Assembly (NCBI RefSeq): GCF_024300825.1
Contig: NZ_CP101323.1
Coordinates: 2,108,001-2,172,000 of the forward strand
Length of the DNA stretch: 64,000 nt
Direction of reading: 5' to 3'
Source of the DNA: Natronomonas gomsonensis
Lineage (GTDB): Archaea > Halobacteriota > Halobacteria > Halobacteriales > Haloarculaceae
Below the pieces are notes generated by a model. The model was not told the DNA's origin, ran no database searches, and was given only the letters and a program-made list of their open reading frames with translations. Below are positions 1-64,000 of this stretch, one piece after another. The translations under genes were made by a program, and so were the position numbers. How positions within the stretch are numbered: the stretch's first letter is position 1; the number at the start of each line of letters is the position of its first letter.

Positions 1-72
1 GCACTGCTCGACCAGTTCTTCGCGTCGGTCGAAGAGGACGTACAAGAGGCGGAACTGCAACGCACGCCATGA
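1..72 (+). CDS. C-terminal end of an upstream gene, probably an ABC transporter ATPase (partial)
   Basis: Frame 1 is open from the window edge to a TGA at 70-72 and encodes the last 23 residues of a protein ending in ELQRTP. The stop overlaps the ATG of the next gene (ATGA, 69-72), which indicates translational coupling in one operon. The downstream product is a polytopic membrane protein of the ABC-2 permease kind, so the missing gene is most likely its ATP-binding subunit. That identity is inferred only from the arrangement; no ATPase motif is inside the window. Confidence 0.55.
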   Translation, partial: ALLDQFFASVEEDVQEAELQRTP

Positions 73-1496
73 CGCTGTCGACCACCTATCTGCTCCGAGT
101 GATGGCCAGAGAGGAGTTCCGCCTCCACGGCCGAATGTTCGGCGGGAAGCGCTTCGCGATGTTTCCCGTCTTCGTCGCCACGGTCGCCGGCGGCACGGCC
201 GCGTTTTTCGCGCTCGCCAACGCCGACACCGGCCTGCTCATCGCCGGCCTTCATCTGGTCGTCGCCACCCTCGGCCTGCAGGTCGGCACCGTCGGATTGG
301 TGGGGCGGGACGCTCTCGAAGACCTGCTGGGGGAGACGACGCTGCTGCTGTTTTCTGCGCGTACCCTGCCCGTTGAGCCGAAGAAACTGCTCGTCGCCTT
401 CCTCGTGAAGGACGTGGGCTACTACGCCGTCCTCTTCCTGTTGCCGCTGACCGTCGGCTTGGTGCCGCTAGTCGTCATGGCCGACGTTCCCGCCGCTCGC
501 CTGCCACTTTTGTTCCTCACGAGTGTCGGGATGTTCGCCCTCGGCGTGGCCGCGAGTTTCGCGCTCGTCGGCGTCCACACGCGCTCGCGGACGGCCTCCA
601 TCGCCGTGGTCGTCGCCGTCGTCGCCGCGCTCCTCCTCGATGGCTCCCGAGCGCTCGCGGTGACCCCGTACGGCCTGCTGTCGGAAATTCGGCCGCTGAC
701 CGTCGCCGGGAGTCTGCTTTTGCCCGTCTTCCTCGGCGTCGTCGGCGTCGTCGCCTTCCGGTTCGACCGCCGGACGCCCTCCCGGACGGCCGCCAACCGC
801 TTCGGGTGGCTCCACCGGAAGCTGGGGGCCGCGGACGAACAGGGACTGCTTGCCAAATCGCTGCTCGACGTGGTGCGTTCCTCCGGTGGCCTCTGGAAGG
901 TCGTCTTCTCGCAGGGGTTGGTCTTCGCCGTCCTCGCGGTCCTCTTGGCGTTCCTGCCCGACGTGGTTCCGGTCCGGCCGGAACCGGGCCTCACCATCGC
1001 CGCCGTCCTCGCGCTGGGTTCGTTTACCACCTACAACTGGCTCTGTCAGTTCGACGATACGGCCTTTTACCTCCGGCATCCCGTCTCGCTGTCGGCGGTG
1101 TTCCGGGCGAAGCTGCTCGGGTTCTGTCTGCTCGCGTTGCCCTCGGGGTTGGCTTTCCTCGTGCTGGGCGCGGTCGTCTTCGGCACCGGGACGATGGCCG
1201 TCGGCATCGCCGTCTTCGCGCCGCTGTGTCTGTACGTCTTCGGCGTGACGGCGTACGTGGCCGGCCTCGAACCGACAGAGTTGCTCTTCGACACGCCCGT
1301 CTTCGCCGGGTTCACGGTAGCGATGATGGTCGTCCTTATCCCGCTGGTGGTCGCCGCCATCGCCTTCACGCTGTATCCGACCGGTCTCGCGCTCGGGAGC
1401 GTCGGCTACGCGTCGCTGTCCGGACTCGCGGGACTCGGCCTGTATCGGCGGGCCGGAACGAGGTGGGAAGGGCGGGCGCTGGACGGAACGGACTGA
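69..1496 (+). CDS. Polytopic membrane protein, probable ABC-2-type transporter permease
   Basis: 475 residues with about twelve strongly hydrophobic segments (for example residues 30-50, 55-80, 115-140, 145-170, 285-305, 355-400, 415-465) separated by short charged loops, including a longer hydrophilic loop near 235-275. This is the profile of a transport permease with no catalytic motif. Its ATG overlaps the stop of the preceding gene, so it probably forms the membrane part of an ABC exporter with that protein. The substrate is unknown. A general multi-span membrane protein of another family is the alternative. Confidence 0.7.
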   Translation: MTLSTTYLLRVMAREEFRLHGRMFGGKRFAMFPVFVATVAGGTAAFFALANADTGLLIAGLHLVVATLGLQVGTVGLVGRDALEDLLGETTLLLFSARTLPVEPKKLLVAFLVKDVGYYAVLFLLPLTVGLVPLVVMADVPAARLPLLFLTSVGMFALGVAASFALVGVHTRSRTASIAVVVAVVAALLLDGSRALAVTPYGLLSEIRPLTVAGSLLLPVFLGVVGVVAFRFDRRTPSRTAANRFGWLHRKLGAADEQGLLAKSLLDVVRSSGGLWKVVFSQGLVFAVLAVLLAFLPDVVPVRPEPGLTIAAVLALGSFTTYNWLCQFDDTAFYLRHPVSLSAVFRAKLLGFCLLALPSGLAFLVLGAVVFGTGTMAVGIAVFAPLCLYVFGVTAYVAGLEPTELLFDTPVFAGFTVAMMVVLIPLVVAAIAFTLYPTGLALGSVGYASLSGLAGLGLYRRAGTRWEGRALDGTD

Positions 1497-1578
1497 CCTA
1501 CAGCCTGTATCGACAGCCCGGGAGCAGTGAACGAGGAAGTGGTGAAAATCTAATACATTGGATTAAATTACATTATAT

Positions 1579-1989
1579 ATGGAGGAGACAAAAGAACGTG
1601 ATTCGGGGGTACTCTTCGAACGTATCATTGCCGCAGTAATCGACCTACTGGTGATGATTCCTCTGGTCGCAACGATTGCAGCAATTTTGGGCGTCGGAAC
1701 CCAATCCGAGGCCGTCTTCGTCTCGGCAGTTCTCGTCGGATATTTTTCGTACTACATCGTTCCGGAGTGGCTGTACGGTCGGACGCTGGGAAAGCAACTA
1801 CTCGGAATAATCGTCATTCGTTCGGACGGTCGAGTTCCGTCGCTCGAACAGGCCGTGCTGCGTAACCTGTTGCGAATCATCGACGGAGCGGGAGGATACC
1901 TGTTTGGACTGCTCGTAATCCTGTTCACAAACAAGAATCAACGGGTCGGCGACCTCCTCTCGGGAACGGTCGTCGTTTCTAGGGAGTGA
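1579..1989 (+). CDS. RDD family membrane protein
   Basis: 136 residues with three hydrophobic segments (about 16-38, 45-62 and 106-124). The RDD family signature is visible: Arg and Asp in the first helix (FERIIAAVIDLL), the LGKQLLGIIV turn in the middle and RVGDLLSGTVVV at the C-terminus. RDD proteins are small integral membrane proteins, some proposed to take part in ion transport; the role here is unknown. The upstream 60 bases are AT-rich and hold promoter-like sequence, so the mRNA is probably leaderless or nearly so. It ends back to back with the convergent carboxypeptidase gene, with no base between the two stop codons. Confidence 0.85.
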   Translation: MEETKERDSGVLFERIIAAVIDLLVMIPLVATIAAILGVGTQSEAVFVSAVLVGYFSYYIVPEWLYGRTLGKQLLGIIVIRSDGRVPSLEQAVLRNLLRIIDGAGGYLFGLLVILFTNKNQRVGDLLSGTVVVSRE

Positions 1990-3489
1990 TTACAGTTCGT
2001 AGAGGTCGCCGAACTTCGATTCCGCGTATTCGAGGAAGTAGTCGGCGGTGAAGGATTCGCCGGTGGCCTCCTCGATGAGGTCGTCGGTGGTGTAGCGCTG
2101 ACCGTGGCTGTGGACGTTGTCGGTGAGCCACTCGTGGAGCGCGTCGAATTCGCCGGAGCGGACCTGCGAGTCGAGGTCGCCGATGTCGGAGGCGGCGGCG
2201 TCGTACAGTTGGGCCGCCAGCACGCTCCCCAGCGAGTAGGTCGGGAAGTAGCCGAAGGAGCCGTGACTCCAGTGGATGTCCTGCAGACAGCCCTCGCCGT
2301 CGGCGTCGGGGCGGACGCCGAGGTACTCTTCCATCTTGTCGTTCCAGACGGCGGGGACCTCCTCGACGTCGAGGTCGCCGGCCAGCAGGTCGCGTTCGAT
2401 TTCGAACCGCAGGATGATGTGGAGGTGGTAGGTGAGTTCGTCGGCCTCGACGCGGATGAGGTTGTCCTCGTACACCTGGTTTGCGGCCTCGTAGGCCTGC
2501 CGGGCGGTGAGGTCGGTGCCGTACTGCTCGTTGAACTGTGTGACGAACAACTCCCAGAACGGTTGGGTGCGGCCGACGTGGTTCTCCCAGAGCCGCGATT
2601 GGGACTCGTGGACGGTCAGCCCGCGGTGTTCGCCGAGCGGAGAGCCGTAGGCGTCCTGTCGGAGCCCCTGGGTGTAGGTGGCGTGGCCGAACTCGTGGAT
2701 GGTCGAGCCAAGGGAGTCCAGCGGGTCGGACTCGTCGAATCGGGTGGTGACGCGGGCGTCGAACTGCGTCCCCGAGGAGAAGGGGTGCGGTGCGGTGTCG
2801 ATGCGGCCGTGTTCGAAGTCGTAGCCGAGCGTGTCAAGGGCCTCACGAGCGAGGTCCATCTGTTGGTCTTCGGGGAAGGTGCCGTCGACGCTGTAGAGGT
2901 CGGCATCGGAGTCGCGAATCTCGTCGATGAGGGGGACGAGGCGCTCCCGGAGGTTCTCGAGGACGCGTTCGGCGGTGTCGAGGTCGATGTACGGTTCGTA
3001 GTCCGCGAACAGCACCTCGTAGGGGTCGGCCGAGGCGTCGATGTGTTCGGCGTACTCGCGTTTGAGGTCGAGCAGGCGCTCGACGGTCGGCGCGAAGGCG
3101 TCCCAATCGTCGTCGGCTTTGGCCTCCTGCCAGACGGGGTGGGCGTCGCTCGTCGCCTCGCTGATTTCGGTGACGAGGTCGGTCGGAACGCGGGCCTTCC
3201 GCTCGTGTTGTCGTCGAATCTCGCGGACGACGGCGGCTTCCTCGGCGGGGAGGTCGGCATCATCGAGGGCATCGAGGTTTTCGGCCACGTCGTCGTCGAC
3301 GAGGATGTCGTGGGCGACCGCCGAAATCGCACCGCGCTGTTTCGAGCGGGCGGGCGTCCCACCTTCGGGCATCATCACTTCCTGGTCCCAGCTCAGCACC
3401 ATGTTCGCGTCGCCGAGATACGTCGCCCGCTGGTACTCCGCCAGCAGGTCGGCGTAGGCCTCGGGGACGCTCGATTGGTCCGTCGCCAT
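1990..3489 (-). CDS. Carboxypeptidase Taq family (M32) metallocarboxypeptidase
   Basis: 499 residues from the ATG at 3489 (MATDQSS). The in-frame codon further upstream at 3516 adds nine hydrophobic residues untypical of the family, so it was not used. The zinc motif HEFGH lies at residues 265-269 and is followed about 25 residues later by HESQSRLWEN, which holds the third ligand Glu; both are diagnostic of M32 enzymes. These cytoplasmic metalloenzymes remove C-terminal residues from peptides. The length matches the usual size of about 500 residues. The gene is monocistronic and convergent with the RDD gene. Confidence 0.93.
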   Translation of the reverse strand: MATDQSSVPEAYADLLAEYQRATYLGDANMVLSWDQEVMMPEGGTPARSKQRGAISAVAHDILVDDDVAENLDALDDADLPAEEAAVVREIRRQHERKARVPTDLVTEISEATSDAHPVWQEAKADDDWDAFAPTVERLLDLKREYAEHIDASADPYEVLFADYEPYIDLDTAERVLENLRERLVPLIDEIRDSDADLYSVDGTFPEDQQMDLAREALDTLGYDFEHGRIDTAPHPFSSGTQFDARVTTRFDESDPLDSLGSTIHEFGHATYTQGLRQDAYGSPLGEHRGLTVHESQSRLWENHVGRTQPFWELFVTQFNEQYGTDLTARQAYEAANQVYEDNLIRVEADELTYHLHIILRFEIERDLLAGDLDVEEVPAVWNDKMEEYLGVRPDADGEGCLQDIHWSHGSFGYFPTYSLGSVLAAQLYDAAASDIGDLDSQVRSGEFDALHEWLTDNVHSHGQRYTTDDLIEEATGESFTADYFLEYAESKFGDLYEL

Positions 3490-3550
3490 GGCAAATACTG
3501 CGAGGCCCGGAGCCAAGAACCCACGGATACCGGACGAGTCGGTCAGCCGG

Positions 3551-3745
3551 TCACTCGCCGGCTTTTCGGCGCCACAGCACGTACAGGAGGATGAGGGCGC
3601 CTTCGATCCGCGCCGCGGTGTACACCCACGGCCGGAGTTCTACGTCGTCGTCTTCGGTCGCGAGGTTCATCCAGAAGTCGACGAGCGGTTTCGGAAACGC
3701 CACTTCGAGCAACCCGAGGAGTGCGAGGAGCAATCGGAATGCCAT
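3551..3745 (-). CDS. Small membrane protein, unknown function
   Basis: 64 residues from the ATG at 3745. Two hydrophobic stretches (MAFRLLLALLGLLEVAF at the N-terminus and EGALILLYVLW near the C-terminus) flank a central hydrophilic part rich in Asp and Glu. The ending WRRKAGE is a positive-inside anchor. It sits between the M32 and M20 peptidase genes, all leftward. I do not recognise a family; the acidic loop and hydrophobic pattern match many small haloarchaeal membrane proteins. A longer start in the same frame exists, but it gives low-complexity Ser/Pro-rich sequence that is a shadow of the peptidase gene. Confidence 0.65.
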   Translation of the reverse strand: MAFRLLLALLGLLEVAFPKPLVDFWMNLATEDDDVELRPWVYTAARIEGALILLYVLWRRKAGE

Positions 3746-3806
3746 ACGTGAGGATACGACACACACCGAAAAGAGCCTATCGCGAATTCTCACGCGGCGG
3801 GAGCGA

Positions 3807-4883
3807 CTATTCGAGCGGCGTCTCCGCGACGCGTCGATACACCTCGGCGCATCGCTTGACTGCGGCCAGCGAGACGCTCTCGTCGGCGGTGTGGGCCTCT
3901 CCGGGTTCGGCCGCTCCACAGACGACGCAGGTGGTGCCCGCCCCGGCGAGCCAGCCAGCGTCGGTGGCGTGGGGTTTGACCACCTGCTCGGGCGACCCCG
4001 ATTGGGCGGCATCGGCGGCATCGAGAACCGCCTCCGCGAAGTCGGCGTCGTCGCAGGCCATCGGCGGGAGGTCCTGCTCGACGGCCCAGGAGACGCCGTC
4101 GATTGATTCCACGTCACCGAGGGAAGCGCGCTTGCCGGGAACGGTTCGCTCGTCGACGGTGACGGCACAGCGCTCGGGGACGACGTTCCACGCGCTGCCA
4201 CCGTCGATTTCGGTGACGACGACGCTGCCCTCCAGACGGTGGCCCAACACCTCGGTTTCGGGTACGTGGAGGCTTCGAACCACGTCGACGGCGTCGGTGG
4301 CGCGGTAGATGGCGTTCTCGCCTGCCTCGGGTTCGCTGGCGTGGGCGGCGACTCCCGCCGCGGTAATCGTCGACCCGCGACGACCCTTGTGGGCGACGGC
4401 CACGTCCGTTACTCCGGCGGCGGAGTAGCCGGTCGACCCCTCGCCGACGACGGCGTAGTCGGGGGCGAACCCCTCCTCGATGGCCGCCCGACAGCCGACG
4501 CCGCCCGCCTCCTCCCCGACGAAGGAGGCGAAGACGAGTTCGCCCGCGGGGTCGGCCTCGGCGAAGGCGACCATCGCGGCCGCGAGGCTCCCTTTCATGT
4601 CGGCGCTGCCGCGTCCGTAGAGCCGACCGTCGCGTTCCTCGACGACGTACTCGCCGTCAGCGAGTTGGCTCTCGTCCGGCGGCACCACGTCGTGGTGGCC
4701 GACGAGCGCGAGCGACGGCCCCGAACCGGCGTTGCGTCTGGCGATGACGTTCCCGGAGTCGTCGCGTTCGACTACCGCGTCGGTGTGGTCACGAAGCCAC
4801 GCCGCGAGGAGGTCACCGAGTGCGGATTCGTCTTCGTGACTCGGCGTCTCGACGAGTCGCCGGGTCAGTCCCGTGGCATCCAT
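3807..4883 (-). CDS. M20 family metallopeptidase (ArgE/DapE/CPG2-like)
   Basis: 358 residues. The di-zinc ligand motifs of M20 are in order: GHHDVVPP (residues 62-69), GRGSADMKG (90-98, bridging Asp95) and the general-base pair GEEAGG (123-128). The central dimerisation domain follows (HKGRRGSTITAAGVAAHAS). The family hydrolyses amide bonds of N-acylated amino acids or small peptides, for example acetylornithine or succinyl-diaminopimelate; substrate cannot be decided from sequence, and no arginine or lysine biosynthesis gene is adjacent. The promoter must lie in the AT-rich island immediately upstream. Confidence 0.88.
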   Translation of the reverse strand: MDATGLTRRLVETPSHEDESALGDLLAAWLRDHTDAVVERDDSGNVIARRNAGSGPSLALVGHHDVVPPDESQLADGEYVVEERDGRLYGRGSADMKGSLAAAMVAFAEADPAGELVFASFVGEEAGGVGCRAAIEEGFAPDYAVVGEGSTGYSAAGVTDVAVAHKGRRGSTITAAGVAAHASEPEAGENAIYRATDAVDVVRSLHVPETEVLGHRLEGSVVVTEIDGGSAWNVVPERCAVTVDERTVPGKRASLGDVESIDGVSWAVEQDLPPMACDDADFAEAVLDAADAAQSGSPEQVVKPHATDAGWLAGAGTTCVVCGAAEPGEAHTADESVSLAAVKRCAEVYRRVAETPLE

Positions 4884-4934
4884 ACCCTCTCCGAGGAGCG
4901 GCGGGGGCTTGAGTTTCTGGGAGAGTCAGCCGAA

Positions 4935-5247
4935 CCATAATTTCCTTGTTATTTTATAGATATGGTAATAAAATATATAGGAATAGCAAATCTAACAAAT
5001 TTTTTATTAGTAGTCCCAATAGCCACTATATCTCATATTTTACGCTATATTTGATTGAATTTTCTTTATTTTGCTATTTTATTATTAAATTTGAGATTTT
5101 TAGAGGTATAAATCCCTGCATCGATTATTACATCTCTGTGCCCCGAATAGTCCGTTTATTTCGGCTTGCGATGATACGGGAAATCAAATCTATCGATAAG
5201 TACCATATTTACATACATATAAATTTTCAGTAAGGTATGATGTCGAG
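4935..5247. other. AT-rich intergenic island 1, no convincing gene
   Basis: About 310 bases between the M20 gene start and the stop of the next leftward gene are dominated by A and T, in sharp contrast to the GC-rich surroundings. A 95-codon frame runs through part of it (4946-5233), but its composition (Ile, Tyr, Ser, Phe, Lys) is what random AT-rich DNA gives and is unlike the acidic proteome. The right half of the island adjoining 4883 must contain the leftward promoter of the M20 peptidase gene. Several TATA-like runs are present, so none can be singled out. Confidence 0.7.
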
Positions 5248-6075
5248 TTAGGATTCGGTTCGTCCGCGGGTGTCGGTGTCGCCCGCGAAATAGGAGTCCC
5301 GGTCGGCCTCGTAATGGCTCGCCGCGTGGCTGATGTCCGACCGAATCCCCTCGATTCGGTCGCCGAGAGCAGCGATAAAGGAGAGAATCGGGAACGTCGA
5401 ATCGAACCCCTGATACAGGTATAGCGGAACGGCGGCAACCCCCTCCGACAGCGCGGCCGTCGTTCGGTGTTCACGGAGGTCCCTCTGTCGGCTCTCGGCG
5501 GCGGCGTCGCACCGCTCGACTAGCGTATCGAGTCGGGCGCGATGGGCGTCGAGCGACCCGAAAGATTCAGCCATGAACTCCACGTCAGCGATGGTGTCCA
5601 GTTCCTCGGCGACCGGCCGGAGGCGCTCGGCGACCGTCTCGATGGATTCACGCTCGGCGTCGATGATATCGAGGAGGGTCACCCGACGCGACCGCGAGTC
5701 GACCGCGAGCGCGAGGAGCGTTCGCTTCGTCTGTGCGTCGAGGGTGCCACCCCGTTCGAGTATCGTCGCGATGGTCGACCCGAACTCCTCGGTCACGTCC
5801 TCGGAGAAGTCGTTGCCGTACTCCTCGTCGTAGTGTGGCACGTCCATCACCGTCGAGCGATACGCCTTTCGGACGGACGCGAGACCGCCGCCCGAGGGCC
5901 GTTCGGTCAACGCCGACGGACCCGACGGCGACGCCACGTGGCCCGTCGGAACCTCCCGAAGCCGGTCGATGAACGTGTCGAACGCCGACAGTTCGGCGGC
6001 GGTCTGTCGGCGCTCGATACGGAGCCATCGCTGCATCGCCTCGAACGGCGCTTCCGGAGTGGTCGTGCGGTCCAT
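5248..6075 (-). CDS. Haloarchaeal protein of the DUF7260 type, predominantly helical
   Basis: 275 residues from the ATG at 6075 (MDRTTTPEAP). The first third holds a helix with the pattern ERRQTAAELSAFDTFIDRL, which I associate with the haloarchaeal DUF7260 family. The rest is mostly long amphipathic helices rich in Arg, Glu and Ala (for example ESIETVAERLRPVAEELDTIA), suggesting a coiled-coil-like cytoplasmic protein. One short hydrophobic stretch near residues 225-245 could touch the membrane. The function is unknown. It is divergent from the 2-hydroxyacid dehydrogenase gene, sharing a 356-base intergenic region with inverted repeats. The family name is from memory. Confidence 0.65.
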   Translation of the reverse strand: MDRTTTPEAPFEAMQRWLRIERRQTAAELSAFDTFIDRLREVPTGHVASPSGPSALTERPSGGGLASVRKAYRSTVMDVPHYDEEYGNDFSEDVTEEFGSTIATILERGGTLDAQTKRTLLALAVDSRSRRVTLLDIIDAERESIETVAERLRPVAEELDTIADVEFMAESFGSLDAHRARLDTLVERCDAAAESRQRDLREHRTTAALSEGVAAVPLYLYQGFDSTFPILSFIAALGDRIEGIRSDISHAASHYEADRDSYFAGDTDTRGRTES

Positions 6076-6203
6076 GGTGTGGGACTGTCGAGTGCGTCGT
6101 GCCGTGGTCTCCTCGCCCGTCGTTCGGCTCCCCAGCGTGCGACCACGGCCTCCTCCGTCGACGGGAAACCGATTCCGCCGGGTCGACCCGGAGGAAGCGT
6201 GGT

Positions 6204-6226
6204 ATCGTATTACACGATAAAATCGT
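6204..6226. promoter_or_regulatory. Overlapping inverted repeats, possible operator
   Basis: ATCGT (6204-6208), ACGAT (6214-6218) and ATCGT (6222-6226) form two inverted repeats sharing the middle arm, with spacers of 5 and 3 bases. They lie in an AT-rich patch between the divergent DUF7260-like gene and the dehydrogenase gene, nearer the former, whose start is about 130 bases away. Binding by a regulator is inference. The rest of the 6076-6431 gap is described under the promoter and leader entries. Confidence 0.4.
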
Positions 6227-6300
6227 TCGTATTTGAATATAAATCTTTCCCGCGACGCCCGTTCGGGTGGTCGGCTACCGAGCGCTTCGGCCGGGGTAAA

Positions 6301-6310
6301 CCTATAATTG
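6301..6310 (+). promoter_or_regulatory. TATA box upstream of the dehydrogenase leader ORF
   Basis: CCTATAATTG at 6301-6310 is centred 29 bases before the ATG at 6334, the spacing expected for leaderless initiation in haloarchaea. It therefore predicts a transcript that begins with a short ORF rather than with the dehydrogenase ATG at 6432. Confidence 0.55.
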
Positions 6311-6333
6311 CTTCGAGGGAGAACCCGATAGCG

Positions 6334-6432
6334 ATGCGCTCGACACCGAAGGAAACGGTAGACAGGACGCGAACGCGTCGGACCCACTCCGGCAGGGTCG
6401 AGCAACGGACGCAGCAATCCGAACCCAGATAA
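6334..6432 (+). CDS. Possible 32-residue upstream ORF ahead of the 2-hydroxyacid dehydrogenase
   Basis: ATG at 6334 opens a 32-codon frame (MRSTPKETVDRT...) that ends at TAA 6430-6432, sharing one base with the ATG of the downstream gene (TAATG). A TATA box sits 29 bases upstream, so the ATG would be the first codon of a leaderless mRNA. The peptide is rich in Arg, Thr and Gln and unlike the acidic proteome, so its product may not matter; it could instead deliver ribosomes to the main start by termination-reinitiation. No Shine-Dalgarno sequence is seen before 6432. Confidence 0.4.
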   Translation: MRSTPKETVDRTRTRRTHSGRVEQRTQQSEPR

Positions 6433-9400
6433 TGTCTTCTCAGCACACGAATTCGGACCCCTCGACTCGGAGTTCGACCTACGACTATCGGTCCGACAGC
6501 GTCGAACGCCCCGAACTGGCGGCGACGCTGTCGTCGCTCGTCGACGGCGAGGTTCGCCTCGACGACTACACGCGGACGCTGTACGCCACCGACGCCAGCG
6601 CCTACGAAGTGCAACCGGTCGGCGTCGTCTACCCCACCTCGACAGACGACGTGGCGGCGGTCGTCGCCTACTGCGACCGAAACGACATCGCGGTGTTGCC
6701 ACGCGGCGGCGGCACCAGCCTCGCGGGCCAGAGCGTCAACGACGCCGTCGTCCTCGACTGTAGCAAACACATGGACGCGCTGCTCGATGTCGATTCGGAC
6801 CGCCGATGCATGACGGCACAACCCGGCATCACACTCGGAAAACTCAACGAGACGCTGGAATCCGAGGGCCTGAAGTTCGCGCCCGACCCGGCGTGGGGCG
6901 ACAAATCCGTCCTCGGCGGCGCCATCGGCAACAACTCGACGGGCGCACACTCGCTCGTCTACGGCAAGACCGACGCCTACGTCGAGTCGGTCGAGGCGGT
7001 GTTGGCCGACGGCACCGTGACTCGCTTCGGCGACGTGACCATCGGTGAACTGCGCGACTCCGCCGACGCCGACAGCGAGGCCCTCCTGCCGCGAATCTAC
7101 GCCGGCGTCCTCGCCGTCCTCGACGACCACGCCGAGGAAGTCGACAGCCGCTACCCGGAACTGAAACGCAACGTCTCGGGGTACAACTTCGACCGACTGC
7201 TCGAAGAGGCCCGGGACGACGGCGAAATCACCGACGACGCGACCGTCAACCTCGCACGCCTGCTCGCCGGCAGCGAGGGCACCCTCGCCATCGTCACCGA
7301 GGCGACCGTCTCGTTAGAGTCGATTCCGAACACGAAAGCCGTCGCCCTGCTCACCTACGACGACCTCCTCGATGCGCTGGCCGATGTCGAACCCATCCTC
7401 GAACACGACCCCGCCGCCGTCGAGGTGATGGACGACGTGTTGCTCGGGTTGGCTCGGGACACCGCCGAGTTCGCCGACGTGGTTGGCATGCTTCCGGAGG
7501 GCACCGATTCGGTGTTGCTCGTGGAGTTCTACGCCGACGACGACGCCGAGGGGCGACGACTCGTCGCAGACCTGCTGGCCGACCGAGTACCCGCCGCCGA
7601 CAGCGAGGCCGACCCGACCGATGAACGGGTCCGGACGAACGCCGACCACCGCGCCGCCGCGGCGATGGAGGCCCACGACGCCGACACCCGGGCGAAGTTC
7701 TGGAAGATGCGGAAGTCCGGCTTGCCGATTTTACTCGGCCGGACGACGGACGAGAAACACATCGCCTACATCGAGGACACCGCCGTCCCGGCGCGAAACC
7801 TCCCGGAGTACGTCGCCGACGTACAGGAGATCCTCGACGACTACGACACCTACGCCAGTTACTACGCCCACGCCGGCCCCGGCGTGTTGCACATCCGGCC
7901 GCTCGTGAACACCAAGAGCGTCGAGGGGCTGGAGGCCTTCGAGGCCATCGCCGAGCGAGTGACCGATTTGGTCGTCAAGTACGGCGGGAGCGTCTCGGGG
8001 GAACACGGCGACGGCCGCGCCCGAACCCAGTGGAATCGGAAACTGTACGGCGACGACCTCTGGGCGGCGTTCCGTGACCTCAAGACCGCCTACGACCCCA
8101 ACTGGACGCTGAACCCGGGCAACGTCTGTGGCGACCACGACTTGACCGAGAACCTCCGGTTCGACCCCGACTACGGGTTCGAATCCGGCTTCAGCCCCGA
8201 GTTGAGCTGGGACAACGACAACGGCTTTCAGGGGATGGTCGAGCTGTGTCACGGCTGTGGCGGTTGTCGCGGCGAGCAATCGACCACCGGCGGCGTGATG
8301 TGTCCCACCTACCGCGCGGCCCACGAGGAGATACAGTCGACTCGCGGCCGGGCGAACATGCTCCGGCAGGCGATGAGCGGCGGCCTTCCCGAAGAGGAAC
8401 TGTTCTCCGAGGATTTCACCGAGGAGGTGCTCGACCTCTGTGTCGGTTGTAAGGGGTGTGCTCGCGACTGCCCCAGCGAGGTCGATATGGCCAAACTCCG
8501 CACCGAAGTCCTCCACGAGAAACACCAGCGCGACGGCACGAGCCTCCGGGACCGCCTTTTCGCCAACATCGACCGGCTGTCGGCACTGGGCAGTCGCTTT
8601 GCTCCGGTTGCCAACGCCGCCACCTCGCTTCCCGGCGCGGGCTTCCTCGCCGAGAAGACTCTCGGCATCGCGAGCGAACGCGACGTGCCGACCTTTGCGA
8701 GTGAGTCCCTCGTCGAGTGGTTCGAGGCCCGTGGCGGTGCCACGGTTCCAGAGGCCGACGCCGACCGCCGCGTCGTCGTCTTCCCAGACACCTACACGAA
8801 CTACAACGACCCCGCCGTGGGGAAGGCCGCAATCGAGGTGTTGGAGGCTGCCGGCGTCCACGTCGTCGTCCCCGACGGCCTGCCGGGAAGCGGCCGGCCG
8901 CCGCTGTCGAAGGGGTTCGTCGAGAAGGCCCGCGAGGACGCCCGAGCGAACGTCGATGCCCTCGCGCAGATGGTCGAAGACGGGTGGGACGTGGTCGTGG
9001 TCGAACCCTCCGACGCCGTCATGTTCCAGTCGGATTACCTGGATTTGCTGTCCGGCGACGATGTCGAGCGCCTCGCGGCCAACGCCTACGGCGTCTGTGA
9101 GTACCTCGACCGGTTCCGACTGGACGAACGCCTCGATTTCGAGGGCGTCGAGGACGCCCTCGCTTATCACGGCCACTGCCACCAGAAGGCGACGAAGAAG
9201 GACCACCACGCCGTCGGCGTACTTCGGCGCGCTGGGTACGCCGTCGACCCCGTCGATTCGACCTGCTGTGGGATGGCCGGGTCGTTCGGCTACGAGGCCG
9301 AACACTACTCGATGAGTCAGGCAATCGCGGACCTCCTCCGTGACCAACTCGAATCGAGCGACGGCGAATCGGTCGTCGCGCCCGGCACCTCCTGTCGGAC

Positions 9401-9461
9401 TCAACTCGACGAGGAATCGCCCGCCCACCCAGTCGAGAAACTCGCCGACGCGCTCGTCTGA
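6432..9461 (+). CDS. FAD-binding and [Fe-S] D-2-hydroxyacid (lactate/glycolate-type) dehydrogenase
   Basis: 1009 residues, a fusion typical of the family. The N-terminus carries a PCMH-type FAD domain (about 55-240, with LPRGGGTSLAGQS and GGAIGNNSTGAHS), followed by the FAD-oxidase C-terminal domain (about 290-560, with HAGPGVLHIRP and GGSVSGEHGDGRARTQW). A ferredoxin-like region follows with CHGCGGC near 604 and CVGCKGCARDCP near 668, then two CCG-type cysteine-rich modules ending in HGHCHQKATKK (about 912) and STCCGMAGSFGYE (about 940). Members oxidise D-lactate, glycolate or D-2-hydroxyglutarate and pass electrons through Fe-S clusters to the membrane chain. The substrate is not fixed here. 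Confidence 0.92.
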   Translation: MSSQHTNSDPSTRSSTYDYRSDSVERPELAATLSSLVDGEVRLDDYTRTLYATDASAYEVQPVGVVYPTSTDDVAAVVAYCDRNDIAVLPRGGGTSLAGQSVNDAVVLDCSKHMDALLDVDSDRRCMTAQPGITLGKLNETLESEGLKFAPDPAWGDKSVLGGAIGNNSTGAHSLVYGKTDAYVESVEAVLADGTVTRFGDVTIGELRDSADADSEALLPRIYAGVLAVLDDHAEEVDSRYPELKRNVSGYNFDRLLEEARDDGEITDDATVNLARLLAGSEGTLAIVTEATVSLESIPNTKAVALLTYDDLLDALADVEPILEHDPAAVEVMDDVLLGLARDTAEFADVVGMLPEGTDSVLLVEFYADDDAEGRRLVADLLADRVPAADSEADPTDERVRTNADHRAAAAMEAHDADTRAKFWKMRKSGLPILLGRTTDEKHIAYIEDTAVPARNLPEYVADVQEILDDYDTYASYYAHAGPGVLHIRPLVNTKSVEGLEAFEAIAERVTDLVVKYGGSVSGEHGDGRARTQWNRKLYGDDLWAAFRDLKTAYDPNWTLNPGNVCGDHDLTENLRFDPDYGFESGFSPELSWDNDNGFQGMVELCHGCGGCRGEQSTTGGVMCPTYRAAHEEIQSTRGRANMLRQAMSGGLPEEELFSEDFTEEVLDLCVGCKGCARDCPSEVDMAKLRTEVLHEKHQRDGTSLRDRLFANIDRLSALGSRFAPVANAATSLPGAGFLAEKTLGIASERDVPTFASESLVEWFEARGGATVPEADADRRVVVFPDTYTNYNDPAVGKAAIEVLEAAGVHVVVPDGLPGSGRPPLSKGFVEKAREDARANVDALAQMVEDGWDVVVVEPSDAVMFQSDYLDLLSGDDVERLAANAYGVCEYLDRFRLDERLDFEGVEDALAYHGHCHQKATKKDHHAVGVLRRAGYAVDPVDSTCCGMAGSFGYEAEHYSMSQAIADLLRDQLESSDGESVVAPGTSCRTQLDEESPAHPVEKLADALV

Positions 9462-9503
9462 GACGGCGCTGGGTTTATCATCCGAACTGGCGATTGTTCT
9501 GCG

Positions 9504-9983
9504 ATGGAACTGAAGCGATACTTCGACGACTTCGAAATCGGTGACTCGGGGCGTTCGAGCGGCGGGCGCACGGTGACCGAGACGGATATTTTCCGGGCAG
9601 TCGGCTACGGCGCCGGCGAACGGATGCACGTCGACCGCGAACACGTCGAGACGACGGAGTTCGACGACCTGCTCGTCCAGAACACGGTGCTCATCGTCAT
9701 CACCAGTGCGCTGTGGGGAGACGTGCCGGGGTGGGACTACGAGACGCCGGTGGCCTACGGCCGCGACGGGATGCGCTTCGTCAACCCCGCCTACCCGGGC
9801 GATACGCTCCACCTGGAGGTCGAGGTCGTCGACAAGCGAATACGTGAGAAGGACCGCGAAGCGGGGCGGCGTCGGGGACTCATCACCATCAACGAAGAAC
9901 TGCGGAATCAGGGTGACGACCTCGTGATGGTCAACGACCACCACTCGCTGGTGCCGTTCTCGCCGGATTTCGACCCCGAGTGA
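9504..9983 (+). CDS. MaoC-like hot-dog fold protein with altered catalytic motif
   Basis: 159 residues of MaoC/hot-dog type: an N-terminal FEIGDSGRSSGGRTVTETDI strand-turn pattern and a C-terminal RFVNPAYPGDTLHLEVEVVDKR are characteristic of this dehydratase fold. The usual D-x(4)-H active-site pair is not intact: the aligned stretch reads AGERMH, keeping the His but not the Asp. It may be a degenerate hydratase or a thioesterase-like relative. TTTATCA at 9474-9480 lies 27 bases before the ATG, so the mRNA is probably leaderless. It follows the dehydrogenase by 42 bases and precedes a crotonase. Confidence 0.75.
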   Translation: MELKRYFDDFEIGDSGRSSGGRTVTETDIFRAVGYGAGERMHVDREHVETTEFDDLLVQNTVLIVITSALWGDVPGWDYETPVAYGRDGMRFVNPAYPGDTLHLEVEVVDKRIREKDREAGRRRGLITINEELRNQGDDLVMVNDHHSLVPFSPDFDPE

Positions 9984-10023
9984 CCGCCCGAAGCTTCATT
10001 TTCCGAGGCGTCGTTCGTGCGGT

Positions 10024-10803
10024 ATGGCAGTCACGCTCACTCGCAGAGACGACTACGAGCACGCGGCGACGCTCCGAATCGACGGCGGCGAACTGAACCT
10101 CTTCGGAACCGACACCATCGGGGCGATTCGGGAGACGGTCGAAGACGTTCCCACGGACGTGTCGGTGCTGGTGATTCGGGGCACGGACGACGGCGGCGAG
10201 GGAGGGCTGACGGCGGGCATCCACCTCGACGAGGTGAAGGACCTCTCGACGACCGAGGCCCGACGAGTCATGACGGACCTCCACGGGATGATGGACGCCG
10301 TGCGGAACCTCGACGCGGTCACGGTGTGTTGCTGTGGCGAGTACGCCCTCGGCGCCGGACTGGAGTTGGCGATGTCGTGTGACTTCCGACTGGCGACCGA
10401 GGAGGCAAACCTCGGGTTGCCGGAAATCGATATCGGCCTTGTCACCGGGATTCAGGGTGGCCTCCTCGTCCGACTCGTCGGTCTCCAGAAGGCGAAGGAA
10501 CTCGTCTACACCGGCGAGGTGATATCCGGGACCGAGGCCGAAGACATCGGACTGGTCAACGACGCCGTCGCGCCCGGGGAGTACGAGGCACACGTCGATG
10601 CGCTCGTCGAGCAACTCGCCGAGAAGAGCCCGCTCGTCGTCCAGATGCAGACGCGGGTGTTCCGCGGATTGCGCTCCAACGGCGTCGAGTCGGGCGTCGA
10701 CGCCAGCCTCGAAACAATCGCCGCCTGTTTCGATACGTACGACCAGACCGAAGCCATGGCGGCGTTCCTCGAATCTCGCGAACCCTCCTTCGAGGGACGA
10801 TAG
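10024..10803 (+). CDS. Enoyl-CoA hydratase/isomerase family protein (crotonase fold)
   Basis: 259 residues. Both catalytic glutamates of the hydratases can be placed: one in LGAGLELAMSCD and the second in LPEIDIG. The oxyanion-hole region GIHLDE is present and the C-terminal helical tail (SREPSFEGR) is normal. Members add water to, or isomerise, enoyl-CoA esters. The gene lies 40 bases after the MaoC-like gene in the same direction, so both may act on related CoA thioesters. Exact substrate unknown. Confidence 0.88.
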   Translation: MAVTLTRRDDYEHAATLRIDGGELNLFGTDTIGAIRETVEDVPTDVSVLVIRGTDDGGEGGLTAGIHLDEVKDLSTTEARRVMTDLHGMMDAVRNLDAVTVCCCGEYALGAGLELAMSCDFRLATEEANLGLPEIDIGLVTGIQGGLLVRLVGLQKAKELVYTGEVISGTEAEDIGLVNDAVAPGEYEAHVDALVEQLAEKSPLVVQMQTRVFRGLRSNGVESGVDASLETIAACFDTYDQTEAMAAFLESREPSFEGR

Positions 10804-10806
10804 GCG

Positions 10807-11400
10807 TCAGAACTCCCGGGTCATCTCCATCCGGTTGACGCTGGTGTAGTAGGGACCGCCGAGGCGGCCGACGGTGTCGAGGTGGTCCATCTCGACCTTT
10901 CCGTCGACGAGTACCTCGTCGGCGATGTGGAACGTCTCGACTTCGCCGAAGAACACCCCGCGGTCGTGGATGTCCAGCGACTCGATGGCCGTACACTCCA
11001 TGCTGATGAGGGCGTCGGCGACCCGCGGGGGCGTGACGTGGGTCGACTCCGCGCGGTCGAGTGCGGCGAAGTCGAACTCGCTTTCCTCCGGCGGCAACTC
11101 CGCCGACGTCCGGTCCATGCGCTCGGCAAGGTCCTCGGTCACCACGTTGACGACGAACTCGCCGGTCGCGGCGACGTTTTGGGCGGTGTCCTTCTGTTCG
11201 CCGTCGTCGTGTGCCTTCGAGCTGAACATCACGGTCGGGTACTCCGAACTGATGTAGTTGTAGCAACTGAACGGTGCGAGGTTGTCGACGCCGTCGGCGC
11301 TGGTCGTGGAAATCCACCCGATTGGACGGGGCGTGACGGCGGATTTGACGATGCGACTGCTCACTCGCGTGTCGATGTCTCGGACTGGAAACTCCTGCAT
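10807..11400 (-). CDS. Flavin reductase family protein (FMN-binding split barrel)
   Basis: 197 residues from the ATG at 11400. A further in-frame ATG at 11427 lies inside the predicted promoter and was rejected. The N-terminal RIVKSAVTPRPIGWISTTSADG, the LAPFSCYNYISSEYPTVMFSS stretch and the NVVTEDLAERM helix are typical of flavin reductase-like FMN-binding proteins, which supply reduced flavin or act as small NAD(P)H:FMN oxidoreductases. It converges with the crotonase gene (3 bases between stops). It could serve the flavin-dependent monooxygenase encoded at 14.1-15.1 kb, but this is inference. Confidence 0.85.
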   Translation of the reverse strand: MQEFPVRDIDTRVSSRIVKSAVTPRPIGWISTTSADGVDNLAPFSCYNYISSEYPTVMFSSKAHDDGEQKDTAQNVAATGEFVVNVVTEDLAERMDRTSAELPPEESEFDFAALDRAESTHVTPPRVADALISMECTAIESLDIHDRGVFFGEVETFHIADEVLVDGKVEMDHLDTVGRLGGPYYTSVNRMEMTREF

Positions 11401-11424
11401 TACTACCGATGCATCCTGCACGAA

Positions 11425-11436
11425 CACATAAATATG
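11425..11436 (-). promoter_or_regulatory. TATA box of the flavin reductase gene (decides start)
   Basis: On the minus strand this reads CATATTTATGTG, centred about 31 bases upstream of the ATG at 11400. It overlaps the alternative start codon at 11427, which would thus not be transcribed; this selects 11400 as the start. Confidence 0.6.
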
Positions 11437-11470
11437 TTGATAACGCGGATAGTTACGAAACGGCGCGGGC

Positions 11471-11481
11471 GGTATAATTAA
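11471..11481 (+). promoter_or_regulatory. TATA box of the small membrane protein gene
   Basis: GGTATAATTAA, centred about 30 bases before the ATG at 11506, is one of the clearest archaeal TATA boxes in the window. It is back to back with the flavin reductase promoter. Confidence 0.6.
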
Positions 11482-11505
11482 CCGCTTCGGCGCCCGATTC
11501 GTCGT

Positions 11506-11745
11506 ATGGTCAGTTCCGAAACGCTCCGTCGCGGCGCGCGAGTGGCGGTCGTCATCGCCGGCTTCGTCGCCGGCTTCCTGCTCATGGCCGGCCTCTACGG
11601 CTTCGTCTTCCCGGAGCGACTCGTCGAGCGAGGACTCGACTCGACTTCGACGGCGTATCTCGTCAGCGCGGTGTTGTTCGTGACCGGCGCTGCCGGCATG
11701 TACCTCCAGCGGTACGTCACCCAGCGGTTCCTCGATGAGGCGTAG
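11506..11745 (+). CDS. Small membrane protein, unknown function
   Basis: 79 residues with two transmembrane segments (about 12-36 and 48-65) and charged ends (FPERLVERGLDST between the helices, RYVTQRFLDEA at the C-terminus). No family recognised with certainty. It has a strong TATA box and a leaderless start, so it is probably expressed on its own. It is convergent with the PfpI-like gene, 6 bases apart. Confidence 0.65.
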   Translation: MVSSETLRRGARVAVVIAGFVAGFLLMAGLYGFVFPERLVERGLDSTSTAYLVSAVLFVTGAAGMYLQRYVTQRFLDEA

Positions 11746-11751
11746 TCGCGT

Positions 11752-12336
11752 CTACGAGACGCCGGTGTCGTCGCGGTAGTGTGGGTAGTCCATCTGGTCG
11801 GCGATGCGGTCACGCGTGCCAGCGTCGGTGAGCAGTTCCGCGAAGTACAGTCCCACGTCGAGCGCCGAACTCACGCCGCCACCAGTTATCACGTCGCCGT
11901 CGCGGACGACGCGCCGTTCGGTCACGGCGGCGCGTTCGGCGAGCGCCTCGTAGGCGTTCGGGTGAGTCGTCGCACGGCAATCGTCGAGGAGGCCGGCGGC
12001 GGCCAACAGCAGCGACCCCGTACACACCGAGAGTTTGTACCGACAGTCCTCGGCGGTTCGGAGCCACGATACGACCGGGCCATCGTCGTCGGGAAGCGTC
12101 GTGCCGATGCCACCGGGGACGACGACGGCGTCGTAGCCGTCCAGCGGTTCGTCGGTCGCCGTCGTCTCGAAGGTGAGCCCACCCGTCGCCGTCACCGTCG
12201 GCGAGAGGCCGCAAACCTCCCACTCGACGTCCTCGCGAAAGCCCATCGTCCCGACCCGCGTGATGGGGTCGTAGGCGCCGACGAAATCCAGCGCCGTGAG
12301 GCCGTCGTAGACGACGAAGGCGATTCGCATCGTCAT
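11752..12336 (-). CDS. DJ-1/PfpI family protein (class I glutamine amidotransferase-like)
   Basis: 194 residues from ATG 12336, which overlaps the stop of the preceding deacetylase-like gene (ATGA, 12336-12333); this coupling decides the start. The fold signature is clear: RIAFVVYDGLTALDFVGAYDPI at the N-terminus, VVVPGGIGT, and the nucleophile-elbow region KLSVCTGSLLLAAAGLL with Cys after SV, followed by TTHPN. Family members include glyoxalase III, isocyanide hydratases and AraC-like sensor domains; the specific reaction cannot be told. It is the last gene of a leftward five-gene run. Confidence 0.88.
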   Translation of the reverse strand: MTMRIAFVVYDGLTALDFVGAYDPITRVGTMGFREDVEWEVCGLSPTVTATGGLTFETTATDEPLDGYDAVVVPGGIGTTLPDDDGPVVSWLRTAEDCRYKLSVCTGSLLLAAAGLLDDCRATTHPNAYEALAERAAVTERRVVRDGDVITGGGVSSALDVGLYFAELLTDAGTRDRIADQMDYPHYRDDTGVS

Positions 12337-13106
12337 CGGACCTGAAACGGCGGGAAGCAATCGAGGAGCAGCCCCGGTCGGTCAGCCTCCCCGGCCGCGA
12401 CGGCGCTCGGTTTGGCGAACGACTCCGCTTCGAGGAACGACGCGAACGACTCGCGGGCGCCGTGGACGGCGTGGATGTTCGGGTGACACAGCAGCAGCGA
12501 CCCATCCTCGGCGGCCGCCGACATCCGGTCTGTGACCGCCGGCCCGTCGTGGCCCCGCTCGAACAACTGGAGGTCGTAGGGCGATTCGGGTTGGAGGAAC
12601 GTAATCGAGGTGTCGACGCCGGATGGTTCGGCGCCGACTATCCACTCGATGCCGTGTTCTTCGGCGGCCCGAACGGTTCCCGAACTGCATCGCATGAACG
12701 GGATGTGAAAGCCGGTCGAGCGGGCATCGAGGTCCGCCTCGAAACGGTCGATGATGGCCGTCAGTTCCTCGTCGACCGTCTCGTAGGGCGTCTCCATGTA
12801 GGAGGTGTGCCGGTAGCCGTGGACGACGGCCTCGGCGCCTGACTTGAGGAGTCGGCCGACGCCGTCGCGGACGGCCTCGTCTTGGAGGTGTATCGCCGGT
12901 ACGGAGACGCCGGCGGAGACGTCGGCGTCTCCCAGGGCGTCGACGAGCCAGTCGATGCCGTCCTCGAAGACGTCGTAGGCGATGTGTTCGATGCGCGTCT
13001 CGAGGCTCGTCTCGGGGTCGAGGTTCCGGACGAACTTGAGATACGGGCTGAGCGACCGTCGCTTCTGGTCGTGGGCAGTCGTCGAGTCTGCGAAGTGGTC
13101 TGTCAT
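12333..13106 (-). CDS. Polysaccharide deacetylase-like (NodB fold) protein, divergent
   Basis: 257 residues from the ATG at 13106 (MTDHFADS). The HGYRHTSYMETPYE motif matches NodB motif 2 (H-x3-H-[ST]), FHIPFMR resembles motif 3 and SLLLCHPNIHA the C-terminal His motif. The first motif with the catalytic Asp-Asp is not obvious, which sets it apart from classical deacetylases. Haloarchaeal relatives are annotated as DUF2334-like or polysaccharide deacetylases. It starts 22 bases after the CitE stop and overlaps the PfpI start, so these are co-translated. A role in cell-surface sugar or small amide hydrolysis is possible. Confidence 0.7.
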   Translation of the reverse strand: MTDHFADSTTAHDQKRRSLSPYLKFVRNLDPETSLETRIEHIAYDVFEDGIDWLVDALGDADVSAGVSVPAIHLQDEAVRDGVGRLLKSGAEAVVHGYRHTSYMETPYETVDEELTAIIDRFEADLDARSTGFHIPFMRCSSGTVRAAEEHGIEWIVGAEPSGVDTSITFLQPESPYDLQLFERGHDGPAVTDRMSAAAEDGSLLLCHPNIHAVHGARESFASFLEAESFAKPSAVAAGEADRPGLLLDCFPPFQVR

Positions 13107-13128
13107 GGTTGGTCGTTCCGTCGTCGTC

Positions 13129-14079
13129 TCATTCGGGGCGCAGTTCCGAGAAGTCGACATCGGCGAAGTCGACGTCGAGGTCATCGGCGAAGGCTTCGGC
13201 GTATTCGATGTAGCGGCGGGCTGTCTCGATGTTGGCAATATCTATCATGTCACCCTCGTAGCGGACGGCGCTTTTGCCCTCGTTTTCGGCTTCCAACAGC
13301 GTCTCCATCGCGCCGACCCAGTACTCGACGGTGTCGGCGTCGGGCAGGAAGATTTCGTTGGCGTGTTCGACGTGGGAGGGGTGGATGACGAGGTAGCCGG
13401 TGTAGCCCATCTCCCGGGAGAACTGCATGTCCTTCCGGAGTCCCTCGATGTCGCCGACGTCGACGTACGTGCCGGCGAGCGGGAACTCGATTTCGGCGGC
13501 GCGAGCGTCCATCAGCGCCTGTTCGCGGAGGTGCAGCGTCTCCAGTCCTTCCCGTCCGGGGCCGGTCCACTCAAAGCCGAGTGCGCGGTTCGTGTCGGTA
13601 CCCTTCACCGCGCCACAGCCGATGGTGCCGACCCGGTCGGCGGCCTCACAGAGTTCGTACACCTGTCGCATCGCTTGTGCGGTTTCGACGCTGACGGTCA
13701 ACTCGATGCCGCCGACCTCCAGCCCCTCCCGGCGCTCGATGTGAGTCAACACCGTATCGAGCCGTTCGATGTCGTTCGGTTCCCGGACCTTCGGGACGGT
13801 TATCGCCTCCAGTTCCTCGCAGGCGATGGCCTCGAAGTCGTGTTCGGCGAATCCCTCGCTTGCGTTGGGGTGGGCGTTGACGCGGACGTGGACGCGCTGG
13901 CCCTCGGCGTGGAGTTTCGGGAGGTGTTCGGCGACGATGTCGCGGGCGGCCTCCTTCTCTTCGGGCGGGACCGAATCCTCCAAATCGAGGATGATGACGT
14001 CGGCATCGTTCTCGTGGGCGCTTTCGACCCAGCCCTCACGATTCCCGGGAATGAACAGCACTGAGCGAGCGGGTTCCAT
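13129..14079 (-). CDS. HpcH/HpaI aldolase / CitE-like CoA-ester lyase
   Basis: 316 residues of the CitE superfamily. Visible motifs are RSVLFIPGNR at the N-terminus, DVIILDLEDSVPPEEK (substrate/metal region), VSVETAQAM with the metal-binding Glu, and GYTGYLVIHPSHV near the end. Characterised relatives cleave malyl-CoA, beta-methylmalyl-CoA or citramalyl-CoA to acetyl-CoA or pyruvate plus a second product. Length matches the family. It has its own leaderless promoter (TATA at 14102-14110) although it lies inside a leftward group. With the MaoC and CoA-transferase genes at 30.8-32.8 kb it could complete a C5-dicarboxylate pathway. Confidence 0.88.
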   Translation of the reverse strand: MEPARSVLFIPGNREGWVESAHENDADVIILDLEDSVPPEEKEAARDIVAEHLPKLHAEGQRVHVRVNAHPNASEGFAEHDFEAIACEELEAITVPKVREPNDIERLDTVLTHIERREGLEVGGIELTVSVETAQAMRQVYELCEAADRVGTIGCGAVKGTDTNRALGFEWTGPGREGLETLHLREQALMDARAAEIEFPLAGTYVDVGDIEGLRKDMQFSREMGYTGYLVIHPSHVEHANEIFLPDADTVEYWVGAMETLLEAENEGKSAVRYEGDMIDIANIETARRYIEYAEAFADDLDVDFADVDFSELRPE

Positions 14080-14101
14080 GTATTGAAATCTACGGAGGAG
14101 T

Positions 14102-14110
14102 CCTTATACC
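14102..14110 (-). promoter_or_regulatory. Internal TATA box ahead of the CitE-like gene
   Basis: Minus-strand GGTATAAGG, centred 27 bases upstream of the ATG at 14079, in the 41-base gap after the monooxygenase gene. It predicts a separate leaderless transcript for citE and the genes after it. Confidence 0.6.
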
Positions 14111-14120
14111 TTGTCCCGAA

Positions 14121-15119
14121 TCACAGGTCGGCGACGCGTGGGATTACCTCCTCTCCGAGCAGTTCGATGGCATCGACGGCGCGTTCGTGGTCCATTCCGG
14201 GCCACTGGACGCGGGCGACGAGGTGGTCGACGCCGAGCGTCTCGTTGAGCGATTCGAGGTCGGCGACAACCTCATCGGGCGTGCCGATGAGATACCGGCC
14301 CTCGCTGACCCGCTCGAAGCGCTCCCGTCTGCTCAAATCCTCGCCGTCGTCGTCGATGACGCCCCACTCCGACAGCGAGTCGAACTTGTCGAGGATGTAC
14401 GGCGCGGCGGTGTCGATGGCTTTCTCGGTCGTCTCGGCGACGTACACGTCGCGTCGAATCGGCCGACAGGACGGCTCCTCGGTGAGTTCGCGCTCGTAGA
14501 GGCCGACGGCCTTCTTCAGTTTCGAGACGGGCGAGACGGGGTCGATGAGCCACGCGTCGCCGAGTGCGGCGGCCCGCCGGACGGCCGAGGGTGCCGACCC
14601 GCCGAGCCATATCGGCGGCCCGGATTCCTGTACTGGACGAGGGCGGAGCGTCACGTCCTCGAAGGCGTAGTGGTCACCGTCGTAGGAGACGCCGTCCTCG
14701 GACCACAGTGCCCGGAGGATTTCGACGCCTTCGGTGACGCGGCCGGCGCGTTCGGCCTTGTCGACGCCGACGGTGTCGAACTCGGCGTCGCGGTAGCCGG
14801 CGGCGGCACCGAAGACGACGTTGCCGCCCGAAATCACGTCGAGGGTGGCGACTCGCTCGGCGACCAAGGCGGGATTGTGCAGCGGCAACAGACAGACGCT
14901 CGTCCCGACGCGGACGTCGCCGTCGAACTCCGCCGCGAGACGGGCGAGCGTCTGGAAGTTGTCGAAGTAGATGTCGTCGGTGAAGTGGTGTTCGCCGACG
15001 AACAGCCCCTCGAAGCCGCTTTCCTCGGCAATTCGAGCCTGTTCGAGCAACTCCGCGAGACAGCCCTCGGGGTCGCGATCGCCCGGGTGTTGGGTCAGCC
15101 CCATCAGGCTAACGTCCAC
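14121..15119 (-). CDS. LLM-class flavin-dependent oxidoreductase
   Basis: 332 residues, a luciferase-like monooxygenase fold (TIM barrel using F420 or FMN). Recognisable pieces are DVSLMGLTQHPGDRD at the start, GFEGLFVGEHHFTDD, RVGTSVCLLPLHNPALVAERVATLD and GAAAGYRDAEFDTVGVD, followed by GPPIWLGGSAPSAVRRAA. Members oxidise diverse small molecules such as alkanes, sulfonates or terpenoid ketones, or use F420. The stop of the upstream DUF6282 gene and this start are 2 bases apart, so the two proteins are co-expressed. Substrate and cofactor are not determined. Confidence 0.9.
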   Translation of the reverse strand: MDVSLMGLTQHPGDRDPEGCLAELLEQARIAEESGFEGLFVGEHHFTDDIYFDNFQTLARLAAEFDGDVRVGTSVCLLPLHNPALVAERVATLDVISGGNVVFGAAAGYRDAEFDTVGVDKAERAGRVTEGVEILRALWSEDGVSYDGDHYAFEDVTLRPRPVQESGPPIWLGGSAPSAVRRAAALGDAWLIDPVSPVSKLKKAVGLYERELTEEPSCRPIRRDVYVAETTEKAIDTAAPYILDKFDSLSEWGVIDDDGEDLSRRERFERVSEGRYLIGTPDEVVADLESLNETLGVDHLVARVQWPGMDHERAVDAIELLGEEVIPRVADL

Positions 15120-15121
15120 AG

Positions 15122-16018
15122 TCAGGCACCTCCGAAGATGGTTTCTGGGTTGTCACGGGCCATCCGCTCGATGTCGGCACGCGGGATGCCGGCGGATTCG
15201 AGGTCGGCGTGAAACGCCGCCAGCGCGTCCGGCGGCGACATCCGCCCCGGTTGGCCGTAATCCGTCGACAGCAAGTTGTGTTCTGGGCCGGTCGCCTCGA
15301 TACCGGCGACGATTTTATCGAACATCGCGCCGTCGGCGAAGGCGTCGTGAGCCGCCTCGGGGGCATCTGGGAGGAACAACTCACGGACGGTCTCGTCGGT
15401 CACGATGGAGCAGCGTTCGAAGTATACCCCATCGCGGGCCAATCGGGCCTGCCGTTCGGGCGTGAGGCCGACGCCGTCACGGGCGGCGTGGAACTCCGGA
15501 TGCGTGACGATGACCTCGCCGTCGACCTCCGTGACGGCGTCGACGACGGCCTCGACTTCCTCGACGCCGATGTGGCCGGTTCCGACAACCATCCCGTCGT
15601 TTATCGCCTCGGTAAGCACCGACCAGACGCCGTCTTTCAGTTCGTCGTTCCCGTTCAGCAGGTCGATGGTTTTCGGTTCGCCCTGTTCGAGCATGTTCCG
15701 TTTGGCGGTCATCGTCGGGAGTTCGACGCGACTGGCACCCATCTTCGCGGCGGCGACGACGGCGTCGATGTTGATGCCGCCGACCGAGCGGTTCAAAACG
15801 ACCGTCGAAGCGAGTCGGATATCGGAGTCACAGGCCTGCTCGACGAGCGCCGCGGCCATCGTCGTCGGCGCGTGGTGGTTCTTGAGAACTAACCCACCCA
15901 TGCCGGCGGCGGCGGCGCGCCGAGCGAGTTCCACGATGTCGTGCTTTCTGTCGGTTACGTCCGGTCCCGCGTGGACGTGTGTGTCCCACGCGCCGGCGAC
16001 GGGATGCTGAGTGTCCAT
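15122..16018 (-). CDS. DUF6282 family amidohydrolase-like TIM-barrel protein
   Basis: 298 residues from the ATG at 16018. An in-frame codon at 16051 lies upstream of the predicted transcription start, while GAGG stands 8 bases before 16018, so the shorter form is chosen. Metal-ligand motifs of the amidohydrolase superfamily are present: DTHVHAGPD near the N-terminus, NHHAPTTM, VTHPEFHAA and STDYGQPGR. The family is uncharacterised as far as I know; the motifs predict a metal-dependent hydrolase. It heads a leftward group with the LLM monooxygenase. Confidence 0.8.
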   Translation of the reverse strand: MDTQHPVAGAWDTHVHAGPDVTDRKHDIVELARRAAAAGMGGLVLKNHHAPTTMAAALVEQACDSDIRLASTVVLNRSVGGINIDAVVAAAKMGASRVELPTMTAKRNMLEQGEPKTIDLLNGNDELKDGVWSVLTEAINDGMVVGTGHIGVEEVEAVVDAVTEVDGEVIVTHPEFHAARDGVGLTPERQARLARDGVYFERCSIVTDETVRELFLPDAPEAAHDAFADGAMFDKIVAGIEATGPEHNLLSTDYGQPGRMSPPDALAAFHADLESAGIPRADIERMARDNPETIFGGA

Positions 16019-16052
16019 CTGTTGTCCTCGGGGTGTGTGTATTCTTGCCACG

Positions 16053-16060
16053 AGTATTAA
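16053..16060 (-). promoter_or_regulatory. TATA box of the DUF6282 operon (decides start)
   Basis: Minus-strand TTAATACT places the transcription start near 16030, giving a short leader with GAGG before the ATG at 16018 and excluding the longer frame starting at 16051. Confidence 0.5.
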
Positions 16061-16111
16061 GCCCTCTGGGACAGGTCAGTTCCGTTTCACGACGGGCACG
16101 CGGCGCTCAAC

Positions 16112-16119
16112 TTATTTAT
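16112..16119 (+). promoter_or_regulatory. TATA box upstream of the PanE-like gene and its leader ORF
   Basis: TTATTTAT is centred 27 bases before an ATG at 16142, not before the GTG of the main gene at 16180. The predicted mRNA therefore starts with the short ORF. Confidence 0.55.
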
Positions 16120-16141
16120 GCACAGGACGCGACGGACCCGT

Positions 16142-16183
16142 ATGAACCAACGTACGACCGTCCGCTGGGGGCGATATCCGTGA
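16142..16183 (+). CDS. Possible 13-residue leader ORF coupled to the PanE-like gene
   Basis: ATG at 16142 opens MNQRTTVRWGRYP and stops at TGA 16181-16183, overlapping the GTG start of the next gene by three bases (GTGA). The TATA box 27 bases before the ATG predicts a leaderless transcript starting here. No Shine-Dalgarno sequence precedes 16180, so translation of the main gene may depend on ribosomes that finish the leader. It is too short for conservation to be judged by eye. Confidence 0.4.
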   Translation: MNQRTTVRWGRYP

Positions 16184-17094
16184 ACATCGCGGTCATCGGC
16201 GCCGGCGCCCTCGGCTGTCTGTTCGGCGGCCGACTCACCGAGGCCGGCCACGACGTCCACCTCCTGCACTACCGGCAGTCGTACGTCGACCGGTTGAACG
16301 AAGAGGGCTTGACAATCGAGAGCGAGGACGGCGAGACGACCGACATCGCCGTCGAAGCGACGACCGACGCCAGCGAGGTCGGTCCCGTCGACTTCGCAAT
16401 CGTCTTCGTCAAATCCCACCAGACCGAGGCGGCGCTGGCCGAACACGCCGCCTGTATCGGCCCCGAAACCGACCTGCTGTCGTTGCAGAACGGTCTCAGA
16501 CACTACGACCGACTGCTCGACGTCGTCGGAGAAGACCGCGCCTTCGCGGGCGTGACGTATCAGGGCGCCGTCGCCGAGGAGCCGGGATACGTTCGCGTGA
16601 CGTCGAGCGGCCCCTCGACGTTCGGCGGGACGAACGACGCGGGCGCACGCCGAATCGAGTCCGCCCTCGAAGAGGCCGGCTTCCCCGTCGAAGTGGTCGA
16701 GGACCCGCGAGCGTACATCTGGGCCAAACAACTGATGAGCCTCCCCATCAAGCCGCTGGCGGCGCTGACGCACCTCTCGAACGGCGAACTCGTCGCGACG
16801 CCGGAGACGCGAGGGTTGATGGAGCAAATCGTCGCCGAGGCCGAAACCGTCGCCGAAAGCCGCGGTATCGACATCCCGATGGACGACCCGATGGAAGAGG
16901 TCGTCACCACCTGCGAGGAGTCCCACTCCCACTACTCCAGTATGCTGCAGGACGTCCGGGCCGAACGGAAGACCGAAATCGACGACGTAAACGGCGCTAT
17001 CGTCGACATCGCCGACGAGGAGGGCATCGACGTGCCGGTGAACGAACTCGCGACGAACCTCGTTCGAGCCCTAGAGAAGAGTTACCTCGACTGA
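16180..17094 (+). CDS. Ketopantoate reductase (ApbA/PanE) family oxidoreductase
   Basis: 304 residues from a GTG at 16180, where the Rossmann motif begins (VNIAVIGAGALGCLFGGRL). The NADP-binding fold, the QNGL motif (LLSLQNGLRHYD) and the helical C-terminal domain (SMLQDVRAERKTEIDDVNGAIV) are all typical. The catalytic Lys is kept (WAKQLMSLPIKPLAAL), but the two Asn residues normal in this motif (K-x3-N and INPL) read Ser and Lys, so the substrate may not be ketopantoate. It could reduce another 2-keto acid within the catabolic island. It converges on the PaaI gene. Confidence 0.85.
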   Translation: MNIAVIGAGALGCLFGGRLTEAGHDVHLLHYRQSYVDRLNEEGLTIESEDGETTDIAVEATTDASEVGPVDFAIVFVKSHQTEAALAEHAACIGPETDLLSLQNGLRHYDRLLDVVGEDRAFAGVTYQGAVAEEPGYVRVTSSGPSTFGGTNDAGARRIESALEEAGFPVEVVEDPRAYIWAKQLMSLPIKPLAALTHLSNGELVATPETRGLMEQIVAEAETVAESRGIDIPMDDPMEEVVTTCEESHSHYSSMLQDVRAERKTEIDDVNGAIVDIADEEGIDVPVNELATNLVRALEKSYLD

Positions 17095-17100
17095 GACGGT

Positions 17101-17535
17101 TCAGTTCTCGCTTTCGTCGACGTAGTAGGAGGCGCGGCCGACGGCGACGGTGGTCCACTCGCCGGGGGCGCGCTCGGAATCGATGTCGACCTCGATGACG
17201 ACGAGCGAGCGCCCGTGGCGGCGAACCTGGGCCTCCGCGCGCAGGTCTCCGGTCGCCGGACGAAGATACGAGAGGTTCATCTCCGTCGTGGCATAGAGCG
17301 CCGTCTCGGGGTCCTCGAGCACCGTCCGGAGCGCGGTGCCCGCGGCGTTGTCCAGCAGCGTCGCGAGGACGCCGCCGTGGAGCGTATCGCCGTTGGGGTT
17401 CGTGAGTTCCGCGCGGTGAGGGAGACCGAGTACGGCCCGACCCTCCGACTCGGACTCGATGAAGACGCCGAGCCACGACAGCAGCCCGGTCTCGGCGACG
17501 ACGCGTTCGGAGGCCGTCTCGGGTGCGTTCGTCAT
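17101..17535 (-). CDS. PaaI family hot-dog thioesterase
   Basis: 144 residues. The HGG signature NGDTLHGGVLATLLDNAAGTAL and the strand TEMNLSYLRPATGDLRAEAQVRRHGRSLVVIEVDI are characteristic of PaaI-type acyl-CoA thioesterases, which release toxic or stalled CoA esters during aromatic or fatty-acid breakdown. It starts three bases before the SDR stop, so it belongs to the leftward BKACE-SDR-PaaI group. Confidence 0.88.
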   Translation of the reverse strand: MTNAPETASERVVAETGLLSWLGVFIESESEGRAVLGLPHRAELTNPNGDTLHGGVLATLLDNAAGTALRTVLEDPETALYATTEMNLSYLRPATGDLRAEAQVRRHGRSLVVIEVDIDSERAPGEWTTVAVGRASYYVDESEN

Positions 17536-17538
17536 GGC

Positions 17539-18311
17539 TTACTTCGGGTCCTCGGAGTGCGGTGGGACGCCCCGGACGGTCAGGATTTCGCCGTCGATGA
17601 AGGAGGCGGCGGGACTGGCGAGGAACTCGACGACGTCGGCGATTTCGGCCGTCGTCCCGGTCTTTCGGTCCACCTCCGAACGGTCGATGTCGGCGGGGTC
17701 GGTGTCACCGGCGGTGACCGCACCGGGCGTGGCGATAAAGCCCGGCGCGACGCAGTTGACGCGGACGCCCTCCGACGCCCACTCGCTCGCAAGCGATTTC
17801 GTGAGGTTGTTGACGCCGGCTTTCGCCGCGCCGTAGTGGGTTTCGTGGGGGGCGGCCTCCTGGCTCCGAAGGCTGGAGATGTTGACGACCGAGCCGCCGC
17901 CGTCTTGGAGCGCCTCGCGGGCGGCGTGGGTGCAGTTGAACACGCCGTGGAGGTTGATGTCGACGATGGTCTTCCAGCCGTTCTCGCTGAGGTCGTCGAA
18001 GTCGCATTTGAAGACGGCGCCGGCGTTGTTCACGAGCACATCGAGGCCGCCGAACTCCTCGACGGTGGTCTCGACCATCGCCTCGACGGAATCGCGGTCA
18101 CGAACGTCACACTCGATGGGAGGACCCGTCCCGGCGTGTCGCCGTCGTTGATTTCCTCGGCGACGGGGTCGACGTTGTCCTGCTCGCGAGAACAGATAGT
18201 CGTATCGACGCCTTGGGCGGCGAAGCCCTCGGCGATTCGTCGGCCGATACCGCTTGACGCACCGGTGACGATGGCACTCGAACCATCGACGGTGAACTTG
18301 TTGTCGGACAT
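17539..18311 (-). pseudogene. Short-chain dehydrogenase/reductase interrupted by a one-base frameshift
   Basis: The N-terminal part from ATG 18311 (KFTVDGSSAIVTGASSGIGRR) reads in one frame to about VAEEINDGDTPGRVLP and the rest (IECDVRDRDSV onward) continues in another frame to the TAA at 17539. Together they would form a normal SDR of about 257 residues: TGASSGIG cofactor motif, DVLVNNAGA, the YGAAK active site and a C-terminal loop. The break is at 18118-18121, where CCC on the coding strand is one base short. It may be a real inactivating deletion, a sequencing error in a homopolymer, or programmed frameshifting. Its own TATA-like TTAA lies at 18341-18344. Confidence 0.85.
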
Positions 18312-18353
18312 GCTGAAGCGTGGATAGATTCGGTGTGTGCTTAACTGTAGGGG

Positions 18354-19289
18354 TCAGAACGCGACGTTCTCCTGGCCCTTCAAATCGAGGAAGGACCGGA
18401 CTTCGTCGGGGGAGGCGATTTCGCGGCCGGTCACCTCCGTCGTCAAATCGACCATCTTCTCGACCTGCTGGACGTTGCTCTCGGCGAGTTCGCCCTTCCG
18501 GATGTAGAGGCTGTCTTCGAGGCCGACGCGGGCGTGTCCACCCATGCTGACCGCCGTGGTGCCGAGGGCCATCTGCATGCGGCCGGCGCCGATGACCGAA
18601 AACGAGAACTCGTCGCCGAACAGTTTCTCGGCGGTGTCGACCAGGTGCAGCAGGTGGTCGTGGTCGGCGCTGATGCCGCCGTGAATCCCCATCACGAACT
18701 GGATGTGGATGGGCGTCTCGAGGATGCCGCGGTCGACGAAGTGCTTGGCGTTGTAGAGATGTCCCACGTCGTAACACTCCAGTTCCGGCTTCGTGCCGTG
18801 AGATTCGAACATCGGCAGAATCGTTTCGAGGGACTCGAAGGAGTTCGGGAAGATGAGGTCCCGAGTTCCCTCCAGATACTCCGTCTCCCATTCGTATTTG
18901 AACTCCTCGAAGGCGTCGAGGATGGGGTAGAGCCCGAAGTTTATCGACCCCATGTTACAGGAGGCCATCTCGGGTTCCAGTTCGGGGACGACGGCGGTTC
19001 GCTCCTCGACGGTCATCGTCGGTGCGCCGCCGGTCGTCGGCTGAACGATGGCGTCACAGCGGTCCTTAACGCGCTCGGCCACCTCACGGAACAACTCGAG
19101 GTCCGAGGTCGGTTCGCCGGTCTCTGGGTCCCGGACGTGGAGGTGGAGGATGCTGGCGCCTGCCTCGGCGGCCCCCACCGCCTCCTCGACGATTTCGTCG
19201 GGCGTTATCGGCAGATGCGGCGACATGGTCGGCACGTGGATGGCACCCGTCACGGCACACGTCACTATCGCTTTGTCGAACGTCCTCAT
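18354..19289 (-). CDS. Beta-keto acid cleavage enzyme family (BKACE, DUF849)
   Basis: 311 residues from the ATG at 19289; a longer frame upstream covers promoter sequence. The TIM-barrel signature of BKACE is clear: TCAVTGAIHVPTMSPHLPITP, the zinc-binding ILHLHVRDPETG, QPTTGGAPTMT, ASCNMGSINFG and the C-terminal SVIGAGRMQMAL with VGLEDSLYI. Characterised members condense a beta-keto acid with acetyl-CoA and release acetoacetate plus a CoA ester; the best known, Kce, works in lysine fermentation. It heads a leftward group with an SDR and a thioesterase, divergent from an IclR regulator. Confidence 0.93.
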   Translation of the reverse strand: MRTFDKAIVTCAVTGAIHVPTMSPHLPITPDEIVEEAVGAAEAGASILHLHVRDPETGEPTSDLELFREVAERVKDRCDAIVQPTTGGAPTMTVEERTAVVPELEPEMASCNMGSINFGLYPILDAFEEFKYEWETEYLEGTRDLIFPNSFESLETILPMFESHGTKPELECYDVGHLYNAKHFVDRGILETPIHIQFVMGIHGGISADHDHLLHLVDTAEKLFGDEFSFSVIGAGRMQMALGTTAVSMGGHARVGLEDSLYIRKGELAESNVQQVEKMVDLTTEVTGREIASPDEVRSFLDLKGQENVAF

Positions 19290-19312
19290 GAGGTAGAGTG
19301 ACACACAGGGCT

Positions 19313-19320
19313 GAATAAGC
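19313..19320 (-). promoter_or_regulatory. TATA box of the BKACE operon
   Basis: Minus-strand GCTTATTC is centred 27 bases upstream of the ATG at 19289, predicting a leaderless transcript. The neighbouring palindromes (19371-19490) lie upstream of it. Confidence 0.5.
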
Positions 19321-19370
19321 GTTCCGGTCGGGACGACTTCGCAGGGAGATGTGAACTGCCCACACATCTG

Positions 19371-19385
19371 TTCAGCATCGCTGAA
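19371..19385. promoter_or_regulatory. Palindrome TTCAGC-ATC-GCTGAA
   Basis: Perfect 6-base arms with a 3-base centre, 51-65 bases upstream of the BKACE TATA box. It is the first of four inverted repeats in the BKACE-IclR gap and is a candidate operator. Confidence 0.5.
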
Positions 19386-19408
19386 TGAATTCCGCTCACC
19401 CGCGCATT

Positions 19409-19427
19409 GCCGAATCGACGATTCGGC
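19409..19427. promoter_or_regulatory. 19-bp palindrome GCCGAATCG-A-CGATTCGGC
   Basis: Perfect 9-base arms around one central A, midway between the divergent BKACE and IclR genes. The length and symmetry suit a dimeric winged-helix regulator such as IclR. A single CGATTCGGC half-site also occurs at 30740-30748, next to the TATA box of the MaoC gene. Confidence 0.55.
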
Positions 19428-19436
19428 CGCATATCC

Positions 19437-19490
19437 ATAACAATATTATGTTTGTTATTGCAGAGGCCATAACAAGCATAGTTTTGTTAT
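19437..19490. promoter_or_regulatory. Two tandem inverted repeats ATAACAA-N8-TTGTTAT, 32 bp apart
   Basis: The same 22-base element occurs at 19437-19458 and 19469-19490. Both have identical 7-base arms and 8-base but different spacers, and both are preceded by CC. The centre-to-centre distance of 32 bp is about three helical turns, so bound proteins would stand on one face of the DNA. They lie 77-130 bases upstream of the IclR TATA box. Binding by the adjacent IclR protein is the simplest hypothesis. Confidence 0.65.
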
Positions 19491-19566
19491 TCGAAGGCCG
19501 GGTCGAGACCGGAACGGATGCCGACAGTACAGGCAAATATCACGTTAGCCGTTCAGCAGTGGTGAA

Positions 19567-19574
19567 CTTTATTT
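19567..19574 (+). promoter_or_regulatory. TATA box of the IclR gene
   Basis: CTTTATTT is centred 27 bases before the ATG at 19598, which supports that start over longer in-frame extensions running through the operator region. Confidence 0.55.
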
Positions 19575-19597
19575 CCCTCGGGGCGAAAGGGCCGAAC

Positions 19598-20371
19598 ATG
19601 GCAAACCACCGCACACGCGGAAACGAGGTCGGGTCGGTCCGGAAGACGCTTCGCATCCTCGAGTTGCTGAAGGACTTCGAGGGCGCCCGGGTGACACAGC
19701 TCGCAAACGAACTCGACTGGCCGAAAAGCACCGTCCACAGCCACCTCGAAACCCTCGAAAACGCCGGCTACATCGTCAAAGAGGACGAAACGTACCAGCT
19801 CGGCTTCCGGTTTCTCGACCTCGGCGAGCACGTCAAGTACCGCAACGAGGTGTACGGAATGGTCGAACCCCGCATCGAGGCCCTTGCCAACAGCACCGGT
19901 GAGCGCGTTCAGTTCGTCATCAGTGAACACGGCGACTGCGTCTACGCCCGCATCGCCGAGGGCGAACACGCCGTCAGCACCGGTAGCAGGCTCGGACGCC
20001 GCCGGCACATGCTCCACGCCACGGCCGCCGGGAAGTCCATTCTGGCGTTCACCGACCGCGAGGAGGTCAAACGAATCATCGAGGAGAAGGGGCTCCCGGA
20101 ACTGGCAGAGAACACCATTACCGACGAGGACACCCTCTTCGAGGAGTTGGCGGAGGTCAGAGAGCGCGGCTACGCGTTCAACTATGAGGAACACATCGAG
20201 GGACTCCGCGCCGCGGCCGCTCCCGTACAGGAGCCCGATGGTAGCGTCGTCGGCGCGATAAGCGTCTCCGGGCCGGCCCACCGGATGCACGGCGAACAGT
20301 TCACCAAGGAGTTACCCGAGAACATCCTCGGCGTCTGCAACGAAATCGAACTCGACATCGTCTACCAGTAG
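19598..20371 (+). CDS. IclR family transcriptional regulator
   Basis: 257 residues from ATG 19598, 27 bases after a TATA box. The N-terminal winged helix (VRKTLRILELLKDFEGARVTQLANELDWPKSTVHSHLETLENAGYI, about residues 12-60) is followed by the IclR effector domain with the hallmark HMLHATAAGKSILAF and the ligand pocket segment IEGLRAAAAPVQEPDGSVVGAISVSGPA. Such regulators sense small organic acids. It lies between the BKACE operon and an acyl-CoA dehydrogenase, with tandem palindromes upstream, and is the likely controller of the catabolic island. Confidence 0.93.
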   Translation: MANHRTRGNEVGSVRKTLRILELLKDFEGARVTQLANELDWPKSTVHSHLETLENAGYIVKEDETYQLGFRFLDLGEHVKYRNEVYGMVEPRIEALANSTGERVQFVISEHGDCVYARIAEGEHAVSTGSRLGRRRHMLHATAAGKSILAFTDREEVKRIIEEKGLPELAENTITDEDTLFEELAEVRERGYAFNYEEHIEGLRAAAAPVQEPDGSVVGAISVSGPAHRMHGEQFTKELPENILGVCNEIELDIVYQ

Positions 20372-20475
20372 CCGAACATCGGGGGCCAGCACCTCAGTCG
20401 GGTCCTCTCCTGCTGGGATTTGGTACCCAAACACTTACATTGGATTTCCGCCTACACTCTTCCGGTAGCAGACGC

Positions 20476-21747
20476 ATGGAGCTAGAATTCTCTAACGCAA
20501 CGAAGATGCTTCGTCAGGAGGTCCGGCGGTTCGTCGACGAGGAGTTCCGTCCAATCCTCAACGACCTGCCGGACGAAATCGAGCGATACCATGACCTCGA
20601 CCCCGAGAACCCCGAACTCACGGACAACGTTCGGCCCCACCCCATCAAGATTCCCGAGGATGACCGACAGCGCCTTCGAGAGAAGGCCAAGGAGGCCGGC
20701 TTCTGGGCGATGGGTGTGCCCGAGGAGTACGGCGGCGGCGGCCTCAATCTCGTCGAGCGGTGTGTCGTCCTCGAAGAACTGTCGAAACACCGGATGGGGC
20801 TGTATCAGGCCGGTCTCGGCGTCATCGAACTCGGACCGGGACTGACCGTCGGCGAACCGTCCGCGTACCTCGAAAACGCGGACGAGTACCAAATCGAGGA
20901 GTTCTTCCAGCCGTGTATCGACGGCGAGAAACAGAGTTGTTTCGGCCTCACCGAACCGGCCGCCGGCTCTGACCCCCGGGGGATGGAGACGCGCGCCGAA
21001 AAGGACGGCGGCGAGTGGGTCATCAACGGCACGAAACACTACATCTCGTGGGCGGGAGACTCCGATTTCATCATCCTCTTTGCCCGCACCGAGCCGAAAG
21101 ACGACGACATCAACGACCACGGTATCACGTCGTTCCTCGTCCCCTCCGACAGCGACGGCGTCTCGATGCGGTCGATGCCGGTCATCCGACCGGAGTACCC
21201 CTTCGAGGTGCGACTCAACGACGTGCGCGTGCCCGACGAGAACGTCCTCGGTGAGGTCGGCGGCGGCCTCGGCATCGCAAAGCAGTGTCTCGGCGAATCG
21301 CGCGTGCTGTACGCCGCGAACTCGCTTGGCCCCATCGACCAGTCCATCCGGATGGGCATCGAGTGGGCCAACGACCGCGTCGTCGGCGAGGAGAAACTCG
21401 CAGACAAGCAGGCCATCCAGTGGAAAATCGCGAAATCCGCCGTCGATTACCAAGCCGCGAAGTACTCCGTGTACCACGCCGCCCAGCGCTTCGACGACGG
21501 CGAGGATATCCGGCATGCGGCCTCCATCACGAAGTACCAGACGACGGAGACGCTGTGGACGGTGCTGGACCGGATGGTCCAGATTCACGGCGGCGCCGGC
21601 GTCGACGGCGACCTCCCGCTGGAACGGTGGCTCCGGGAGTCCCGGGTGCGCCGCATCGGTGAAGGCCCCTCCGAGGTCCAACTGAAGACCATCGCCCGGA
21701 ACCTGCTGAAAGGATACGAAGACCCCGACCCGCTCCCGCTGAACTGA
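20476..21747 (+). CDS. Acyl-CoA dehydrogenase family flavoenzyme
   Basis: 423 residues from ATG 20476. All ACAD landmarks are present: GFWAMGVPEEYGGGG in the N-terminal helical domain, FGLTEPAAGSDPRGMETRA and WVINGTKHYISWAGDSDF in the middle beta domain, and QIHGGAGVDGDLPLERWLRESRVRRIGEGPSEVQ at the C-terminus, where the Glu of IGEGPSE is the expected catalytic base. It oxidises an acyl-CoA to enoyl-CoA with electron transfer to ETF, although no ETF genes are in the window. The weak promoter ACTTACAT is around 20430. Substrate unknown. Confidence 0.93.
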   Translation: MELEFSNATKMLRQEVRRFVDEEFRPILNDLPDEIERYHDLDPENPELTDNVRPHPIKIPEDDRQRLREKAKEAGFWAMGVPEEYGGGGLNLVERCVVLEELSKHRMGLYQAGLGVIELGPGLTVGEPSAYLENADEYQIEEFFQPCIDGEKQSCFGLTEPAAGSDPRGMETRAEKDGGEWVINGTKHYISWAGDSDFIILFARTEPKDDDINDHGITSFLVPSDSDGVSMRSMPVIRPEYPFEVRLNDVRVPDENVLGEVGGGLGIAKQCLGESRVLYAANSLGPIDQSIRMGIEWANDRVVGEEKLADKQAIQWKIAKSAVDYQAAKYSVYHAAQRFDDGEDIRHAASITKYQTTETLWTVLDRMVQIHGGAGVDGDLPLERWLRESRVRRIGEGPSEVQLKTIARNLLKGYEDPDPLPLN

Positions 21748-21758
21748 CCGCCCTTGTT

Positions 21759-22964
21759 TTAGGCCGCTTTCTCGCCGCCCTCGACGCCGAAGAACGCCGC
21801 GATACCTGCCAACAGCGTCACGAAACCGAGCGTCGCCAGCGGGACGCCGTACCCGTCCGTCGCGTCGATGACCACGCCGACGATGGGCGGTGAGACGACC
21901 GCCCCAATCATGATGGCTGCGACGCCGATGGCCGTTCCCGTTCCGGCTTCGTCGCCGTCCATGACCTCACTCGCCATCGTGAGATACACGCCGTTGTACC
22001 CCAGCGAGACGGCGCCGACACAGAGCAACACGACGAGCGCCACGGAAAACTCCGTCTCCGGCGAGAGAACCAACAGCGGGAGATAAAACACGAACCCGAC
22101 GATGCCGATACCGGCGAGGACGAGGTGTTTGCTCCCCGCGAAATAGGAGTCCGTCAGGAATCCGAAGCCGATTCGCGACCCCATCCCCATCAGTTGCATC
22201 CCCGTGTACACCAGTCCCGCGATAGCCGGCGCGAAAAGCAGGCTCTCGGTGAGGTACAACACGATGTAGGCCATCAGCGTGAACTGCGTGGCACCGAACA
22301 GCACGCCACTGATCAAAAACGGGAAGACGTCCCGGGTCGCCGCGAGGCGGAGTATTCGTCGATGCTGGTCGAGGACGCGCGTCGCCGAGGGGACGCGTCT
22401 CCCGGACGGTTCCGTCTTCGGCGAGTAGAGATAGATGGTTCCGAGCATCAGTATCGTCGTCGCCGCGACGACCCGGACGGCAGTTCGCCACCCGAACACC
22501 GACGCGATGGCGGGCAGGAACGCCGCACCCGCGGCGCCACCGAGCATCACGCCGGTCTGTTTGATGCTGATGCCGATGGTGCGCTGGTCGGCCGGGAACC
22601 AATCGAAGATACCCTTGTTGGTCCCCGAGGGAACGGTTCCGTACCCCAATCCGACGACGTAGGCACCCGTCGCGACCGTCCAGAACGTCGGGAGGACGCT
22701 CAAAAGGAACGAAATCGAGCCGATGAGCGCAAGCCCAACGCCGAGAGCGAACCGCTCGCCCGCGTAGTCGGTAACGATGCCGCCGGTGGTGACCGACGAG
22801 AAGTAACCGGCGTACAGCAGCGTCACGAGGAGGCCGATTTCGGTCGTCGAGACGCCGAAGTCGCCCTTGACGAACGGCGTGAGGACGGTGAGCGTGAGGA
22901 AGGTGAGGCTGCCGACGACTTGGATGGCGAACATGATCCACAGCGTCTGCCAGCGGGGTTTCAT
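21759..22964 (-). CDS. MFS transporter
   Basis: 401 residues, twelve predicted transmembrane helices. The first helices carry VGSLTFLTLTVLTPFVKGDFGVSTTEIGLLVTLLYAGYFSSVTTGGIVTDYAGERF, which contains the MFS loop 2-3 signature (G-x3-D-x2-G-x-R/E). There is a hydrophilic central loop (SPKTEPSGRRVPSATRVLDQHRRIL). It belongs to the anion/sugar-acid-like carriers by general pattern only. It stands between acyl-CoA dehydrogenase and crotonase genes, so import of the island's substrate is plausible. Confidence 0.88.
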   Translation of the reverse strand: MKPRWQTLWIMFAIQVVGSLTFLTLTVLTPFVKGDFGVSTTEIGLLVTLLYAGYFSSVTTGGIVTDYAGERFALGVGLALIGSISFLLSVLPTFWTVATGAYVVGLGYGTVPSGTNKGIFDWFPADQRTIGISIKQTGVMLGGAAGAAFLPAIASVFGWRTAVRVVAATTILMLGTIYLYSPKTEPSGRRVPSATRVLDQHRRILRLAATRDVFPFLISGVLFGATQFTLMAYIVLYLTESLLFAPAIAGLVYTGMQLMGMGSRIGFGFLTDSYFAGSKHLVLAGIGIVGFVFYLPLLVLSPETEFSVALVVLLCVGAVSLGYNGVYLTMASEVMDGDEAGTGTAIGVAAIMIGAVVSPPIVGVVIDATDGYGVPLATLGFVTLLAGIAAFFGVEGGEKAA

Positions 22965-23031
22965 CGAGTACTGAGAGAAGGCGAGCGTGAGGGCAAATAC
23001 ATTCCCCTTCGCATGAGGAGTGCTAACGAAG

Positions 23032-23039
23032 AATTATAT
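23032..23039 (+). promoter_or_regulatory. TATA box of the crotonase gene
   Basis: AATTATAT is centred 27 bases before the ATG at 23063; a leaderless transcript is predicted. Confidence 0.55.
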
Positions 23040-23062
23040 GGCCGTACGGCAATTATCGAACG

Positions 23063-23839
23063 ATGGCAGACAGAGTACTCATCGACCGAGACGACAGCAT
23101 CGCGACCGTGACCGTCAACCGGCCGGAGAAGCGCAACGCGATGGATATTCCGACCCGGAAAGCACTGTACGAGGCCTTCGAGGAAGTCGGCGAGGACGAC
23201 GAGGTGCGCGCAATCGTGCTTCGGGGCGCCGGCGACGGCTCGTTCATCGCCGGCGGCGACATCGACTCCTTCGCCGAGTTCGACCACATGGACGGCATGG
23301 AGTACGCCGAGAAGTACGCCCAGGGCCTGTACAACTACGTTGCGGACCTCCACAAACCGACCGTCGCGGCGGTCGACGGCTACGCCCTCGGCGGCGGCAC
23401 CGAAATCGCGCTGGCCTGCGATATCCGACTGGCGACCGAGGACGCGAAGTTCGGCCTCCCGGAGGTCGGCATCGGCGTCATCCCCGCCGGCGGCGGCACC
23501 CAGCGACTCGTCCAGGTCGTCGGAGCGGGCATCGCCAGCGAACTCATCCTCACCGGCCGCGTCATCGACGCCGCGGAAGCGAAGGAAATCGGCCTCGCGA
23601 ACCACGTCTACACCGACGAGGAGTTCGACGACGAGGTTCGTTCGATGGCAGAGGACCTCGCCTCGAAGGCGCCGGTCGCCCAGCGCCTCGCCAAGGAGTC
23701 CATCCGACGCAGCCTCGACATCGACGCGGGTCTGGAGTACGAGCGACTCGCCGGTGCGTTCCTGTTCGGCACCGACGACCAGAAAGAGGGAGCGAACGCC
23801 TTCCTCGAAGACAGAGAACCGGAGTACAAAAACCGATAA
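23063..23839 (+). CDS. Enoyl-CoA hydratase/isomerase family protein
   Basis: 258 residues. VNRPEKRNAMDIPTRKALYEAFEE, the oxyanion loop SFIAGGDIDSFAEF and both catalytic-Glu motifs (LGGGTEIALACD and LPEVGIGVIPAGGGTQRL) are intact, so an active hydratase is likely. The C-terminal EGANAFLEDREPEYKNR is standard. It is more canonical than the crotonase at 10.0 kb. It would hydrate the enoyl-CoA made by the acyl-CoA dehydrogenase at 20.5 kb. It converges with the fused ALDH gene. Confidence 0.92.
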   Translation: MADRVLIDRDDSIATVTVNRPEKRNAMDIPTRKALYEAFEEVGEDDEVRAIVLRGAGDGSFIAGGDIDSFAEFDHMDGMEYAEKYAQGLYNYVADLHKPTVAAVDGYALGGGTEIALACDIRLATEDAKFGLPEVGIGVIPAGGGTQRLVQVVGAGIASELILTGRVIDAAEAKEIGLANHVYTDEEFDDEVRSMAEDLASKAPVAQRLAKESIRRSLDIDAGLEYERLAGAFLFGTDDQKEGANAFLEDREPEYKNR

Positions 23840-23845
23840 GCCGCG

Positions 23846-25513
23846 TTACTCGCCGATACTGAGACAGACGTTCTTCGTCGTGGTGAACTGGTCGAGGGGC
23901 TCCAGCCCCTTTTCGCGGCCGAAGCCGCTGTCGCGGTGGCCACCAAAGGGCGTCTCGACGACGCCGGCGAACCACTCGTTGACGTACACCTGTCCGGCGA
24001 CGACATCACGTGCGAAGCGGTGGGCGCGTTCGAGGTCGTTCGTGAAGATGCCGGCCGACAGCCCGTAGTCGCTGTCGTTGGCGATTTCGAGGGCTTCCTC
24101 CTCCGTCGCGAACGGAATCACCGCGAGCACCGGCCCGAAGATCTCCTCGCGAGCGATGCGGAGGTCGTTGGTCGCGTCGTCGAAAATCGTCGGGCCGACG
24201 AAGTAGCCGGTCGATTCCTCGGCGTCGTCGGGCACGCCGTCGACGACCGGCTCTCCCAACTCCTGTTTGCCGACTTCGACGTACTCCCGGACCTTCTCGT
24301 ACTGTGCTTCGGAGACCAACGCCCCCACGTCGGGGTCCTCCAAGCCCGGTCCCATCGTCAGGTCCTCGACGGCCTCGACGAGTCGGTCGAGGAACTCCTC
24401 GTGGATGTCCTCGTGGACGAGCAGGCGGTCGCCCGCCGAGCACACCTGTCCCGCGTTCCGAGTGAAAATCGAAATCAGCGTCCCCTCGATGGCGTCTTCG
24501 AGGTCGGCGTCGGGGAAGACGACGTTGGGGTTCTTCCCGCCGGCCTCGATGTGGACGTGTTTCAGTTGGCGCGCGGCGGTCGCGGCGACCTCCTTGCCGG
24601 TCGGAACCGACCCGGTGAAGGCGATGGCGTTGACGCCGGCGTCGTCGTCGAGTTCCGATGCCGGGACGTGGCTCGGGCGGCTTCCGTCGCGGGTGTCGTA
24701 CATTCCCTGGTCGCGGAGTTCCTCGTGTGAAACCCGCGCGTGGTCGTAGACGAACCGCTTGACATCGTCTTTCGAGTAGCCGTCACGAGCGATGGTCGCC
24801 GCGTGTTCCGGCGACAGCGCGAGACAGGGTTCGGCCCGTTCGGAGAGATACGTCGTGTTCGCCCCGAGAACCGACATGGTGTCGGCGGCCGTCGTGAGGA
24901 CGCCCGCGGCGCTGTCGGCGACGTGGTCGTTGACGTTGTGCGGCGCTTCGGTCGTCAACACCGTGACGGTGCTGTCGTCTTCCTCGAAGCCGCGCTCGAC
25001 GTGCAGCGGGTCCCACGGACTCTCGGCTTCGTTCTCGGCGACACACAGTCCGAACTTGTGCGGTCCGCCGTGGGTCGCCTTATCGGTCGGCCCCGGTGTC
25101 GCGCCGGCGACGTTCATGTAGACGAAGGTGAGCGCCCGCCCGATGGTCGCGTTTGGCTTCGACCCCTGACCGAAGGCGTTGGCACCGCCGTTGATGTCGA
25201 GTTCCTCGACTATCGGTCCGTTGACGACCACCATCGGCCAGTGTGGCTCCGTCGTCGCGAGCGTCCCGTAGAGGTTGAACTCGGGGTCCAGCGTCGCTTC
25301 GAGGGCGGCCAACACCACCGGAAAGAACGACGCCTCACAGCCGGCCATCACCGCGTTCGCCGCGAGGGTTTCCATCGTCGCCGACCGCTCGCTCAACGGG
25401 AAGGGGCCGAGACGGTCCTCGCCGGCGACATCGGCGGCCTCGAGGAACCGGTCGACTCGCTCCCGCGTGGGATCGACGACCGGCAGTCCGTCCGGAGAGG
25501 AAACGGTAGCCAT
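23846..25513 (-). CDS. Fused ORF: N-terminal unknown enzyme-like domain joined to the C-terminal half of an aldehyde dehydrogenase
   Basis: 555 residues. Residues 1 to about 285 match, from memory, a conserved uncharacterised family often found near UGSC-type (seleno)proteins, with INGGANAFGQG (107-117), NATIGRA, HVERGF and SPEHAATIARDGYSKDDV (234-251). From about residue 290 (AGVNAIAFTGSVPTGKE) the protein is the second half of an ALDH: catalytic Glu323 in IEAGGK, nucleophile Cys358 in GQVCSAGDR, EEIFGPV and PFGGHRDSGFGREKG. The first ~230 residues of a normal ALDH, including most of the NAD-binding domain, are absent, as is the usual end of the N-terminal family. The junction near 24640-24660 suggests an in-frame deletion or an assembly error. 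Confidence 0.8.
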   Translation of the reverse strand: MATVSSPDGLPVVDPTRERVDRFLEAADVAGEDRLGPFPLSERSATMETLAANAVMAGCEASFFPVVLAALEATLDPEFNLYGTLATTEPHWPMVVVNGPIVEELDINGGANAFGQGSKPNATIGRALTFVYMNVAGATPGPTDKATHGGPHKFGLCVAENEAESPWDPLHVERGFEEDDSTVTVLTTEAPHNVNDHVADSAAGVLTTAADTMSVLGANTTYLSERAEPCLALSPEHAATIARDGYSKDDVKRFVYDHARVSHEELRDQGMYDTRDGSRPSHVPASELDDDAGVNAIAFTGSVPTGKEVAATAARQLKHVHIEAGGKNPNVVFPDADLEDAIEGTLISIFTRNAGQVCSAGDRLLVHEDIHEEFLDRLVEAVEDLTMGPGLEDPDVGALVSEAQYEKVREYVEVGKQELGEPVVDGVPDDAEESTGYFVGPTIFDDATNDLRIAREEIFGPVLAVIPFATEEEALEIANDSDYGLSAGIFTNDLERAHRFARDVVAGQVYVNEWFAGVVETPFGGHRDSGFGREKGLEPLDQFTTTKNVCLSIGE

Positions 25514-25583
25514 ACACACACCGTACACCCGGCGGCACATACCTGTTCCGCCGACCCCTCGGCGAGCGAAGCCACGGCAAAAG

Positions 25584-25590
25584 CTTAATA
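25584..25590 (+). promoter_or_regulatory. TATA box of the CaiB/BaiF gene
   Basis: CTTAATA, centred 27 bases before the ATG at 25614, supports that start over a long in-frame extension overlapping the divergent gene. Confidence 0.5.
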
Positions 25591-25613
25591 GATTCACTGC
25601 CCCCTTCGAACGT

Positions 25614-26801
25614 ATGAGCGACCAGTTACTGGACGGCATCGACGTAGTCGACCTCGGGCAGATATACAACGGCCCCTACTGCTCTCTGCTGCTCTCCTAT
25701 ATGGGTGCGGACGTCACGAAAATCGAACCGCCACACGGCGAACCGCTTCGGGCCCGCGTCGACGACGGCGAGGCCCCGGAGTTCGTGATGCTCAACTCCA
25801 ACAAGGAGGGCATGACACTCAACCTCAAAACCGAGGAGGGAAAGGAAATCTTCGAGGAACTCATCGAGGACGCCGACATCCTCGTCGAGAACTTCTCGGT
25901 CGGAGCGATGGAGCGCCTCGGCCTCGGCTACGAGGAACTCTCAGAAATAAACCCGGAACTCATCTACGCCCACAGCAGCGGCTTCGGCGAGGAGGGCCCC
26001 TACAACGAGTACCCCGCGATGGACCTCACGATTCAGGCCATCAGCGGCGTGATGGACGTGACGGGCTTTCCGGACGGACCGCCGACGAAAGCCGGCATCG
26101 CCGTCGGCGACTTCATGGGTGGCATCCACCTGCTCGCTGGCATCCTCGGTGCCCTGTACGAACGGGAGTTGACCGGCGAGGGCCAGTTCGTCGAGGTGAG
26201 CATGCACGATTCGGTGTTTCCGACGCTGATGTCGCCGATGGCGGCGCACTTCAACGATGACGACGTGCCACCCCGGACCGGCAACCGACACAGCGGCCTC
26301 GCACAGAGTCCCTACAACGTCTACGAGACATCCGACGGCTACATCGCCATCTTCGGCGTCACCGACCAGCACTGGCACTCGCTTTTGGAGGTCATCGGCC
26401 GGGAGGATTTGAAGGGCGACCCCCGATTCGAGAGCAACGTCAAACGGTCGAACCACCTCGACGAGGTCGACGAACTGGTCGAGGAGTGGACCATCGAGCG
26501 CGAGCGCGACGACATCGAGGAAATCCTGCTCGATGCGGGCGTCCCCTGTGGCCCGGTCAAGGAACTCGACGAGGTCGCCGACGACCCCCACCTCAAGGAG
26601 CGCGAGATGATAAACGAAATCGAACACCCCGACTACGGCGAGATATCGGTCCCCGGCATCCCGATTCGGTTCTCAAGGTCGGAACTGCCCGACATCGAAC
26701 CGTCGCCGACGAAGGGGCGAGACACCCGGAAGGTGATGTGTGAACGCCTCGGCTACTCCGAGGCGGAGTACGAGGAGCTGAAAGAGAAGGACGTCTTCTA
26801 A
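25614..26801 (+). CDS. CaiB/BaiF family CoA-transferase (class III)
   Basis: 395 residues. The N-terminal DLGQIYNGPYCSLLLSYMGADVTKIEPPHGEP and the NKEGMTLNLKTEEGKEIFEELIEDADILVENFSVGAMERLG stretch are typical. The catalytic Asp is in YPAMDLTIQAISGVMDVTG, followed by KAGIAVGDFMGGIHL. These enzymes move CoA between organic acids, for example in carnitine, mesaconate, oxalate or aromatic catabolism. It probably activates the island's substrate. It overlaps the convergent RraA gene by four bases (CTAA shared by both stop codons). Confidence 0.93.
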   Translation: MSDQLLDGIDVVDLGQIYNGPYCSLLLSYMGADVTKIEPPHGEPLRARVDDGEAPEFVMLNSNKEGMTLNLKTEEGKEIFEELIEDADILVENFSVGAMERLGLGYEELSEINPELIYAHSSGFGEEGPYNEYPAMDLTIQAISGVMDVTGFPDGPPTKAGIAVGDFMGGIHLLAGILGALYERELTGEGQFVEVSMHDSVFPTLMSPMAAHFNDDDVPPRTGNRHSGLAQSPYNVYETSDGYIAIFGVTDQHWHSLLEVIGREDLKGDPRFESNVKRSNHLDEVDELVEEWTIERERDDIEEILLDAGVPCGPVKELDEVADDPHLKEREMINEIEHPDYGEISVPGIPIRFSRSELPDIEPSPTKGRDTRKVMCERLGYSEAEYEELKEKDVF

Positions 26802-27436
26802 AACTCGTGGTCGTCGCCCTGGAGGTCGGCAACCGTCGCGCCATGTTCGATTTTCCGCTCGACGAGTAACTCCTCCCGGAGCGTCGCCTCGGCCGTCTCG
26901 GCGACTTCGGCGGCTTTCTCGGCGGGCACGACGACGACGCCCGTCGCGTCGGCAACGATGAGGTCATCGGGGTTCACCGTCACGCCGTCGATGTCGAGCG
27001 GTTCGCCGACTTCTTCGACGGCGAGGCGGCGCTGGCCGGATTTCGGCGTCGCCTGACGGGCGAACACCGGGAACGACCCCTCCCGAATCTCGGGGATGTC
27101 GCGGTGGCCACCGTCGATGACCATGCCGGCGACGCCGGCGTTGTCGGCCAGTCGCGAGGCGTTGCCACCCCAACAGGAGATGTCGGGGCCGACGCCGTCG
27201 ATGACGAGCACGCGGTCCTCGCGGAGTTCGTTCAACATCGCGTAGGGGAAGTTCGTCCGCTCGCCGGGGTCGTCGACCAACTCGAAGCGCATCGTGTGGG
27301 CGCGTCCGACCGTCGTCTGGTCGGGCGCCGCCGGCGGCAGGCCAGTGATGACGCCGTCGATGTCGTGTTTGTCCAAGGCGTCGGAGACGACGCTGGTGTC
27401 GAACATGCTGTACACGTCCGTGATACTCGATGCCAT
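26798..27436 (-). CDS. RraA family protein (HMG/CHA aldolase-like)
   Basis: 212 residues from ATG 27436. The fold signature is there: SSITDVYSMFDTSVVSDALDKHDIDGVI, GRAHTMRF, DRVLVIDGVGPDISCWGGNASRLADNAGVAGMVIDGGHRDIPEI, and FARQATPKSGQ. GG-x20-RD-like residues (GGN...GHRD) match the class II pyruvate aldolases of this family, which cleave 4-hydroxy-4-methyl-2-oxoglutarate or decarboxylate oxaloacetate; other members inhibit RNase E, which haloarchaea lack in bacterial form. In this setting an aldolase is more likely. A TATA box (CCTATAAG on the minus strand, 27461-27468) predicts a leaderless mRNA. Confidence 0.85.
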   Translation of the reverse strand: MASSITDVYSMFDTSVVSDALDKHDIDGVITGLPPAAPDQTTVGRAHTMRFELVDDPGERTNFPYAMLNELREDRVLVIDGVGPDISCWGGNASRLADNAGVAGMVIDGGHRDIPEIREGSFPVFARQATPKSGQRRLAVEEVGEPLDIDGVTVNPDDLIVADATGVVVVPAEKAAEVAETAEATLREELLVERKIEHGATVADLQGDDHEF

Positions 27437-27460
27437 GTAGTCGTCTGTTGCGTGCGGCGG

Positions 27461-27468
27461 CTTATAGG
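27461..27468 (-). promoter_or_regulatory. TATA box of the RraA gene
   Basis: Minus-strand CCTATAAG, centred 28 bases upstream of the ATG at 27436. It selects that codon over an in-frame extension to 27556. Confidence 0.55.
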
Positions 27469-27546
27469 TATCCCTCGTCGCTTGGCCGTCTTGGCCGGCG
27501 ACGGGACGGTGAAAACACCTATCATCGCTCGACCGGAACGGACGGT

Positions 27547-29040
27547 ATGGCAGCACAACCCACAGAGTACGACCAGTTCATCGATGGCGAGTACACGCCT
27601 TCCGAGAGCGACGAGCGCATCGAGGTGTCGTTTCCCTACGACGGGTCGGTGTGGGCGACGGTTCCGGACGGCACCGAAGCCGACGTCGAGCGGGCGGTTG
27701 ACTCGGCACGGTCGGCCTTCGAATCCGACGAGTGGCGCGGGTTGTTGCCGAGCGAGCGGGCATCGATACTCCACGACATCGCCGACACAATCGACGACCA
27801 CGCCGAGGAACTCGCGGAACTGGAGACCCGACAGAACGGTAAACTGATTCGGGAGATGAGTTCCCAGATGGGCGGCCTCGGCGAGTGGTTCCGCTACTAC
27901 GCCAGCCAGTGTCGGACCCACGAGGGCCGGACGATTCCCGTCGAGAGCAAAGGCGGGGAGATGTTCACCTACGTCCGCGAGGAGCCACGCGGCGTCGTCG
28001 GTGCGATTACGCCGTGGAACTCCCCGCTTCTGCTGACCGTGTTCAAACTCGCCCCGGCGCTCGCGGCGGGGTGTACCTTCGTCCACAAGCCGAGTTCCTA
28101 CACGCCAGTGAGCGCGTTGCGGTTCGCCGAGATACTCCACGAGGAGGCCGGCCTGCCGGCGGGCGTCTACAACGTCGTCACCGGCGGTGGGTCGACGGCC
28201 GGCGAGGCGCTCATCACCCACGACGACGTGGACAAACTCGCATTCACCGGCTCGACCGGCATCGGCCGCCACATCGGCAAGGCCGCCGGCGAGGCGCTGA
28301 TTCCCGCCTCCCTGGAGTTGGGCGGGAAGAGTCCCAACGTCGTCTTCCCGAGTGCGGACCTCGACAACGCCATCAACGGCGTCATCAAGGGCATCTTCGC
28401 GGCAACGGGACAGACCTGCCTCGCCGGCTCGCGCGTGTTCGTCCACGAGGACGTCCACGACGAGTTCGTCGACCGCTTTACGAGTCGGACCGAGGACATC
28501 GAGTTGGGCGACCCGCTGGACCCCGACACCGAGATGGGGCCGGTCGCCTTCCGCGACCAGTGGGAGACCGACGTGTCCTACATCGAGACCGGCGTCGAGG
28601 AGGGGGCGACGCTGGCCTTCGGCGGCGAGCAACCCGAGGACCTACCGGGAGAGTGCTTCCTCCAGCCAACGATTCTGACCGATGTGGACAACGACATGAC
28701 CGTCGCTCGCGAGGAGATTTTCGGCCCCGTCGCCAGCGTCATCACCTTCTCCGAGGAGGAAGAGGTCATCGAACTCGCCAACGACACCGACTTCGGGCTT
28801 GCGGCGGGCGTCTGGACCGAGGACATGCGGCAGGCGCGTCGGTTCGCCAACCGAGTCGAGGCTGGCACCGTCTGGATAAACGAGTACCGGACGCTGTCGT
28901 ACAACGCGCCCTTCGGCGGTTACAAGGACAGCGGCCTCGGCCGGGAGAACGGCAAAGAGGGCATCGACGAGTACCGCCGGACGAAGACCGTCTGGGTCGA
29001 CGAATCCGGCTCCGTCGACGACCCCTTCAAACTCGGCTAA
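27547..29040 (+). CDS. Aldehyde dehydrogenase family protein (complete)
   Basis: 497 residues. NAD-binding and catalytic motifs are all present: VVGAITPWNSPLL, FVHKPSSYTP with the conserved Lys, DVDKLAFTGSTGIGRHI, the general base in LELGGKSPNVVF, the nucleophile in GQTCLAGSRVFV and EEIFGPVASV; it ends PFGGYKDSGLGRENG. Such enzymes oxidise aldehydes to acids with NAD(P). It is clearly a different paralogue from the truncated ALDH half at 23.9 kb. Divergent from RraA and followed by a TPP enzyme gene, which may supply its aldehyde by decarboxylating a 2-keto acid. Confidence 0.93.
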   Translation: MAAQPTEYDQFIDGEYTPSESDERIEVSFPYDGSVWATVPDGTEADVERAVDSARSAFESDEWRGLLPSERASILHDIADTIDDHAEELAELETRQNGKLIREMSSQMGGLGEWFRYYASQCRTHEGRTIPVESKGGEMFTYVREEPRGVVGAITPWNSPLLLTVFKLAPALAAGCTFVHKPSSYTPVSALRFAEILHEEAGLPAGVYNVVTGGGSTAGEALITHDDVDKLAFTGSTGIGRHIGKAAGEALIPASLELGGKSPNVVFPSADLDNAINGVIKGIFAATGQTCLAGSRVFVHEDVHDEFVDRFTSRTEDIELGDPLDPDTEMGPVAFRDQWETDVSYIETGVEEGATLAFGGEQPEDLPGECFLQPTILTDVDNDMTVAREEIFGPVASVITFSEEEEVIELANDTDFGLAAGVWTEDMRQARRFANRVEAGTVWINEYRTLSYNAPFGGYKDSGLGRENGKEGIDEYRRTKTVWVDESGSVDDPFKLG

Positions 29041-29082
29041 CCGACCGAAACGATAACGGGGACACGTCACTTCGGGGGTGGT

Positions 29083-30723
29083 ATGGTAGAATCCGGCCCG
29101 GAAGCCACCGGCAGTAGCTACGTCCTCGACGCCGTTTCGGCGGAGGGCGTCGATTCGGTGTTCGGCATCATCGGCGAGGGTAACGCCCACCTCATCGACA
29201 GCCTCAACGAGAGCGACCTCACGTTCAAGCAGGCCCGCCACGAGCAGGCCGCCGTCTCGATGGCCGACGGTCACGCCCGAACCCGCCACGGCGTCGCGGT
29301 GTGTACGCTCACTCACGGCCCCGGCCTCACGAACGGCGCGACGGGCATCGCCGCCGCCGACCGTGACAACGTTCCCATCGTCGTCCTCGTGGGAGACACC
29401 GGTATCGCCGGCCGGGAGACCTCGCTGCAGTATCTCGACCACCCCGCGTTCTCGAAGCCGATTTCGACGTATCAGACGCGCATCGAGACCGCCGAGACGA
29501 TTCCGGAGGTGCTTTCGAGAGCCTTCGACCGCGCCCGGACTCGAAGCGGGCCCGTCATCGTCGAGGTGCCGACCGACGTACAGGAAGCGCCCGCCCCCGA
29601 AGCGACGTACACGCCAGTCCCCCGCCCACGCCAGCGTATCGCACCCGACGCAGACCGACTGGACGAGGCCGTCGAACTGCTCGCCGAGGCCGACCACCCC
29701 GTCGTGTTGGCGGGCGGCGGCGCGATGCGCTCGAACGCCGGCGACGCGCTGGCGGGGTTCGCCGAGAAAGTCGGCGCGCCAATCGCGACGACGTACTTCG
29801 GCCGCGGCGTCCTGTCGGAGTCTCACCCCTTCGTGTCGGGCATCTCGGGGACGTTCATGTCGCCGGCCAACGACGAACTCCTGTGGGACGCCGACGTGGC
29901 AGTCGTCGTCGGCGCACGACTCTCGGGGAAGACGACCCGCTACGGCGAGTTGTACGCCGACGCCGACGTGATTCAAATCGACACGAACGAGGAGTCGATA
30001 GCGACCCACCAGCTTCCGGCCGTCGGGATGGTTGCCGACGCCCGCCGAGCGGTCGAGGCGCTGACCGACCGCATCAAGGCGAACCCCGACCGGGCGACGG
30101 CGGTCGAAGAGACCATCGCCGAGGCGCCGTTCCCGTGGGACGACGGCTTCGAGCAGCGCCCCGACGAGATCGACCCCGGCGAGTTCACCGTCGAACTCTC
30201 CGAGCGCGTCCCCGATGACGCCATCGTGACCGTCGATTCGGGCAACAACACCGGCTTCCCCGCGGTCTTCCACGACATCGGCGAGGACGGGACGATGCTC
30301 GTCAACGGCAACTTCGGGACGATGGGCTACTCCCTGCCGGCCGCCCTGGGCGCACAGGCGACCGCCCCCGAGAAGACGGTCGTCTGTTACACCGGCGACG
30401 GCGCGCTGCTGCAGGTGATACAGGAGATAGAGACCGGCGTCCGACTGGGTCTGCCGGTCATCGTCGCGATACTCAACGACCGGAGTTACGGCATCATCCG
30501 ACACCGCCAGAACATGATTTACGAACGAGAGACCGCGAGTACGTACGACAGCGCCGACTTCGTGCAAATCGCCGAGGGGTTCGGCGCCGAAGGCGCGGTC
30601 GTCCGCTCACCGGAGGACCTCGATGTCGTCGAGGAGTTCCTCGACTCCGACCCGGAGGTGCCACTGGTACTCGACGCACGGACGATTCCCGAAGTGTCGC
30701 GGCCGGGATTCCCCCCGTACTGA
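29083..30723 (+). CDS. Thiamine pyrophosphate-dependent enzyme, acetolactate synthase/benzoylformate decarboxylase type
   Basis: 546 residues in the three-domain order of this family. N-terminal Pyr domain: VFGIIGEGNAHLIDSL and the catalytic Glu region RHEQAAVSMADGHAR, then THGPGLTNGATG. Central domain: VVLAGGGAMRSNAGDAL. C-terminal PP domain with the metal/TPP motif starting at CYTGDGALLQVIQEI and ending ILNDRSYG. No regulatory small subunit follows, which argues against biosynthetic acetolactate synthase. A 2-keto acid decarboxylase or carboligase feeding the adjacent aldehyde dehydrogenase is plausible. Confidence 0.88.
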   Translation: MVESGPEATGSSYVLDAVSAEGVDSVFGIIGEGNAHLIDSLNESDLTFKQARHEQAAVSMADGHARTRHGVAVCTLTHGPGLTNGATGIAAADRDNVPIVVLVGDTGIAGRETSLQYLDHPAFSKPISTYQTRIETAETIPEVLSRAFDRARTRSGPVIVEVPTDVQEAPAPEATYTPVPRPRQRIAPDADRLDEAVELLAEADHPVVLAGGGAMRSNAGDALAGFAEKVGAPIATTYFGRGVLSESHPFVSGISGTFMSPANDELLWDADVAVVVGARLSGKTTRYGELYADADVIQIDTNEESIATHQLPAVGMVADARRAVEALTDRIKANPDRATAVEETIAEAPFPWDDGFEQRPDEIDPGEFTVELSERVPDDAIVTVDSGNNTGFPAVFHDIGEDGTMLVNGNFGTMGYSLPAALGAQATAPEKTVVCYTGDGALLQVIQEIETGVRLGLPVIVAILNDRSYGIIRHRQNMIYERETASTYDSADFVQIAEGFGAEGAVVRSPEDLDVVEEFLDSDPEVPLVLDARTIPEVSRPGFPPY

Positions 30724-30829
30724 CCCGCACGTTTATTTACGATTCGGCGGAAGCACACACCGACAACCGTGACGGAACACGCGACGACCGCGATGCGGCA
30801 CGCGGCGACGGAGACGCACACGACAACCC

Positions 30830-31387
30830 ATGGCTGAACAAGAGACACAACGACGACTGGTACAGGGCTGGGAAGGACGCTACTACGAGGACTTCTCGGT
30901 CGGCGACATCTACAAACATCCCTACGGACGGACGGTCACCGAAACCGATGACGTGTGGTTTACGAACGTGACGATGAACACCAACCCGATGCATTTCAAC
31001 GAGGCCTACGCCGCCGAGACGGAGTTCGGCGAGCGCCTCGTCAACGGGACGTTCGTCATCGCCCTCGCCGTCGGGATGAGCGTCATCGACGTGAGCGCAA
31101 ACGCCACCGCCAACCTCGGCTACGATGCGGTGCGACACCACGGCCCCGTCTTCCACGGCGACACCATCTTCGTCGAAAGCGAGGTGACCGAGAAACGCGA
31201 GTCGTCCTCACGGGACCACGTCGGCATCGTCACGACCGAACTCCGTGCGTACAATCAGGACGACGAGTTGGTGTTGTCCTTAGAGCGGACGCCGATGGTA
31301 CTGAAACGCGAGCACGCCCAGCCAACGGCGGCCCAACCGACCGGCTGGCCGGAGGGCATCGGCACCCAACCGGAGGACCTCGAATGA
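30830..31387 (+). CDS. MaoC family hydratase, mesaconyl/itaconyl-CoA hydratase-like
   Basis: 185 residues with the pattern EGRYYEDFSVGDIYKHPYGRTVTETDD, VTMNTNPMHFNEAYAAETEFGERLVNGTF and VFHGDTIFVESEVTEKRESSS. The NTNPMHF active-site strand is that of the mesaconyl-CoA/itaconyl-CoA hydratase subgroup. Its stop overlaps the ATG of the CoA-transferase gene (ATGA 31384-31387), so the two act together, probably on one CoA ester. TTTATTTA at 30732-30739 is the promoter, leaving a leader of about 65 bases with no clear Shine-Dalgarno sequence. Confidence 0.88.
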   Translation: MAEQETQRRLVQGWEGRYYEDFSVGDIYKHPYGRTVTETDDVWFTNVTMNTNPMHFNEAYAAETEFGERLVNGTFVIALAVGMSVIDVSANATANLGYDAVRHHGPVFHGDTIFVESEVTEKRESSSRDHVGIVTTELRAYNQDDELVLSLERTPMVLKREHAQPTAAQPTGWPEGIGTQPEDLE

Positions 31388-32841
31388 GCGACCGAGTCAC
31401 CGAGCGCTACGCGGGCGAGTTACCGATGGCCGAGGCCGACGACGCCGCCGACCGCGTCGCCGACGACGCGGTCGTCCTCGTCAGCGGGTTCGGGAGCGTC
31501 GGCTACCCGAAAGCCCTGCCACTGGCGCTGGCCGACTCCGGACGTGACCTCGAACTCACCGTCGTCAGCGGCGGCAGCGTCGGCGAGGAAATCGACACTG
31601 CTCTGGTGGAAGCCGACGCCATCGCTCGCCGGTATCCGTATCAATCGACGCCGGAAGCACGAGAGAAAGTCAACAACAACGAAATCGCATTCAGCGACCG
31701 CAACGTCTCCTCGCTGGGCGACGAAGTGCAGTACGGCGGGTTGGTCGACCCCGACGTGGCCATCGTCGAGGCCGTCGCCGTCGGCGAGGACTGGCTGATT
31801 CCCTCCACCTCCATCGGCCAGACGCCCGCCTTCGTCGATGCGGCCGAGAAACTCATCGTCGAAGTCAACCACAACCAACCGCTGGAACTGCAGGCGGTTC
31901 ACGACGTGTACCGCCCCGACGCGCCGCCGAACCGGGAGCCGATTCCGCTGTCGGAGCCGGACGGCCGCATCGGCGACGCAAAGGTCCGCTTCGACCCCGA
32001 GAAACTCCTCGCCGTCGTCGAGACCGACCGACCGGATTCGACGTACACGTTCCGTGACCCCACCGACGACGACCGGGCCATCGCCCGGAACTTCGGGTCG
32101 TTCCTCGCCGAGGAGATGGAGCGAACGCCCGTCTTCGAGGAAGAACTGTACCTCCAGTTCGGCGTCGGCAGCCTCGGCAATGCGCTGATGGGCGAACTCA
32201 TCGACCTCGATTTTGCCGGCCGGGACGTGGTTTACTTCGGTGAGGTGATTCAGGACGGCCTCCTCGATATGCTCGATGCGGGTCGGTTGGAGTGTGCCAG
32301 CGCGACGACGCTCGCGCTCACCGAGGAGGGCCAACAGCGACTGTTCGAGGATGTCGAGGGCTACGCTGAAGACATCGTGTTGCGGCCGACCGACGTGTCC
32401 AACGACGCTCGCCTCATCAACCAGTTCGGCGTCGTCGGCGTCAACAGCGCCATCGAGGTCGACATCTACGGCCACGCCAACTCGACGCACGTCCGCGGGT
32501 CGAAAGCCATCAACGGCGTCGGCGGGTCGGGCGACTTCAACCGCAACTCGCTGGTGTCGGTGTGTGCGCTCCCGTCGACGCTGAAGGGCGGCGAGATATC
32601 CCGAATCGTCCCGATGGCCTTCCACGTCGACCACACCGAACACGACCTCGACGTCATCGTCACCGAACAGGGCGTCGCCGACCTCCGGGGCACCTCGCCG
32701 GTCGAACGCGCCGAGGAAATCATCGAGAACTGCGCACACCCCTCGTTCAAGCCGGCGCTGTGGGAGTACTTCGAGGCGGCGAAAGAACAGGGGGGTCACA
32801 TTCCGCATGACCTCAAGCGCGCCGTCGAGTGGCCGAACTGA
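31384..32841 (+). CDS. Acetyl-CoA hydrolase/transferase family CoA-transferase
   Basis: 485 residues. The class I CoA-transferase signature of this family is visible: DDAVVLVSGFGSVGYPKALPLAL, TVVSGGSVGEEID, VGSLGNALMGEL and the active-site Glu in VIVTEQGVADLRGTSPVERAEEII. Family members include succinyl-CoA:acetate CoA-transferase and itaconate CoA-transferase. The four-base overlap with the upstream hydratase gene indicates co-translation; the pair corresponds to the CoA-transferase and hydratase steps of itaconate degradation in bacteria, but that reading is an inference. Confidence 0.88.
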   Translation: MSDRVTERYAGELPMAEADDAADRVADDAVVLVSGFGSVGYPKALPLALADSGRDLELTVVSGGSVGEEIDTALVEADAIARRYPYQSTPEAREKVNNNEIAFSDRNVSSLGDEVQYGGLVDPDVAIVEAVAVGEDWLIPSTSIGQTPAFVDAAEKLIVEVNHNQPLELQAVHDVYRPDAPPNREPIPLSEPDGRIGDAKVRFDPEKLLAVVETDRPDSTYTFRDPTDDDRAIARNFGSFLAEEMERTPVFEEELYLQFGVGSLGNALMGELIDLDFAGRDVVYFGEVIQDGLLDMLDAGRLECASATTLALTEEGQQRLFEDVEGYAEDIVLRPTDVSNDARLINQFGVVGVNSAIEVDIYGHANSTHVRGSKAINGVGGSGDFNRNSLVSVCALPSTLKGGEISRIVPMAFHVDHTEHDLDVIVTEQGVADLRGTSPVERAEEIIENCAHPSFKPALWEYFEAAKEQGGHIPHDLKRAVEWPN

Positions 32842-32857
32842 TAACCGGGCGCGTTTC

Positions 32858-34687
32858 TCAATAACTCCGAACTTTCGGTTCGTACGTCTGGATGTCCCCG
32901 TCCAACAGCACGTCGCTGAAGTACAACTCAGGAGAGCCGTCGTTCCAAGAAATCAGCGTGTGTTTGAGCCACGCCTCGTCGTCGCGTGCCTGATGTTCCT
33001 GTCGCCAGTGGGCGCCGCGGAACTCCTCGCGGACGAGCGCGCCGAGCGTAATCGTCTCGGCAACGTCGATGAGGTTGCGCGTCTCGATGGTGTGGATGAG
33101 GTCGGTGTTGAACGTCCGCGAGGGGTCGGCGACGGCGACGTTCTCGTATCGCTCGCGACACTCCCGAATCGTCTCCAGCGTCTCGAGGAGCCCCTCGCGG
33201 TTCCGGAAGACGTTGACGTGTTCCTCCATCGCGTCCTGTAGGTCCGCTCGGATTTCGGCGTGGTTGGTGCCGTCGCGTTCGAGTAACTCCTCGACGCGGC
33301 TTCGGGCGGTCGAGACGGCGCGTTCAAGAACCACCTCGGGCGACTCGGCGGCGTCGGCGCTGCCGTCGGTCGCGACGCTTGCGCCCTCCGGTTGACCGAG
33401 CGGGACCGCGGCGTCGATGGTGCCGCTTTCCGTCCGGGCGTCGGCACCAGTGGGAATCTCCGCCGGGCTGCGGTCACCCGAGGCGGCGTGGCGGCCCGCA
33501 CGGGCACCGAAGACGATGAGTTCGGGGAGGGCGTTGCCACCCAGTCGGTTCGAGCCGTGGACGGAGACGCAGGCGCACTCGCCGGCGGCGTAGAGGCCGT
33601 CGATACACGTCTGGCCGTTCTCGTCGGTTTCGATGCCGCCCATCGCGAAGTGCTGGCCGGGTTTGACCGGCATCGGTTCCTCGATGGGGTCGACGCCCTC
33701 GAAGTCCTTCGCGAGGTGGACGATGTTCTCGAGGCGGTCGTTGATGCGCTCCTCGCCGAGATGGCGCATATCGAGGTGGACGTACTCGTCGTCGATACCG
33801 CGACCGCCCTGTACTTCGAGGAGTTCGGCCCGCGAAACCACGTCACGGGAGGCGAGTTCGCCGGCATTGCTCGCGTAGCCGTACTCGAACATGAACCGCT
33901 CGCCCTCGCTGTTGTAGAGGATTCCCCCCTCCCCGCGGACGCCCTCGGAGATGAGGACGCCGGTCGAGGGCAGCGTCGTCGGATGGAACTGGATGAACTC
34001 CATGTCTTCCAGCGGCACGCCGGCGCGGTAGGCCATCGCGGGGCCGTCGCCGGTGTTGGCGACGGCGTTCGTCGTGTGGTTGTACACCTGCCCGAGGCCG
34101 CCCGTCGCGAGGATGACGCCGTTTCGGGCGTGAAATCCCTCGATGTCGCCGGATTTGATGTCGTAGGCGACGGCGCCGTGACACTCGCGGTCGTCGGGGT
34201 CGGCCTCGCCGCTGACGGCCAACTCCAAGACGTAGTGCTCCTCGTACACCTCGATGCCGCGTTTGACGACCTGCTCGTACATCGTATGCAGGAGGTGGTG
34301 GCCGGTCTCGGCGCCGGCGTAGGTGGTTCGTGGCGCGGAGTGGCCGGCGAGATACCGCTGGGCGATGCCGCCGTCGTCGTCCCGCGAGAAGGTCATCCCC
34401 CAGTGTTCGAGTTGGATGACCTCCTCGGGCGTGTCGCGGGCCAGCGTCTCGATTGCGGGGGCGTCACCGAGATAGTCCGACCCCTTCATCGTGTCGTAGG
34501 CGTGCAGTTCGTCCGAGTCGTCGTCGTGTAGCGAGACGTTGATACCACCCTCTGCCGCGCCAGTATGAGAACGTACGGGGTGTAACTTCGAGACGATTGC
34601 GACGTCCGCGCCGGCCTCGTGGGCCGCGATGGCCGCACGAAGACCGGCGCCGCCGCCGCCGACGACGACCACGTCGTGGGAAATCAT
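32858..34687 (-). CDS. FAD-binding dehydrogenase of the succinate dehydrogenase/fumarate reductase flavoprotein type (orphan)
   Basis: 609 residues from ATG 34687; a TATA box 29 bases upstream (34713-34720) rejects the GTG at 34708. HDVVVVGGGGAGLRAAIAAHEAG begins the FAD fold. PVRSHTGAAEGGIN contains the His to which SdhA covalently binds FAD, and EFIQFHPTTLPSTG, GRGIDDEYVHLDMRH, HFAMGGIETDENGQT and GSNRLGGNALPEL are all SdhA-like. The C-terminal helical domain with REEFRGAHWRQEH is present. No iron-sulfur or membrane-anchor subunit lies nearby, so it may use other partners or be a soluble fumarate-reductase-like enzyme. Confidence 0.88.
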   Translation of the reverse strand: MISHDVVVVGGGGAGLRAAIAAHEAGADVAIVSKLHPVRSHTGAAEGGINVSLHDDDSDELHAYDTMKGSDYLGDAPAIETLARDTPEEVIQLEHWGMTFSRDDDGGIAQRYLAGHSAPRTTYAGAETGHHLLHTMYEQVVKRGIEVYEEHYVLELAVSGEADPDDRECHGAVAYDIKSGDIEGFHARNGVILATGGLGQVYNHTTNAVANTGDGPAMAYRAGVPLEDMEFIQFHPTTLPSTGVLISEGVRGEGGILYNSEGERFMFEYGYASNAGELASRDVVSRAELLEVQGGRGIDDEYVHLDMRHLGEERINDRLENIVHLAKDFEGVDPIEEPMPVKPGQHFAMGGIETDENGQTCIDGLYAAGECACVSVHGSNRLGGNALPELIVFGARAGRHAASGDRSPAEIPTGADARTESGTIDAAVPLGQPEGASVATDGSADAAESPEVVLERAVSTARSRVEELLERDGTNHAEIRADLQDAMEEHVNVFRNREGLLETLETIRECRERYENVAVADPSRTFNTDLIHTIETRNLIDVAETITLGALVREEFRGAHWRQEHQARDDEAWLKHTLISWNDGSPELYFSDVLLDGDIQTYEPKVRSY

Positions 34688-34813
34688 GTGTGGTTCCTTG
34701 GCAACCACACGTCTTTAACGTACGGTCCGCCCGCCGGCGAGTAGGGGAGACACCGACCGCGATAGTAATCTCCTTATGGTATCTCGTGGAGTTGGAAGTA
34801 GAGTCACTAGCCC

Positions 34814-36217
34814 ATGCAGCACAAAGAGTACGACGTGGTCGTGGTCGGCTGTGGTATCGCCGGTCTCGCCGCCGGCCTCCGTCTCGCCGAGGAAGACACC
34901 GACGTGGCGATACTGGAGAAGGCACCGAAAGAGCACCGCGGCGGACACACGCAGTTCACCGAATCGTTCCGCATCCCGACGGCCGACATCGACCTCGACG
35001 TCGAGTTCAACGTTCCCGATTACACGGCCTCGGACTTCTACTCCGATATCATGAAGGTCACCAACTACCGCGCCGACGAGGACCTCGCGAAGACGGTGAC
35101 TCGGGAGGCCGCAGAGACCTTCGAGTGGCTGACCCACAAGGGACTCGAGTGGGAGTATCAGGCGCCACACTCGGGGTACACCGCCGGGCGCGTCTGGCTC
35201 CACGGTGCCGACATGGTGACGGAACTGGTCGACATCCTCGAATCGGAGGGAGCCGACATCTACTATCGCGCGGAAGCACAGGACCTCGTCCGCGAGGACG
35301 ATGGCACCGTCACCGGCGTCGAAGGGTTCCTCGAGGGTTCCCGCGTCCGCTTCGAGGGCGACGCCGTCGTCCTCGCTGCGGGCGATTACGGCTCCAGCAA
35401 GGAGAAACGGACCCGGTATTACGGCCCCGGCTACGGCAACATGAAGGTCCGCGGCAGCCGGTACAACACCGGCGAGGCCATCGAGGCCGCGATGGACGTC
35501 GGCGCGAAATCCGACGGCGAGTGGGGCGACGCCCACATGGCGCTCATCGACGCCGGGTCGCCGGACGTTGAGGGCGGCATCACCCGCATCGACGGCTACC
35601 AGTACGGCCTCATCGTCAACCACGACGGCGAGCGGTTCGTCGACGAGGGCGAGGACGCCCGCGCCCACACCTACGCGAAGTTCGGCCGCCGCATCTTCGA
35701 ACAGCCCTACCACGAGGCATTCATCATCGTCGACTCGAAAGTCGTCGACGACGTGGCGCATATGGGCCCCTCGCGGTCGATGACCGCCGACTCCATCGAG
35801 GTGCTCGCGAACCGCCTCGGCATCGAGGACGTCGACCGCGCCGTCGAGACCGTCGAGGCGTACAACGAAGCCTGCGAAGACGACGCCTTCGAGCGATACG
35901 AAGCGAACAGCCTCGACGGCAACGAGGCGACCGACGTGACGCCGCCGAAGTCCAACTGGGCGCTCCCCTTGGACGATCCGCCGTACACCGGCTACCCCGT
36001 CACCGGCGGGATGACCTTCGCCTTCGGCGGCGTCGGCATCACGCCGGAAGCGGAGGTGCTCGACACGACGGATACGGTCATTCCGGGGCTGTTCGCCGCG
36101 GGCAACGCCACCGGCGGCCTCTTCTACAACAACTACCCCGGCGGAACGGGGCTGACGAACGCCGCGGTGTTCGGGAAAATCGCCGGCGAGAACGCGGCCG
36201 AGTTCGTCAGCAAGTAG
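34814..36217 (+). CDS. FAD-dependent tricarballylate dehydrogenase-like (TcuA type) flavoprotein
   Basis: 467 residues. DVVVVGCGIAGLAAGLRLAEEDTDVAILEKAPKEHRGGHTQFTESFR at the N-terminus and the C-terminal FAFGGVGITPEAEVLDTTDTVIPGLFAAGNATGGLFYNNYPGGTGLTNAAVFGKIAGENAA are the FAD-binding ends of the fumarate reductase/TcuA family. TcuA oxidises tricarballylate to cis-aconitate in Salmonella. Here it is divergent from the SdhA-like gene, and the two may act on related di- or tricarboxylates. A partner such as TcuB (Fe-S/haem b) is not seen. Start ATG 34814. Confidence 0.85.
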   Translation: MQHKEYDVVVVGCGIAGLAAGLRLAEEDTDVAILEKAPKEHRGGHTQFTESFRIPTADIDLDVEFNVPDYTASDFYSDIMKVTNYRADEDLAKTVTREAAETFEWLTHKGLEWEYQAPHSGYTAGRVWLHGADMVTELVDILESEGADIYYRAEAQDLVREDDGTVTGVEGFLEGSRVRFEGDAVVLAAGDYGSSKEKRTRYYGPGYGNMKVRGSRYNTGEAIEAAMDVGAKSDGEWGDAHMALIDAGSPDVEGGITRIDGYQYGLIVNHDGERFVDEGEDARAHTYAKFGRRIFEQPYHEAFIIVDSKVVDDVAHMGPSRSMTADSIEVLANRLGIEDVDRAVETVEAYNEACEDDAFERYEANSLDGNEATDVTPPKSNWALPLDDPPYTGYPVTGGMTFAFGGVGITPEAEVLDTTDTVIPGLFAAGNATGGLFYNNYPGGTGLTNAAVFGKIAGENAAEFVSK

Positions 36218-36268
36218 GCCCCGCTACTTACGGATACCTCTTTGTACGACCGCTACACAGGATTTGGT

Positions 36269-36805
36269 ATGCGAGGGATGAACATGGGCGACGAGGAGTT
36301 GGAGGCGTTTCTCGACGACCAGCGAACGCTGTATCTGGCGACGGTTTCCGAAAACGGCTGGCCACACGTCGCGCCGGTGGGCTTTGCCCGACTGGACGAC
36401 GGCCACTTCTACGTGCTCACCCACCCGAGCCAACGCAAGAGCAAGAACGTCTTCCACGACAACCGGGTCGGCCTCACGCTTGACGACGGCGAGACCTACA
36501 CCTCGCTTCGGGGCGTCTTCGTCCACGGTTACGCGACGGTCGTCACCGACGCCAAGAAGCGGTCGAAACTGGAAGGCGCGTGGGTCGAGCGCTTCTACGA
36601 CGGCGAGATTCCCGACGTGGTCAAGAAGGTGTACGCCAAACGCGACGGCTGGATATGGTTCGACATCGAGCCGGTCCACACCGTCACGTGGGACAACCGG
36701 AAACTCGACGCCTCGCGGTTGGCCGAGGAGGACGCGCCCGAGGGGATGCCGTTCAGGTACGGCCTGCCCGAGGATATGGGCGCGGCGGCGCCCGACGGCG
36801 ACTGA
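36269..36805 (+). CDS. Pyridoxamine 5'-phosphate oxidase-like FMN/F420-binding protein
   Basis: 178 residues from ATG 36269. The split-barrel pattern is clear: EAFLDDQRTLYLATVSENGWPHVAPVGFARLDDGHFYVLTHPSQRKSKNVFHDNRVGLTLDDGETYTSLRGVFVHGYATVV. Such proteins bind FMN, haem or F420 and reduce small molecules. A role in the redox chemistry of the island is possible, but this family is widespread. It follows the TcuA-like gene by 51 bases. Confidence 0.88.
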   Translation: MRGMNMGDEELEAFLDDQRTLYLATVSENGWPHVAPVGFARLDDGHFYVLTHPSQRKSKNVFHDNRVGLTLDDGETYTSLRGVFVHGYATVVTDAKKRSKLEGAWVERFYDGEIPDVVKKVYAKRDGWIWFDIEPVHTVTWDNRKLDASRLAEEDAPEGMPFRYGLPEDMGAAAPDGD

Positions 36806-36817
36806 AAGGTGTCGCCC

Positions 36818-38248
36818 TCACGAGTCGTGAGACCACTCGCCGAGGCGCTCGACGAGTCGTGCGGCCACGATAGCCGTCCGGTCTTCGAACTGCGGGGCGA
36901 GCAGTTGGGCGCTCACCGGCAGCCCCTCTCGTTCGGCAAAGGGGACCGACACCGCCGGAATCCCCGCGAGGCTGAACTGCTTTGCGATGGTGTATTTGAA
37001 GCCGCCTTCGGAGTTCCGCAGTTGGTCCGGTTTCGGCGGCAGCGTCCGCAGCGTCGGCGTGAGCAGGGCGTCGAAGCGCTCGAAGCGCTCGGCGAGGGTG
37101 CGCTTGAACGCGACGACCTGCTGTTGGGCGAGCGCGTAGGCCCGCCCGTCGGTTGCGGCGTCCAGATAGGCCCCCGGGAGCAGGCGTTCGGCGACGTGGT
37201 CGGTGAACAGTGAGCCGTCGATGCGGCCGGCCATCTCCGGGGCGGTCGGCACGCCGCCGCGCTGGGCGAAGGACTGCCGGAGCAGCCACGCGAACTCCGC
37301 CCCGGAGATGACCGAGTACGCCTCCTCGATGTCCTCCATTGCGAGGTCGACCGACCCGACGGACACGTCGGGTTCGGCGCCGAGGTCGGCCGCGAGGTCG
37401 TCGATGGCGTCGACGATGGCCTCGGAGACGCCGTGCGGAGCGGGGTCGAGAACGCCAATTCGGAGCGCATCGAACTCCTCGATGTCGCGGTCCAGCGGCG
37501 GCAGTTCGACGGCGCTCGTTGTCGGGTCCCGAACGTCGGGTCCGCGAATCGCTTCGAGGACGCGGGCAGCAGTTTCCACGTCGCGGGCCAGCGGGCCGAT
37601 AGTGTCGGCTGAGGGGACATTCTCGACGAAGCCGTACCGGGAAACGAGTCCGTGAGTCGGCTTGATGCCGACGACGCCACAGCAGGCCGCCGGCGACCGG
37701 ATGCTCCCGCCCGTATCCGAGCCGAGTGCGGCGTCGGCAAACCCGGCGGCGACAGCGACGCCACAACCGCTGGAGGTACCGCCCGGAATCCGCTCTGTGT
37801 CGATCGGGTTCCGTACCCGGCCGCGCTCGCTCCACAGGCCGCCGGGGCCGAAGGCGAAGGCGTCCATGTTGGCCTTCCCGAGGAGCGTCCCCCCGGCTTC
37901 GAGTAGGCGGTCGACGACGGTCGCGTCGACGGTCGAAACGGGCTCGAAGGCCTCCGAGCCACAGGTCATTCGCAGTCCCTCGGCGGCGATGTTGTCCTTG
38001 AGGACGAACGACAGCCCCGACAGGGGGCCGTCGGCGCGTCGTCGCCGCGGTTCGTCGTAGACGTCGAGGAGAGCGTTGTACTCGTCGTCGGCCCAGTGGC
38101 CCCGTGGTTCGACCGCCCGCGAGCGGTCCCATCGGTCCGTGTACGACACCAACTCCTCGGCGTAGCGCAGCACCGCGGCTTTCGTCTCCTCGTCGGCCGA
38201 GAGACCGAACTCGTCGATGAGCGTTTCGAGGCGTTGCTCGGCGTCCAT
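36818..38248 (-). CDS. Amidase signature family protein
   Basis: 476 residues from ATG 38248. The Ser-cisSer-Lys triad can be located: Lys in LSFVLKDNIAAEG, then the amidase signature GGTSSGCGVAVAAGFADAALGSDTGGSIRSPAACCGVVGIKPTHG. Members hydrolyse amides to acid and ammonia; GatA, which acts in tRNA amidation, belongs to the same family, but no GatB/C genes are near and this copy sits in a catabolic region. Minus-strand GGTTTATC (38273-38280) is the TATA box for a leaderless start. Confidence 0.9.
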   Translation of the reverse strand: MDAEQRLETLIDEFGLSADEETKAAVLRYAEELVSYTDRWDRSRAVEPRGHWADDEYNALLDVYDEPRRRRADGPLSGLSFVLKDNIAAEGLRMTCGSEAFEPVSTVDATVVDRLLEAGGTLLGKANMDAFAFGPGGLWSERGRVRNPIDTERIPGGTSSGCGVAVAAGFADAALGSDTGGSIRSPAACCGVVGIKPTHGLVSRYGFVENVPSADTIGPLARDVETAARVLEAIRGPDVRDPTTSAVELPPLDRDIEEFDALRIGVLDPAPHGVSEAIVDAIDDLAADLGAEPDVSVGSVDLAMEDIEEAYSVISGAEFAWLLRQSFAQRGGVPTAPEMAGRIDGSLFTDHVAERLLPGAYLDAATDGRAYALAQQQVVAFKRTLAERFERFDALLTPTLRTLPPKPDQLRNSEGGFKYTIAKQFSLAGIPAVSVPFAEREGLPVSAQLLAPQFEDRTAIVAARLVERLGEWSHDS

Positions 38249-38280
38249 GCGGTAGCAACCGACACAGAGGGCGATAAACC

Positions 38281-38294
38281 CTCGGGCGCCCGAG
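38281..38294. promoter_or_regulatory. Palindrome CTCGGGCGCCCGAG between divergent promoters
   Basis: A perfect 14-bp palindrome directly upstream of the amidase TATA box (38273-38280) and about 35 bases before the TATA box of the MFS gene. A protein bound here could control both genes. GC-rich palindromes also arise by chance in this genome. Confidence 0.4.
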
Positions 38295-38325
38295 AAAGTA
38301 TCGGCAAAATACTCCCCCTCAGGAG

Positions 38326-38332
38326 TTATAAT
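38326..38332 (+). promoter_or_regulatory. TATA box of the second MFS gene
   Basis: TTATAAT places transcription initiation near 38355. GGAG at 38359-38362 then lies 9 bases before the GTG at 38372, the only gene in this area with a clear Shine-Dalgarno-like leader; this supports the GTG start. Confidence 0.55.
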
Positions 38333-38371
38333 CACCCGACTCCGGAAACATGTAGGACGGAGTCATCTGGC

Positions 38372-39577
38372 GTGGTAGACACAGAAACGGTCGAGAGGAG
38401 AGTGCGGGACGTCTGGAACGACGGCCGGAGTTGGACGCTCGTCGCCATCGCCGGCGGGTGGTTCCTCTCGATGGGCGTCCGGCTCACCTACCCCGTGTTG
38501 TTGCCGAACCTGCGGGACGCCTACGGCCTGAGCCTCACGGCCGCGGGGTTCCTGTTGAGCCTGCTGTGGATGGCCTACGCCGTCGGACAGCTGCCGGGCG
38601 GCATCCTCGCCGACAAGTTCGGCGAGCGGCGCATCCTCGTCATCAGTACGGTCATCTCGGCGGTCACCATCGCCTTCGTCGCGGCGGCCACCTCGGCGCC
38701 GATACTGTTCGGCGCGACGACGCTGTTCGGCCTCGGGACGGCGCTGTACGGCGTCTCGCGGTTCACCGCGCTGTCGGAGATATATCCCGACAAGGACGGG
38801 TCGGCCATCGGCGTGACGATGGCGGCCGGCGAGGCTGGCAACGTCGTCATGCCGGCCATCGCGGGCGTCGTCGCCGCCGCCGTCGCGTGGCAACTCGGCT
38901 TCGGCATCGCCGTCCCCCTGTTCGCGCTTGTGGGCGTCAGTCTCTGGCTGTTCGTCCCCGAGCGGACGGCCGACGACGAAAGCGCCATCGACAGCATCTC
39001 CGTCGACGCCGCACGCTACATCGCCGAGGAAATTTCCCGGCCGGCGATTCTGTTGGTCGGCCTCCTGCAAATCCTCGGCTACAGCATCTGGCAGGCGTTC
39101 ACCGGTTTCTATCCGACGTATCTCATAGAGGTCAAGGAGTTCTCCCCGTCGACCGCCGCGGGGCTGTTCGCGCTGTTTTTCGCCGTCGGCATCCTCGTCC
39201 AGCCGCTTTCGGGTAACGCCTACGACCGTATCGGCCTCAACCGGGTTCTCCCGATTCTCATGGGCCTGACCGCCGTCGGCATGGTCGCCGTGTCGTTCGT
39301 CGAATCGTTTTGGGCCGTCGTCGCTGCAACGGCCGTGTTGAGCAGCCTGCTCGGGCAGGCGACGGTGACGCTGTCGTACATCACGGCGGCGCTGCCGCGG
39401 GACATCCGCGGGACGGGACTGGGCGCGATTCGAACCGTCTACATGGGGTTGGGTGCGGCGAGTCCCCTCCTGTTCGGCGCCTTTGCCGACCGTGGGTACT
39501 TCGATGAAGGGTTCCTCGTGTTGGCCGTCGTCGCGGCGGTTGTCTCGCTTGTCAGCCTCCGCATCCCGAACCGGTAG
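38372..39577 (+). CDS. MFS transporter
   Basis: 401 residues from GTG 38372, preceded by GGAG. Twelve predicted helices; loop 2-3 carries GGILADKFGERRILVIS (the MFS D-x-[KF]-G-x-R signature). The middle loop is short (VPERTADDESAIDSISVDAARYIAEE). Pattern resembles the organic-acid or nitrate-type carriers only in a general way. It is divergent from the amidase gene, sharing a palindrome, which suggests coordinated uptake and hydrolysis of an amide, an inference. Confidence 0.88.
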   Translation: MVDTETVERRVRDVWNDGRSWTLVAIAGGWFLSMGVRLTYPVLLPNLRDAYGLSLTAAGFLLSLLWMAYAVGQLPGGILADKFGERRILVISTVISAVTIAFVAAATSAPILFGATTLFGLGTALYGVSRFTALSEIYPDKDGSAIGVTMAAGEAGNVVMPAIAGVVAAAVAWQLGFGIAVPLFALVGVSLWLFVPERTADDESAIDSISVDAARYIAEEISRPAILLVGLLQILGYSIWQAFTGFYPTYLIEVKEFSPSTAAGLFALFFAVGILVQPLSGNAYDRIGLNRVLPILMGLTAVGMVAVSFVESFWAVVAATAVLSSLLGQATVTLSYITAALPRDIRGTGLGAIRTVYMGLGAASPLLFGAFADRGYFDEGFLVLAVVAAVVSLVSLRIPNR

Positions 39578-39622
39578 ATGACGGGAGCAACACCTATGCG
39601 TCCGGCGGCCGCCTCAAGAGAT

Positions 39623-40588
39623 ATGCGAGCAGTTCGATACCACGAAGCGGGCGAGCCATCGGTGCTCCAACTCGAAGACATCGACCGACCGACGCCGAAA
39701 GCCGACGAGGTTCTGGTCGCCGTCCGGGCGGCCAGCATCAACCCGACCGACGCCAAACGGCGGAAGTGGGGGCCGAAACATCTCCCGAAGACGACGGGGT
39801 CGGACTTCGCGGGCGTCGTCGAAGCGGTCGGCGACGATGTGACCGCCTTCGAGGTCGGCGACCGAGTGTGCGGTACGGGCCTCCACACCGACCGCTTCCA
39901 GCAGGGCTCCTTCGCCGAGTACGTCGCAGTGCCGACCGACATCGTCGCGACGCTGCCCGAAGAGGTATCTTTCGAAGCCGGCGCCGCGGCCGCACTCGCC
40001 GGCGTGACGGCGTGGCGGGCGCTGGTCGACCACGCCGGGTTAGAGCCGGCCGAGACCTGCTTCGTCCACGGCGGGACCGGCGGCGTCGGCCACCTCGCGG
40101 TGCAGTTGTCGGCGGCGCTCGGCGCCGACACGATAACGACGGTCGGCTCCGAAGAGGCCGACGCCGCCGCCACGGAGTTCGGCGCCGACACCGTCCTCAG
40201 ATACGACGACCCCGACCTCCGGGAAGCGGTCGACCGGCCGGCCGACGTAATCGTCGACCACCGCATCGGCGAGTACCTCGGCTTCGACATCGACATCGCC
40301 GCCTTCGGCGGCCGCATCGTCCAGTACGCCGGCGATGACGGCCCCTTCGAGGGAACGCGGGAGGGTCGCGGAAAGAACCTCTCGCTGCACATGATGAACA
40401 TGTCGAACCTCGCTTCGCGGCCCGATACGCCGCGGATTGCCGAGCCGCTGTCGTCGGTGCTGAAGCTCGTCGCCCGCGGCGACCTCTCCCCGCGAATTCA
40501 CCACCGCTACGAACTCGACGAAGCCGACGAGATGCACCGCGCGATTCTCGAAGACAGTTTCGTCGGTAAACTGGTCGTGACGCCCTAA
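39623..40588 (+). CDS. Zinc-free medium-chain oxidoreductase, quinone oxidoreductase-like
   Basis: 321 residues from ATG 39623. GroES-like N-terminus (MRAVRYHEAGEPSVLQLEDIDRPTPKADEVLVAVRAASINPTDAKRR) and NADP-binding HGGTGGVGHLAVQLSAALGADTITTVGS match quinone oxidoreductase-type MDR proteins without catalytic zinc ligands. They reduce enones or quinones with NADPH. It ends in a four-base overlap with the convergent MDH-like gene (CTAA shared by both stops). Confidence 0.9.
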   Translation: MRAVRYHEAGEPSVLQLEDIDRPTPKADEVLVAVRAASINPTDAKRRKWGPKHLPKTTGSDFAGVVEAVGDDVTAFEVGDRVCGTGLHTDRFQQGSFAEYVAVPTDIVATLPEEVSFEAGAAAALAGVTAWRALVDHAGLEPAETCFVHGGTGGVGHLAVQLSAALGADTITTVGSEEADAAATEFGADTVLRYDDPDLREAVDRPADVIVDHRIGEYLGFDIDIAAFGGRIVQYAGDDGPFEGTREGRGKNLSLHMMNMSNLASRPDTPRIAEPLSSVLKLVARGDLSPRIHHRYELDEADEMHRAILEDSFVGKLVVTP

Positions 40589-41538
40589 CGGTCGGTCTTG
40601 ACCGCCCGGTACGCCGCCTCGAAGGCCGCCCGCTCCTCGTCAGCGAGGTCCCACTCGAGTATCTCGCCGACGCCGTCGTCGCCGAGTTCGACCGGCACAC
40701 TCAGCGAGACGTCTTCGAAGCCGTACTCGCCGTCCAGCGGCGTCGAGAGACACGCCGGCGCCTCGCTGCGGCCGTCGTCGAGTCGGCGGACGATGGTCGC
40801 GACGCCGCGAGCGGTGACCCACCGCGAGGAGTCCCTGGCGCCGCGGAGTTTCAACACGTCGTAGGGCACGTCGCGGACGTACTCGACGATGGCCTCGCGT
40901 TCGGCTTCCGAGAACTCGACGGGGTCGCCGCCGACGGTCGCCCGCGAGAACAGGGGAACGACGTGTTCGCCGTGTTCGCCGAGGATGGGGCAGTACACCT
41001 CTCGCGGCGGCACGTCTGTTCGGCGGGCGATTTCGTCGGCGATGCGGGCCGTCTCAGACAGCGAGTAGCCGAGGAAGTGCCGCCGGGGCCACCCCGTCCG
41101 ACGGTACAGGCGGTGGGTGATGCGGTCGACGGGATTGGAGACGACCACGACGGGCGTCGGAGCAGCCTCTCCAAGCCATCCCGCGATTTCGTCGGCGATT
41201 TCGAGGTTCCGTTCGAGGAAGGTCAGTCGGCCGCCGCGGGCATCGCCGCCCTCGGGTCGCGGCGCGCTGGCGGTGACGACGACGCAGTCGGCCGCCTCGA
41301 CGAGCGACGGCGACGCCGCGGCGGCGCGGACGGTGCCGGGTCCCTCGGGGCCGAAGTCGGGGCGGCCGAGGCCGTGAGCGACGTGACGCGTCGAGTGGCG
41401 AACGTCGATTGCGTGGCCTTCGGCGGCGTCGGCGTCCGAATCGACGAGCGTGACGGTCGTTTCGGGGTCCCGTACGGACAGCGTGTAGGCGACGGTGGAC
41501 CCGATGGTCCCTCCGCCACCGACGACGAGGACGTCCAT
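40585..41538 (-). CDS. Lactate/malate dehydrogenase superfamily protein, divergent
   Basis: 317 residues. The NAD-binding turn GGGGTIGSTVAYTL, SNPVD (134-138) and the catalytic-His motif GEHGEHVVPLF (His189) are present. The conserved Asp that pairs with this His (LDSAR in archaeal MDH) is not: the region reads LSETARI (160-166). Substrate Arg of the mobile loop may be kept in APRPEGGDARGGR. It is therefore probably not the housekeeping MDH and may have a different 2-hydroxyacid substrate or be inactive. The C-terminal half looks normal (EYGFEDVSLSVPVELG). Confidence 0.8.
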   Translation of the reverse strand: MDVLVVGGGGTIGSTVAYTLSVRDPETTVTLVDSDADAAEGHAIDVRHSTRHVAHGLGRPDFGPEGPGTVRAAAASPSLVEAADCVVVTASAPRPEGGDARGGRLTFLERNLEIADEIAGWLGEAAPTPVVVVSNPVDRITHRLYRRTGWPRRHFLGYSLSETARIADEIARRTDVPPREVYCPILGEHGEHVVPLFSRATVGGDPVEFSEAEREAIVEYVRDVPYDVLKLRGARDSSRWVTARGVATIVRRLDDGRSEAPACLSTPLDGEYGFEDVSLSVPVELGDDGVGEILEWDLADEERAAFEAAYRAVKTDR

Positions 41539-41582
41539 ATACGGATAGGCGGTGAGACACCTACTTGAAGATGGGTGCCGCG

Positions 41583-42800
41583 TCAGCTCTCCTCGGGCAG
41601 TTCGATGACGCCGTCTTCGAGGAGCGAATCGATGTCGGCGTCGTCGTAGCCGTATTCGGCCAGCACGTCGCGGCTGTGTTCGCCGAGTCGGGGCGCGTCG
41701 AGGCGCTGTTCGGTTTCGATACGGTCGCCCGAAATGGGCGTCTTCACCGTCCGGAGGCGTTTCCGCTCGCCGCCGTGGTCGCCCTCGAAGTCGACGAGCA
41801 GGCCGGTTTCCCGGAGGTGGTCGTCCTCCAGCAACTCGGAGGGTTTGTTGACGGGCGCGGCCGGAATCCCCGCCTCCAGCAACGCGTCGACGAGGTCCTC
41901 GCGGTTCCAGTCGGCGAGTTCCTCGGCGGCCGCCGCGGTGAGTTCCGATTTGTGGTCCAGTCGGGAGGCGGGCGTCTCGAAGCGCTCGTCGGCCAGCAGG
42001 TCCGGTCGGTCGACGGCCTCACAGAACGCCGGCCAGTGGCGGTCGGTGGTGACGCCGACGAAGACCCAGCGGTCCTGCTCGTCGGTCTCGAAGACGTCGT
42101 ACAGCGAGAAGGCGGGATGTGAAGAGCCGAGCGGCGGGTGGTCGTCGCCGGTCATATCCGCGAACGTCGCCCAGTAGCCCATCCACTGGGCGGCCGACTC
42201 GAACAGGGTGGCGTCGACGAACTGGCCCTCTCCGGTCCGCTCCCGTTCGCGGAGGGCAGTGAGGACGCCGATGACGCCGTACAGCGCCGACCCGATGTCG
42301 GCGATGGAGGTGCCGACGCGGACGGGGCCGTCGCCGGGGCGGCCGGTCATGGCGGCGAGGCCGGACATCGCTTCGGCGACCATGTCCATCCCGGGGCGGT
42401 CGCCGTAGGGGCCGGGCTGGAATCCCTTGATGGAGAGGTAGACGAGGCCGGCGTTGCGCTCGCTGAGGTCGTCGTAGCCGATGCCGAGGCGGTCGGCGAC
42501 GCCGGGGCCGAGGTTCTCGATGACCACGTCGGCCGCCTCCGCGAGGTCGTGGTAGGCCGCCCGGCCGCGGTCGGTCTGTAAATCGAGCGCAATCGAGCGT
42601 TTGTTCCGGTTGAAGGCGTTGACGACGGCTTCGCCGCTTTCGCCCGCGTTGCGCATGATGTCGCCGGAGCCGGGGCGTTCGACTTTCACCACGTCGGCGC
42701 CCAAATCGGCGAGCAGCAGGCTGGCGAACGGCGCGGAGACGATGTTCCCCAACTCGACGACCGAGACATCGGAGAGCGGTAACGCTTCTCGTTGCGTCAT
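41583..42800 (-). CDS. CaiB/BaiF family CoA-transferase, second copy
   Basis: 405 residues from ATG 42800. SDVSVVELGNIVSAPFASLLLADLGADVVKVERPGSGD, NRNKRSIALDLQTDRGRAAYHDLAEAADVVIENLGPGVADRLGIG and the catalytic Asp in RPGMDMVAEAMSGLAAMTG identify a class III CoA-transferase. It is only a distant relative of the copy at 25.6 kb, so the two probably act on different acids. A neighbouring peroxiredoxin gene follows the same direction. Confidence 0.93.
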   Translation of the reverse strand: MTQREALPLSDVSVVELGNIVSAPFASLLLADLGADVVKVERPGSGDIMRNAGESGEAVVNAFNRNKRSIALDLQTDRGRAAYHDLAEAADVVIENLGPGVADRLGIGYDDLSERNAGLVYLSIKGFQPGPYGDRPGMDMVAEAMSGLAAMTGRPGDGPVRVGTSIADIGSALYGVIGVLTALRERERTGEGQFVDATLFESAAQWMGYWATFADMTGDDHPPLGSSHPAFSLYDVFETDEQDRWVFVGVTTDRHWPAFCEAVDRPDLLADERFETPASRLDHKSELTAAAAEELADWNREDLVDALLEAGIPAAPVNKPSELLEDDHLRETGLLVDFEGDHGGERKRLRTVKTPISGDRIETEQRLDAPRLGEHSRDVLAEYGYDDADIDSLLEDGVIELPEES

Positions 42801-42847
42801 TACCCCGAGAGTGGACCGCACTCGGGCTTAGTTCTACTGGAGGCAGG

Positions 42848-43336
42848 CTACGTTTCGGCGTCTATCGCGGCCCGAACGTCGGCGACGAGGGTCTCGAAGT
42901 CGGGGTTCTCGCCGTCGCGGACCCACCGGTAGACGACTTCGCCAGAGCCGTCGATGACGAACACGCTCCGCTCGGCGAGTTCCATCCCGTGGCCGCTCTC
43001 GAGGGCCACGTCGTAGCGGTCGACGAGGTCGTGGTTCCAATCCGACAGCATCGGAAAGCCGAGGTCGTGTTCGCGAATCCAGACGTTCTGGGCAAAGGGG
43101 AGGTCGACGCTGACGCCGTACACCGTCGCGTCGAGCGCCGCAAAGTCGTCGTAGTAGTCCCGGAAGGTGCACATCTCCTCGGTACAGCCGCTCGTGAACG
43201 CCGCGGGGTAGAACGCCAACACGACGGGGCCGTTTCCGAGCGCCTCCGAGAGCGACAGCGGTTCGATATCGTCGTACGCCGCCCCACCGGCTTTCGGAGC
43301 CGTAAACTGGGGTGCCTGCTCGCCGACAGTGACCAT
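42848..43336 (-). CDS. Peroxiredoxin (AhpC/TSA family, Bcp/AhpE-like)
   Basis: 162 residues from ATG 43336. The peroxidatic motif is PAAFTSGCTEEMCTFRD, with Cys after SG and a second Cys four residues later; the fold continues with VYGVSVDLPFAQNVWIREHDLGFPMLSDWNHDLVDRYDV. It reduces peroxides and protects against oxidative stress, fitting a region full of flavoenzymes. 47 bases upstream of the CoA-transferase start; own transcript likely. Confidence 0.92.
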   Translation of the reverse strand: MVTVGEQAPQFTAPKAGGAAYDDIEPLSLSEALGNGPVVLAFYPAAFTSGCTEEMCTFRDYYDDFAALDATVYGVSVDLPFAQNVWIREHDLGFPMLSDWNHDLVDRYDVALESGHGMELAERSVFVIDGSGEVVYRWVRDGENPDFETLVADVRAAIDAET

Positions 43337-43423
43337 ACGCCGTCGTTCGGGTGAGTCGTGATAAGCGTTGGCGTAGACTGCCGTCGTCGGGGGCTTCTTT
43401 AGGTATGGGCGTCTCGGTTCGGT

Positions 43424-43963
43424 ATGGCTCGCGTGCCACTGCTCGAACAGGCGGAGTTGCCGGACGACTATCAGTACCTCCTCAGCGAGGACGCGATGGG
43501 GGAAATCAACCTCCTCTGTGCGATGGCGAACAACCCCGACGTGCTCCAGTCGTACATGCGCTACGGGACGACGCTGTGGCAGGACGGCGGCCTCGACGGC
43601 GACGACCTCGAACGGTGTATCCTCTCGGTCGCCCGCGCGCTCGACGCCGAATACGAGTGGAACCAACACGTCCCCATCGCCCGTGACCTCGGCGTTCCCG
43701 ACGAGGACATCGAGGCGATTGCGGCGGAGGACTTCGACCACTTCGACGACCGACGGGCGGCACTCATCCGGTACGTTCGGGGCGTCGCCGAAGGCGAGGT
43801 CGACGACGCGACCCACGCCGAGCTGGTCGAACACGTCGACGACGCGACTATCGTCGGGGCGACACAGCTCGCGACGCACTACCTCGCGACCGCTCGGTTT
43901 CTCGATGCGCTCGACATTCCGCTGGAGGGAGAGTTCGTCGGCTGGACGCCGAACGAGGAGTAG
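43424..43963 (+). CDS. Carboxymuconolactone decarboxylase (AhpD-like) family protein
   Basis: 179 residues. The CMD fold is recognisable from LERCILSVARALDAEYEWNQHVPIARDLGVPDEDIEAI, which contains the Glu and His of the active site but no CxxC, so it is not a disulfide reductase of the AhpD kind. RAALIRYVRGVAEGEVDDATHAELVEHVDDATIVGATQLATHYLATARFLDAL follows. It may be a lactone decarboxylase or a related enzyme of unknown substrate. CTTCTTTAGG centred 27 bases upstream predicts a leaderless mRNA; it converges on the FAH gene (stops 1 base apart). Confidence 0.85.
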   Translation: MARVPLLEQAELPDDYQYLLSEDAMGEINLLCAMANNPDVLQSYMRYGTTLWQDGGLDGDDLERCILSVARALDAEYEWNQHVPIARDLGVPDEDIEAIAAEDFDHFDDRRAALIRYVRGVAEGEVDDATHAELVEHVDDATIVGATQLATHYLATARFLDALDIPLEGEFVGWTPNEE

Positions 43964-43964
43964 A

Positions 43965-44699
43965 CTACGGAATCCGGACGGAGTGCTGGAGCGTGCCGAT
44001 GCCCTCGATTTCGACTTCGATTTCGTCACCGTCAGCGAGCGGTCCAACGCCCTTCGGCGTCCCCGTCGAGACCACGTCGCCGGCTTCGAGGGTGATGTAG
44101 GCCGTAATCTCGGCGATGAGTTCCGGTACGGAGAAGATGAGTTCCGACAGCGACCCGTCCTGTTTCCGCTCGCCGTTGACTCGCGTTCGGACGAAAGCGT
44201 CGTCTGGGACTGCGTCGGGACCCACGACGACCGGACCGAGCGGGGCGGCGCCGTCGAATCCCTTCCCGCGGACGTAGTTCTGTTCGACGTGTTGGTCGTC
44301 GCGATTCGAGAGGTCGTTCATGCAGGTGTACCCTTCGACGATCTCCATCGCCTCGCTCTCGTCGACGTTCCGGCACTGTTCGCCGATGACGACGGCGAGT
44401 TCGGCCTCGTACTCGATTCGGTCCTTGTCGTCCGGCAGCGTGACCGTAGCGCCGTGACTCGAAACCGTGTTCGGCGGTTTGAAGAACAGCCGCGGCCGGT
44501 CCGGCGGCTCCTTACCGAGTTCCTCGGCGTGGCCCGCGTAGTTGAGGCCGACACAGACGAGTTTCGATGGCTCGGAGGGCGCCAACACGTCTACCTCGTC
44601 GGGCGTGTAGCGTTCGCCGCCGAATCGAATCTCGTCCGCGTCGGTCCACGTCCCGCGGCGTACGGCACCGGCTGGGTCCCGAAATCTGACATACCGCAT
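43965..44699 (-). CDS. Fumarylacetoacetate hydrolase family protein
   Basis: 244 residues from ATG 44699 (MRYVRFRDPAG). The FAH core is present: LVCVGLNYAGHAEELG, RLFFKPPNTVSSHGATVTLPDDKDRIEYEAELAVVIGEQCRN with the metal-binding Glu pair, NDLSNRDDQ and TGTPKGVGPLADGDEIEVEIEGIG. Members hydrolyse C-C bonds of 2-keto acids, isomerise or decarboxylate (acylpyruvases, HpcE, 2-keto-3-deoxy acid dehydratases). It may handle a 3-acylpyruvate or ring-cleavage product in this island. The promoter lies in AT-rich island 2. Confidence 0.9.
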   Translation of the reverse strand: MRYVRFRDPAGAVRRGTWTDADEIRFGGERYTPDEVDVLAPSEPSKLVCVGLNYAGHAEELGKEPPDRPRLFFKPPNTVSSHGATVTLPDDKDRIEYEAELAVVIGEQCRNVDESEAMEIVEGYTCMNDLSNRDDQHVEQNYVRGKGFDGAAPLGPVVVGPDAVPDDAFVRTRVNGERKQDGSLSELIFSVPELIAEITAYITLEAGDVVSTGTPKGVGPLADGDEIEVEIEGIGTLQHSVRIP

Positions 44700-44749
44700 A
44701 CCCAACCGACCATGTTGATTGTAACCAAGGTTGAGGTACCGGCAATCGA

Positions 44750-45000
44750 CACCGGGGCAGGGATGATAGAAATGATAGAATTTGTATATTTAAGATATAT
44801 ACCACTTACTATAGTGTTCGGGGTCCAGAAAGTATTTCGAGAAATTTGCCTATTTTCCGTGTTAATGTCTTTATTTTTGATTTTAGTAGTGAAAAGAGAT
44901 ATTTGAGCCTTTTTATACCATATATCTAAATAGAAGAGTTTCAGATATTTCAAAGATAAATAAATTTGTTATATCTAAATTTCCTATATTTACTGGGTCG
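44750..45000. other. AT-rich intergenic island 2, no convincing gene
   Basis: About 250 bases with long A/T runs separate the FAH gene start from the stop of the next leftward gene. Open frames on both strands run through it, for example 44591-44953 leftward, but they translate to Ile/Lys/Ser-rich sequence unlike the proteome and extend into the FAH gene. Like island 1 it stands upstream of a leftward catabolic gene and downstream of a leftward hypothetical gene. Confidence 0.65.
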
Positions 45001-45077
45001 TCGAATCGGAGGCGTTGTCTCGGAGCACAACGCTATTGCTGGTCGCCGGGCGAGCCTCCGGAGTGAAGACCTATCTC

Positions 45078-45500
45078 TCAGTGGTGGGTGGTATCCCCGG
45101 CCGCCTCCCGAAGCAACTGTTTGCAAAACCGGGTGAAATCGACGAGGTCGACGGATTGGTCGGCGTCGTAACTGACGACGATGCCGGTGTGTTCGTGGCC
45201 GACGTGGAGGACGACGGCTTCCTCGAAGACGTGGGCCATAGACTGTAACGCGCCCACCTCCCGGAGTTGGTCGTGATACAGTTCCGGTTCGCTCGTCCGC
45301 ATGTCCGTGACGACGTTGGCGGCGACGACGCGTGCCTCGTCGGCGTCGGCGTACCGCTGGCGGATGTCCCGGCGGAAGCGGACGATTCCGTAGTCGACGC
45401 TCGCGCCGAGGGAGTACCAGAACGCCAGACGGAGTTCCTTCCCGAACGTTTCCCGACACCGCCGTTTCAGGTCGCGTTGCGTTGCGTCGTCCATGCCCAT
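45078..45500 (-). CDS. Hypothetical haloarchaeal protein, 140 residues
   Basis: 140 residues from ATG 45500 (or 138 from 45494). The sequence is soluble and acidic-basic mixed, with a predicted mixed alpha/beta fold (ELRLAFWYSLGASVDYGIVRFRRDIRQRY, AVVLHVGHEHTGIVVSYDADQSVDLVDFTRFCKQLL). It resembles, in general outline, haloarchaeal DUF7522-type proteins of unknown function, but I am not certain of the family. It is divergent from the PINA-like gene. Confidence 0.6.
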   Translation of the reverse strand: MGMDDATQRDLKRRCRETFGKELRLAFWYSLGASVDYGIVRFRRDIRQRYADADEARVVAANVVTDMRTSEPELYHDQLREVGALQSMAHVFEEAVVLHVGHEHTGIVVSYDADQSVDLVDFTRFCKQLLREAAGDTTHH

Positions 45501-45563
45501 CCACGCCCCCTGTTGGTGGAGGCGATTGTAAGTGCTTCGTCCGTTTCAGCGGCCATCACCGCG

Positions 45564-45569
45564 TTTATA
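45564..45569 (+). promoter_or_regulatory. TATA box of the PIN-ATPase gene
   Basis: TTTATA is centred 27 bases before the ATG at 45593; a leaderless mRNA is predicted and the longer in-frame extension excluded. Confidence 0.55.
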
Positions 45570-45592
45570 CGCCTCGGTCACGGAGTTCCGGC

Positions 45593-47437
45593 ATGGATAT
45601 TCTGCCGGACACGAGCGCGGTCATCGACGGCCGCGTGTCGGAGCGCGTCGACGGCGGCTTCGACGGCACAGTCTACATTGCGGAGGCGGTCGTCGGCGAG
45701 TTGGAGGCCCAGGCCAACGACGGCCGCGACAGCGGCTGGGAGGGACTCGAAGAGCTCCAGCGACTCGCGGACCTCGCCGACGAGGGAACGGTTACCGTCG
45801 AGTACGTCGGCCGCCGACCCGACGCCGTCGAAAAGCGCGAGGCCGGCGAAGGCGAAATCGACGCCCTCATCCGCGATTTGGCGGCCGAACACGACGCGAC
45901 GCTGTTGACGAGCGACGTGGTCCAAAGCGAGGTTGCGAAGGCGAAAGGACTGGCCGTCGAGTACGTCGAACCGCGCGAACGGGACGTCGACACCCTCGCT
46001 ATCGAGGAGTTCCTCGACGAAAAGACCATGTCGGTCCACCTGAAGACCGGCGTGCGGCCGATGGCGAAACGCGGCTCCATCGGCGAGATGGTGTACGAGA
46101 AAATCGGCGACGACGTGTTGGACGAGGCGACGATGCGGGAGTACGCCGCCGACGTCATCGAGTCCGCACGCGCCTCCTCGGATGGATTCATCGAGTTGTC
46201 CCATCCGGGAATGGACATCGTCCAGTTCCGGGATATGCGTATCGCGGTGGCCCAACCGCCATTTGCCGACGCTATCGAGGTGACGGCGGTCCGCCCCATC
46301 GTCAAGACCGACCTAGACGACTACGACAAGGCCGACGACCTCCGAGAGCGGTTCACCGAACGCCAGCGTGGCGTACTCATTTCCGGGGCACCGGGTGCCG
46401 GGAAATCGACGTTCGCCCAGGCCGTCGCGGAGTTCCTCAACGACTCCGGCTTCGCCGTCAAAACGATGGAGAAACCGCGGGACCTGCAGGTCGGCCCCGA
46501 AATCACCCAGTACACCGAGTTGGGCGGGTCGATGGCCAACACCGCCGACTCGCTGCTGATGGTCCGGCCGGACTACACCATCTACGACGAGGTGCGGAAA
46601 ACGTCGGACTTCGAGACGTTCGCCGACATGCGACTCGCCGGCGTCGGCATAATAGGCGTCGTCCACGCGACGCGGGCCATCGACGCCCTCCAGCGACTCG
46701 TCGGCCGCGTCGAGTTGGGGATGATTCCGCAGGTCGTCGACACCGTCGTCTACATCGAGGCCGGACAGGTCCACACCGTCTACGACGTGAAGACCGAAGT
46801 GAAGGTCCCCCACGGCCTCGTCGAGGAGGACCTCGCCCGGCCCGTCATCGTCATCAAGGACTGGGAGACAGGCGAACCCGCCTACGAGATTTACACGTTC
46901 AACCGACAGGTCGTCACCGTCCCGCTCGACGGTTCGGGGGAAGGTGAGGCCGAATCCGGTATCGAACGTGTCGCCAAACAGGAAATCGAACGCGAGATTC
47001 GGTCGGTCGCCCGCGGCCACGTCGAAGTCGAGGTGACCGGCTCGAGCGGGGCTATCGTCTGGGTCGAAGACGACGACATCTCGTACGTCATCGGCAAGGG
47101 TGGCGGTCGCATCTCCCAAATCGAGGACCGCCTCGGCATCGACATCGACGTGCGCACCTTCGAGGACAAACCCGGCGGGAAGTCAGCCAGTGCGGGCGGA
47201 GGCGGGGCCGGCCACGCCGGCGAAGTCGTCACCCCCGAGGTGACAAACCGCCACGTCGTCATCCCGCTCGGCAGCCACCAGGGCGAAACCGTCGAGGTCC
47301 GCGCCGACGGTGAGTACCTCTTCACCGCGACGGTCTCCCGTGGCGGGGAGATTCAGGTCTCCCGCGGGTCGGCCATCGCCGAGGAACTGGAGGAGGCAAT
47401 CGACCGCGGCAACCGAATCACGGTCGTCCCGCAGTAA
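45593..47437 (+). CDS. PIN domain - ATPase - KH domain protein, PINA-like Holliday junction ATPase
   Basis: 614 residues in three parts. PIN domain at 1-140 (DILPDTSAVIDGRV, AEAVVGELEAQ, EIDALIRDLAAEHDATLLTSD, with conserved acidic residues); a secretion-type ATPase domain near 225-470 with Walker A GAPGAGKST (264-272) and the segment YDEVRKTSDFETFADMRLAGVGIIGVVHATR; and a KH domain near 480-550 with VIGKGGGRI. This architecture is that of archaeal PINA, which in Sulfolobus drives branch migration of Holliday junctions and interacts with Hjc. A related role in recombination or repair is expected here. Confidence 0.9.
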   Translation: MDILPDTSAVIDGRVSERVDGGFDGTVYIAEAVVGELEAQANDGRDSGWEGLEELQRLADLADEGTVTVEYVGRRPDAVEKREAGEGEIDALIRDLAAEHDATLLTSDVVQSEVAKAKGLAVEYVEPRERDVDTLAIEEFLDEKTMSVHLKTGVRPMAKRGSIGEMVYEKIGDDVLDEATMREYAADVIESARASSDGFIELSHPGMDIVQFRDMRIAVAQPPFADAIEVTAVRPIVKTDLDDYDKADDLRERFTERQRGVLISGAPGAGKSTFAQAVAEFLNDSGFAVKTMEKPRDLQVGPEITQYTELGGSMANTADSLLMVRPDYTIYDEVRKTSDFETFADMRLAGVGIIGVVHATRAIDALQRLVGRVELGMIPQVVDTVVYIEAGQVHTVYDVKTEVKVPHGLVEEDLARPVIVIKDWETGEPAYEIYTFNRQVVTVPLDGSGEGEAESGIERVAKQEIEREIRSVARGHVEVEVTGSSGAIVWVEDDDISYVIGKGGGRISQIEDRLGIDIDVRTFEDKPGGKSASAGGGGAGHAGEVVTPEVTNRHVVIPLGSHQGETVEVRADGEYLFTATVSRGGEIQVSRGSAIAEELEEAIDRGNRITVVPQ

Positions 47438-47506
47438 CGGCCGGCGCCGGCGCCAGTCGTCCCCGTCTGGGACAGTTTTAAGCCCGGACCACACCCCTCT
47501 CGGCGC

Positions 47507-47923
47507 ATGCACGAGGTGTTCGAGAACACGGTTCGGTTCGAGGAGACTGACGCACAGGGCATCGTCTTCTACGGCAACTACGTCACGTTCCAGGACGAGA
47601 CGGTGACGGCGTATCTCTCGGCTGTGGGCTACCCCTACGAGGAACTCGAAGCGGCCGACTGGGACGTTCACGTCGTCCACGTCGACCTCGATTACCGCAA
47701 GCCCGCGGAGTTCGCCGACACGCTCCAGAACGCGATTCGGGTCGACGCCATCACCGAATCGAGCATCGAGTTCGACTACGAGTGTCGTCGCGACGGCGAG
47801 GTGCTGGCGGAGGGCAGCGTCGTCCACGTCGCCGTCGACGAGTCGGGCGCGCCGACGCGGGTTCCCGAGGAGTTCCGCGATGCCGTCGTCGCGTTTCAAG
47901 AGGACCCGCCGGACCCGGTGTAG
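47507..47923 (+). CDS. Acyl-CoA thioesterase, 4-hydroxybenzoyl-CoA thioesterase type
   Basis: 138 residues. The hot-dog active-site motif FEETDAQGIVFYGNYVTFQDE contains the catalytic Asp; the rest (HVDLDYRKPAEFADTLQNAIRVDAITESSIEFDYECRRDGEVLAEGSVVHVAVD) is typical of YbgC/FadM proteins. It hydrolyses acyl-CoA esters. TTTTAAG (47476-47482) is a suitable TATA box, 28 bases before the ATG. Confidence 0.9.
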   Translation: MHEVFENTVRFEETDAQGIVFYGNYVTFQDETVTAYLSAVGYPYEELEAADWDVHVVHVDLDYRKPAEFADTLQNAIRVDAITESSIEFDYECRRDGEVLAEGSVVHVAVDESGAPTRVPEEFRDAVVAFQEDPPDPV

Positions 47924-47960
47924 GCGGCACCTTCTTTTCGCTCGCCACGAAGGACCTGGT

Positions 47961-48359
47961 ATGCCAGGGGACCCCGACATCGTCGACCGATTGGCGGAGA
48001 ACCTGATGAGCCTCGGCGTCTACGTCGAGCGGGGCGCCCGCGAGGACGACACAGTCCACGTCGAGTACGAGACGGCCGCCGACGGACTCGTACAGAACGA
48101 CATCGGCAACGTCTGTGTCGAGGTGGTCGACGCCCACGGCGAGGGATGGGAACCGCGGAACTGCCACTTCTGGGCCTTCGACACCGACGGCGGCTTCCAC
48201 GGCGAGTGGGAGCTCCGTGCGGGGTGGCTCCGAGCGCTCGACAACGACAACATCTCCGAGACGGACTTCTCGACGCTCGTCCTCTCGACGCGAGAGCCGG
48301 CCGATGACCCGCCGGCGACGGTGCCGGCGTGGGACGCCGACGCCGAGTCCGCACAGTGA
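47961..48359 (+). CDS. Hypothetical protein, acidic, 132 residues
   Basis: 132 residues from ATG 47961, with AAGGA 9 bases upstream acting as a possible Shine-Dalgarno. Sequence is rich in Asp, Glu and Trp (PRNCHFWAFDTDGGFHGEWELRAGWLRALDN), suggesting a small globular fold. No family recognised. Its stop overlaps the GTG of the next gene (GTGA 48356-48359), so the two are co-translated and probably functionally linked. Confidence 0.6.
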   Translation: MPGDPDIVDRLAENLMSLGVYVERGAREDDTVHVEYETAADGLVQNDIGNVCVEVVDAHGEGWEPRNCHFWAFDTDGGFHGEWELRAGWLRALDNDNISETDFSTLVLSTREPADDPPATVPAWDADAESAQ

Positions 48360-48754
48360 CAGACCGACTCCGACGCCGGTTGCTCGACGCCCACCGCCCG
48401 ACACTCGGGACGGTGTTCGACTGTGCCGACGTGGTAGCGGCAGCGTGGGACGGTGGGGCGACGACGGACCGACAGCGCGTCGTGCCGCCGTTCCGAACCG
48501 TTCTGCGGGAAGCCAACGCACTGGAGGCGCTCGTCGACGCGTGGGCGGAGAGTTTCACACACGCCGGCTACGAACCGTCCGGGCGACCGGTTCCGAACCC
48601 ACCGTACGTCGTCGTCACGTCGGTCGGCGTCGTCTTGCGGGCGACCGTCTCGGAGGGCCGCCTCGTCGCGACGCTCCGGACGTTCGCTGTCGACCCCTAC
48701 GAGCGCGCTGGCACGCTCCCGGAAGCCCTGGCCGTCGAACACCGCGGCCGGTAG
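48356..48754 (+). CDS. Hypothetical protein, 132 residues
   Basis: 132 residues from GTG 48356, chosen because it overlaps the preceding stop by four bases. The protein has a hydrophobic middle (PPYVVVTSVGVVLRATVSEGRLVATLRTFAVDPYERAG) and a Pro/Arg-rich end. I do not recognise it. It is co-translated with the hypothetical gene before it; both lie between a thioesterase and a glycerophosphodiester phosphodiesterase. Confidence 0.6.
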   Translation: MTDRLRRRLLDAHRPTLGTVFDCADVVAAAWDGGATTDRQRVVPPFRTVLREANALEALVDAWAESFTHAGYEPSGRPVPNPPYVVVTSVGVVLRATVSEGRLVATLRTFAVDPYERAGTLPEALAVEHRGR

Positions 48755-49576
48755 TCAGGCCGTCTCGGTGCTGGCAGCGAGCAGCAACGAGGGGTAGTCG
48801 GCCGTGATGGCGTCGACGCCCGCCTCGGCGAACCGCTGGGCGTCGTGCCACGTCTCCGCGGTCCAGCCGGCGATTTCGAGGCCAGCGTTGTGACCCGCTC
48901 CCACGAGGTCGAAGGCGGGCGGCGACCCCCGGAACTCGCCGACGATGGCGTCACTGTCGGCGTGGACGGCATCACAGGCGTGTTCGACCGCGAACTCCAG
49001 CGTCGTCTCGGCGTTGGCGGCGACACAGATGGGCGCCGTCTCGTGGTCGTACTCGGACGCGACGGCGACGGCGGCCTCACAGAAGGAGGCCAACCGCACG
49101 TCGAGGTCGGTGTCCGTCTCGGCAATCGAGTCGGCGACGCGCTCGACGAACGGGACCCAGTGTTCTCGGGCAGCCTCTAGCTCCGTCGGCGTGAGGTGTG
49201 CGCCGGGCCGGACGTTGGGCGTGCCGGGGTTCTTCAACTCGACGGTTAGGGAGGTGCCGTCGGGGAGCGCCGCCAGCATGTCATCGAAGGTCGGGACGGT
49301 CCACCCGCTGTCGAGGACTTCGGCGCTCGTGACCGTCTCGGTGGGCGTCTCCCAGACGACGCCCTCGGCGTCGGTCAGTCCCGGCGACCCGTCGTTTCGC
49401 TGGCCGAGGCGGGTGTCGTGGAAGACGACGGGGTCGCCGTCGGCGGTGGCGTGGAGGTCGATTTCGACGCCGTCACAGCGGGGGTGTGTCGCCGCCGCGA
49501 CGGCGGCGCCGACGGTGTTTTCGGGAAACGCCCCGCCGAATCCCCGGTGGGCGATGACGCGCGGGTCGGGTGACAT
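48755..49576 (-). CDS. Glycerophosphodiester phosphodiesterase family protein
   Basis: 273 residues from ATG 49576. The GDPD signature is clear: VIAHRGFGGAFPENTVGAAVAAA with the catalytic His, EIDLHATADGDPVVFHDTRL with Glu, Asp and His, then LTVELKNPG. It hydrolyses glycerophosphodiesters to alcohol and glycerol phosphate, as in lipid turnover. It has no signal peptide, so it is cytoplasmic. Its stop abuts the stop of the hypothetical gene before it. Confidence 0.92.
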   Translation of the reverse strand: MSPDPRVIAHRGFGGAFPENTVGAAVAAATHPRCDGVEIDLHATADGDPVVFHDTRLGQRNDGSPGLTDAEGVVWETPTETVTSAEVLDSGWTVPTFDDMLAALPDGTSLTVELKNPGTPNVRPGAHLTPTELEAAREHWVPFVERVADSIAETDTDLDVRLASFCEAAVAVASEYDHETAPICVAANAETTLEFAVEHACDAVHADSDAIVGEFRGSPPAFDLVGAGHNAGLEIAGWTAETWHDAQRFAEAGVDAITADYPSLLLAASTETA

Positions 49577-49642
49577 ACCCGGTGGTCGCCCGCCGTCGTC
49601 AAGAAGGTACGCTGGCGTCGAACAGTCAGACGTTAGCAAGGG

Positions 49643-49648
49643 TTTATG
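49643..49648 (+). promoter_or_regulatory. TATA box of the SDR gene at 49.7 kb
   Basis: TTTATG is centred 27 bases before the ATG at 49672, supporting a leaderless start there instead of the longer in-frame extension. Confidence 0.5.
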
Positions 49649-49671
49649 TTGAGTGCTACCATCGTACGAGT

Positions 49672-50433
49672 ATGCGCTTCGAGAACGATACGGTGTTCAT
49701 TACCGGCGCCGGTTCGGGAATCGGTCGGGCGACCGCACTGGCGGTCGCAGAGGAGGGTGCGTTCGTCGTCGCGACGGACATCAACGACGATGGCGGCGAA
49801 GAGACCGTCGCAGCCATCGAGGAAGCCGGCGGCGAGGCCGTCTTCCATCACCTCGACGTGACCGACGCCGATGAGTTCGACGCCGTCGTCGAAACGGCGG
49901 TCGAGGAGTACGGCCTCGACTGCATCGTCAACAACGCCGGCGTCGGCCACCCGCCGGCGTACACCGAGGACGTCACCGATACGATGTTCGACTACGTCGT
50001 CGACGTGAACCTCCGTGGCGTCTGGAACGGCTGTCAGGCGGCGCTCCCGCATCTCAAAGAACAGGAGTCGGGCGCCATCGTCAACGTCGGCTCGTTGGCG
50101 TCATTTCTCGGGCTACCCAAGCAGGCGGTGTACTCGCTGACCAAAGGCGCAGTGTTGAACTTCACGCGAGCGGTCGCCGCCGAGGCCGGCACCGACGGCG
50201 TCCGGTGTAACGCGGTCTGCCCCGGATTCATCGAGACGCCGCTGGGTGACCAGTACTTCGACTCGAAGGACGACCCCGAGGCGGCCAAACAGCAGGCCGC
50301 CCAGCAGTACCCCCTGAAACGGCTTGGCGAACCCGAGGAGGTCGCCGACGCCATCAGGTTCCTGCTGTCCGATGAGGCCTCCTTCGTCACCGGCCACGGG
50401 CTCGTCGTCGACGGTGGCTTCTCGGTGAGTTAA
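49672..50433 (+). CDS. Short-chain dehydrogenase/reductase (SDR), intact
   Basis: 253 residues. The cofactor motif [12 protein letters not shown], the [10 protein letters not shown] segment, [29 protein letters not shown] (catalytic Ser, Tyr-x3-Lys) and the C-terminal [14 protein letters not shown] place it among classical SDRs of the FabG type. DINDDGGEE after the Rossmann turn favours NAD over NADP. Substrate unknown. Unlike the SDR at 17.5 kb, the frame is complete. Confidence 0.92.
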
Positions 50434-50480
50434 TCGCCGGAGCCGAGCGTATTATCGGCCCCAGACCCGTATCGACGAAC

Positions 50481-50669
50481 ATGGAGTTCAGCCTACCGGT
50501 CAGTCTCGGCGTACTGCTCGCGGTCATCGTCGTCGGCATCGCGGGCCTCGTCGGCGGCGGCATGATGCCGCTTCGGACGACGCTGATGATGGTCGCGCCG
50601 TCGATGGTCGTCTTCGGTCTGCTGGCGTTCGGGTTGGGCGTCAAACACGGTGAGTTCCGAACCGCTTAG
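50481..50669 (+). CDS. Small membrane protein of the DUF7333 type
   Basis: 62 residues with two hydrophobic segments (about 6-29 and 33-53) joined by MMPLRTT. I recall this pattern as the haloarchaeal DUF7333 family; function unknown. TATT at 50453-50456 is a plausible TATA box. Its stop overlaps the convergent MFS stop by four bases (TTAG). Confidence 0.7.
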   Translation: MEFSLPVSLGVLLAVIVVGIAGLVGGGMMPLRTTLMMVAPSMVVFGLLAFGLGVKHGEFRTA

Positions 50670-52015
50670 GCCACCGCCCCCTCGAACTCCTCGCCGAAGG
50701 CGACGAAGAGAGCGAGACCGAAGAGACCGACTGCGGTCGCCGTCCCGAAGGCGGTCTCCGGCGAGAACGCGTAGATAGCGCCGCCGATGGCCGCAGAAGG
50801 GACGACGACGACGTTTCTGAGAAGGTAGTACGTGCCTGTCACGCGACCGGCGCTTCCGGCCTCGGCCGGTCCGACGACGAGCGCCTTGTGCGCCGGCAAC
50901 CCCGCAAATCGGAGCCCCGAGAACGCGAACAACGCCGCGAGGGCCGCGGCGTTCGGCGGCGCGTAGATGAGCAAGACGGGGAAGACGGCGTAGACGGCAA
51001 AGCCCAATGCGACGACGGGCTTGAGGCCGACCCGCTGGGAGAGGCGCGAGACGGACACCATCACCAGCAACGCGACGGCCATCTCGACGGCCAACAGGAC
51101 GCCGAAGTAGGCGTCGGGCGACAGGCGGCCGACGACGGGCAGCGTGGCGCCGACTTCGAGGAACTCCGTGACGACGATGACGAAGAACACGTACACCATC
51201 CCGTTGGCGAAGCGGACGAGGGTGTCGCCGACCAGAAGCGGCCGGAGTTCTGCCGGCATCGACCGGAGGTCCTCGATGACCGTCGAGACGCCGCCGAAGG
51301 ACTTCCCCAGCGTGTCCTCGGAGGCATCATAGAGGATGTACTGGAGGAGTGTCGCGGCAAATCCGAACGCCGCTACGATGGCCAAAACGACGCGAAAGCC
51401 GGTCTCGAAGGCGAAGACGGTGAGGACGCCCGCCGCCAGAAGCGGCCCGAGCAGAAACGCCGACCGCCGGAACGTCTCGGTGCTGGCAAACCCCGTCGCC
51501 AACTGGTCGGGGGCGACAGCCTGCTTGACGATGGCGAACGTCGCGCCCAAGCCGAGGGATTTCCACGCCTGCGCGAAGACGAGACCGAGGAAGATGCCGA
51601 CCGGAAGCACGGCGGGGTCGAGCCAGCCGACGACGATTCGGTAGCCGGCGAGTTCGACGGTCGTCCCGACCGCCGGAACGGTGAGCGTGCCGAAGGATTC
51701 GGCGAACAGCCACACGAGGAAGCCGGCCGTCGAGGCCAACCCGAACAGCGTCAGGGCGAGTCGAGAGCCGATGCGGTCCGACAGCGCCCCACCGGGATAC
51801 GGATACACCGCCGAAACGAGATTGCCGAACGTACCGAAGAGGCCGATGGAGACCGCACCCGCCCCGAGAACGGACATGTACCGCGGAACGTACCGACTCG
51901 TCATCTGAAAGCCGAGGCTGAACGCGAACATCGCAACGGAGAGGACGAGCACGTCGCGTTCGAGCGCGAAGAACTGCCTGAGAAGCGACCGAAAGCCGCC
52001 GTCGGCGTCGTCCAT
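50666..52015 (-). CDS. MFS transporter
   Basis: 449 residues, twelve predicted transmembrane helices with a hydrophilic stretch after helix 6 (DASEDTLGKSFGGVSTVIEDLRSMPAEL). The N-terminal loop GGALSDRIGSRLALTLFG holds the MFS D-R-x-G-x-R motif. Substrate unknown; the local genes give no clear hint. It is unlike the two other MFS genes in the window, lying outside the catabolic island. The four-base overlap with the convergent small membrane protein gene is a shared-stop arrangement. Confidence 0.85.
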   Translation of the reverse strand: MDDADGGFRSLLRQFFALERDVLVLSVAMFAFSLGFQMTSRYVPRYMSVLGAGAVSIGLFGTFGNLVSAVYPYPGGALSDRIGSRLALTLFGLASTAGFLVWLFAESFGTLTVPAVGTTVELAGYRIVVGWLDPAVLPVGIFLGLVFAQAWKSLGLGATFAIVKQAVAPDQLATGFASTETFRRSAFLLGPLLAAGVLTVFAFETGFRVVLAIVAAFGFAATLLQYILYDASEDTLGKSFGGVSTVIEDLRSMPAELRPLLVGDTLVRFANGMVYVFFVIVVTEFLEVGATLPVVGRLSPDAYFGVLLAVEMAVALLVMVSVSRLSQRVGLKPVVALGFAVYAVFPVLLIYAPPNAAALAALFAFSGLRFAGLPAHKALVVGPAEAGSAGRVTGTYYLLRNVVVVPSAAIGGAIYAFSPETAFGTATAVGLFGLALFVAFGEEFEGAVA

Positions 52016-52123
52016 ACCGACCTATGAAACCCCGACGAAATGGCTCTGTTGAAATGCTCAAAAGGTGATAGGTTGAGACTCCCGGTAGGTCAGTACAGGC
52101 CTCTGATATTGCAGGGGAGAAGG

Positions 52124-52130
52124 TATTTAT
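52124..52130 (+). promoter_or_regulatory. TATA box of the lipoprotein gene
   Basis: TATTTAT is centred 26 bases before the ATG at 52153, predicting a leaderless mRNA. Confidence 0.5.
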
Positions 52131-52152
52131 CAGGTGGAAATAATGCTGAAAT

Positions 52153-52638
52153 ATGCGTCGGAGAGCCCTCCTTTCACTACTCGGAACAGCCGGTATTGGA
52201 AGTTTGGCAGGCTGTTCAACTGGTTTCTCGCAGCTGATCACACCAGAAGTTGCATCGACCAATATTGAGGCCCAAGACAGGGAGTGTAGCGATTCTCCGG
52301 ACGAATCGGCACTGATAACGAGCAAGTCAGACGATGGGACACAGTTCGAAGTGACGGGTAGCATCGCAGTTCCTCGAATCGATGAAGAATTGTACGTAGA
52401 TGCCCAGAATGGCCAGGGGAACCCGGAGCGAAACAATGCGGACATGGAGGTTCGCATCGATTTTGGGCCACCCGACTCGCAAGCCAACACAGATGTCCCC
52501 GAGTGCGAGGGGAAAATAGCGTACAATGCAGAAGTTGAGTTCACACGTCAACCGAAGGAGGTAATTGTTCGGCACACTGTCGAGGAGGAGGACTCCTATA
52601 CCCTGAAAACGATTACGACCAAGACGATCAATCAATAA
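52153..52638 (+). CDS. Small Tat-exported lipoprotein, unknown function
   Basis: 161 residues. MRRRALLSLLGTAGIGSLAGC is a twin-arginine signal with a lipobox (LAGC, Cys21), the usual way haloarchaea export and anchor lipoproteins. The mature part is a beta-rich, non-repetitive domain with two more cysteines (RECSDSP and PECEGK). GC content is visibly lower than in neighbours and the codons look different, which suggests recent acquisition. No family recognised. Confidence 0.75.
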   Translation: MRRRALLSLLGTAGIGSLAGCSTGFSQLITPEVASTNIEAQDRECSDSPDESALITSKSDDGTQFEVTGSIAVPRIDEELYVDAQNGQGNPERNNADMEVRIDFGPPDSQANTDVPECEGKIAYNAEVEFTRQPKEVIVRHTVEEEDSYTLKTITTKTINQ

Positions 52639-52721
52639 GCAGTCCCATGTAGCGGCCCGTTCACCGGAAATAGTGTCTAATACACAGAACTTCTACAGAG
52701 TCGACGAAGTGAAACGGCAGG

Positions 52722-53930
52722 TCAGCGCCGGCGGAACAGCACGCCCAACGCGAGCAGGGCGGCGATTCCGGCACCGACACCGAAGCCCGTACCGGCGCCC
52801 TCAGTGGCCGTCGGCGTCTCCGTCGCGTCCCCCGGCGTCTCCGTCGCGTCGGGGTCGACCCCCTCGATGACGGCTGGAGCCGACGCGACGCTGCCGTTCG
52901 TCGCGACGAGTTCCTGTTCGCCTGCCGAGTCGATTGTCACGACGAGTTCTCCGTTGGCGTCGGTTTCGCCGACAGTCTCGTTGTTCCGCTGAAGGGTCGC
53001 TCCCTCGACGGGTTCGCCGTAGGCGTTGAGGACGCGGACGCGGGTCGTCTCACCGACGACGACGCGGGTGTTCTGCGGTTCGACGGTGAGCGTCGGCACC
53101 CGCTGGGTCGTCATCTCGATTTCGCGGGCGCCTTCGGTCACCCGGAGAGAGCGCGAAGAGGAGACGTAGCCGTCCTTGCTCACAGTCACGTTGTATCGGG
53201 TGTTGACGGGTACCGACAGCGAGGCGGTGCCGCCGGAACTGCTGACGCTGGCCTCGAAGTTCTCGGCGTTGACCGAGACCCGGACGTCGTCGAGGGACTG
53301 TGGGTCTTCGAAGTGGTCGTCGACGACGCTCACTTCGAAGTTGACGCTGCCACGCTCCAGAGTGAAGGACACCGGCGTGTCGACGCCGACGTCCTCGGTG
53401 CTCGTCTCCCGGAAGTAACCGGGCTTGACGACGGCGATGCTGTACTCGCCCTGTTCGATGATGTCCGTCGAGAACGTGCCGTCCTCGTCGGTCCAACCCT
53501 CGGCGGCGGTTCGGCCATCGCGTCGGAACTCGACGCGTGCGTCCTGAAGGGCCCGGTCGGGGGAGTCGGTCACCGTCACCGTCGCGTTGCCCTTCTCGGA
53601 GACGCGAAGCGTCACGTCGCGTTCGGTCGCCTCCTCGATGACGAGCGGGTGGTTCCGGACGTACTCCTCGTGTTCGACATCGAGTTCGACGGTCTCGTCT
53701 TCGGGAACGTCGACGAAGGCTCGCCCGTTGCTCGCCGTCGTCGCGGTCCGTTCGCCGTCCTCCCAGCTCGCAGTGATGGTCGCACCGCCGACGGAGTCGT
53801 TGGCCTGGTCGACCACCGACACGGTCAGGGTCACCTGTGACCCCGATTGGGCGGCCGCTCCGCCGACCGCGCCGGCGAGGAGCCACCCTACCATCGACAG
53901 TGCGATGAGAACACGTAACGTATTTCGCAT
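52722..53930 (-). CDS. Secreted surface protein with carboxypeptidase-regulatory-like (PEGA/CarboxypepD_reg) repeats and PGF-CTERM-like anchor
   Basis: 402 residues. A Sec signal peptide (MRNTLRVLIALSMVGWLLAG) starts the protein. It is followed by three or four beta-sandwich units of the carboxypeptidase regulatory type, each with the pattern G-A-x-V-x-V...D-G-x-F/Y (for example ALQDARVEFRRDGRTAAEGWTDEDGTFS and NFEVSVVDDHFEDPQSLDDVRVSVNAENFE). The Thr-rich stalk (ETPGDATETPTATEGA) and the tail GTGFGVGAGIAALLALGVLFRRR form a PGF-CTERM-like archaeosortase signal, missing the Pro of the motif. It is probably lipid-anchored on the cell surface. Confidence 0.82.
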   Translation of the reverse strand: MRNTLRVLIALSMVGWLLAGAVGGAAAQSGSQVTLTVSVVDQANDSVGGATITASWEDGERTATTASNGRAFVDVPEDETVELDVEHEEYVRNHPLVIEEATERDVTLRVSEKGNATVTVTDSPDRALQDARVEFRRDGRTAAEGWTDEDGTFSTDIIEQGEYSIAVVKPGYFRETSTEDVGVDTPVSFTLERGSVNFEVSVVDDHFEDPQSLDDVRVSVNAENFEASVSSSGGTASLSVPVNTRYNVTVSKDGYVSSSRSLRVTEGAREIEMTTQRVPTLTVEPQNTRVVVGETTRVRVLNAYGEPVEGATLQRNNETVGETDANGELVVTIDSAGEQELVATNGSVASAPAVIEGVDPDATETPGDATETPTATEGAGTGFGVGAGIAALLALGVLFRRR

Positions 53931-53991
53931 ACGATAACAACAGCGGGCTGGAACTTAGTTTCGCCGGCTGAGTTGAAAACGAACTAAGAGG

Positions 53992-55206
53992 TCAGAGCCG
54001 GCGGGCCGCGATGAGTGCCGACCCCAGCGCCGCAAGCGCCGCAAGCGCGCCGAAGCCGGCGCCATCACCGCTGGTTTCCTCCGGCTCCGTCGGCGTGTCG
54101 GTTCCGTCTCCCTCCTCCTCGACGGGCGTCGCCGTCGCCGTGGAACTGTCCTCTTGGGCACTCTGCATCGACACCGCGCGTTCCGAGAAGTGGTCGATGC
54201 CGATGGCGACGTTCGCCGTCGCTTCGGCGCTCGAGGACTGAGAGACGTAGTAGCGCGGTTCGTCGCCCTCCATCGCCGACTGCTCGACTGCGCTGTAGGA
54301 GTCGGCCTGTGCGGCCGCCTCGCCGTCGACGAACACTTCGATGTCCTCGGCGTTGTCGAAGACGGACTCGGAGACGCTCGTCAACACGACTTTCCCTTGG
54401 CTCTGGGTGCGCTCGACGGTCATGTTGACCTCCTCGCGGCTCTGGCTTTCGACCTCGACGGCGGTGTCTTGGCCGTACTCGACGACGCTGGCGGTGGCCG
54501 CGCCGGCCTCTTCGCCCGTCTCCGCCGACTCCTGGAGGTACACTTCGGCGGTGGCGGTGCCGTTCTGAATCATCCGCTCTTGTTGTTCGTCGTCCTCGGA
54601 GCGCTCGCCGTCGTCGTACTGCCGGTAGACGAGTTGGCTGCCCTCCTCGACTTCGGCGGTGACGTTGCCCTCCTCGTTGACGACGACCTCACCGTCACCG
54701 ACGACGATGAACGTCCCCTGGCTGCCGTCACCTTTCGTCACGACGACGCGCTCCTCACCATCGGCTTCGGCCTCTGCGTCGTTCGAGAGGTTCGCCTGCA
54801 CCATCTGGGCGCTGTCGTTGGCCCGCACCTGAAAGATACCCCGGGCGTTGTCGTGGGCCTGCATCGCCGCGCCGCTCTCGAAGCCGAGACGGACGCTGGC
54901 GTCGGCCTCGGTTCGGGTCTCGACGGCCGAGCCGACAATCGAAGTCGCGGCCGAGAGACCCACGTCGAGGCCGATACCGGCCTGACTGCGCGCCTCTTCC
55001 GAGGACTGGACGCTCATGTTCTCGACGATGACCGCATCGCCGACCGCGTAGTTCGAGACGGCACTGCCGGTCGTGGTGAACTGGACGTGGCTTCCAGCGT
55101 ACGCTTCGCCTTCCGCATCGGTAGACTGTGCCGCTGCAGGCGCGGCGGCCGCCCCCACGAGGGAAACGACCAACAGCGCCGACAGCACCACTGCTCTATG
55201 TCGCAT
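53992..55206 (-). CDS. Secreted PGF-CTERM-like surface protein, copy A of a tandem pair
   Basis: 404 residues: a Sec signal peptide (AVVLSALLVVSLVGAAAA), then a large N-glycosylation-rich domain with the stretch SGAAMQAHDNARGIFQVRAND, GTFIVVGDGEVVVNEEGNVTAEVEEGSQLVYRQYDDGE and QSEDIEVFVDGEAAAQADSY, then a Thr/Glu/Pro-rich stalk and the anchor GAGFGALAALAALGSALIAARRL. This is an archaeosortase-processed cell-surface protein of unknown function. It is a tandem paralogue of the next gene and shares an 89-bp identical DNA segment with it (54584-54672). Confidence 0.85.
   Translation of the reverse strand: MRHRAVVLSALLVVSLVGAAAAPAAAQSTDAEGEAYAGSHVQFTTTGSAVSNYAVGDAVIVENMSVQSSEEARSQAGIGLDVGLSAATSIVGSAVETRTEADASVRLGFESGAAMQAHDNARGIFQVRANDSAQMVQANLSNDAEAEADGEERVVVTKGDGSQGTFIVVGDGEVVVNEEGNVTAEVEEGSQLVYRQYDDGERSEDDEQQERMIQNGTATAEVYLQESAETGEEAGAATASVVEYGQDTAVEVESQSREEVNMTVERTQSQGKVVLTSVSESVFDNAEDIEVFVDGEAAAQADSYSAVEQSAMEGDEPRYYVSQSSSAEATANVAIGIDHFSERAVSMQSAQEDSSTATATPVEEEGDGTDTPTEPEETSGDGAGFGALAALAALGSALIAARRL
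54584..54672. repeat. 89-bp perfect repeat, copy A
   Basis: These 89 bases are identical to 55829-55917 in the neighbouring paralogue, while surrounding parts of the two genes differ more. They code for the end of the DDEQ...QYDDGE and EVEEGSQLVYR region on the minus strand. Confidence 0.8.
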
Positions 55207-55269
55207 ATCAGGCGGAAATCACCGCGTGAAAATAAACTTCTTGGCCGAACGAAATGTTTCGGCTCCGCG

Positions 55270-56442
55270 TTACAGTCGGCGGGTCGCCAGCAGGGCCACA
55301 CCGAGGGCGGCCACGGCCGCGAAGACGCCGAAGCCGGCACCGTCGCCGCCGGTCATGCCGCCGTCGTCGCCGCTGCCGTCGCTCTGCATCGACACGTCAC
55401 GCTCGGAGAAGTGGTTGACACCGATTGCGACGTCGGTCGACGCCTCGGCGCTCGACGACTGAGAGACGTAGTACGCCGAGTTGTCGCCGCCCTGTGCGGC
55501 CTGTTCGACTTCGCTGTAGGAGTCTGCCTGTGCGGCGGCTTCACCGTCGACGAGGACTTCGACGTCCTCGGCGCTGGAGAAGGCCTCGTCGGAGACCGTC
55601 GCGAGGACGACCTTCCCCTCGCTTTGGGAGCGCTCGGCGGTCATGTTGATGGTGTTCTCGCTGCGACTGGTCACCTCGACGGTGGTGTCCTGGCCGTACT
55701 CGACGACGCTCGCGGCGGCCTCTTCACCCTCGTCGGAACCGTCCTCGGCGCTGTCCTGTCCGCTCTCGGCGGCGGACTCGACGTACACCTCGGCGGTGGC
55801 GGTGCCGTTCTGAATCATCTGCTCTTTCTGTTCGTCGTCCTCGGAGCGCTCGCCGTCGTCGTACTGCCGGTAGACGAGTTGGCTGCCCTCCTCGACTTCG
55901 GCGGTGACGTTGCCCTCTTCGTTGACGACGACTTCACCGTCGCCGACGACGATGAACGTCCCCTGGCTGCCGTCCTCCTTGGTCACGACGACGCGCTCGT
56001 CGCTCTCGGATTCGGCTTCGGAGTCGCTACTGAGGTTGGCGTGTACCATCTGGGCGCCGTCGTCAGCGCGGACCTGGAAGATACCCCGGGAGTTGTCGTG
56101 GGCCTGCATCGCCGCACCGCTCTCGACGCTGACCGTCGCGCTCAGACTCGTCTGGGAGGCGAGTTGGAGCCCCGCACCGCTGAACTCCGTCGCCGTCGAC
56201 AGTCCAGCGTCGGCACCGATGCCGGCCTGACTGCGCGCCTCTTCCGAGGACTGGACGCTCACGTTCTCGACGATGACCGCGTCGTTGACCGCATAGCCGG
56301 TCACTGCGCTGTTCTGCGTCTGGAACTCAACGTGGCTCCCGCTGTAGGCCTCGCCGCTCTGGGTCGCTGCTGCGGGCGCGGTGGCCGCCCCCACGAGAGA
56401 GACGACCAACAGCGCCGACAGTAGTGTTGCTCTGAATTTCAT
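55270..56442 (-). CDS. Secreted PGF-CTERM-like surface protein, copy B of a tandem pair
   Basis: 390 residues from ATG 56442; the TTG at 56448 was not used. Same layout as copy A: a Sec signal peptide (FRATLLSALLVVSLVGAATA), the conserved VENVSVQSSEEARSQAGIG block, SGAAMQAHDNSRGIFQVRADDG, GTFIVVGDGEVVVNEEGN and a C-terminal GAGFGVFAAVAALGVALLATRRL anchor. The Thr-rich stalk of copy A is replaced by a short Gly/Asp-rich linker. The two genes lie in the same direction, 63 bases apart, and arose by tandem duplication. Confidence 0.85.
   Translation of the reverse strand: MKFRATLLSALLVVSLVGAATAPAAATQSGEAYSGSHVEFQTQNSAVTGYAVNDAVIVENVSVQSSEEARSQAGIGADAGLSTATEFSGAGLQLASQTSLSATVSVESGAAMQAHDNSRGIFQVRADDGAQMVHANLSSDSEAESESDERVVVTKEDGSQGTFIVVGDGEVVVNEEGNVTAEVEEGSQLVYRQYDDGERSEDDEQKEQMIQNGTATAEVYVESAAESGQDSAEDGSDEGEEAAASVVEYGQDTTVEVTSRSENTINMTAERSQSEGKVVLATVSDEAFSSAEDVEVLVDGEAAAQADSYSEVEQAAQGGDNSAYYVSQSSSAEASTDVAIGVNHFSERDVSMQSDGSGDDGGMTGGDGAGFGVFAAVAALGVALLATRRL
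55829..55917. repeat. 89-bp perfect repeat, copy B
   Basis: Identical to 54584-54672. The uninterrupted match exceeds what amino-acid conservation alone would maintain, which suggests recent duplication or gene conversion. Confidence 0.8.
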
Positions 56443-56566
56443 TGGCAACTTGTTGGGAGTTGAGACAGTGGCATAAATTTCGTGGCCATTCGTGGGTCAT
56501 ATTACCACGGCCGCTGCGGGCCGAACGCGAGGCGTTGCGGGCGTGAGCCGCAACCGTTAAAGTGTC

Positions 56567-56584
56567 TGACTGACTAGTCAGTCA
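56567..56584. promoter_or_regulatory. Perfect 18-bp palindrome, TetR operator
   Basis: TGACTGACTAGTCAGTCA lies between the TATA-like CCGTTAAAG (56553-56561) and the ATG of the TetR gene at 56588. A dimer bound here would block transcription of the TetR-MATE pair. Autoregulation is the standard behaviour of TetR proteins; binding itself is inferred. Confidence 0.75.
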
Positions 56585-56587
56585 ATA

Positions 56588-57175
56588 ATGGTTGAAGAGA
56601 CGCGTGACCGAATCATGGAGGCGACCTACCGGGCGCTCTGTGAGCACGGGTACGCCTCGCTGACGATGCAGGACATCGCCGACGAGTGCGACTGCAGCAA
56701 ATCGCTGTTGCACTACCACTTCGACACGAAGGAGGACCTGCTGGTCGCGCTGCTGGCACACCTCATCGAGAAGTTCGACGAGCGCGTCTCGCCATCCGAC
56801 GAGGACCCCCGCGAGCAACTCGTCGATTTGGTCGAAATATTCTGCTTCGGCGACGGCCGCGCGCGCGCCGACCACCGGGCGTTCCACACCGCGCTGTTGG
56901 AACTCCGAGCGCAGGCGCCGCACAACGACGCCTTCCGAGCGCAGTTGGCCGAAAACGACGCACAGGTACACGCGACCGTGACCGCGGTCATCGAGCGTGG
57001 CATCGAGAGCGGCGCGTTCCGCGAGGTCGACGCCCGCCGGACCGCCGCCCACATTCTCGCGGCGATTCAGGGCGCCCGGATTCGGTGGGTCACGTTGGGC
57101 GACGACGACAGCATCGAGGCCGTCCACGATGCGCTCGTCGATGACCTCATCGACGGCTGGCTGGTGGTCGAGTGA
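56588..57175 (+). CDS. TetR family transcriptional regulator
   Basis: 195 residues. The HTH is RDRIMEATYRALCEHGYASLTMQDIADECDCSKSLLHYHFDTKEDLLVALL (about 7-57). The C-terminal part (DEDPREQLVDLVEIFCFGDGRARADHRAFHTALLELR) is a helical ligand domain. A perfect palindrome overlaps its promoter. The TGA at 57173-57175 overlaps the GTG of the MATE gene, so the regulator and the pump are co-translated. It most likely represses the pump and itself until a toxic compound binds. Confidence 0.92.
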   Translation: MVEETRDRIMEATYRALCEHGYASLTMQDIADECDCSKSLLHYHFDTKEDLLVALLAHLIEKFDERVSPSDEDPREQLVDLVEIFCFGDGRARADHRAFHTALLELRAQAPHNDAFRAQLAENDAQVHATVTAVIERGIESGAFREVDARRTAAHILAAIQGARIRWVTLGDDDSIEAVHDALVDDLIDGWLVVE

Positions 57176-58656
57176 AAGACCGGTCAGTCAACGTCACGGA
57201 CGGCGAGCTGTTCAAGCCGCTCGTCGTCCTCTCGGCCCCCATCGTCGCCGCACAGGTCCTGCAGGTCGGCTACAACCTCGCCGACACCTTCTGGGTCGGC
57301 CAGTTGGGCGCCGACGCCGTCGCCGCGCTGTCGTACGCGTGGGCCATCGTCTTCCTGATGGTGAGCGTCGGCGGCGGCCTCACCGTCGCCGGAACCGTCC
57401 TTGTCTCCCAACACAAGGGGTCGGGCGACTTCCGGCAGTCACACCACGTCGCCGGACAGACCGTCTCGTTCGTCTCCGTCGTCGCAATAGTCTTCGCCGC
57501 CGCCGGCTACCTCTCGGCGCCGTATCTGCTCGCCATCGTCGGTGCGACCCCCGGCACCGCCGCCCACACCTACGCCACCGACTACACCAGAGTCGTCTTC
57601 CTCGGGGTCATCTTCATGTTCTGGTTCTTCATCTTCGATGCGCTCATGCGCGGGTGGGGCGACACGAGGACGCCGCTGTACCTCATGGCCGGCAGCGTCG
57701 CGCTCAACGTCGCTTTGGACCCGTTTCTCGTCTTGGGGTTCGTCGACAACCCGATGTTCGCGTGGACGGGCACCGAGTCCCTCCAGACGACGCTGTTCGC
57801 ACTGACCGGCTTCGAGGGCTACGGCGTCAAGGGCGCGGCTATCGCCACCGTCATCGCGCGCTTCTTCCCGGCGGTAATCGGGCTGTACCTGCTTCTGTTC
57901 GGCGACGTGGGACTCTCGCCGGAGCTTTCGGACTTCCTGCTCCAGCGGGAAACCGTTGGGAAAATCCTCGACGTGGGTGCCCCCATCGGCGCCGAACAGG
58001 GGCTCCGCTCGGGTGGCATCGCCGCGATGACGGCCATCATCGCGCTGGCCGGCGACGACGCCGTCGCCGCCTACGGCATCGTCAATCGCCTCGCGTCGCT
58101 GCTGTTCCTCCCGGCGCTCGGCTTCGCCCGCGGCACCGAAACCGTCGTCGGCCAGAACCTCGGCGCCGGCCACACCGACCGTGCCAAGCGGGCCGTCTTC
58201 CTCGCAAGCGCGACCGTCGCCGGGGCGTTTTTCGTCGTCGTCGCGGCCGCCTACCCCTTCGCCGAGTCCATCACCGGCGTCTTCCTCCCACCCGGCGACG
58301 ACGCCGCGGGAACCGTCATCGAGTACGGCGCAGCCTACATCCGCATCGCCGGCCCCGCATACGTCTTCCTTGGGGTGTTTCAGGTCGTGTTGGGCGGATT
58401 CCGGGGGTCCGGGTCGACCAGGGCGGCGATGTTGCTCTCCGTCCAGGAGTTGTGGCTGTTCCGCATCCCGCTTTCCTTCGTCTTCCTGACGGCCTTCGGG
58501 TGGGGCGTCGTCGGCGTCTGGTACGCCGTCGCCATCTCCTTTGTGGCCTCGGCGCTGACGACCGGTGCGTGGTTCCTCCGCGGGACCTGGACCGGCAGCG
58601 TCGTCGACCCCGAGGACGTGGACGCCCCCGGCGGGCTGGAAGTCGCCGACGACTGA
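57172..58656 (+). CDS. MATE family multidrug efflux transporter
   Basis: 494 residues from GTG 57172, with about twelve transmembrane helices in two similar halves. PIVAAQVLQVGYNLADTFWVGQLGADAVAALSYA at the start and LSVQELWLFRIPLSFVFLTAFGWGVVGVWYAVAISF near the end are typical of MATE/NorM proteins, which use Na+ or H+ gradients to expel cationic drugs. Coupled to the TetR gene by the four-base overlap GTGA. Confidence 0.93.
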   Translation: MKDRSVNVTDGELFKPLVVLSAPIVAAQVLQVGYNLADTFWVGQLGADAVAALSYAWAIVFLMVSVGGGLTVAGTVLVSQHKGSGDFRQSHHVAGQTVSFVSVVAIVFAAAGYLSAPYLLAIVGATPGTAAHTYATDYTRVVFLGVIFMFWFFIFDALMRGWGDTRTPLYLMAGSVALNVALDPFLVLGFVDNPMFAWTGTESLQTTLFALTGFEGYGVKGAAIATVIARFFPAVIGLYLLLFGDVGLSPELSDFLLQRETVGKILDVGAPIGAEQGLRSGGIAAMTAIIALAGDDAVAAYGIVNRLASLLFLPALGFARGTETVVGQNLGAGHTDRAKRAVFLASATVAGAFFVVVAAAYPFAESITGVFLPPGDDAAGTVIEYGAAYIRIAGPAYVFLGVFQVVLGGFRGSGSTRAAMLLSVQELWLFRIPLSFVFLTAFGWGVVGVWYAVAISFVASALTTGAWFLRGTWTGSVVDPEDVDAPGGLEVADD

Positions 58657-58659
58657 CGG

Positions 58660-59589
58660 TTAGGTTCGGTCGAGCGTCTCCGCGACGGCCCCGACCTCGT
58701 CGCTCGAAAACGCCGGCAGTGCCTCGGGCGTCGTCCTGACCAGCGCGTCGGCGGCGATGGCCCGGCGCAACGCCGCCTTGACGCCGTCGTCGAGACCGGC
58801 GAGGAAAGCGCCGGCGAAGGCGTCGACGGCACCGGTCGAATCGACCGAATCGACATCGGGGCGCTCGAAGCCGTGGACCGTCGAGTCGTGCCACGCCGTG
58901 GCGTCGGATGCCCGACACAGCGCCACCGTCTCCAGGTCGTGAGACGACGCCAGGGCGTGGGTCACTTTCGAGGGTTCGCCGCCGCGGTCGAAGACGGCCT
59001 CGACGGCGTCTGCGGTGCCGACCAACACGTCGACGGCGGGCAACAGCCCTTCGAGGGTCTCCCGTGCGGAGTCGAGGTCGTGCCACCCTCGGGTGTCCAA
59101 GACGCCGAGTGCCGTCCTCGCGCCCGCATCGCTTGCAGTCTTGAGGAACTTCGCGGTCGCACCGGCCAACCCCGTCGACGCCCGTGGCGTCGCGGCGGTG
59201 ACGTAGGCAGTGTCGGCGGCCTCCACGCGGTCGGTCGGAATCGAGTCCATCGTCAACCCCTCAACGACGGCGTTCCCGAGGTCGTCGATGCGGGCGTCCG
59301 GACGCGGCGTGCGGCCGCGCTCGAAGAACGTCAGCCCCTGTCGACCCGCGACGGTGTCGGCGACGACTTCGACGCCGTGGCCCCGGAGTTCGCCCTCGAC
59401 GCGGGCGCCGAGCGGTCCCGCCGGAAGCCGCGAGAGCCACACCGGTTCCGCGCCGAGTCGGCCCGCCGCCGCCGCGGCGTTGCACTCCGGCCCGGTGACG
59501 CCCACGTCGAGCGTTTGGGCCGTTTCCAGCCGTTCGCTCCCCGGCGGCGCGAGTTCCAACGCGGCCGCACCCAGCGTGACGAGTTCCAT
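58660..59589 (-). CDS. PfkB family carbohydrate kinase with altered anion-hole motif
   Basis: 309 residues. The fold is that of the ribokinase family: NAAAAAGRLGAEPVWLSRLPAGPLGARVEGELRGHGVEVVAD near the start and the C-terminal catalytic loop DSTGAVDAFAGAFLAGLDDG. The usual motif D-[ST]-x-G-A-G-D reads DSTGAVD here (Gly253-Ala254-Val255-Asp256), so the second glycine of the anion hole is a valine; Asp256 is kept. Haloarchaeal relatives phosphorylate 2-keto-3-deoxygluconate. Activity may be reduced or shifted. Confidence 0.85.
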   Translation of the reverse strand: MELVTLGAAALELAPPGSERLETAQTLDVGVTGPECNAAAAAGRLGAEPVWLSRLPAGPLGARVEGELRGHGVEVVADTVAGRQGLTFFERGRTPRPDARIDDLGNAVVEGLTMDSIPTDRVEAADTAYVTAATPRASTGLAGATAKFLKTASDAGARTALGVLDTRGWHDLDSARETLEGLLPAVDVLVGTADAVEAVFDRGGEPSKVTHALASSHDLETVALCRASDATAWHDSTVHGFERPDVDSVDSTGAVDAFAGAFLAGLDDGVKAALRRAIAADALVRTTPEALPAFSSDEVGAVAETLDRT

Positions 59590-59616
59590 GGTCGGGACTC
59601 ACGGCCCGAATACAAA

Positions 59617-61605
59617 TCAGTCCCGGCGGCCGCCGTGGCCGGGGTAGTCCCGCTCGAAGCGGTTCTCGATTTCCTCGCGCGGGAGTTCGATAATCGTCGG
59701 CCGGCCGTGCGGGCACGCGTAGGGGTTCTCACAGTCGTCGAGGGCCGCGAGCAACTCCGCGACCGTCCCCTCCCGCAGCGAGGTGTTGCCCTTGATGGAG
59801 GGGTGACACGCCAAATCGCCCAGCAGGTCGTCGACGACGGCTTCGACGGTTCCCGTCGGGTCGCCCTCGACGAACTCGCCCAGCAAATCGCGGGCCAGTT
59901 CGGCCGCCTCGGCGCCGAGTTCCTCCGCGAGGAGCGCGGGCACCGTCGTCACCGTGACGGTTCGGTCGTCGGCCCGACGGACCCGGAACCCAAGTCGGGC
60001 GAGCGCCTCGCTGTGGTCGTCGAGAAGCGCCGCCTCCCGGGCGGTGACCGCCAACTCGACCGGGTCGGCGAGCGTCTGGGTCGTCACGTCGCCGGCGAAG
60101 CGCTCGCGCAACCGCTCGTAGTTCACCCGCTCGTCGGCGGCGTGTTGGTCGATCAACAGCAGGCCGTCGGCGCTCTCACAGACGAGGTAGGTGTCGTCGA
60201 ACTGTCCCAAAACCGACAGCGACGGGAGTCGGTCGAACGTCTCGGGGGCCCCCCGCGTCTCCTCGCCGTCGAAGGTCCGCTGAGTGGGTCGGTCGCGGAA
60301 CCGGCGGTCGACCGTATCGGCGGTGCTCCCGTCGTTCGCCGAGTCCGCAGTCGACGTCTCGCTATCTGTCGAATCGGGTCCGGTCCAGGCGGGTGTCGGC
60401 CGACTGTCGTTGTCGTCATCCACATCGCTCCCACGCGAAGCGGAGGTGGGTGTGGAACCACCCCCCGCTTCCGGTCGAGTGTGGTGTCCCGAGTCGGTCA
60501 ATTCGGCGTCGGCGTCCCGGCCGCCGTCGCCATCGTCGCCCGCCGGAATCTCCGTCTGTTCGGGCGCCGAGCGGCCCCGCGGCGCCGACGAGCGCAACAG
60601 GCCCTCGTCCAGCAGCGCCGCCTCGACAGCCTCTCGGACCTGCCGGCGGACACCCTCGCTGTCGGCGAACAATACTTCGAGTTTCCGCGGATGGACGTTC
60701 ACGTCGACGCCGCCCGGCGGCACGTCGATGTCGACGACTGCGAAGGGATAGCGGTCCGGCGCCAACTGCGTCCCGTAGGCGTCGACGACGGCCTCACGGA
60801 CGGTGCTCGCGGTGACGTACCGACCGTTGACGAGCGTGGTCATGTACTCCCGGCCCGCGCGGTTCGTCTCGGGATGGCTGATTAGTCCGTCGACGCCGGC
60901 CAGCGGGCCGCCGTCGTCGTGGTCGGCCGCTATCGGCACCATCGAGGCGGCGACCTCCCGGCCGTACACCGCCATCACCGCGCTCCGTCGGTCGCCGTCG
61001 CCGGCCGTCGAGAACGATTCCCGGCCGTCGTGTTCGAGCGTCACCGACACCGCGGGGTTTGCCAGCCCGTAGCCCGCAACGACCGACTGGACGTGGTCGA
61101 ACTCCGTGGCGTCGGTCTTGAGGTACTTCCGTCGGGCTGGAACGTTGCCGAAGAGGTCGGTCACCTCGACGGTCGTCCCTTCGGGACAGCCGACGGGGCC
61201 ACACTCTTGGACATCGCCGCCGGAGACGACGAGTTCGGTGCCCCGCGACCCGCCGCGGGGTTTCGTCCGGATACACAGCCGAGCGACCGAACCGATGGCG
61301 TGGAGTGCCTCCCCCCGAAAGCCGAGCGTTCCGATGGAATCGAGGTCGGAGATGTCGCGGAGTTTGCTCGTCGTATGTTCGCGGACGGCCTTCCGCACCT
61401 CGGCTTCCGACATCCCGACGCCGTCGTCGGTGACGACGATGCGCTCTTTGCCGCCGGATTCGACGCCGACGGTCACTCGCGAGGCGCCGGCGTCGAGGGC
61501 GTTTTCGAGGAGTTCCTTGACGACCGAGGCGGGGCGCTCGACCACCTCGCCGGCGGCGATTCTGTCGCGCGTGTCGTCGTCGAGTTCGCGGATGTCGGGG
61601 CTCAT
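59617..61605 (-). CDS. mutL: DNA mismatch repair protein MutL
   Basis: 662 residues. The GHL ATPase motifs are clear: GEVVERPASVVKELLENALDAGA, DDGVGM, GFRGEAL and KTDATEF. A long acidic linker follows (about 340-460). The C-terminal dimerisation domain has the endonuclease motif DQHAADERVNYE and CPHGRPTI, so it is an endonuclease-type MutL that nicks DNA for mismatch repair. The minus-strand TATA (CATTTATG, about 61642-61649) lies 23 bp from an inserted IS6 element, so its upstream region has been altered. Confidence 0.95.
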   Translation of the reverse strand: MSPDIRELDDDTRDRIAAGEVVERPASVVKELLENALDAGASRVTVGVESGGKERIVVTDDGVGMSEAEVRKAVREHTTSKLRDISDLDSIGTLGFRGEALHAIGSVARLCIRTKPRGGSRGTELVVSGGDVQECGPVGCPEGTTVEVTDLFGNVPARRKYLKTDATEFDHVQSVVAGYGLANPAVSVTLEHDGRESFSTAGDGDRRSAVMAVYGREVAASMVPIAADHDDGGPLAGVDGLISHPETNRAGREYMTTLVNGRYVTASTVREAVVDAYGTQLAPDRYPFAVVDIDVPPGGVDVNVHPRKLEVLFADSEGVRRQVREAVEAALLDEGLLRSSAPRGRSAPEQTEIPAGDDGDGGRDADAELTDSGHHTRPEAGGGSTPTSASRGSDVDDDNDSRPTPAWTGPDSTDSETSTADSANDGSTADTVDRRFRDRPTQRTFDGEETRGAPETFDRLPSLSVLGQFDDTYLVCESADGLLLIDQHAADERVNYERLRERFAGDVTTQTLADPVELAVTAREAALLDDHSEALARLGFRVRRADDRTVTVTTVPALLAEELGAEAAELARDLLGEFVEGDPTGTVEAVVDDLLGDLACHPSIKGNTSLREGTVAELLAALDDCENPYACPHGRPTIIELPREEIENRFERDYPGHGGRRD

Positions 61606-61655
61606 CGAACGGATTCATCGACACCTTCGGCCGCCGCGGCATAAATGTCCGCGCT

Positions 61656-61665
61656 CCGCACACGG
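61656..61665. repeat. 10-bp direct repeat left of the IS6 element, possible target-site duplication
   Basis: CCGCACACGG occurs here and at 62362-62371 on the other side of the element. The usual target-site duplication of this family is about 8 bp, and two extra bases lie between this copy and the inverted repeat, so the assignment is tentative. Confidence 0.5.
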
Positions 61666-61667
61666 CA

Positions 61668-62361
61668 TCGTGTTTAGTTAAGTGAATTCCACCAGACGGC
61701 GAAGGCTTGCAGCCATGTTTCTGCCGTCGTCGGCTGCACGTGGCTAAAGCTATTACTAAACGAAGAAGTTCGTCGTTTTATCTCTCTAAAGATACGTTCG
61801 ACAGCATTCCGATTTCCATGCCGGATCGTCTGAAATCGGAGCCCTGCTCGGCGGAGTGCTGCCGCTAAATGTTTGGCGTAATCGACGAGAAACACGGCGT
61901 CAGAGACGTCGTGTTTCTCACGAAGTTCCTGCAGAAATCGCTGTGTCAATGCAGTTGTAGTGGTCGTAAACAGCCGTACGTGCAGGAATTTGTTTGTCTC
62001 TGGATCGACAGCGGCGTACAGCCAAAACTGCTGACCGTTGATTTGGATCACCGTTTCGTCAAGCGCAACGTGATCCGGACTGGTATCGTCGGCTGGCTGT
62101 AGATCGGCTTTCTGCACCCAATCGTGAACGGCTTTTCGTGACCGTTCGACACCGAACTTCTCAAGTTCTCGAATGGTATTCGAAAGTGATAGACCAGCCA
62201 GATGGAGTCGAATACCGAGCTTCATCAGCTCGCTCGGTGTCCGCTCTCGCTCCACAAAATCTAACTCGATCCAGTCGCTACAACCGCTGAGGCGTGTGAT
62301 TTCTGCCATAGACACTCAGAAAATCACCACGCCTCACTCTTCATCCTTAACTAAACACGAC
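61668..62361 (-). mobile_element. IS6 family insertion sequence, about 694 bp
   Basis: The element is bounded by terminal inverted repeats of 15 bp: TCGTGTTTAGTTAAG at 61668-61682 and CTTAACTAAACACGA at 62347-62361. It contains a single transposase gene on the minus strand whose TAA stop lies inside the left repeat. The sequence is less GC-rich than its surroundings. It is inserted between mutL and a monooxygenase-like gene, 23 bp upstream of the mutL TATA box. Confidence 0.88.
61674..62309 (-). CDS. IS6 family transposase (halophile ISH type)
   Basis: 211 residues from ATG 62309 (MAEITRLSGC); the GTG at 62315 adds two residues. The short N-terminal DNA-binding region is followed by the DDE catalytic core: Asp in VALDETVIQINGQQFWLYAAVD, Asp in VFLVDYAKHL and Glu in RNAVERIFREIKRR. 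The protein is complete, so the element may be active. The family transposes by a replicative co-integrate route in bacteria. Confidence 0.93.
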   Translation of the reverse strand: MAEITRLSGCSDWIELDFVERERTPSELMKLGIRLHLAGLSLSNTIRELEKFGVERSRKAVHDWVQKADLQPADDTSPDHVALDETVIQINGQQFWLYAAVDPETNKFLHVRLFTTTTTALTQRFLQELREKHDVSDAVFLVDYAKHLAAALRRAGLRFQTIRHGNRNAVERIFREIKRRTSSFSNSFSHVQPTTAETWLQAFAVWWNSLN

Positions 62362-62371
62362 CGCACACGGG
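62362..62371. repeat. 10-bp direct repeat right of the IS6 element
   Basis: CCGCACACGG, identical to 61656-61665, immediately follows the right terminal inverted repeat. Confidence 0.5.
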
Positions 62372-62399
62372 CCGGGAACGCTTTTCACGACGGTCGCCG

Positions 62400-62714
62400 A
62401 TGACCGACTGTATGATAGTGATGCACGCGGGGTTACCCATCGCACCGGATAGCCGCGAGGACGCCCTCGAACTCGTCGAAGAACTCGCCGTCGAATCCCG
62501 CGCCGAGGACGGCGTCATCGACTACCGCGTCACGGCCGACATCGAGGCGCCCAACACCGTCCGCGTCATCGAGCAGTACGAGGACGGCGACGCCGTCGAC
62601 GCCCACATGGGAAGCGACCACTTCGAATCGTTCCAAGCGGAAATCGCCGCCCACCTCGCCGGCGAACCCGAGTTGTACCGATACGACGTGGATTCGAAGA
62701 CCCAACTAATGTAG
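62400..62714 (+). CDS. Antibiotic biosynthesis monooxygenase (ABM) domain protein, putative quinol monooxygenase
   Basis: 104 residues from ATG 62400 (a shorter start at 62412 is possible). The ferredoxin-like ABM fold shows in MIVMHAGLPIAPDSREDALELVEELAVESRAEDGVIDYRVTADIE and VIEQYEDGDAVDAHMGSDHFESFQ. Members oxidise quinols or act in heme degradation without a cofactor. Its upstream region was separated from mutL by the IS6 element, so its promoter may have been changed. Confidence 0.85.
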   Translation: MTDCMIVMHAGLPIAPDSREDALELVEELAVESRAEDGVIDYRVTADIEAPNTVRVIEQYEDGDAVDAHMGSDHFESFQAEIAAHLAGEPELYRYDVDSKTQLM

Positions 62715-62736
62715 GATAGGCGACCGGAGTCGGCGT

Positions 62737-63186
62737 ATGCTCGCGCCCGGCCCGACGCTCGCACTTCTCGGCAGCGGCGGCTTCCTGCTTTTCGGCCTTC
62801 TCACAGGCGTCTGGAAGTACCGACACATGTGGCACTCCGAGGACGCCGACGCCCCGTTCTACGTCGACACCGCACACAGAGCGTCGCTGCTGTACGCCTT
62901 CGCCGCGCTCGTCATCTACGAGTTCGCGACGTTCAGCCCTTACGGAGCGGCGGTGACGGTCGCGGCGGTGGGTGTCCCGCTGTTCTTCTTCGCCGCCGCC
63001 GTCGCCAGTTACGTCGTCCACGGCCTGCTCCGGGATACGGACAACCAGTTCCGCGAACCGCACCGCCTCGGAGAGCGCGAACTGCCGCCATGGGTCGTCA
63101 ACGTCGCGATGTGGCTGCTCGTCGTCGGCGAAATCGGGGGCTTCGGCGTGCTGTTCGTCGGCTTCGTTCAAAGCGTCGTGGTGTGA
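62737..63186 (+). CDS. Membrane protein with four transmembrane segments, unknown function
   Basis: 149 residues. Hydrophobic segments lie near 8-24, 46-66, 71-95 and 118-143. Loops carry short charged motifs such as KYRHMWHSEDADAPFYVDTAHRAS and RDTDNQFREPHRLGERELPP. It is 22 bases downstream of the ABM gene and may be co-transcribed. No family recognised with confidence. Convergent with the last gene in the window. Confidence 0.65.
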   Translation: MLAPGPTLALLGSGGFLLFGLLTGVWKYRHMWHSEDADAPFYVDTAHRASLLYAFAALVIYEFATFSPYGAAVTVAAVGVPLFFFAAAVASYVVHGLLRDTDNQFREPHRLGERELPPWVVNVAMWLLVVGEIGGFGVLFVGFVQSVVV

Positions 63187-63204
63187 GTTCCGACCCGGAA
63201 CCGC

Positions 63205-64000
63205 TCACACCCACCCTCCAAGCGACCACTCCCGCGGCGGGTCCTCGAAGGGCCACTGCCCACACTGTGATTTCGTTAGGTCGCCGCCCATCTGTGCCTC
63301 GAACGCCCGTTGTTTCTCGCCGAAGCGGTAGTGACACATCTCTGGGTGCTGTTTCTCCCAGTAAATCGTCTGCATCGACGGCGCACCCTCCGGAATCGGC
63401 GGCAGCGTTTCGTATTTCGGTCCGTCCAGTTCGGCTTGGGTCTCTTCGAGGTCGTCCTTGAGCGGCGTCACCGGCGCGGCCGCCCAGTAACCGCCTGCGA
63501 AAGCCAACACGACGACGACGGCGACGACTCGCCATCGTCGTGACGGCACCTCGGCGTGAGCCACGAGCACCCCGACGCCGACCGAGAGGAAGGAGAAGAG
63601 CAGTATCAACTCGATTGCCCCCTGCATCTCGAGGAAGATTTGTCCGGTGTAGCCGACGCCGCCCAACGCGACCCACCAGTACCGTCGGCCGTCGACCGCG
63701 AGTCCGCGGAGCCACCCGGAGGCGCCGACGGCGACGAAGGCGACACCGCTGATACCGATTTCGACGACGACGGCGAGGAGTCGGCCGGCAACGGTGTATC
63801 CCTCGACGCCGTACACCGGCGCGATGACGGTTTCGACGAACAGCGGGACGGCCAATCCGGCGGCGACGAACGGTCCGACGACGAGGGCCGCGACAGCGAG
63901 ACCGCCGGCGACCGTCCGGCCGCTTGCTTGCCAGCCGCCACGCTGGAAGCCGATGGCGACGACCAGTATCGCGAGTCCCCCACCCAACTGCCAGAAACCC
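63205..64000 (-). CDS. Membrane protein with Cys-containing C-terminal domain, N-terminus beyond the window (partial)
   Basis: The frame runs from TGA at 63205 to the right edge without a convincing start (an internal TTG at 63987 gives 260 residues). At least five hydrophobic segments fill the N-terminal three fifths. A 75-residue C-terminal soluble part follows with KYETLPPIPEGAPSMQTIYWEK, MCHYRFGEKQRAFEAQMGGDL and KSQCGQWPF. The two Cys residues, His and Trp could bind a metal or form a disulfide. Family unknown. Confidence 0.65.
   Translation of the reverse strand, partial: GFWQLGGGLAILVVAIGFQRGGWQASGRTVAGGLAVAALVVGPFVAAGLAVPLFVETVIAPVYGVEGYTVAGRLLAVVVEIGISGVAFVAVGASGWLRGLAVDGRRYWWVALGGVGYTGQIFLEMQGAIELILLFSFLSVGVGVLVAHAEVPSRRWRVVAVVVVLAFAGGYWAAAPVTPLKDDLEETQAELDGPKYETLPPIPEGAPSMQTIYWEKQHPEMCHYRFGEKQRAFEAQMGGDLTKSQCGQWPFEDPPREWSLGGWV

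Follow-up and report, generated by a model that had tools for sequence, protein, structure and literature searches.

Two kinds of conserved palindrome point to a shared control region between divergent BKACE and iclR genes of Natronomonas gomsonensis

Introduction

What reads the inverted repeats in the gap between the divergent BKACE and iclR genes of Natronomonas gomsonensis? In haloarchaea, IclR proteins regulate catabolism locally, and the literature searched yielded no consensus for their operators. An earlier note on the 64,000-nucleotide stretch of DNA analysed here (the window; contig NZ_CP101323.1, positions 2,108,001 to 2,172,000) had described four inverted repeats in this gap, belonging to three motifs. 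Two of the four are tandem copies of ATAACAA-N8-TTGTTAT, for which it proposed cooperative binding on one DNA face. The note named the adjacent IclR protein as the obvious candidate and took the variety of motifs as a sign of more than one regulator.

Results

Gene layout and promoter elements

A 308-bp gap separates BKACE (start at 19289, read leftward) from iclR (start at 19598, read rightward; Table 1). The BKACE protein passes the cut-off of NCBIfam family NF053538 (454.8 bits, cut-off 430), that of 3,5-dioxohexanoate:acetyl-CoA acetone transferase, and this match is a hint to the pathway and the inducer. The recognition helix of the IclR protein begins PKSTVHSHL (residues 42-50), and the same protein in two Natronomonas relatives is 96% identical. 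Each gene is preceded by a TATA-like element. That of BKACE reads CTTATTCGG in the orthologous gaps of two relatives, and that of iclR is kept in Natronomonas relatives and in Halalkalicoccus jeotgali. Both elements probably belong to leaderless-type promoters.

The two genes lie in a catabolic cluster at 13129-23839 of the window, with genes for a CoA ester lyase, an LLM oxidoreductase, a DUF6282 protein, a 2-dehydropantoate 2-reductase, a thioesterase, an SDR protein, BKACE, IclR, an acyl-CoA dehydrogenase and an enoyl-CoA hydratase. The gene order is kept on a plasmid of the distant H. jeotgali (NC_014299; L144), and the IclR protein of that plasmid-borne cluster is 86% identical. Together, the kept order and the identity suggest recent transfer of the cluster.

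Table 1. Features of the BKACE-iclR gap and its flanking genes (positions in the window).
Feature	Position	Strand	Basis or remark
BKACE (beta-keto acid cleavage enzyme) gene, probable target	18354..19289	-	PF05853, E 8e-109
TATA-like CTTATTC, centre ~27 bp before BKACE ATG	19313..19319	-	read directly
B2, GTTCAGCATCGCTGAAT, candidate IclR-type operator ~80 bp upstream of BKACE start	19370..19386	.	TTCAGC palindrome of the earlier note
TTCAGC-ATC-GCTGAA	19371-19385	.	part of B2
Palindrome GCCGAATCG-A-CGATTCGGC	19409-19427	.	not conserved
A1, ATAACAATATTATGTTTGTTAT, ATAACAA-N8-TTGTTAT, haloarchaeal IclR-linked palindrome	19437-19458	.	
A2, ATAACAAGCATAGTTTTGTTAT, ATAACAA-N8-TTGTTAT, second copy	19469-19490	.	
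B1, GTTCAGCAGTGGTGAAC, candidate IclR-type operator abutting iclR TATA box	19551..19567	.	kept in six orthologues
TATA-like TTTATTT, ~27 bp before iclR ATG	19568..19574	+	read directly
IclR-family regulator gene	19598..20371	+	PF01614, E 7e-38; PF09339, E 3e-13

The inverted repeats and their chance expectation

Direct reading of the sequence found all four inverted repeats as described. The tandem copies, A1 and A2, are 32 bp apart from start to start, and the 25-nt copies are 80% identical. With up to three mismatches, ATAACAA-N8-TTGTTAT was found three times in the window (two exact) against 0.05 expected. The genome scan that the earlier note had proposed for this motif, allowing up to two mismatches, matched 12 places, against none for the reversed control; our genome-wide statements are all based on such pattern searches. 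At every genome site but the weakest, a TA is kept at the exact centre. Thus the spacer is N3-TA-N3 rather than N8, giving ATAACA-N4-TA-N4-TGTTAT (motif A, generalised as TWACA-N4-TA-N4-TGTWA).

Taken literally, TTCAGC-N3-GCTGAA is not unusual alone, with two occurrences at up to two mismatches against 1.3 expected. Extended to GTTCA-N7-TGAAY, the palindrome was found at two positions in the window (three strand matches) against 0.07 expected. We refer to the strict form, GTTC-N9-GAAC, as motif B. The site near BKACE, B2, ends AAT and departs from the strict motif at one position; the stricter copy, B1, was absent from the earlier note. The GCCGAATCG palindrome matched only itself, and one match was also found in 20 of 100 shuffles.

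Conservation in orthologous gaps

The gap was aligned with those of two Natronomonas relatives and H. jeotgali, to which Halorientalis litorea and Haladaptatus halobius were then added, making six. Sites of the GTTCA-N7-TGAAC type (B) were present in all four gaps of the initial set, and B1 lies at -46 to -48 relative to the iclR start in all six orthologues. In the three Natronomonas the ATAACAA pair is kept at a spacing of 32 bp. Two A sites per gap were found in five of the six orthologues, spaced 85 bp in H. jeotgali and 156 bp in H. halobius, and none in the BKACE/iclR gap of H. litorea. Fixed 32-bp phasing is therefore no general requirement, and the arrangement on one face proposed earlier is kept in Natronomonas but gives way to other spacings beyond it.

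The GCCGAATCG palindrome is absent from the two close relatives and from H. jeotgali; what relatives still carry is an imperfect inverted repeat with different letters. Being unconserved, the palindrome was not accepted as an operator. Of the three motifs first described, two thus have comparative evidence behind them and one does not. The suggestion of more than one regulator gains support, since more than one kind of site probably means more than one binding activity in the gap.

Motif B around haloarchaeal IclR genes

The 1-kb surroundings of 87 haloarchaeal IclR genes, picked regardless of motif, were examined for enrichment. In an unbiased scan for tetranucleotide palindromes, A and B ranked top. 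GTTC-N9-GAAC was observed 74 times against 9.2 expected, and the relaxed GTTY-N9-RAAC gave 124 sites, compared with 16 and 11 when the spacing differed by one base and 2 for the complementary pattern. Nearly half of the upstream GTTY-N9-RAAC sites (34/72) fall 40-80 bp before the IclR gene. A strict B site lies within 1 kb of only 58 of the 87 genes. The fourth base of B (GTTC versus GTTT) appears to track residues 42, 44 and 45, which fall where the recognition helix begins (PKST in the window protein) and are among the top-scoring columns, a covariation that drops once only distant IclR proteins are kept and that is equalled in score by residue 18, outside the helix. Because its box spacing is that of the bacterial GTT-11-AAC IclR operators, B is most likely an IclR operator.

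In Haloferax gibbonsii, strong B sites of the form GTTCGA-N5-TCGAAC, at least four in number, surround an IclR gene beside phenylacetate-type genes (L227:7902-9339).

Motif A follows the number of IclR genes

Around the 87 IclR genes, the tetranucleotide scan found TTAC-N12-GTAA 30 times against 0.4 expected and TAAC-N12-GTTA 20 times against 0.3. The core ACA-N4-TA-N4-TGT occurs near 38 of these genes, compared with 0-3 for the N2, N3, N5 and N6 variants, and strict A lies within 1 kb of 31. Across 60 genomes, generalised A gave 220 sites versus 7 for the reversed control. The number of sites per genome was fitted by 0.01 + 0.94 x IclR + 0.10 x RdfA (R2 0.76), with partial rank correlations of 0.74 for IclR, 0.07 for RdfA and 0.09 for the SMC-like family. 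The 16 genomes that have no IclR gene hold five A sites together, and in N. gomsonensis A lies within about 1 kb of six of the seven IclR genes. By these counts A is a real haloarchaeal site that ties to IclR genes by number; the window, genome and 60-genome counts alike reject a chance motif. No site like A was reported in the literature searched.

At the fetched loci all 82 distinct A sites lie outside predicted genes, as called by a simple gene finder that works from codon usage and overlooks some genes. A was about as frequent 3' of iclR as 5', and none falls in the final 80 bp before an IclR gene. Neither a flanking AT signal nor a shared offset of A was found, and a fixed relation to a TATA box or to B was rejected. 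The half-site variants of A (TAACA/TTACA) showed no covariation with recognition-helix residues. A also departs from both known groups of IclR motif (PMC8222616): group 1 reads GKTYC...GRAMC with 11-12 bases between the outer boxes, and group 2 reads TGRAACA-N1-2-TGTTYCA, against ACA-N10-TGT in A.

At L103:3786-4976, two convergent IclR genes are separated by 1.2 kb in which no protein gene is predicted. Two A sites fall in this gap, each at a distance of 220-260 bp from the stop codon of an IclR gene, and the gap may house an unannotated RNA or small gene.

Motif A beside rdfA and SMC-like genes

Genes for RdfA and its archaea-specific SMC-like partner (Sph) are the second commonest neighbour families of A, and some A sites lie at rdfA/sph genes with no IclR gene near. 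The Haloferax volcanii counterparts of both proteins are required for rod shape (PMC10869688). The lone A site of the N. gomsonensis genome (589896) lies about 60 bp downstream of an RdfA/SMC-like pair.

The two families also occur beside IclR genes far above expectation, which ties genes for cell shape to regulators of catabolism, and at such loci the A palindrome often lies between or next to them (L054:1437-4333, which is G000:C1:586936-589832; L057, L058, L099, L102, L104, L129, L143 and L198). It is kept beside a broken rdfA copy with internal stops (L132 near 3336-3587) and beside a fragment of an SMC-like gene (L122:3357-3626).

A is not confined to genomes with RdfA or its SMC-like partner: both A and IclR occur in G055 (97% complete, in a single contig) and in G035, where the other two families stay below cut-off. 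Among the IclR-less genomes that do have RdfA or SMC-like genes, four of six are without A. An RdfA/SMC-like protein therefore cannot be the general binder of A.

Discussion

A shared control region

Our preferred reading, to which we give a probability of about 0.6, is that the gap is a shared control region with two B operators for the local IclR protein and two A copies for another factor. It would serve a divergent catabolic cluster, with BKACE on one side and iclR and the acyl-CoA dehydrogenase gene on the other. The local IclR would bind both B1 and B2. Since B1 abuts the iclR TATA-like box, the protein at this site would get in the way of TBP/TFB and so repress its own gene, and the contact between site and box suggests autorepression. 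XacR is an activator of its targets and a repressor of itself via a palindrome at its own promoter; a palindrome in that place, B1 against the iclR TATA box, is also seen in the window and in the orthologues. About 50 bp separate B2 from the BKACE TATA-like box downstream of it. This placement suggests activation, and would suit either activation of the catabolic genes or their control in response to an effector. A is more likely read by a DNA-binding protein other than the local IclR. Several points stand against the preferred reading: the covariation of B weakens among distant IclR proteins and is matched by residue 18, B2 carries a mismatch, and strict B and strict A are found near only 58 and 31 of the 87 IclR genes. 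In addition, a site found 3' of iclR about as often as 5' is odd for a promoter operator. As for the adjacent IclR protein as the obvious candidate, the regulatory region is tied to iclR and the B sites are its likely operators, but IclR is no more than a possible binder of the tandem pair.

The main competitor has IclR proteins binding A as well as B, using a further binding mode or assembling as dimers of dimers, with the 32-bp tandem holding two IclR dimers on one face. The near one-to-one number of A sites and IclR genes over 60 genomes, with A nearly absent where IclR is, speaks for it, as does the frequent use of one half-site variant by neighbouring A sites of a cluster in genomes of mixed variants. 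We nevertheless regard it as rather unlikely and did not adopt A as a plain IclR operator, keeping that idea as a rival, since variants of B appear to track recognition-helix residues and those of A do not. A also falls outside both known IclR motif groups (PMC8222616) and occurs at rdfA/sph genes that have no IclR gene nearby.

Those rdfA/sph sites raise the question of whether A is instead a binding or loading site of RdfA/Sph, or an operator of their genes, its link to IclR being secondary to a frequent neighbourhood. The rank of these genes among the neighbours of A and the palindromes kept beside broken copies would fit. Once IclR is allowed for, however, the correlation of A with either family nearly vanishes, and A is found without both proteins in two genomes and is missing from most IclR-less genomes that have one of them. 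The genome counts led us to drop RdfA/Sph as the sole explanation, and we hold it to be very improbable. Least credible of all is that the repeats are chance palindromes of an AT-rich promoter region. This may fit the GCCGAATCG palindrome, which relatives have not kept, but for A and B it is already refuted by window counts far above expectation, the empty genome-wide control for A and the conservation of both motifs in orthologues.

Motif B offers a family-wide, testable rule that would predict targets of haloarchaeal IclR proteins. A, the second palindrome, spans 22 bp; there is about one for each IclR gene, and some also lie at cell-shape genes. It may be the site of an undescribed haloarchaeal factor that marks IclR catabolic clusters and rdfA/sph, or else a second IclR mode independent of the paralogue, a proposal that we put at slightly under even odds. 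Either would be new if true, and an undescribed factor would link substrate use to cell shape. The identity of the A binder would show whether one haloarchaeal factor serves both catabolic clusters and cell shape.

Comparison with known systems

GTT-11-AAC is a known class of bacterial IclR operator, a subgroup of group 1 (Suvorova and Gelfand 2021, PMC8222616). B shares its outer boxes and spacing (GTT-N11-AAC), exactly in B1 and with one mismatch in B2. As in the bacterial class, B is placed 20-80 bp ahead of the gene for the regulator itself, the centre of B1 being 39 bp from the iclR ATG. Its base variation may likewise follow residues of the recognition helix, a signal that is weaker after related proteins are removed. 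B1 departs from the bacterial consensus GTTYCRYW3RYGRAAC in its inner part (YCRY-W3-RYGR), where C5 and G13 are A and T. Tandem bacterial IclR sites are 18-22 bp apart, whereas B1 and B2 are separated by 181 bp, and B is haloarchaeal, a group that the survey did not take in (PMC8222616).

Those haloarchaeal IclR proteins that have been studied are activators of adjacent catabolic genes (PMC11519228). The papers on XacR, RhcR, GacR and MscR (PMC11519228, PMC10448506) report no A-like site; in those systems iclR adjoins its expected catabolic targets, as it does here. The CsmR motif of H. volcanii, TATCA(N4)TGATA, differs from A in half-site and spacing (PMC13286277). It is likewise a haloarchaeal palindrome, and CsmR deletion alters rdfA/sph3 expression (PMC13286277), the genes at which A is also found in other haloarchaea.

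Follow-up and report, generated by a model that had tools for sequence, protein, structure and literature searches.

A fused open reading frame in a catabolic gene cluster of Natronomonas gomsonensis, most likely the remnant of a lineage-specific deletion

Introduction

Microhomology-mediated end joining accompanied by deletions is described for Haloferax volcanii in two papers (PMC7776575; PMC7521656). A 2008 survey (PMC2398784, section 9) describes fusions of UGSC proteins with a conserved domain, 'Unknown_1', which could be the protein family that makes up one half of the frame examined here.

The window analysed in this study is a 64-kb stretch of the Natronomonas gomsonensis chromosome. 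A first-pass annotation of its letters had noticed an in-frame fusion of an uncharacterised domain with a truncated aldehyde dehydrogenase (ALDH), and had offered a deletion that created a new open frame, a functional chimera or an assembly collapse as its possible origins. We consider it highly likely that a lineage-specific deletion of about 8.1 kb joined two broken genes, and that the product is in all likelihood a non-functional remnant.

Results

The fused frame and its parents

The fused frame carries neither a stop nor a frameshift between its ATG and its stop (555 codons), and the ATG at 25513 is the start used by the intact gene of the first parent, here called the partner, in related genomes. 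Residues 1-294 of the 332-residue partner protein are joined to residues 224-487 of a 487-residue ALDH, the AGV at the join being common to both parent proteins. The features of the locus are:

23846 to 25513, minus strand: fused open reading frame of 555 amino acids plus stop (ATG at 25513, stop at 23846)
24632 to 25513, minus strand: 5' part, partner residues 1-294 of 332, with the last 38 residues lost
23846 to 24642, minus strand: 3' part, ALDH residues 224-487 of 487, with the first 223 residues lost
24632 to 24642: deletion junction, an 11-bp direct repeat (10 of 11 matching) found at both ends of the missing segment, GACGCCGGCGT
23063 to 23839, plus strand: intact flanking gene on the ALDH side, presumably enoyl-CoA hydratase-like
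25614 to 26801, plus strand: intact flanking gene on the partner side, which we take to be class III CoA-transferase-like

Both parents are whole, some 8 kb apart, in two genomes of the same genus, Natronomonas sp. CBA1123 (G131) and N. gomsonensis YCN60 (G117). Residues 1-295 of the fusion match a 386-codon frame at 96% identity in CBA1123 and 95% in YCN60, and residues 287-555 match a separate 488-codon frame at 96% and 94%, respectively. The fused frame is not a product of chance, because each of its parts is 95-97% identical to an intact orthologue in the two relatives. The first-pass reading of an open fusion with identifiable parents is thus borne out, while its measurements require small corrections: the partner-derived part ends at residues 291-294 instead of 285, the ALDH has lost 223 N-terminal residues instead of about 230, and the cut through both genes lies at 24632-24642, just below the suggested 24640-24660.

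Extent and content of the missing segment

In BLASTN comparisons the 64-kb window is collinear with the corresponding stretches of both relatives on either side of the join, at about 93-95% identity, and is interrupted by a single large break at window positions 24632-24653. The break points are separated by 8115 bp in CBA1123 and 8105 bp in YCN60. The CBA1123 segment absent from the window encodes a 201-residue UGSC-family protein (PF24696, E 2.3e-47; NF041046, E 3.6e-50), another partner protein as the second copy, two short-chain dehydrogenases (SDRs), and a TRAP transporter made up of a fused permease (TIGR02123) and a binding protein of the TAXI type (TIGR02122); the deletion also took the last 38 residues of the partner, which include a GG-G motif, and the first 223 residues of the ALDH. 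A UGSC-type gene, whose presence in relatives the first-pass annotation had anticipated, therefore does exist there, between the two partner copies and within the deleted segment.

When the 8115-bp segment is compared with the genome carrying the fusion, its second partner copy matches the fused partner gene at 79%, and the remaining matches are weak (75-100% over less than 100 bp, 66-72% over 116-372 bp); the lost genes have therefore not moved elsewhere. The UGSC stretch itself has no match elsewhere in the genome in this DNA-level search.

Nearly the same arrangement is found outside the family. Genome G194, which represents a different family within the order, carries, in sequence, BKACE, ACAD, ECH, a full-length ALDH (residues 1-487), TAXI, SDR, TRAP, the second partner copy, UGSC, the first partner copy, a CoA-transferase and an RraA-like gene, the flanking genes being named on our assumption from their sequence type. 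Apart from the second SDR, which it lacks, the order is that of the intact relatives, and since this genome belongs to another family, the intact arrangement is ancestral.

The junction

The two edges of the missing segment share GAC[T/G]CCGGCGT, which amounts to 11 bp with one mismatch or 7 bp exact. In the junction alignment the left flank derives from the ALDH gene and the right flank from the partner gene, with the mismatched base following the partner side. When 20,000 pairs of positions are drawn at random from the two genes, 0.07% match as well as this. On the coding strand the repeat encodes AGV in either gene and falls in the same phase (ELDDDAGV in the partner, HAGVNAI in the ALDH), and the frame of the fusion remains open for this reason; selection need not be invoked.

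The ALDH part

Residues 287-549 of the fusion match the Pfam family Aldedh (PF00171) at profile positions 199-461 of 461 (E 4.5e-96), so that the full profile with its N-terminal NAD-binding domain is not recovered, and most of that domain is gone, as had been supposed at first pass. The catalytic Glu and Cys of the family, correctly recognised there as Glu323 and Cys358, are present; their counterparts in the intact CBA1123 protein are residues 255 and 290. The PWNFP and KSAEQTP motifs (residues 155 and 180 of the intact ALDH) fall in the lost part; in ALDH structures these segments lie in or beside the coenzyme site. The ALDH part is 97.3% identical to its CBA1123 orthologue and 95.8% to that of YCN60. 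A G518V change beside the PFGG motif was considered as a sign of damage and dropped, glycine occupying that position in just 15 of 30 other ALDHs.

The partner family

The partner family has no name and is defined here by an alignment of its members (A2). Pfam has no model for residues 1-286 of the fusion at E up to 0.001, the best Pfam hit of the partner protein has an E of 0.13, an intact 333-codon homologue matches no NCBIfam model at E up to 1, and a profile of the family finds nothing better than E 0.18 among PDB sequences. The predicted structure of the intact protein, obtained from an alignment of just five rows, has a mean pLDDT of 29.9. Over residues 1-287 the partner part is collinear with its intact orthologues and 96.5% (CBA1123) and 95.1% (YCN60) identical to them, and the conserved core of the family (N121, N134, E160, N161, E162, P235) is present in the fusion. 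The fusion has lost the C-terminal V-GG-G motif (residues 307-315 in the intact protein), whose G309, G310 and G312 are conserved without exception in the 14 homologues aligned.

Genes for partner-family proteins of about 330 residues stand beside a UGSC-family gene at L048:12461-15120, L065:10004-12663 and L096:11206-13869, with further such neighbourhoods at L050:10608-13255, L051:5196-6905 and 14941-16661, and L097-L100. The adjoining UGSC gene was identified at L048, L050, L051 and L096-L100, was not found at L101, and is absent from the window, where the partner part has no such neighbour. Two partner copies flank the UGSC gene in four genomes (G131, G117, G194 and G076), and the UGSC protein is of the cysteine form (CGSC) in G131, G117, G076 and G119. 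The UGSC protein of CBA1123 (L048:13460-14065) weakly matches selenoprotein B of glycine reductase (TIGR01917, E 0.017), which may hint at chemistry of the reductase type.

Distribution of the fusion

Among the matches listed in a search of 146 genomes of the same family, where a full-length fusion would come first, it is present in a single genome, its own. The partner family is present in 23 of the 391 genomes sampled from the class (36 places listed). An ALDH in the same frame as the partner was seen at the window's own locus only, across the 30 of these places for which loci were available and 14 loci from other searches; the frames at the six remaining places do not exceed 395 codons and are thus too short to hold such a fusion. 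Long frames in G119 (576 codons), G366 (510) and G292 (493) were considered as other fusions, but the partner has no ALDH in the same frame there. At three other haloarchaeal loci, L014, L092 and L094, an ALDH gene lies within 3 kb of the partner gene but is separate from it, which suggests a recurring functional link between the families.

Substitutions in the fused gene

With codons that differ in all three genomes left out, the fused gene has accumulated 8.8 nonsynonymous and 25.2 synonymous changes in the focal lineage, no different from the 32 and 118 counted in five neighbouring genes (Fisher p 0.50). This three-genome comparison, which has low power to separate a recent deletion from maintained function, gives no visible sign of relaxed constraint. 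A recent deletion explains the lack of decay equally well as maintained function would, because most of the changes would predate it.

Discussion

What could have produced a long open frame from parts of two genes? Most probably a single deletion, about 8.1 kb long, struck a catabolic gene cluster in a haloarchaeon of the Natronomonas type and took out everything between the 3' part of the partner gene and the 5' part of the ALDH gene, which are both encoded on the minus strand. Microhomology-mediated end joining, or else slippage, at the 11-bp direct repeat (10 of 11) probably joined the ends, and the common phase of the repeat keeps the frame open. The UGSC module, its TRAP transporter and the ALDH would have been lost in the same event. 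Very probably both parental activities are lost in the fusion. Its ALDH half is without the greater part of the NAD-binding domain and its partner half without the conserved glycine motif at the C-terminus, so that it is most likely a non-functional remnant.

The base-level comparison with two relatives and the outgroup upholds the deletion among the origins proposed at first pass; the other two are very improbable. An assembler dropping 8.1 kb from an intact genome might be suspected from the two paralogues of the intact state, 79% identical at the DNA level; however, a long repeat would have to be present at the join, where the match extends over 7 bp if exact and 11 bp if one mismatch is allowed, the paralogues do not lie at the join, and their collapse would have yielded a chimera of the two partner copies instead of partner and ALDH. 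The chromosome is moreover one 3.54-Mb contig of a two-contig assembly that is 99.99% complete, and we regard such an artefact as very unlikely. Could the intact state instead be the derived one, the relatives having gained an 8.1-kb insertion inside a gene? A three-way comparison within the genus, taken alone, would permit an ancestral fusion, but the inserted DNA would then need to contain precisely the N-terminus that the ALDH lacks and the C-terminus that the partner lacks. The intact order in the outgroup contradicts this reading unless its cluster came from these relatives, and in all other genomes seen the ALDH and the partner are encoded separately; we consider an ancestral fusion the least credible of all the explanations.

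A functional chimera, whether a new enzyme or a regulatory decoy, draws on the 555-codon open frame with its native start, the retained catalytic Glu and Cys and the lack of visible relaxed constraint. Against it stand the loss of 223 of the 487 residues of the ALDH, among them the larger part of the NAD-binding domain, and of the invariant GG-G of the partner, so that each half has lost conserved parts, together with the loss of the TRAP transporter and the UGSC gene. Occurrence of the same fusion in many genomes, which the first-pass annotation had named as an argument for function, is not seen in any other genome searched. We accordingly give a new function about as little credence as the assembly artefact, and slightly less to the specific idea that the fusion is made, folds and is kept for a role such as that of a coenzyme-independent thioesterase or esterase acting through Glu323 and Cys358, the partner domain serving to bind the substrate.

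The case is thus almost certainly one of ordinary lineage-specific loss leaving a fused remnant, rather than a new enzyme. It illustrates that one deletion can yield a clean long open frame resembling a new multidomain enzyme, which annotation pipelines may well label as an intact aldehyde dehydrogenase family protein, in a strain from which an entire module for uptake and catabolism is gone. Of wider use is the pointer to an uncharacterised UGSC-associated family for which no Pfam or NCBIfam model was found.

Among known systems, the fusion compares most closely with two intact proteins of Natronomonas sp. CBA1123. With the ALDH orthologue (L048:5338-6801) it has in common the C-terminal catalytic part with Glu and Cys, at 97.3% identity, whereas the first 223 residues of that protein, and with them most of the coenzyme domain, are missing from the fusion; the part that remains belongs to PF00171, is betaine-aldehyde-dehydrogenase-like, and has 4ywe_A as its closest solved chain by sequence. 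With the partner orthologue (L048:14122-15120) it shares residues 1-294 of 332 (96.5% identity over 1-287), whereas the C-terminal 38 residues with the GG-G motif, the neighbouring UGSC gene (PF24696, NF041046) and the second copy are missing here. The microhomology deletions described for Haloferax volcanii (PMC7776575; PMC7521656) likewise run between short direct repeats in a haloarchaeon; the present case differs in being deduced from genome comparison.
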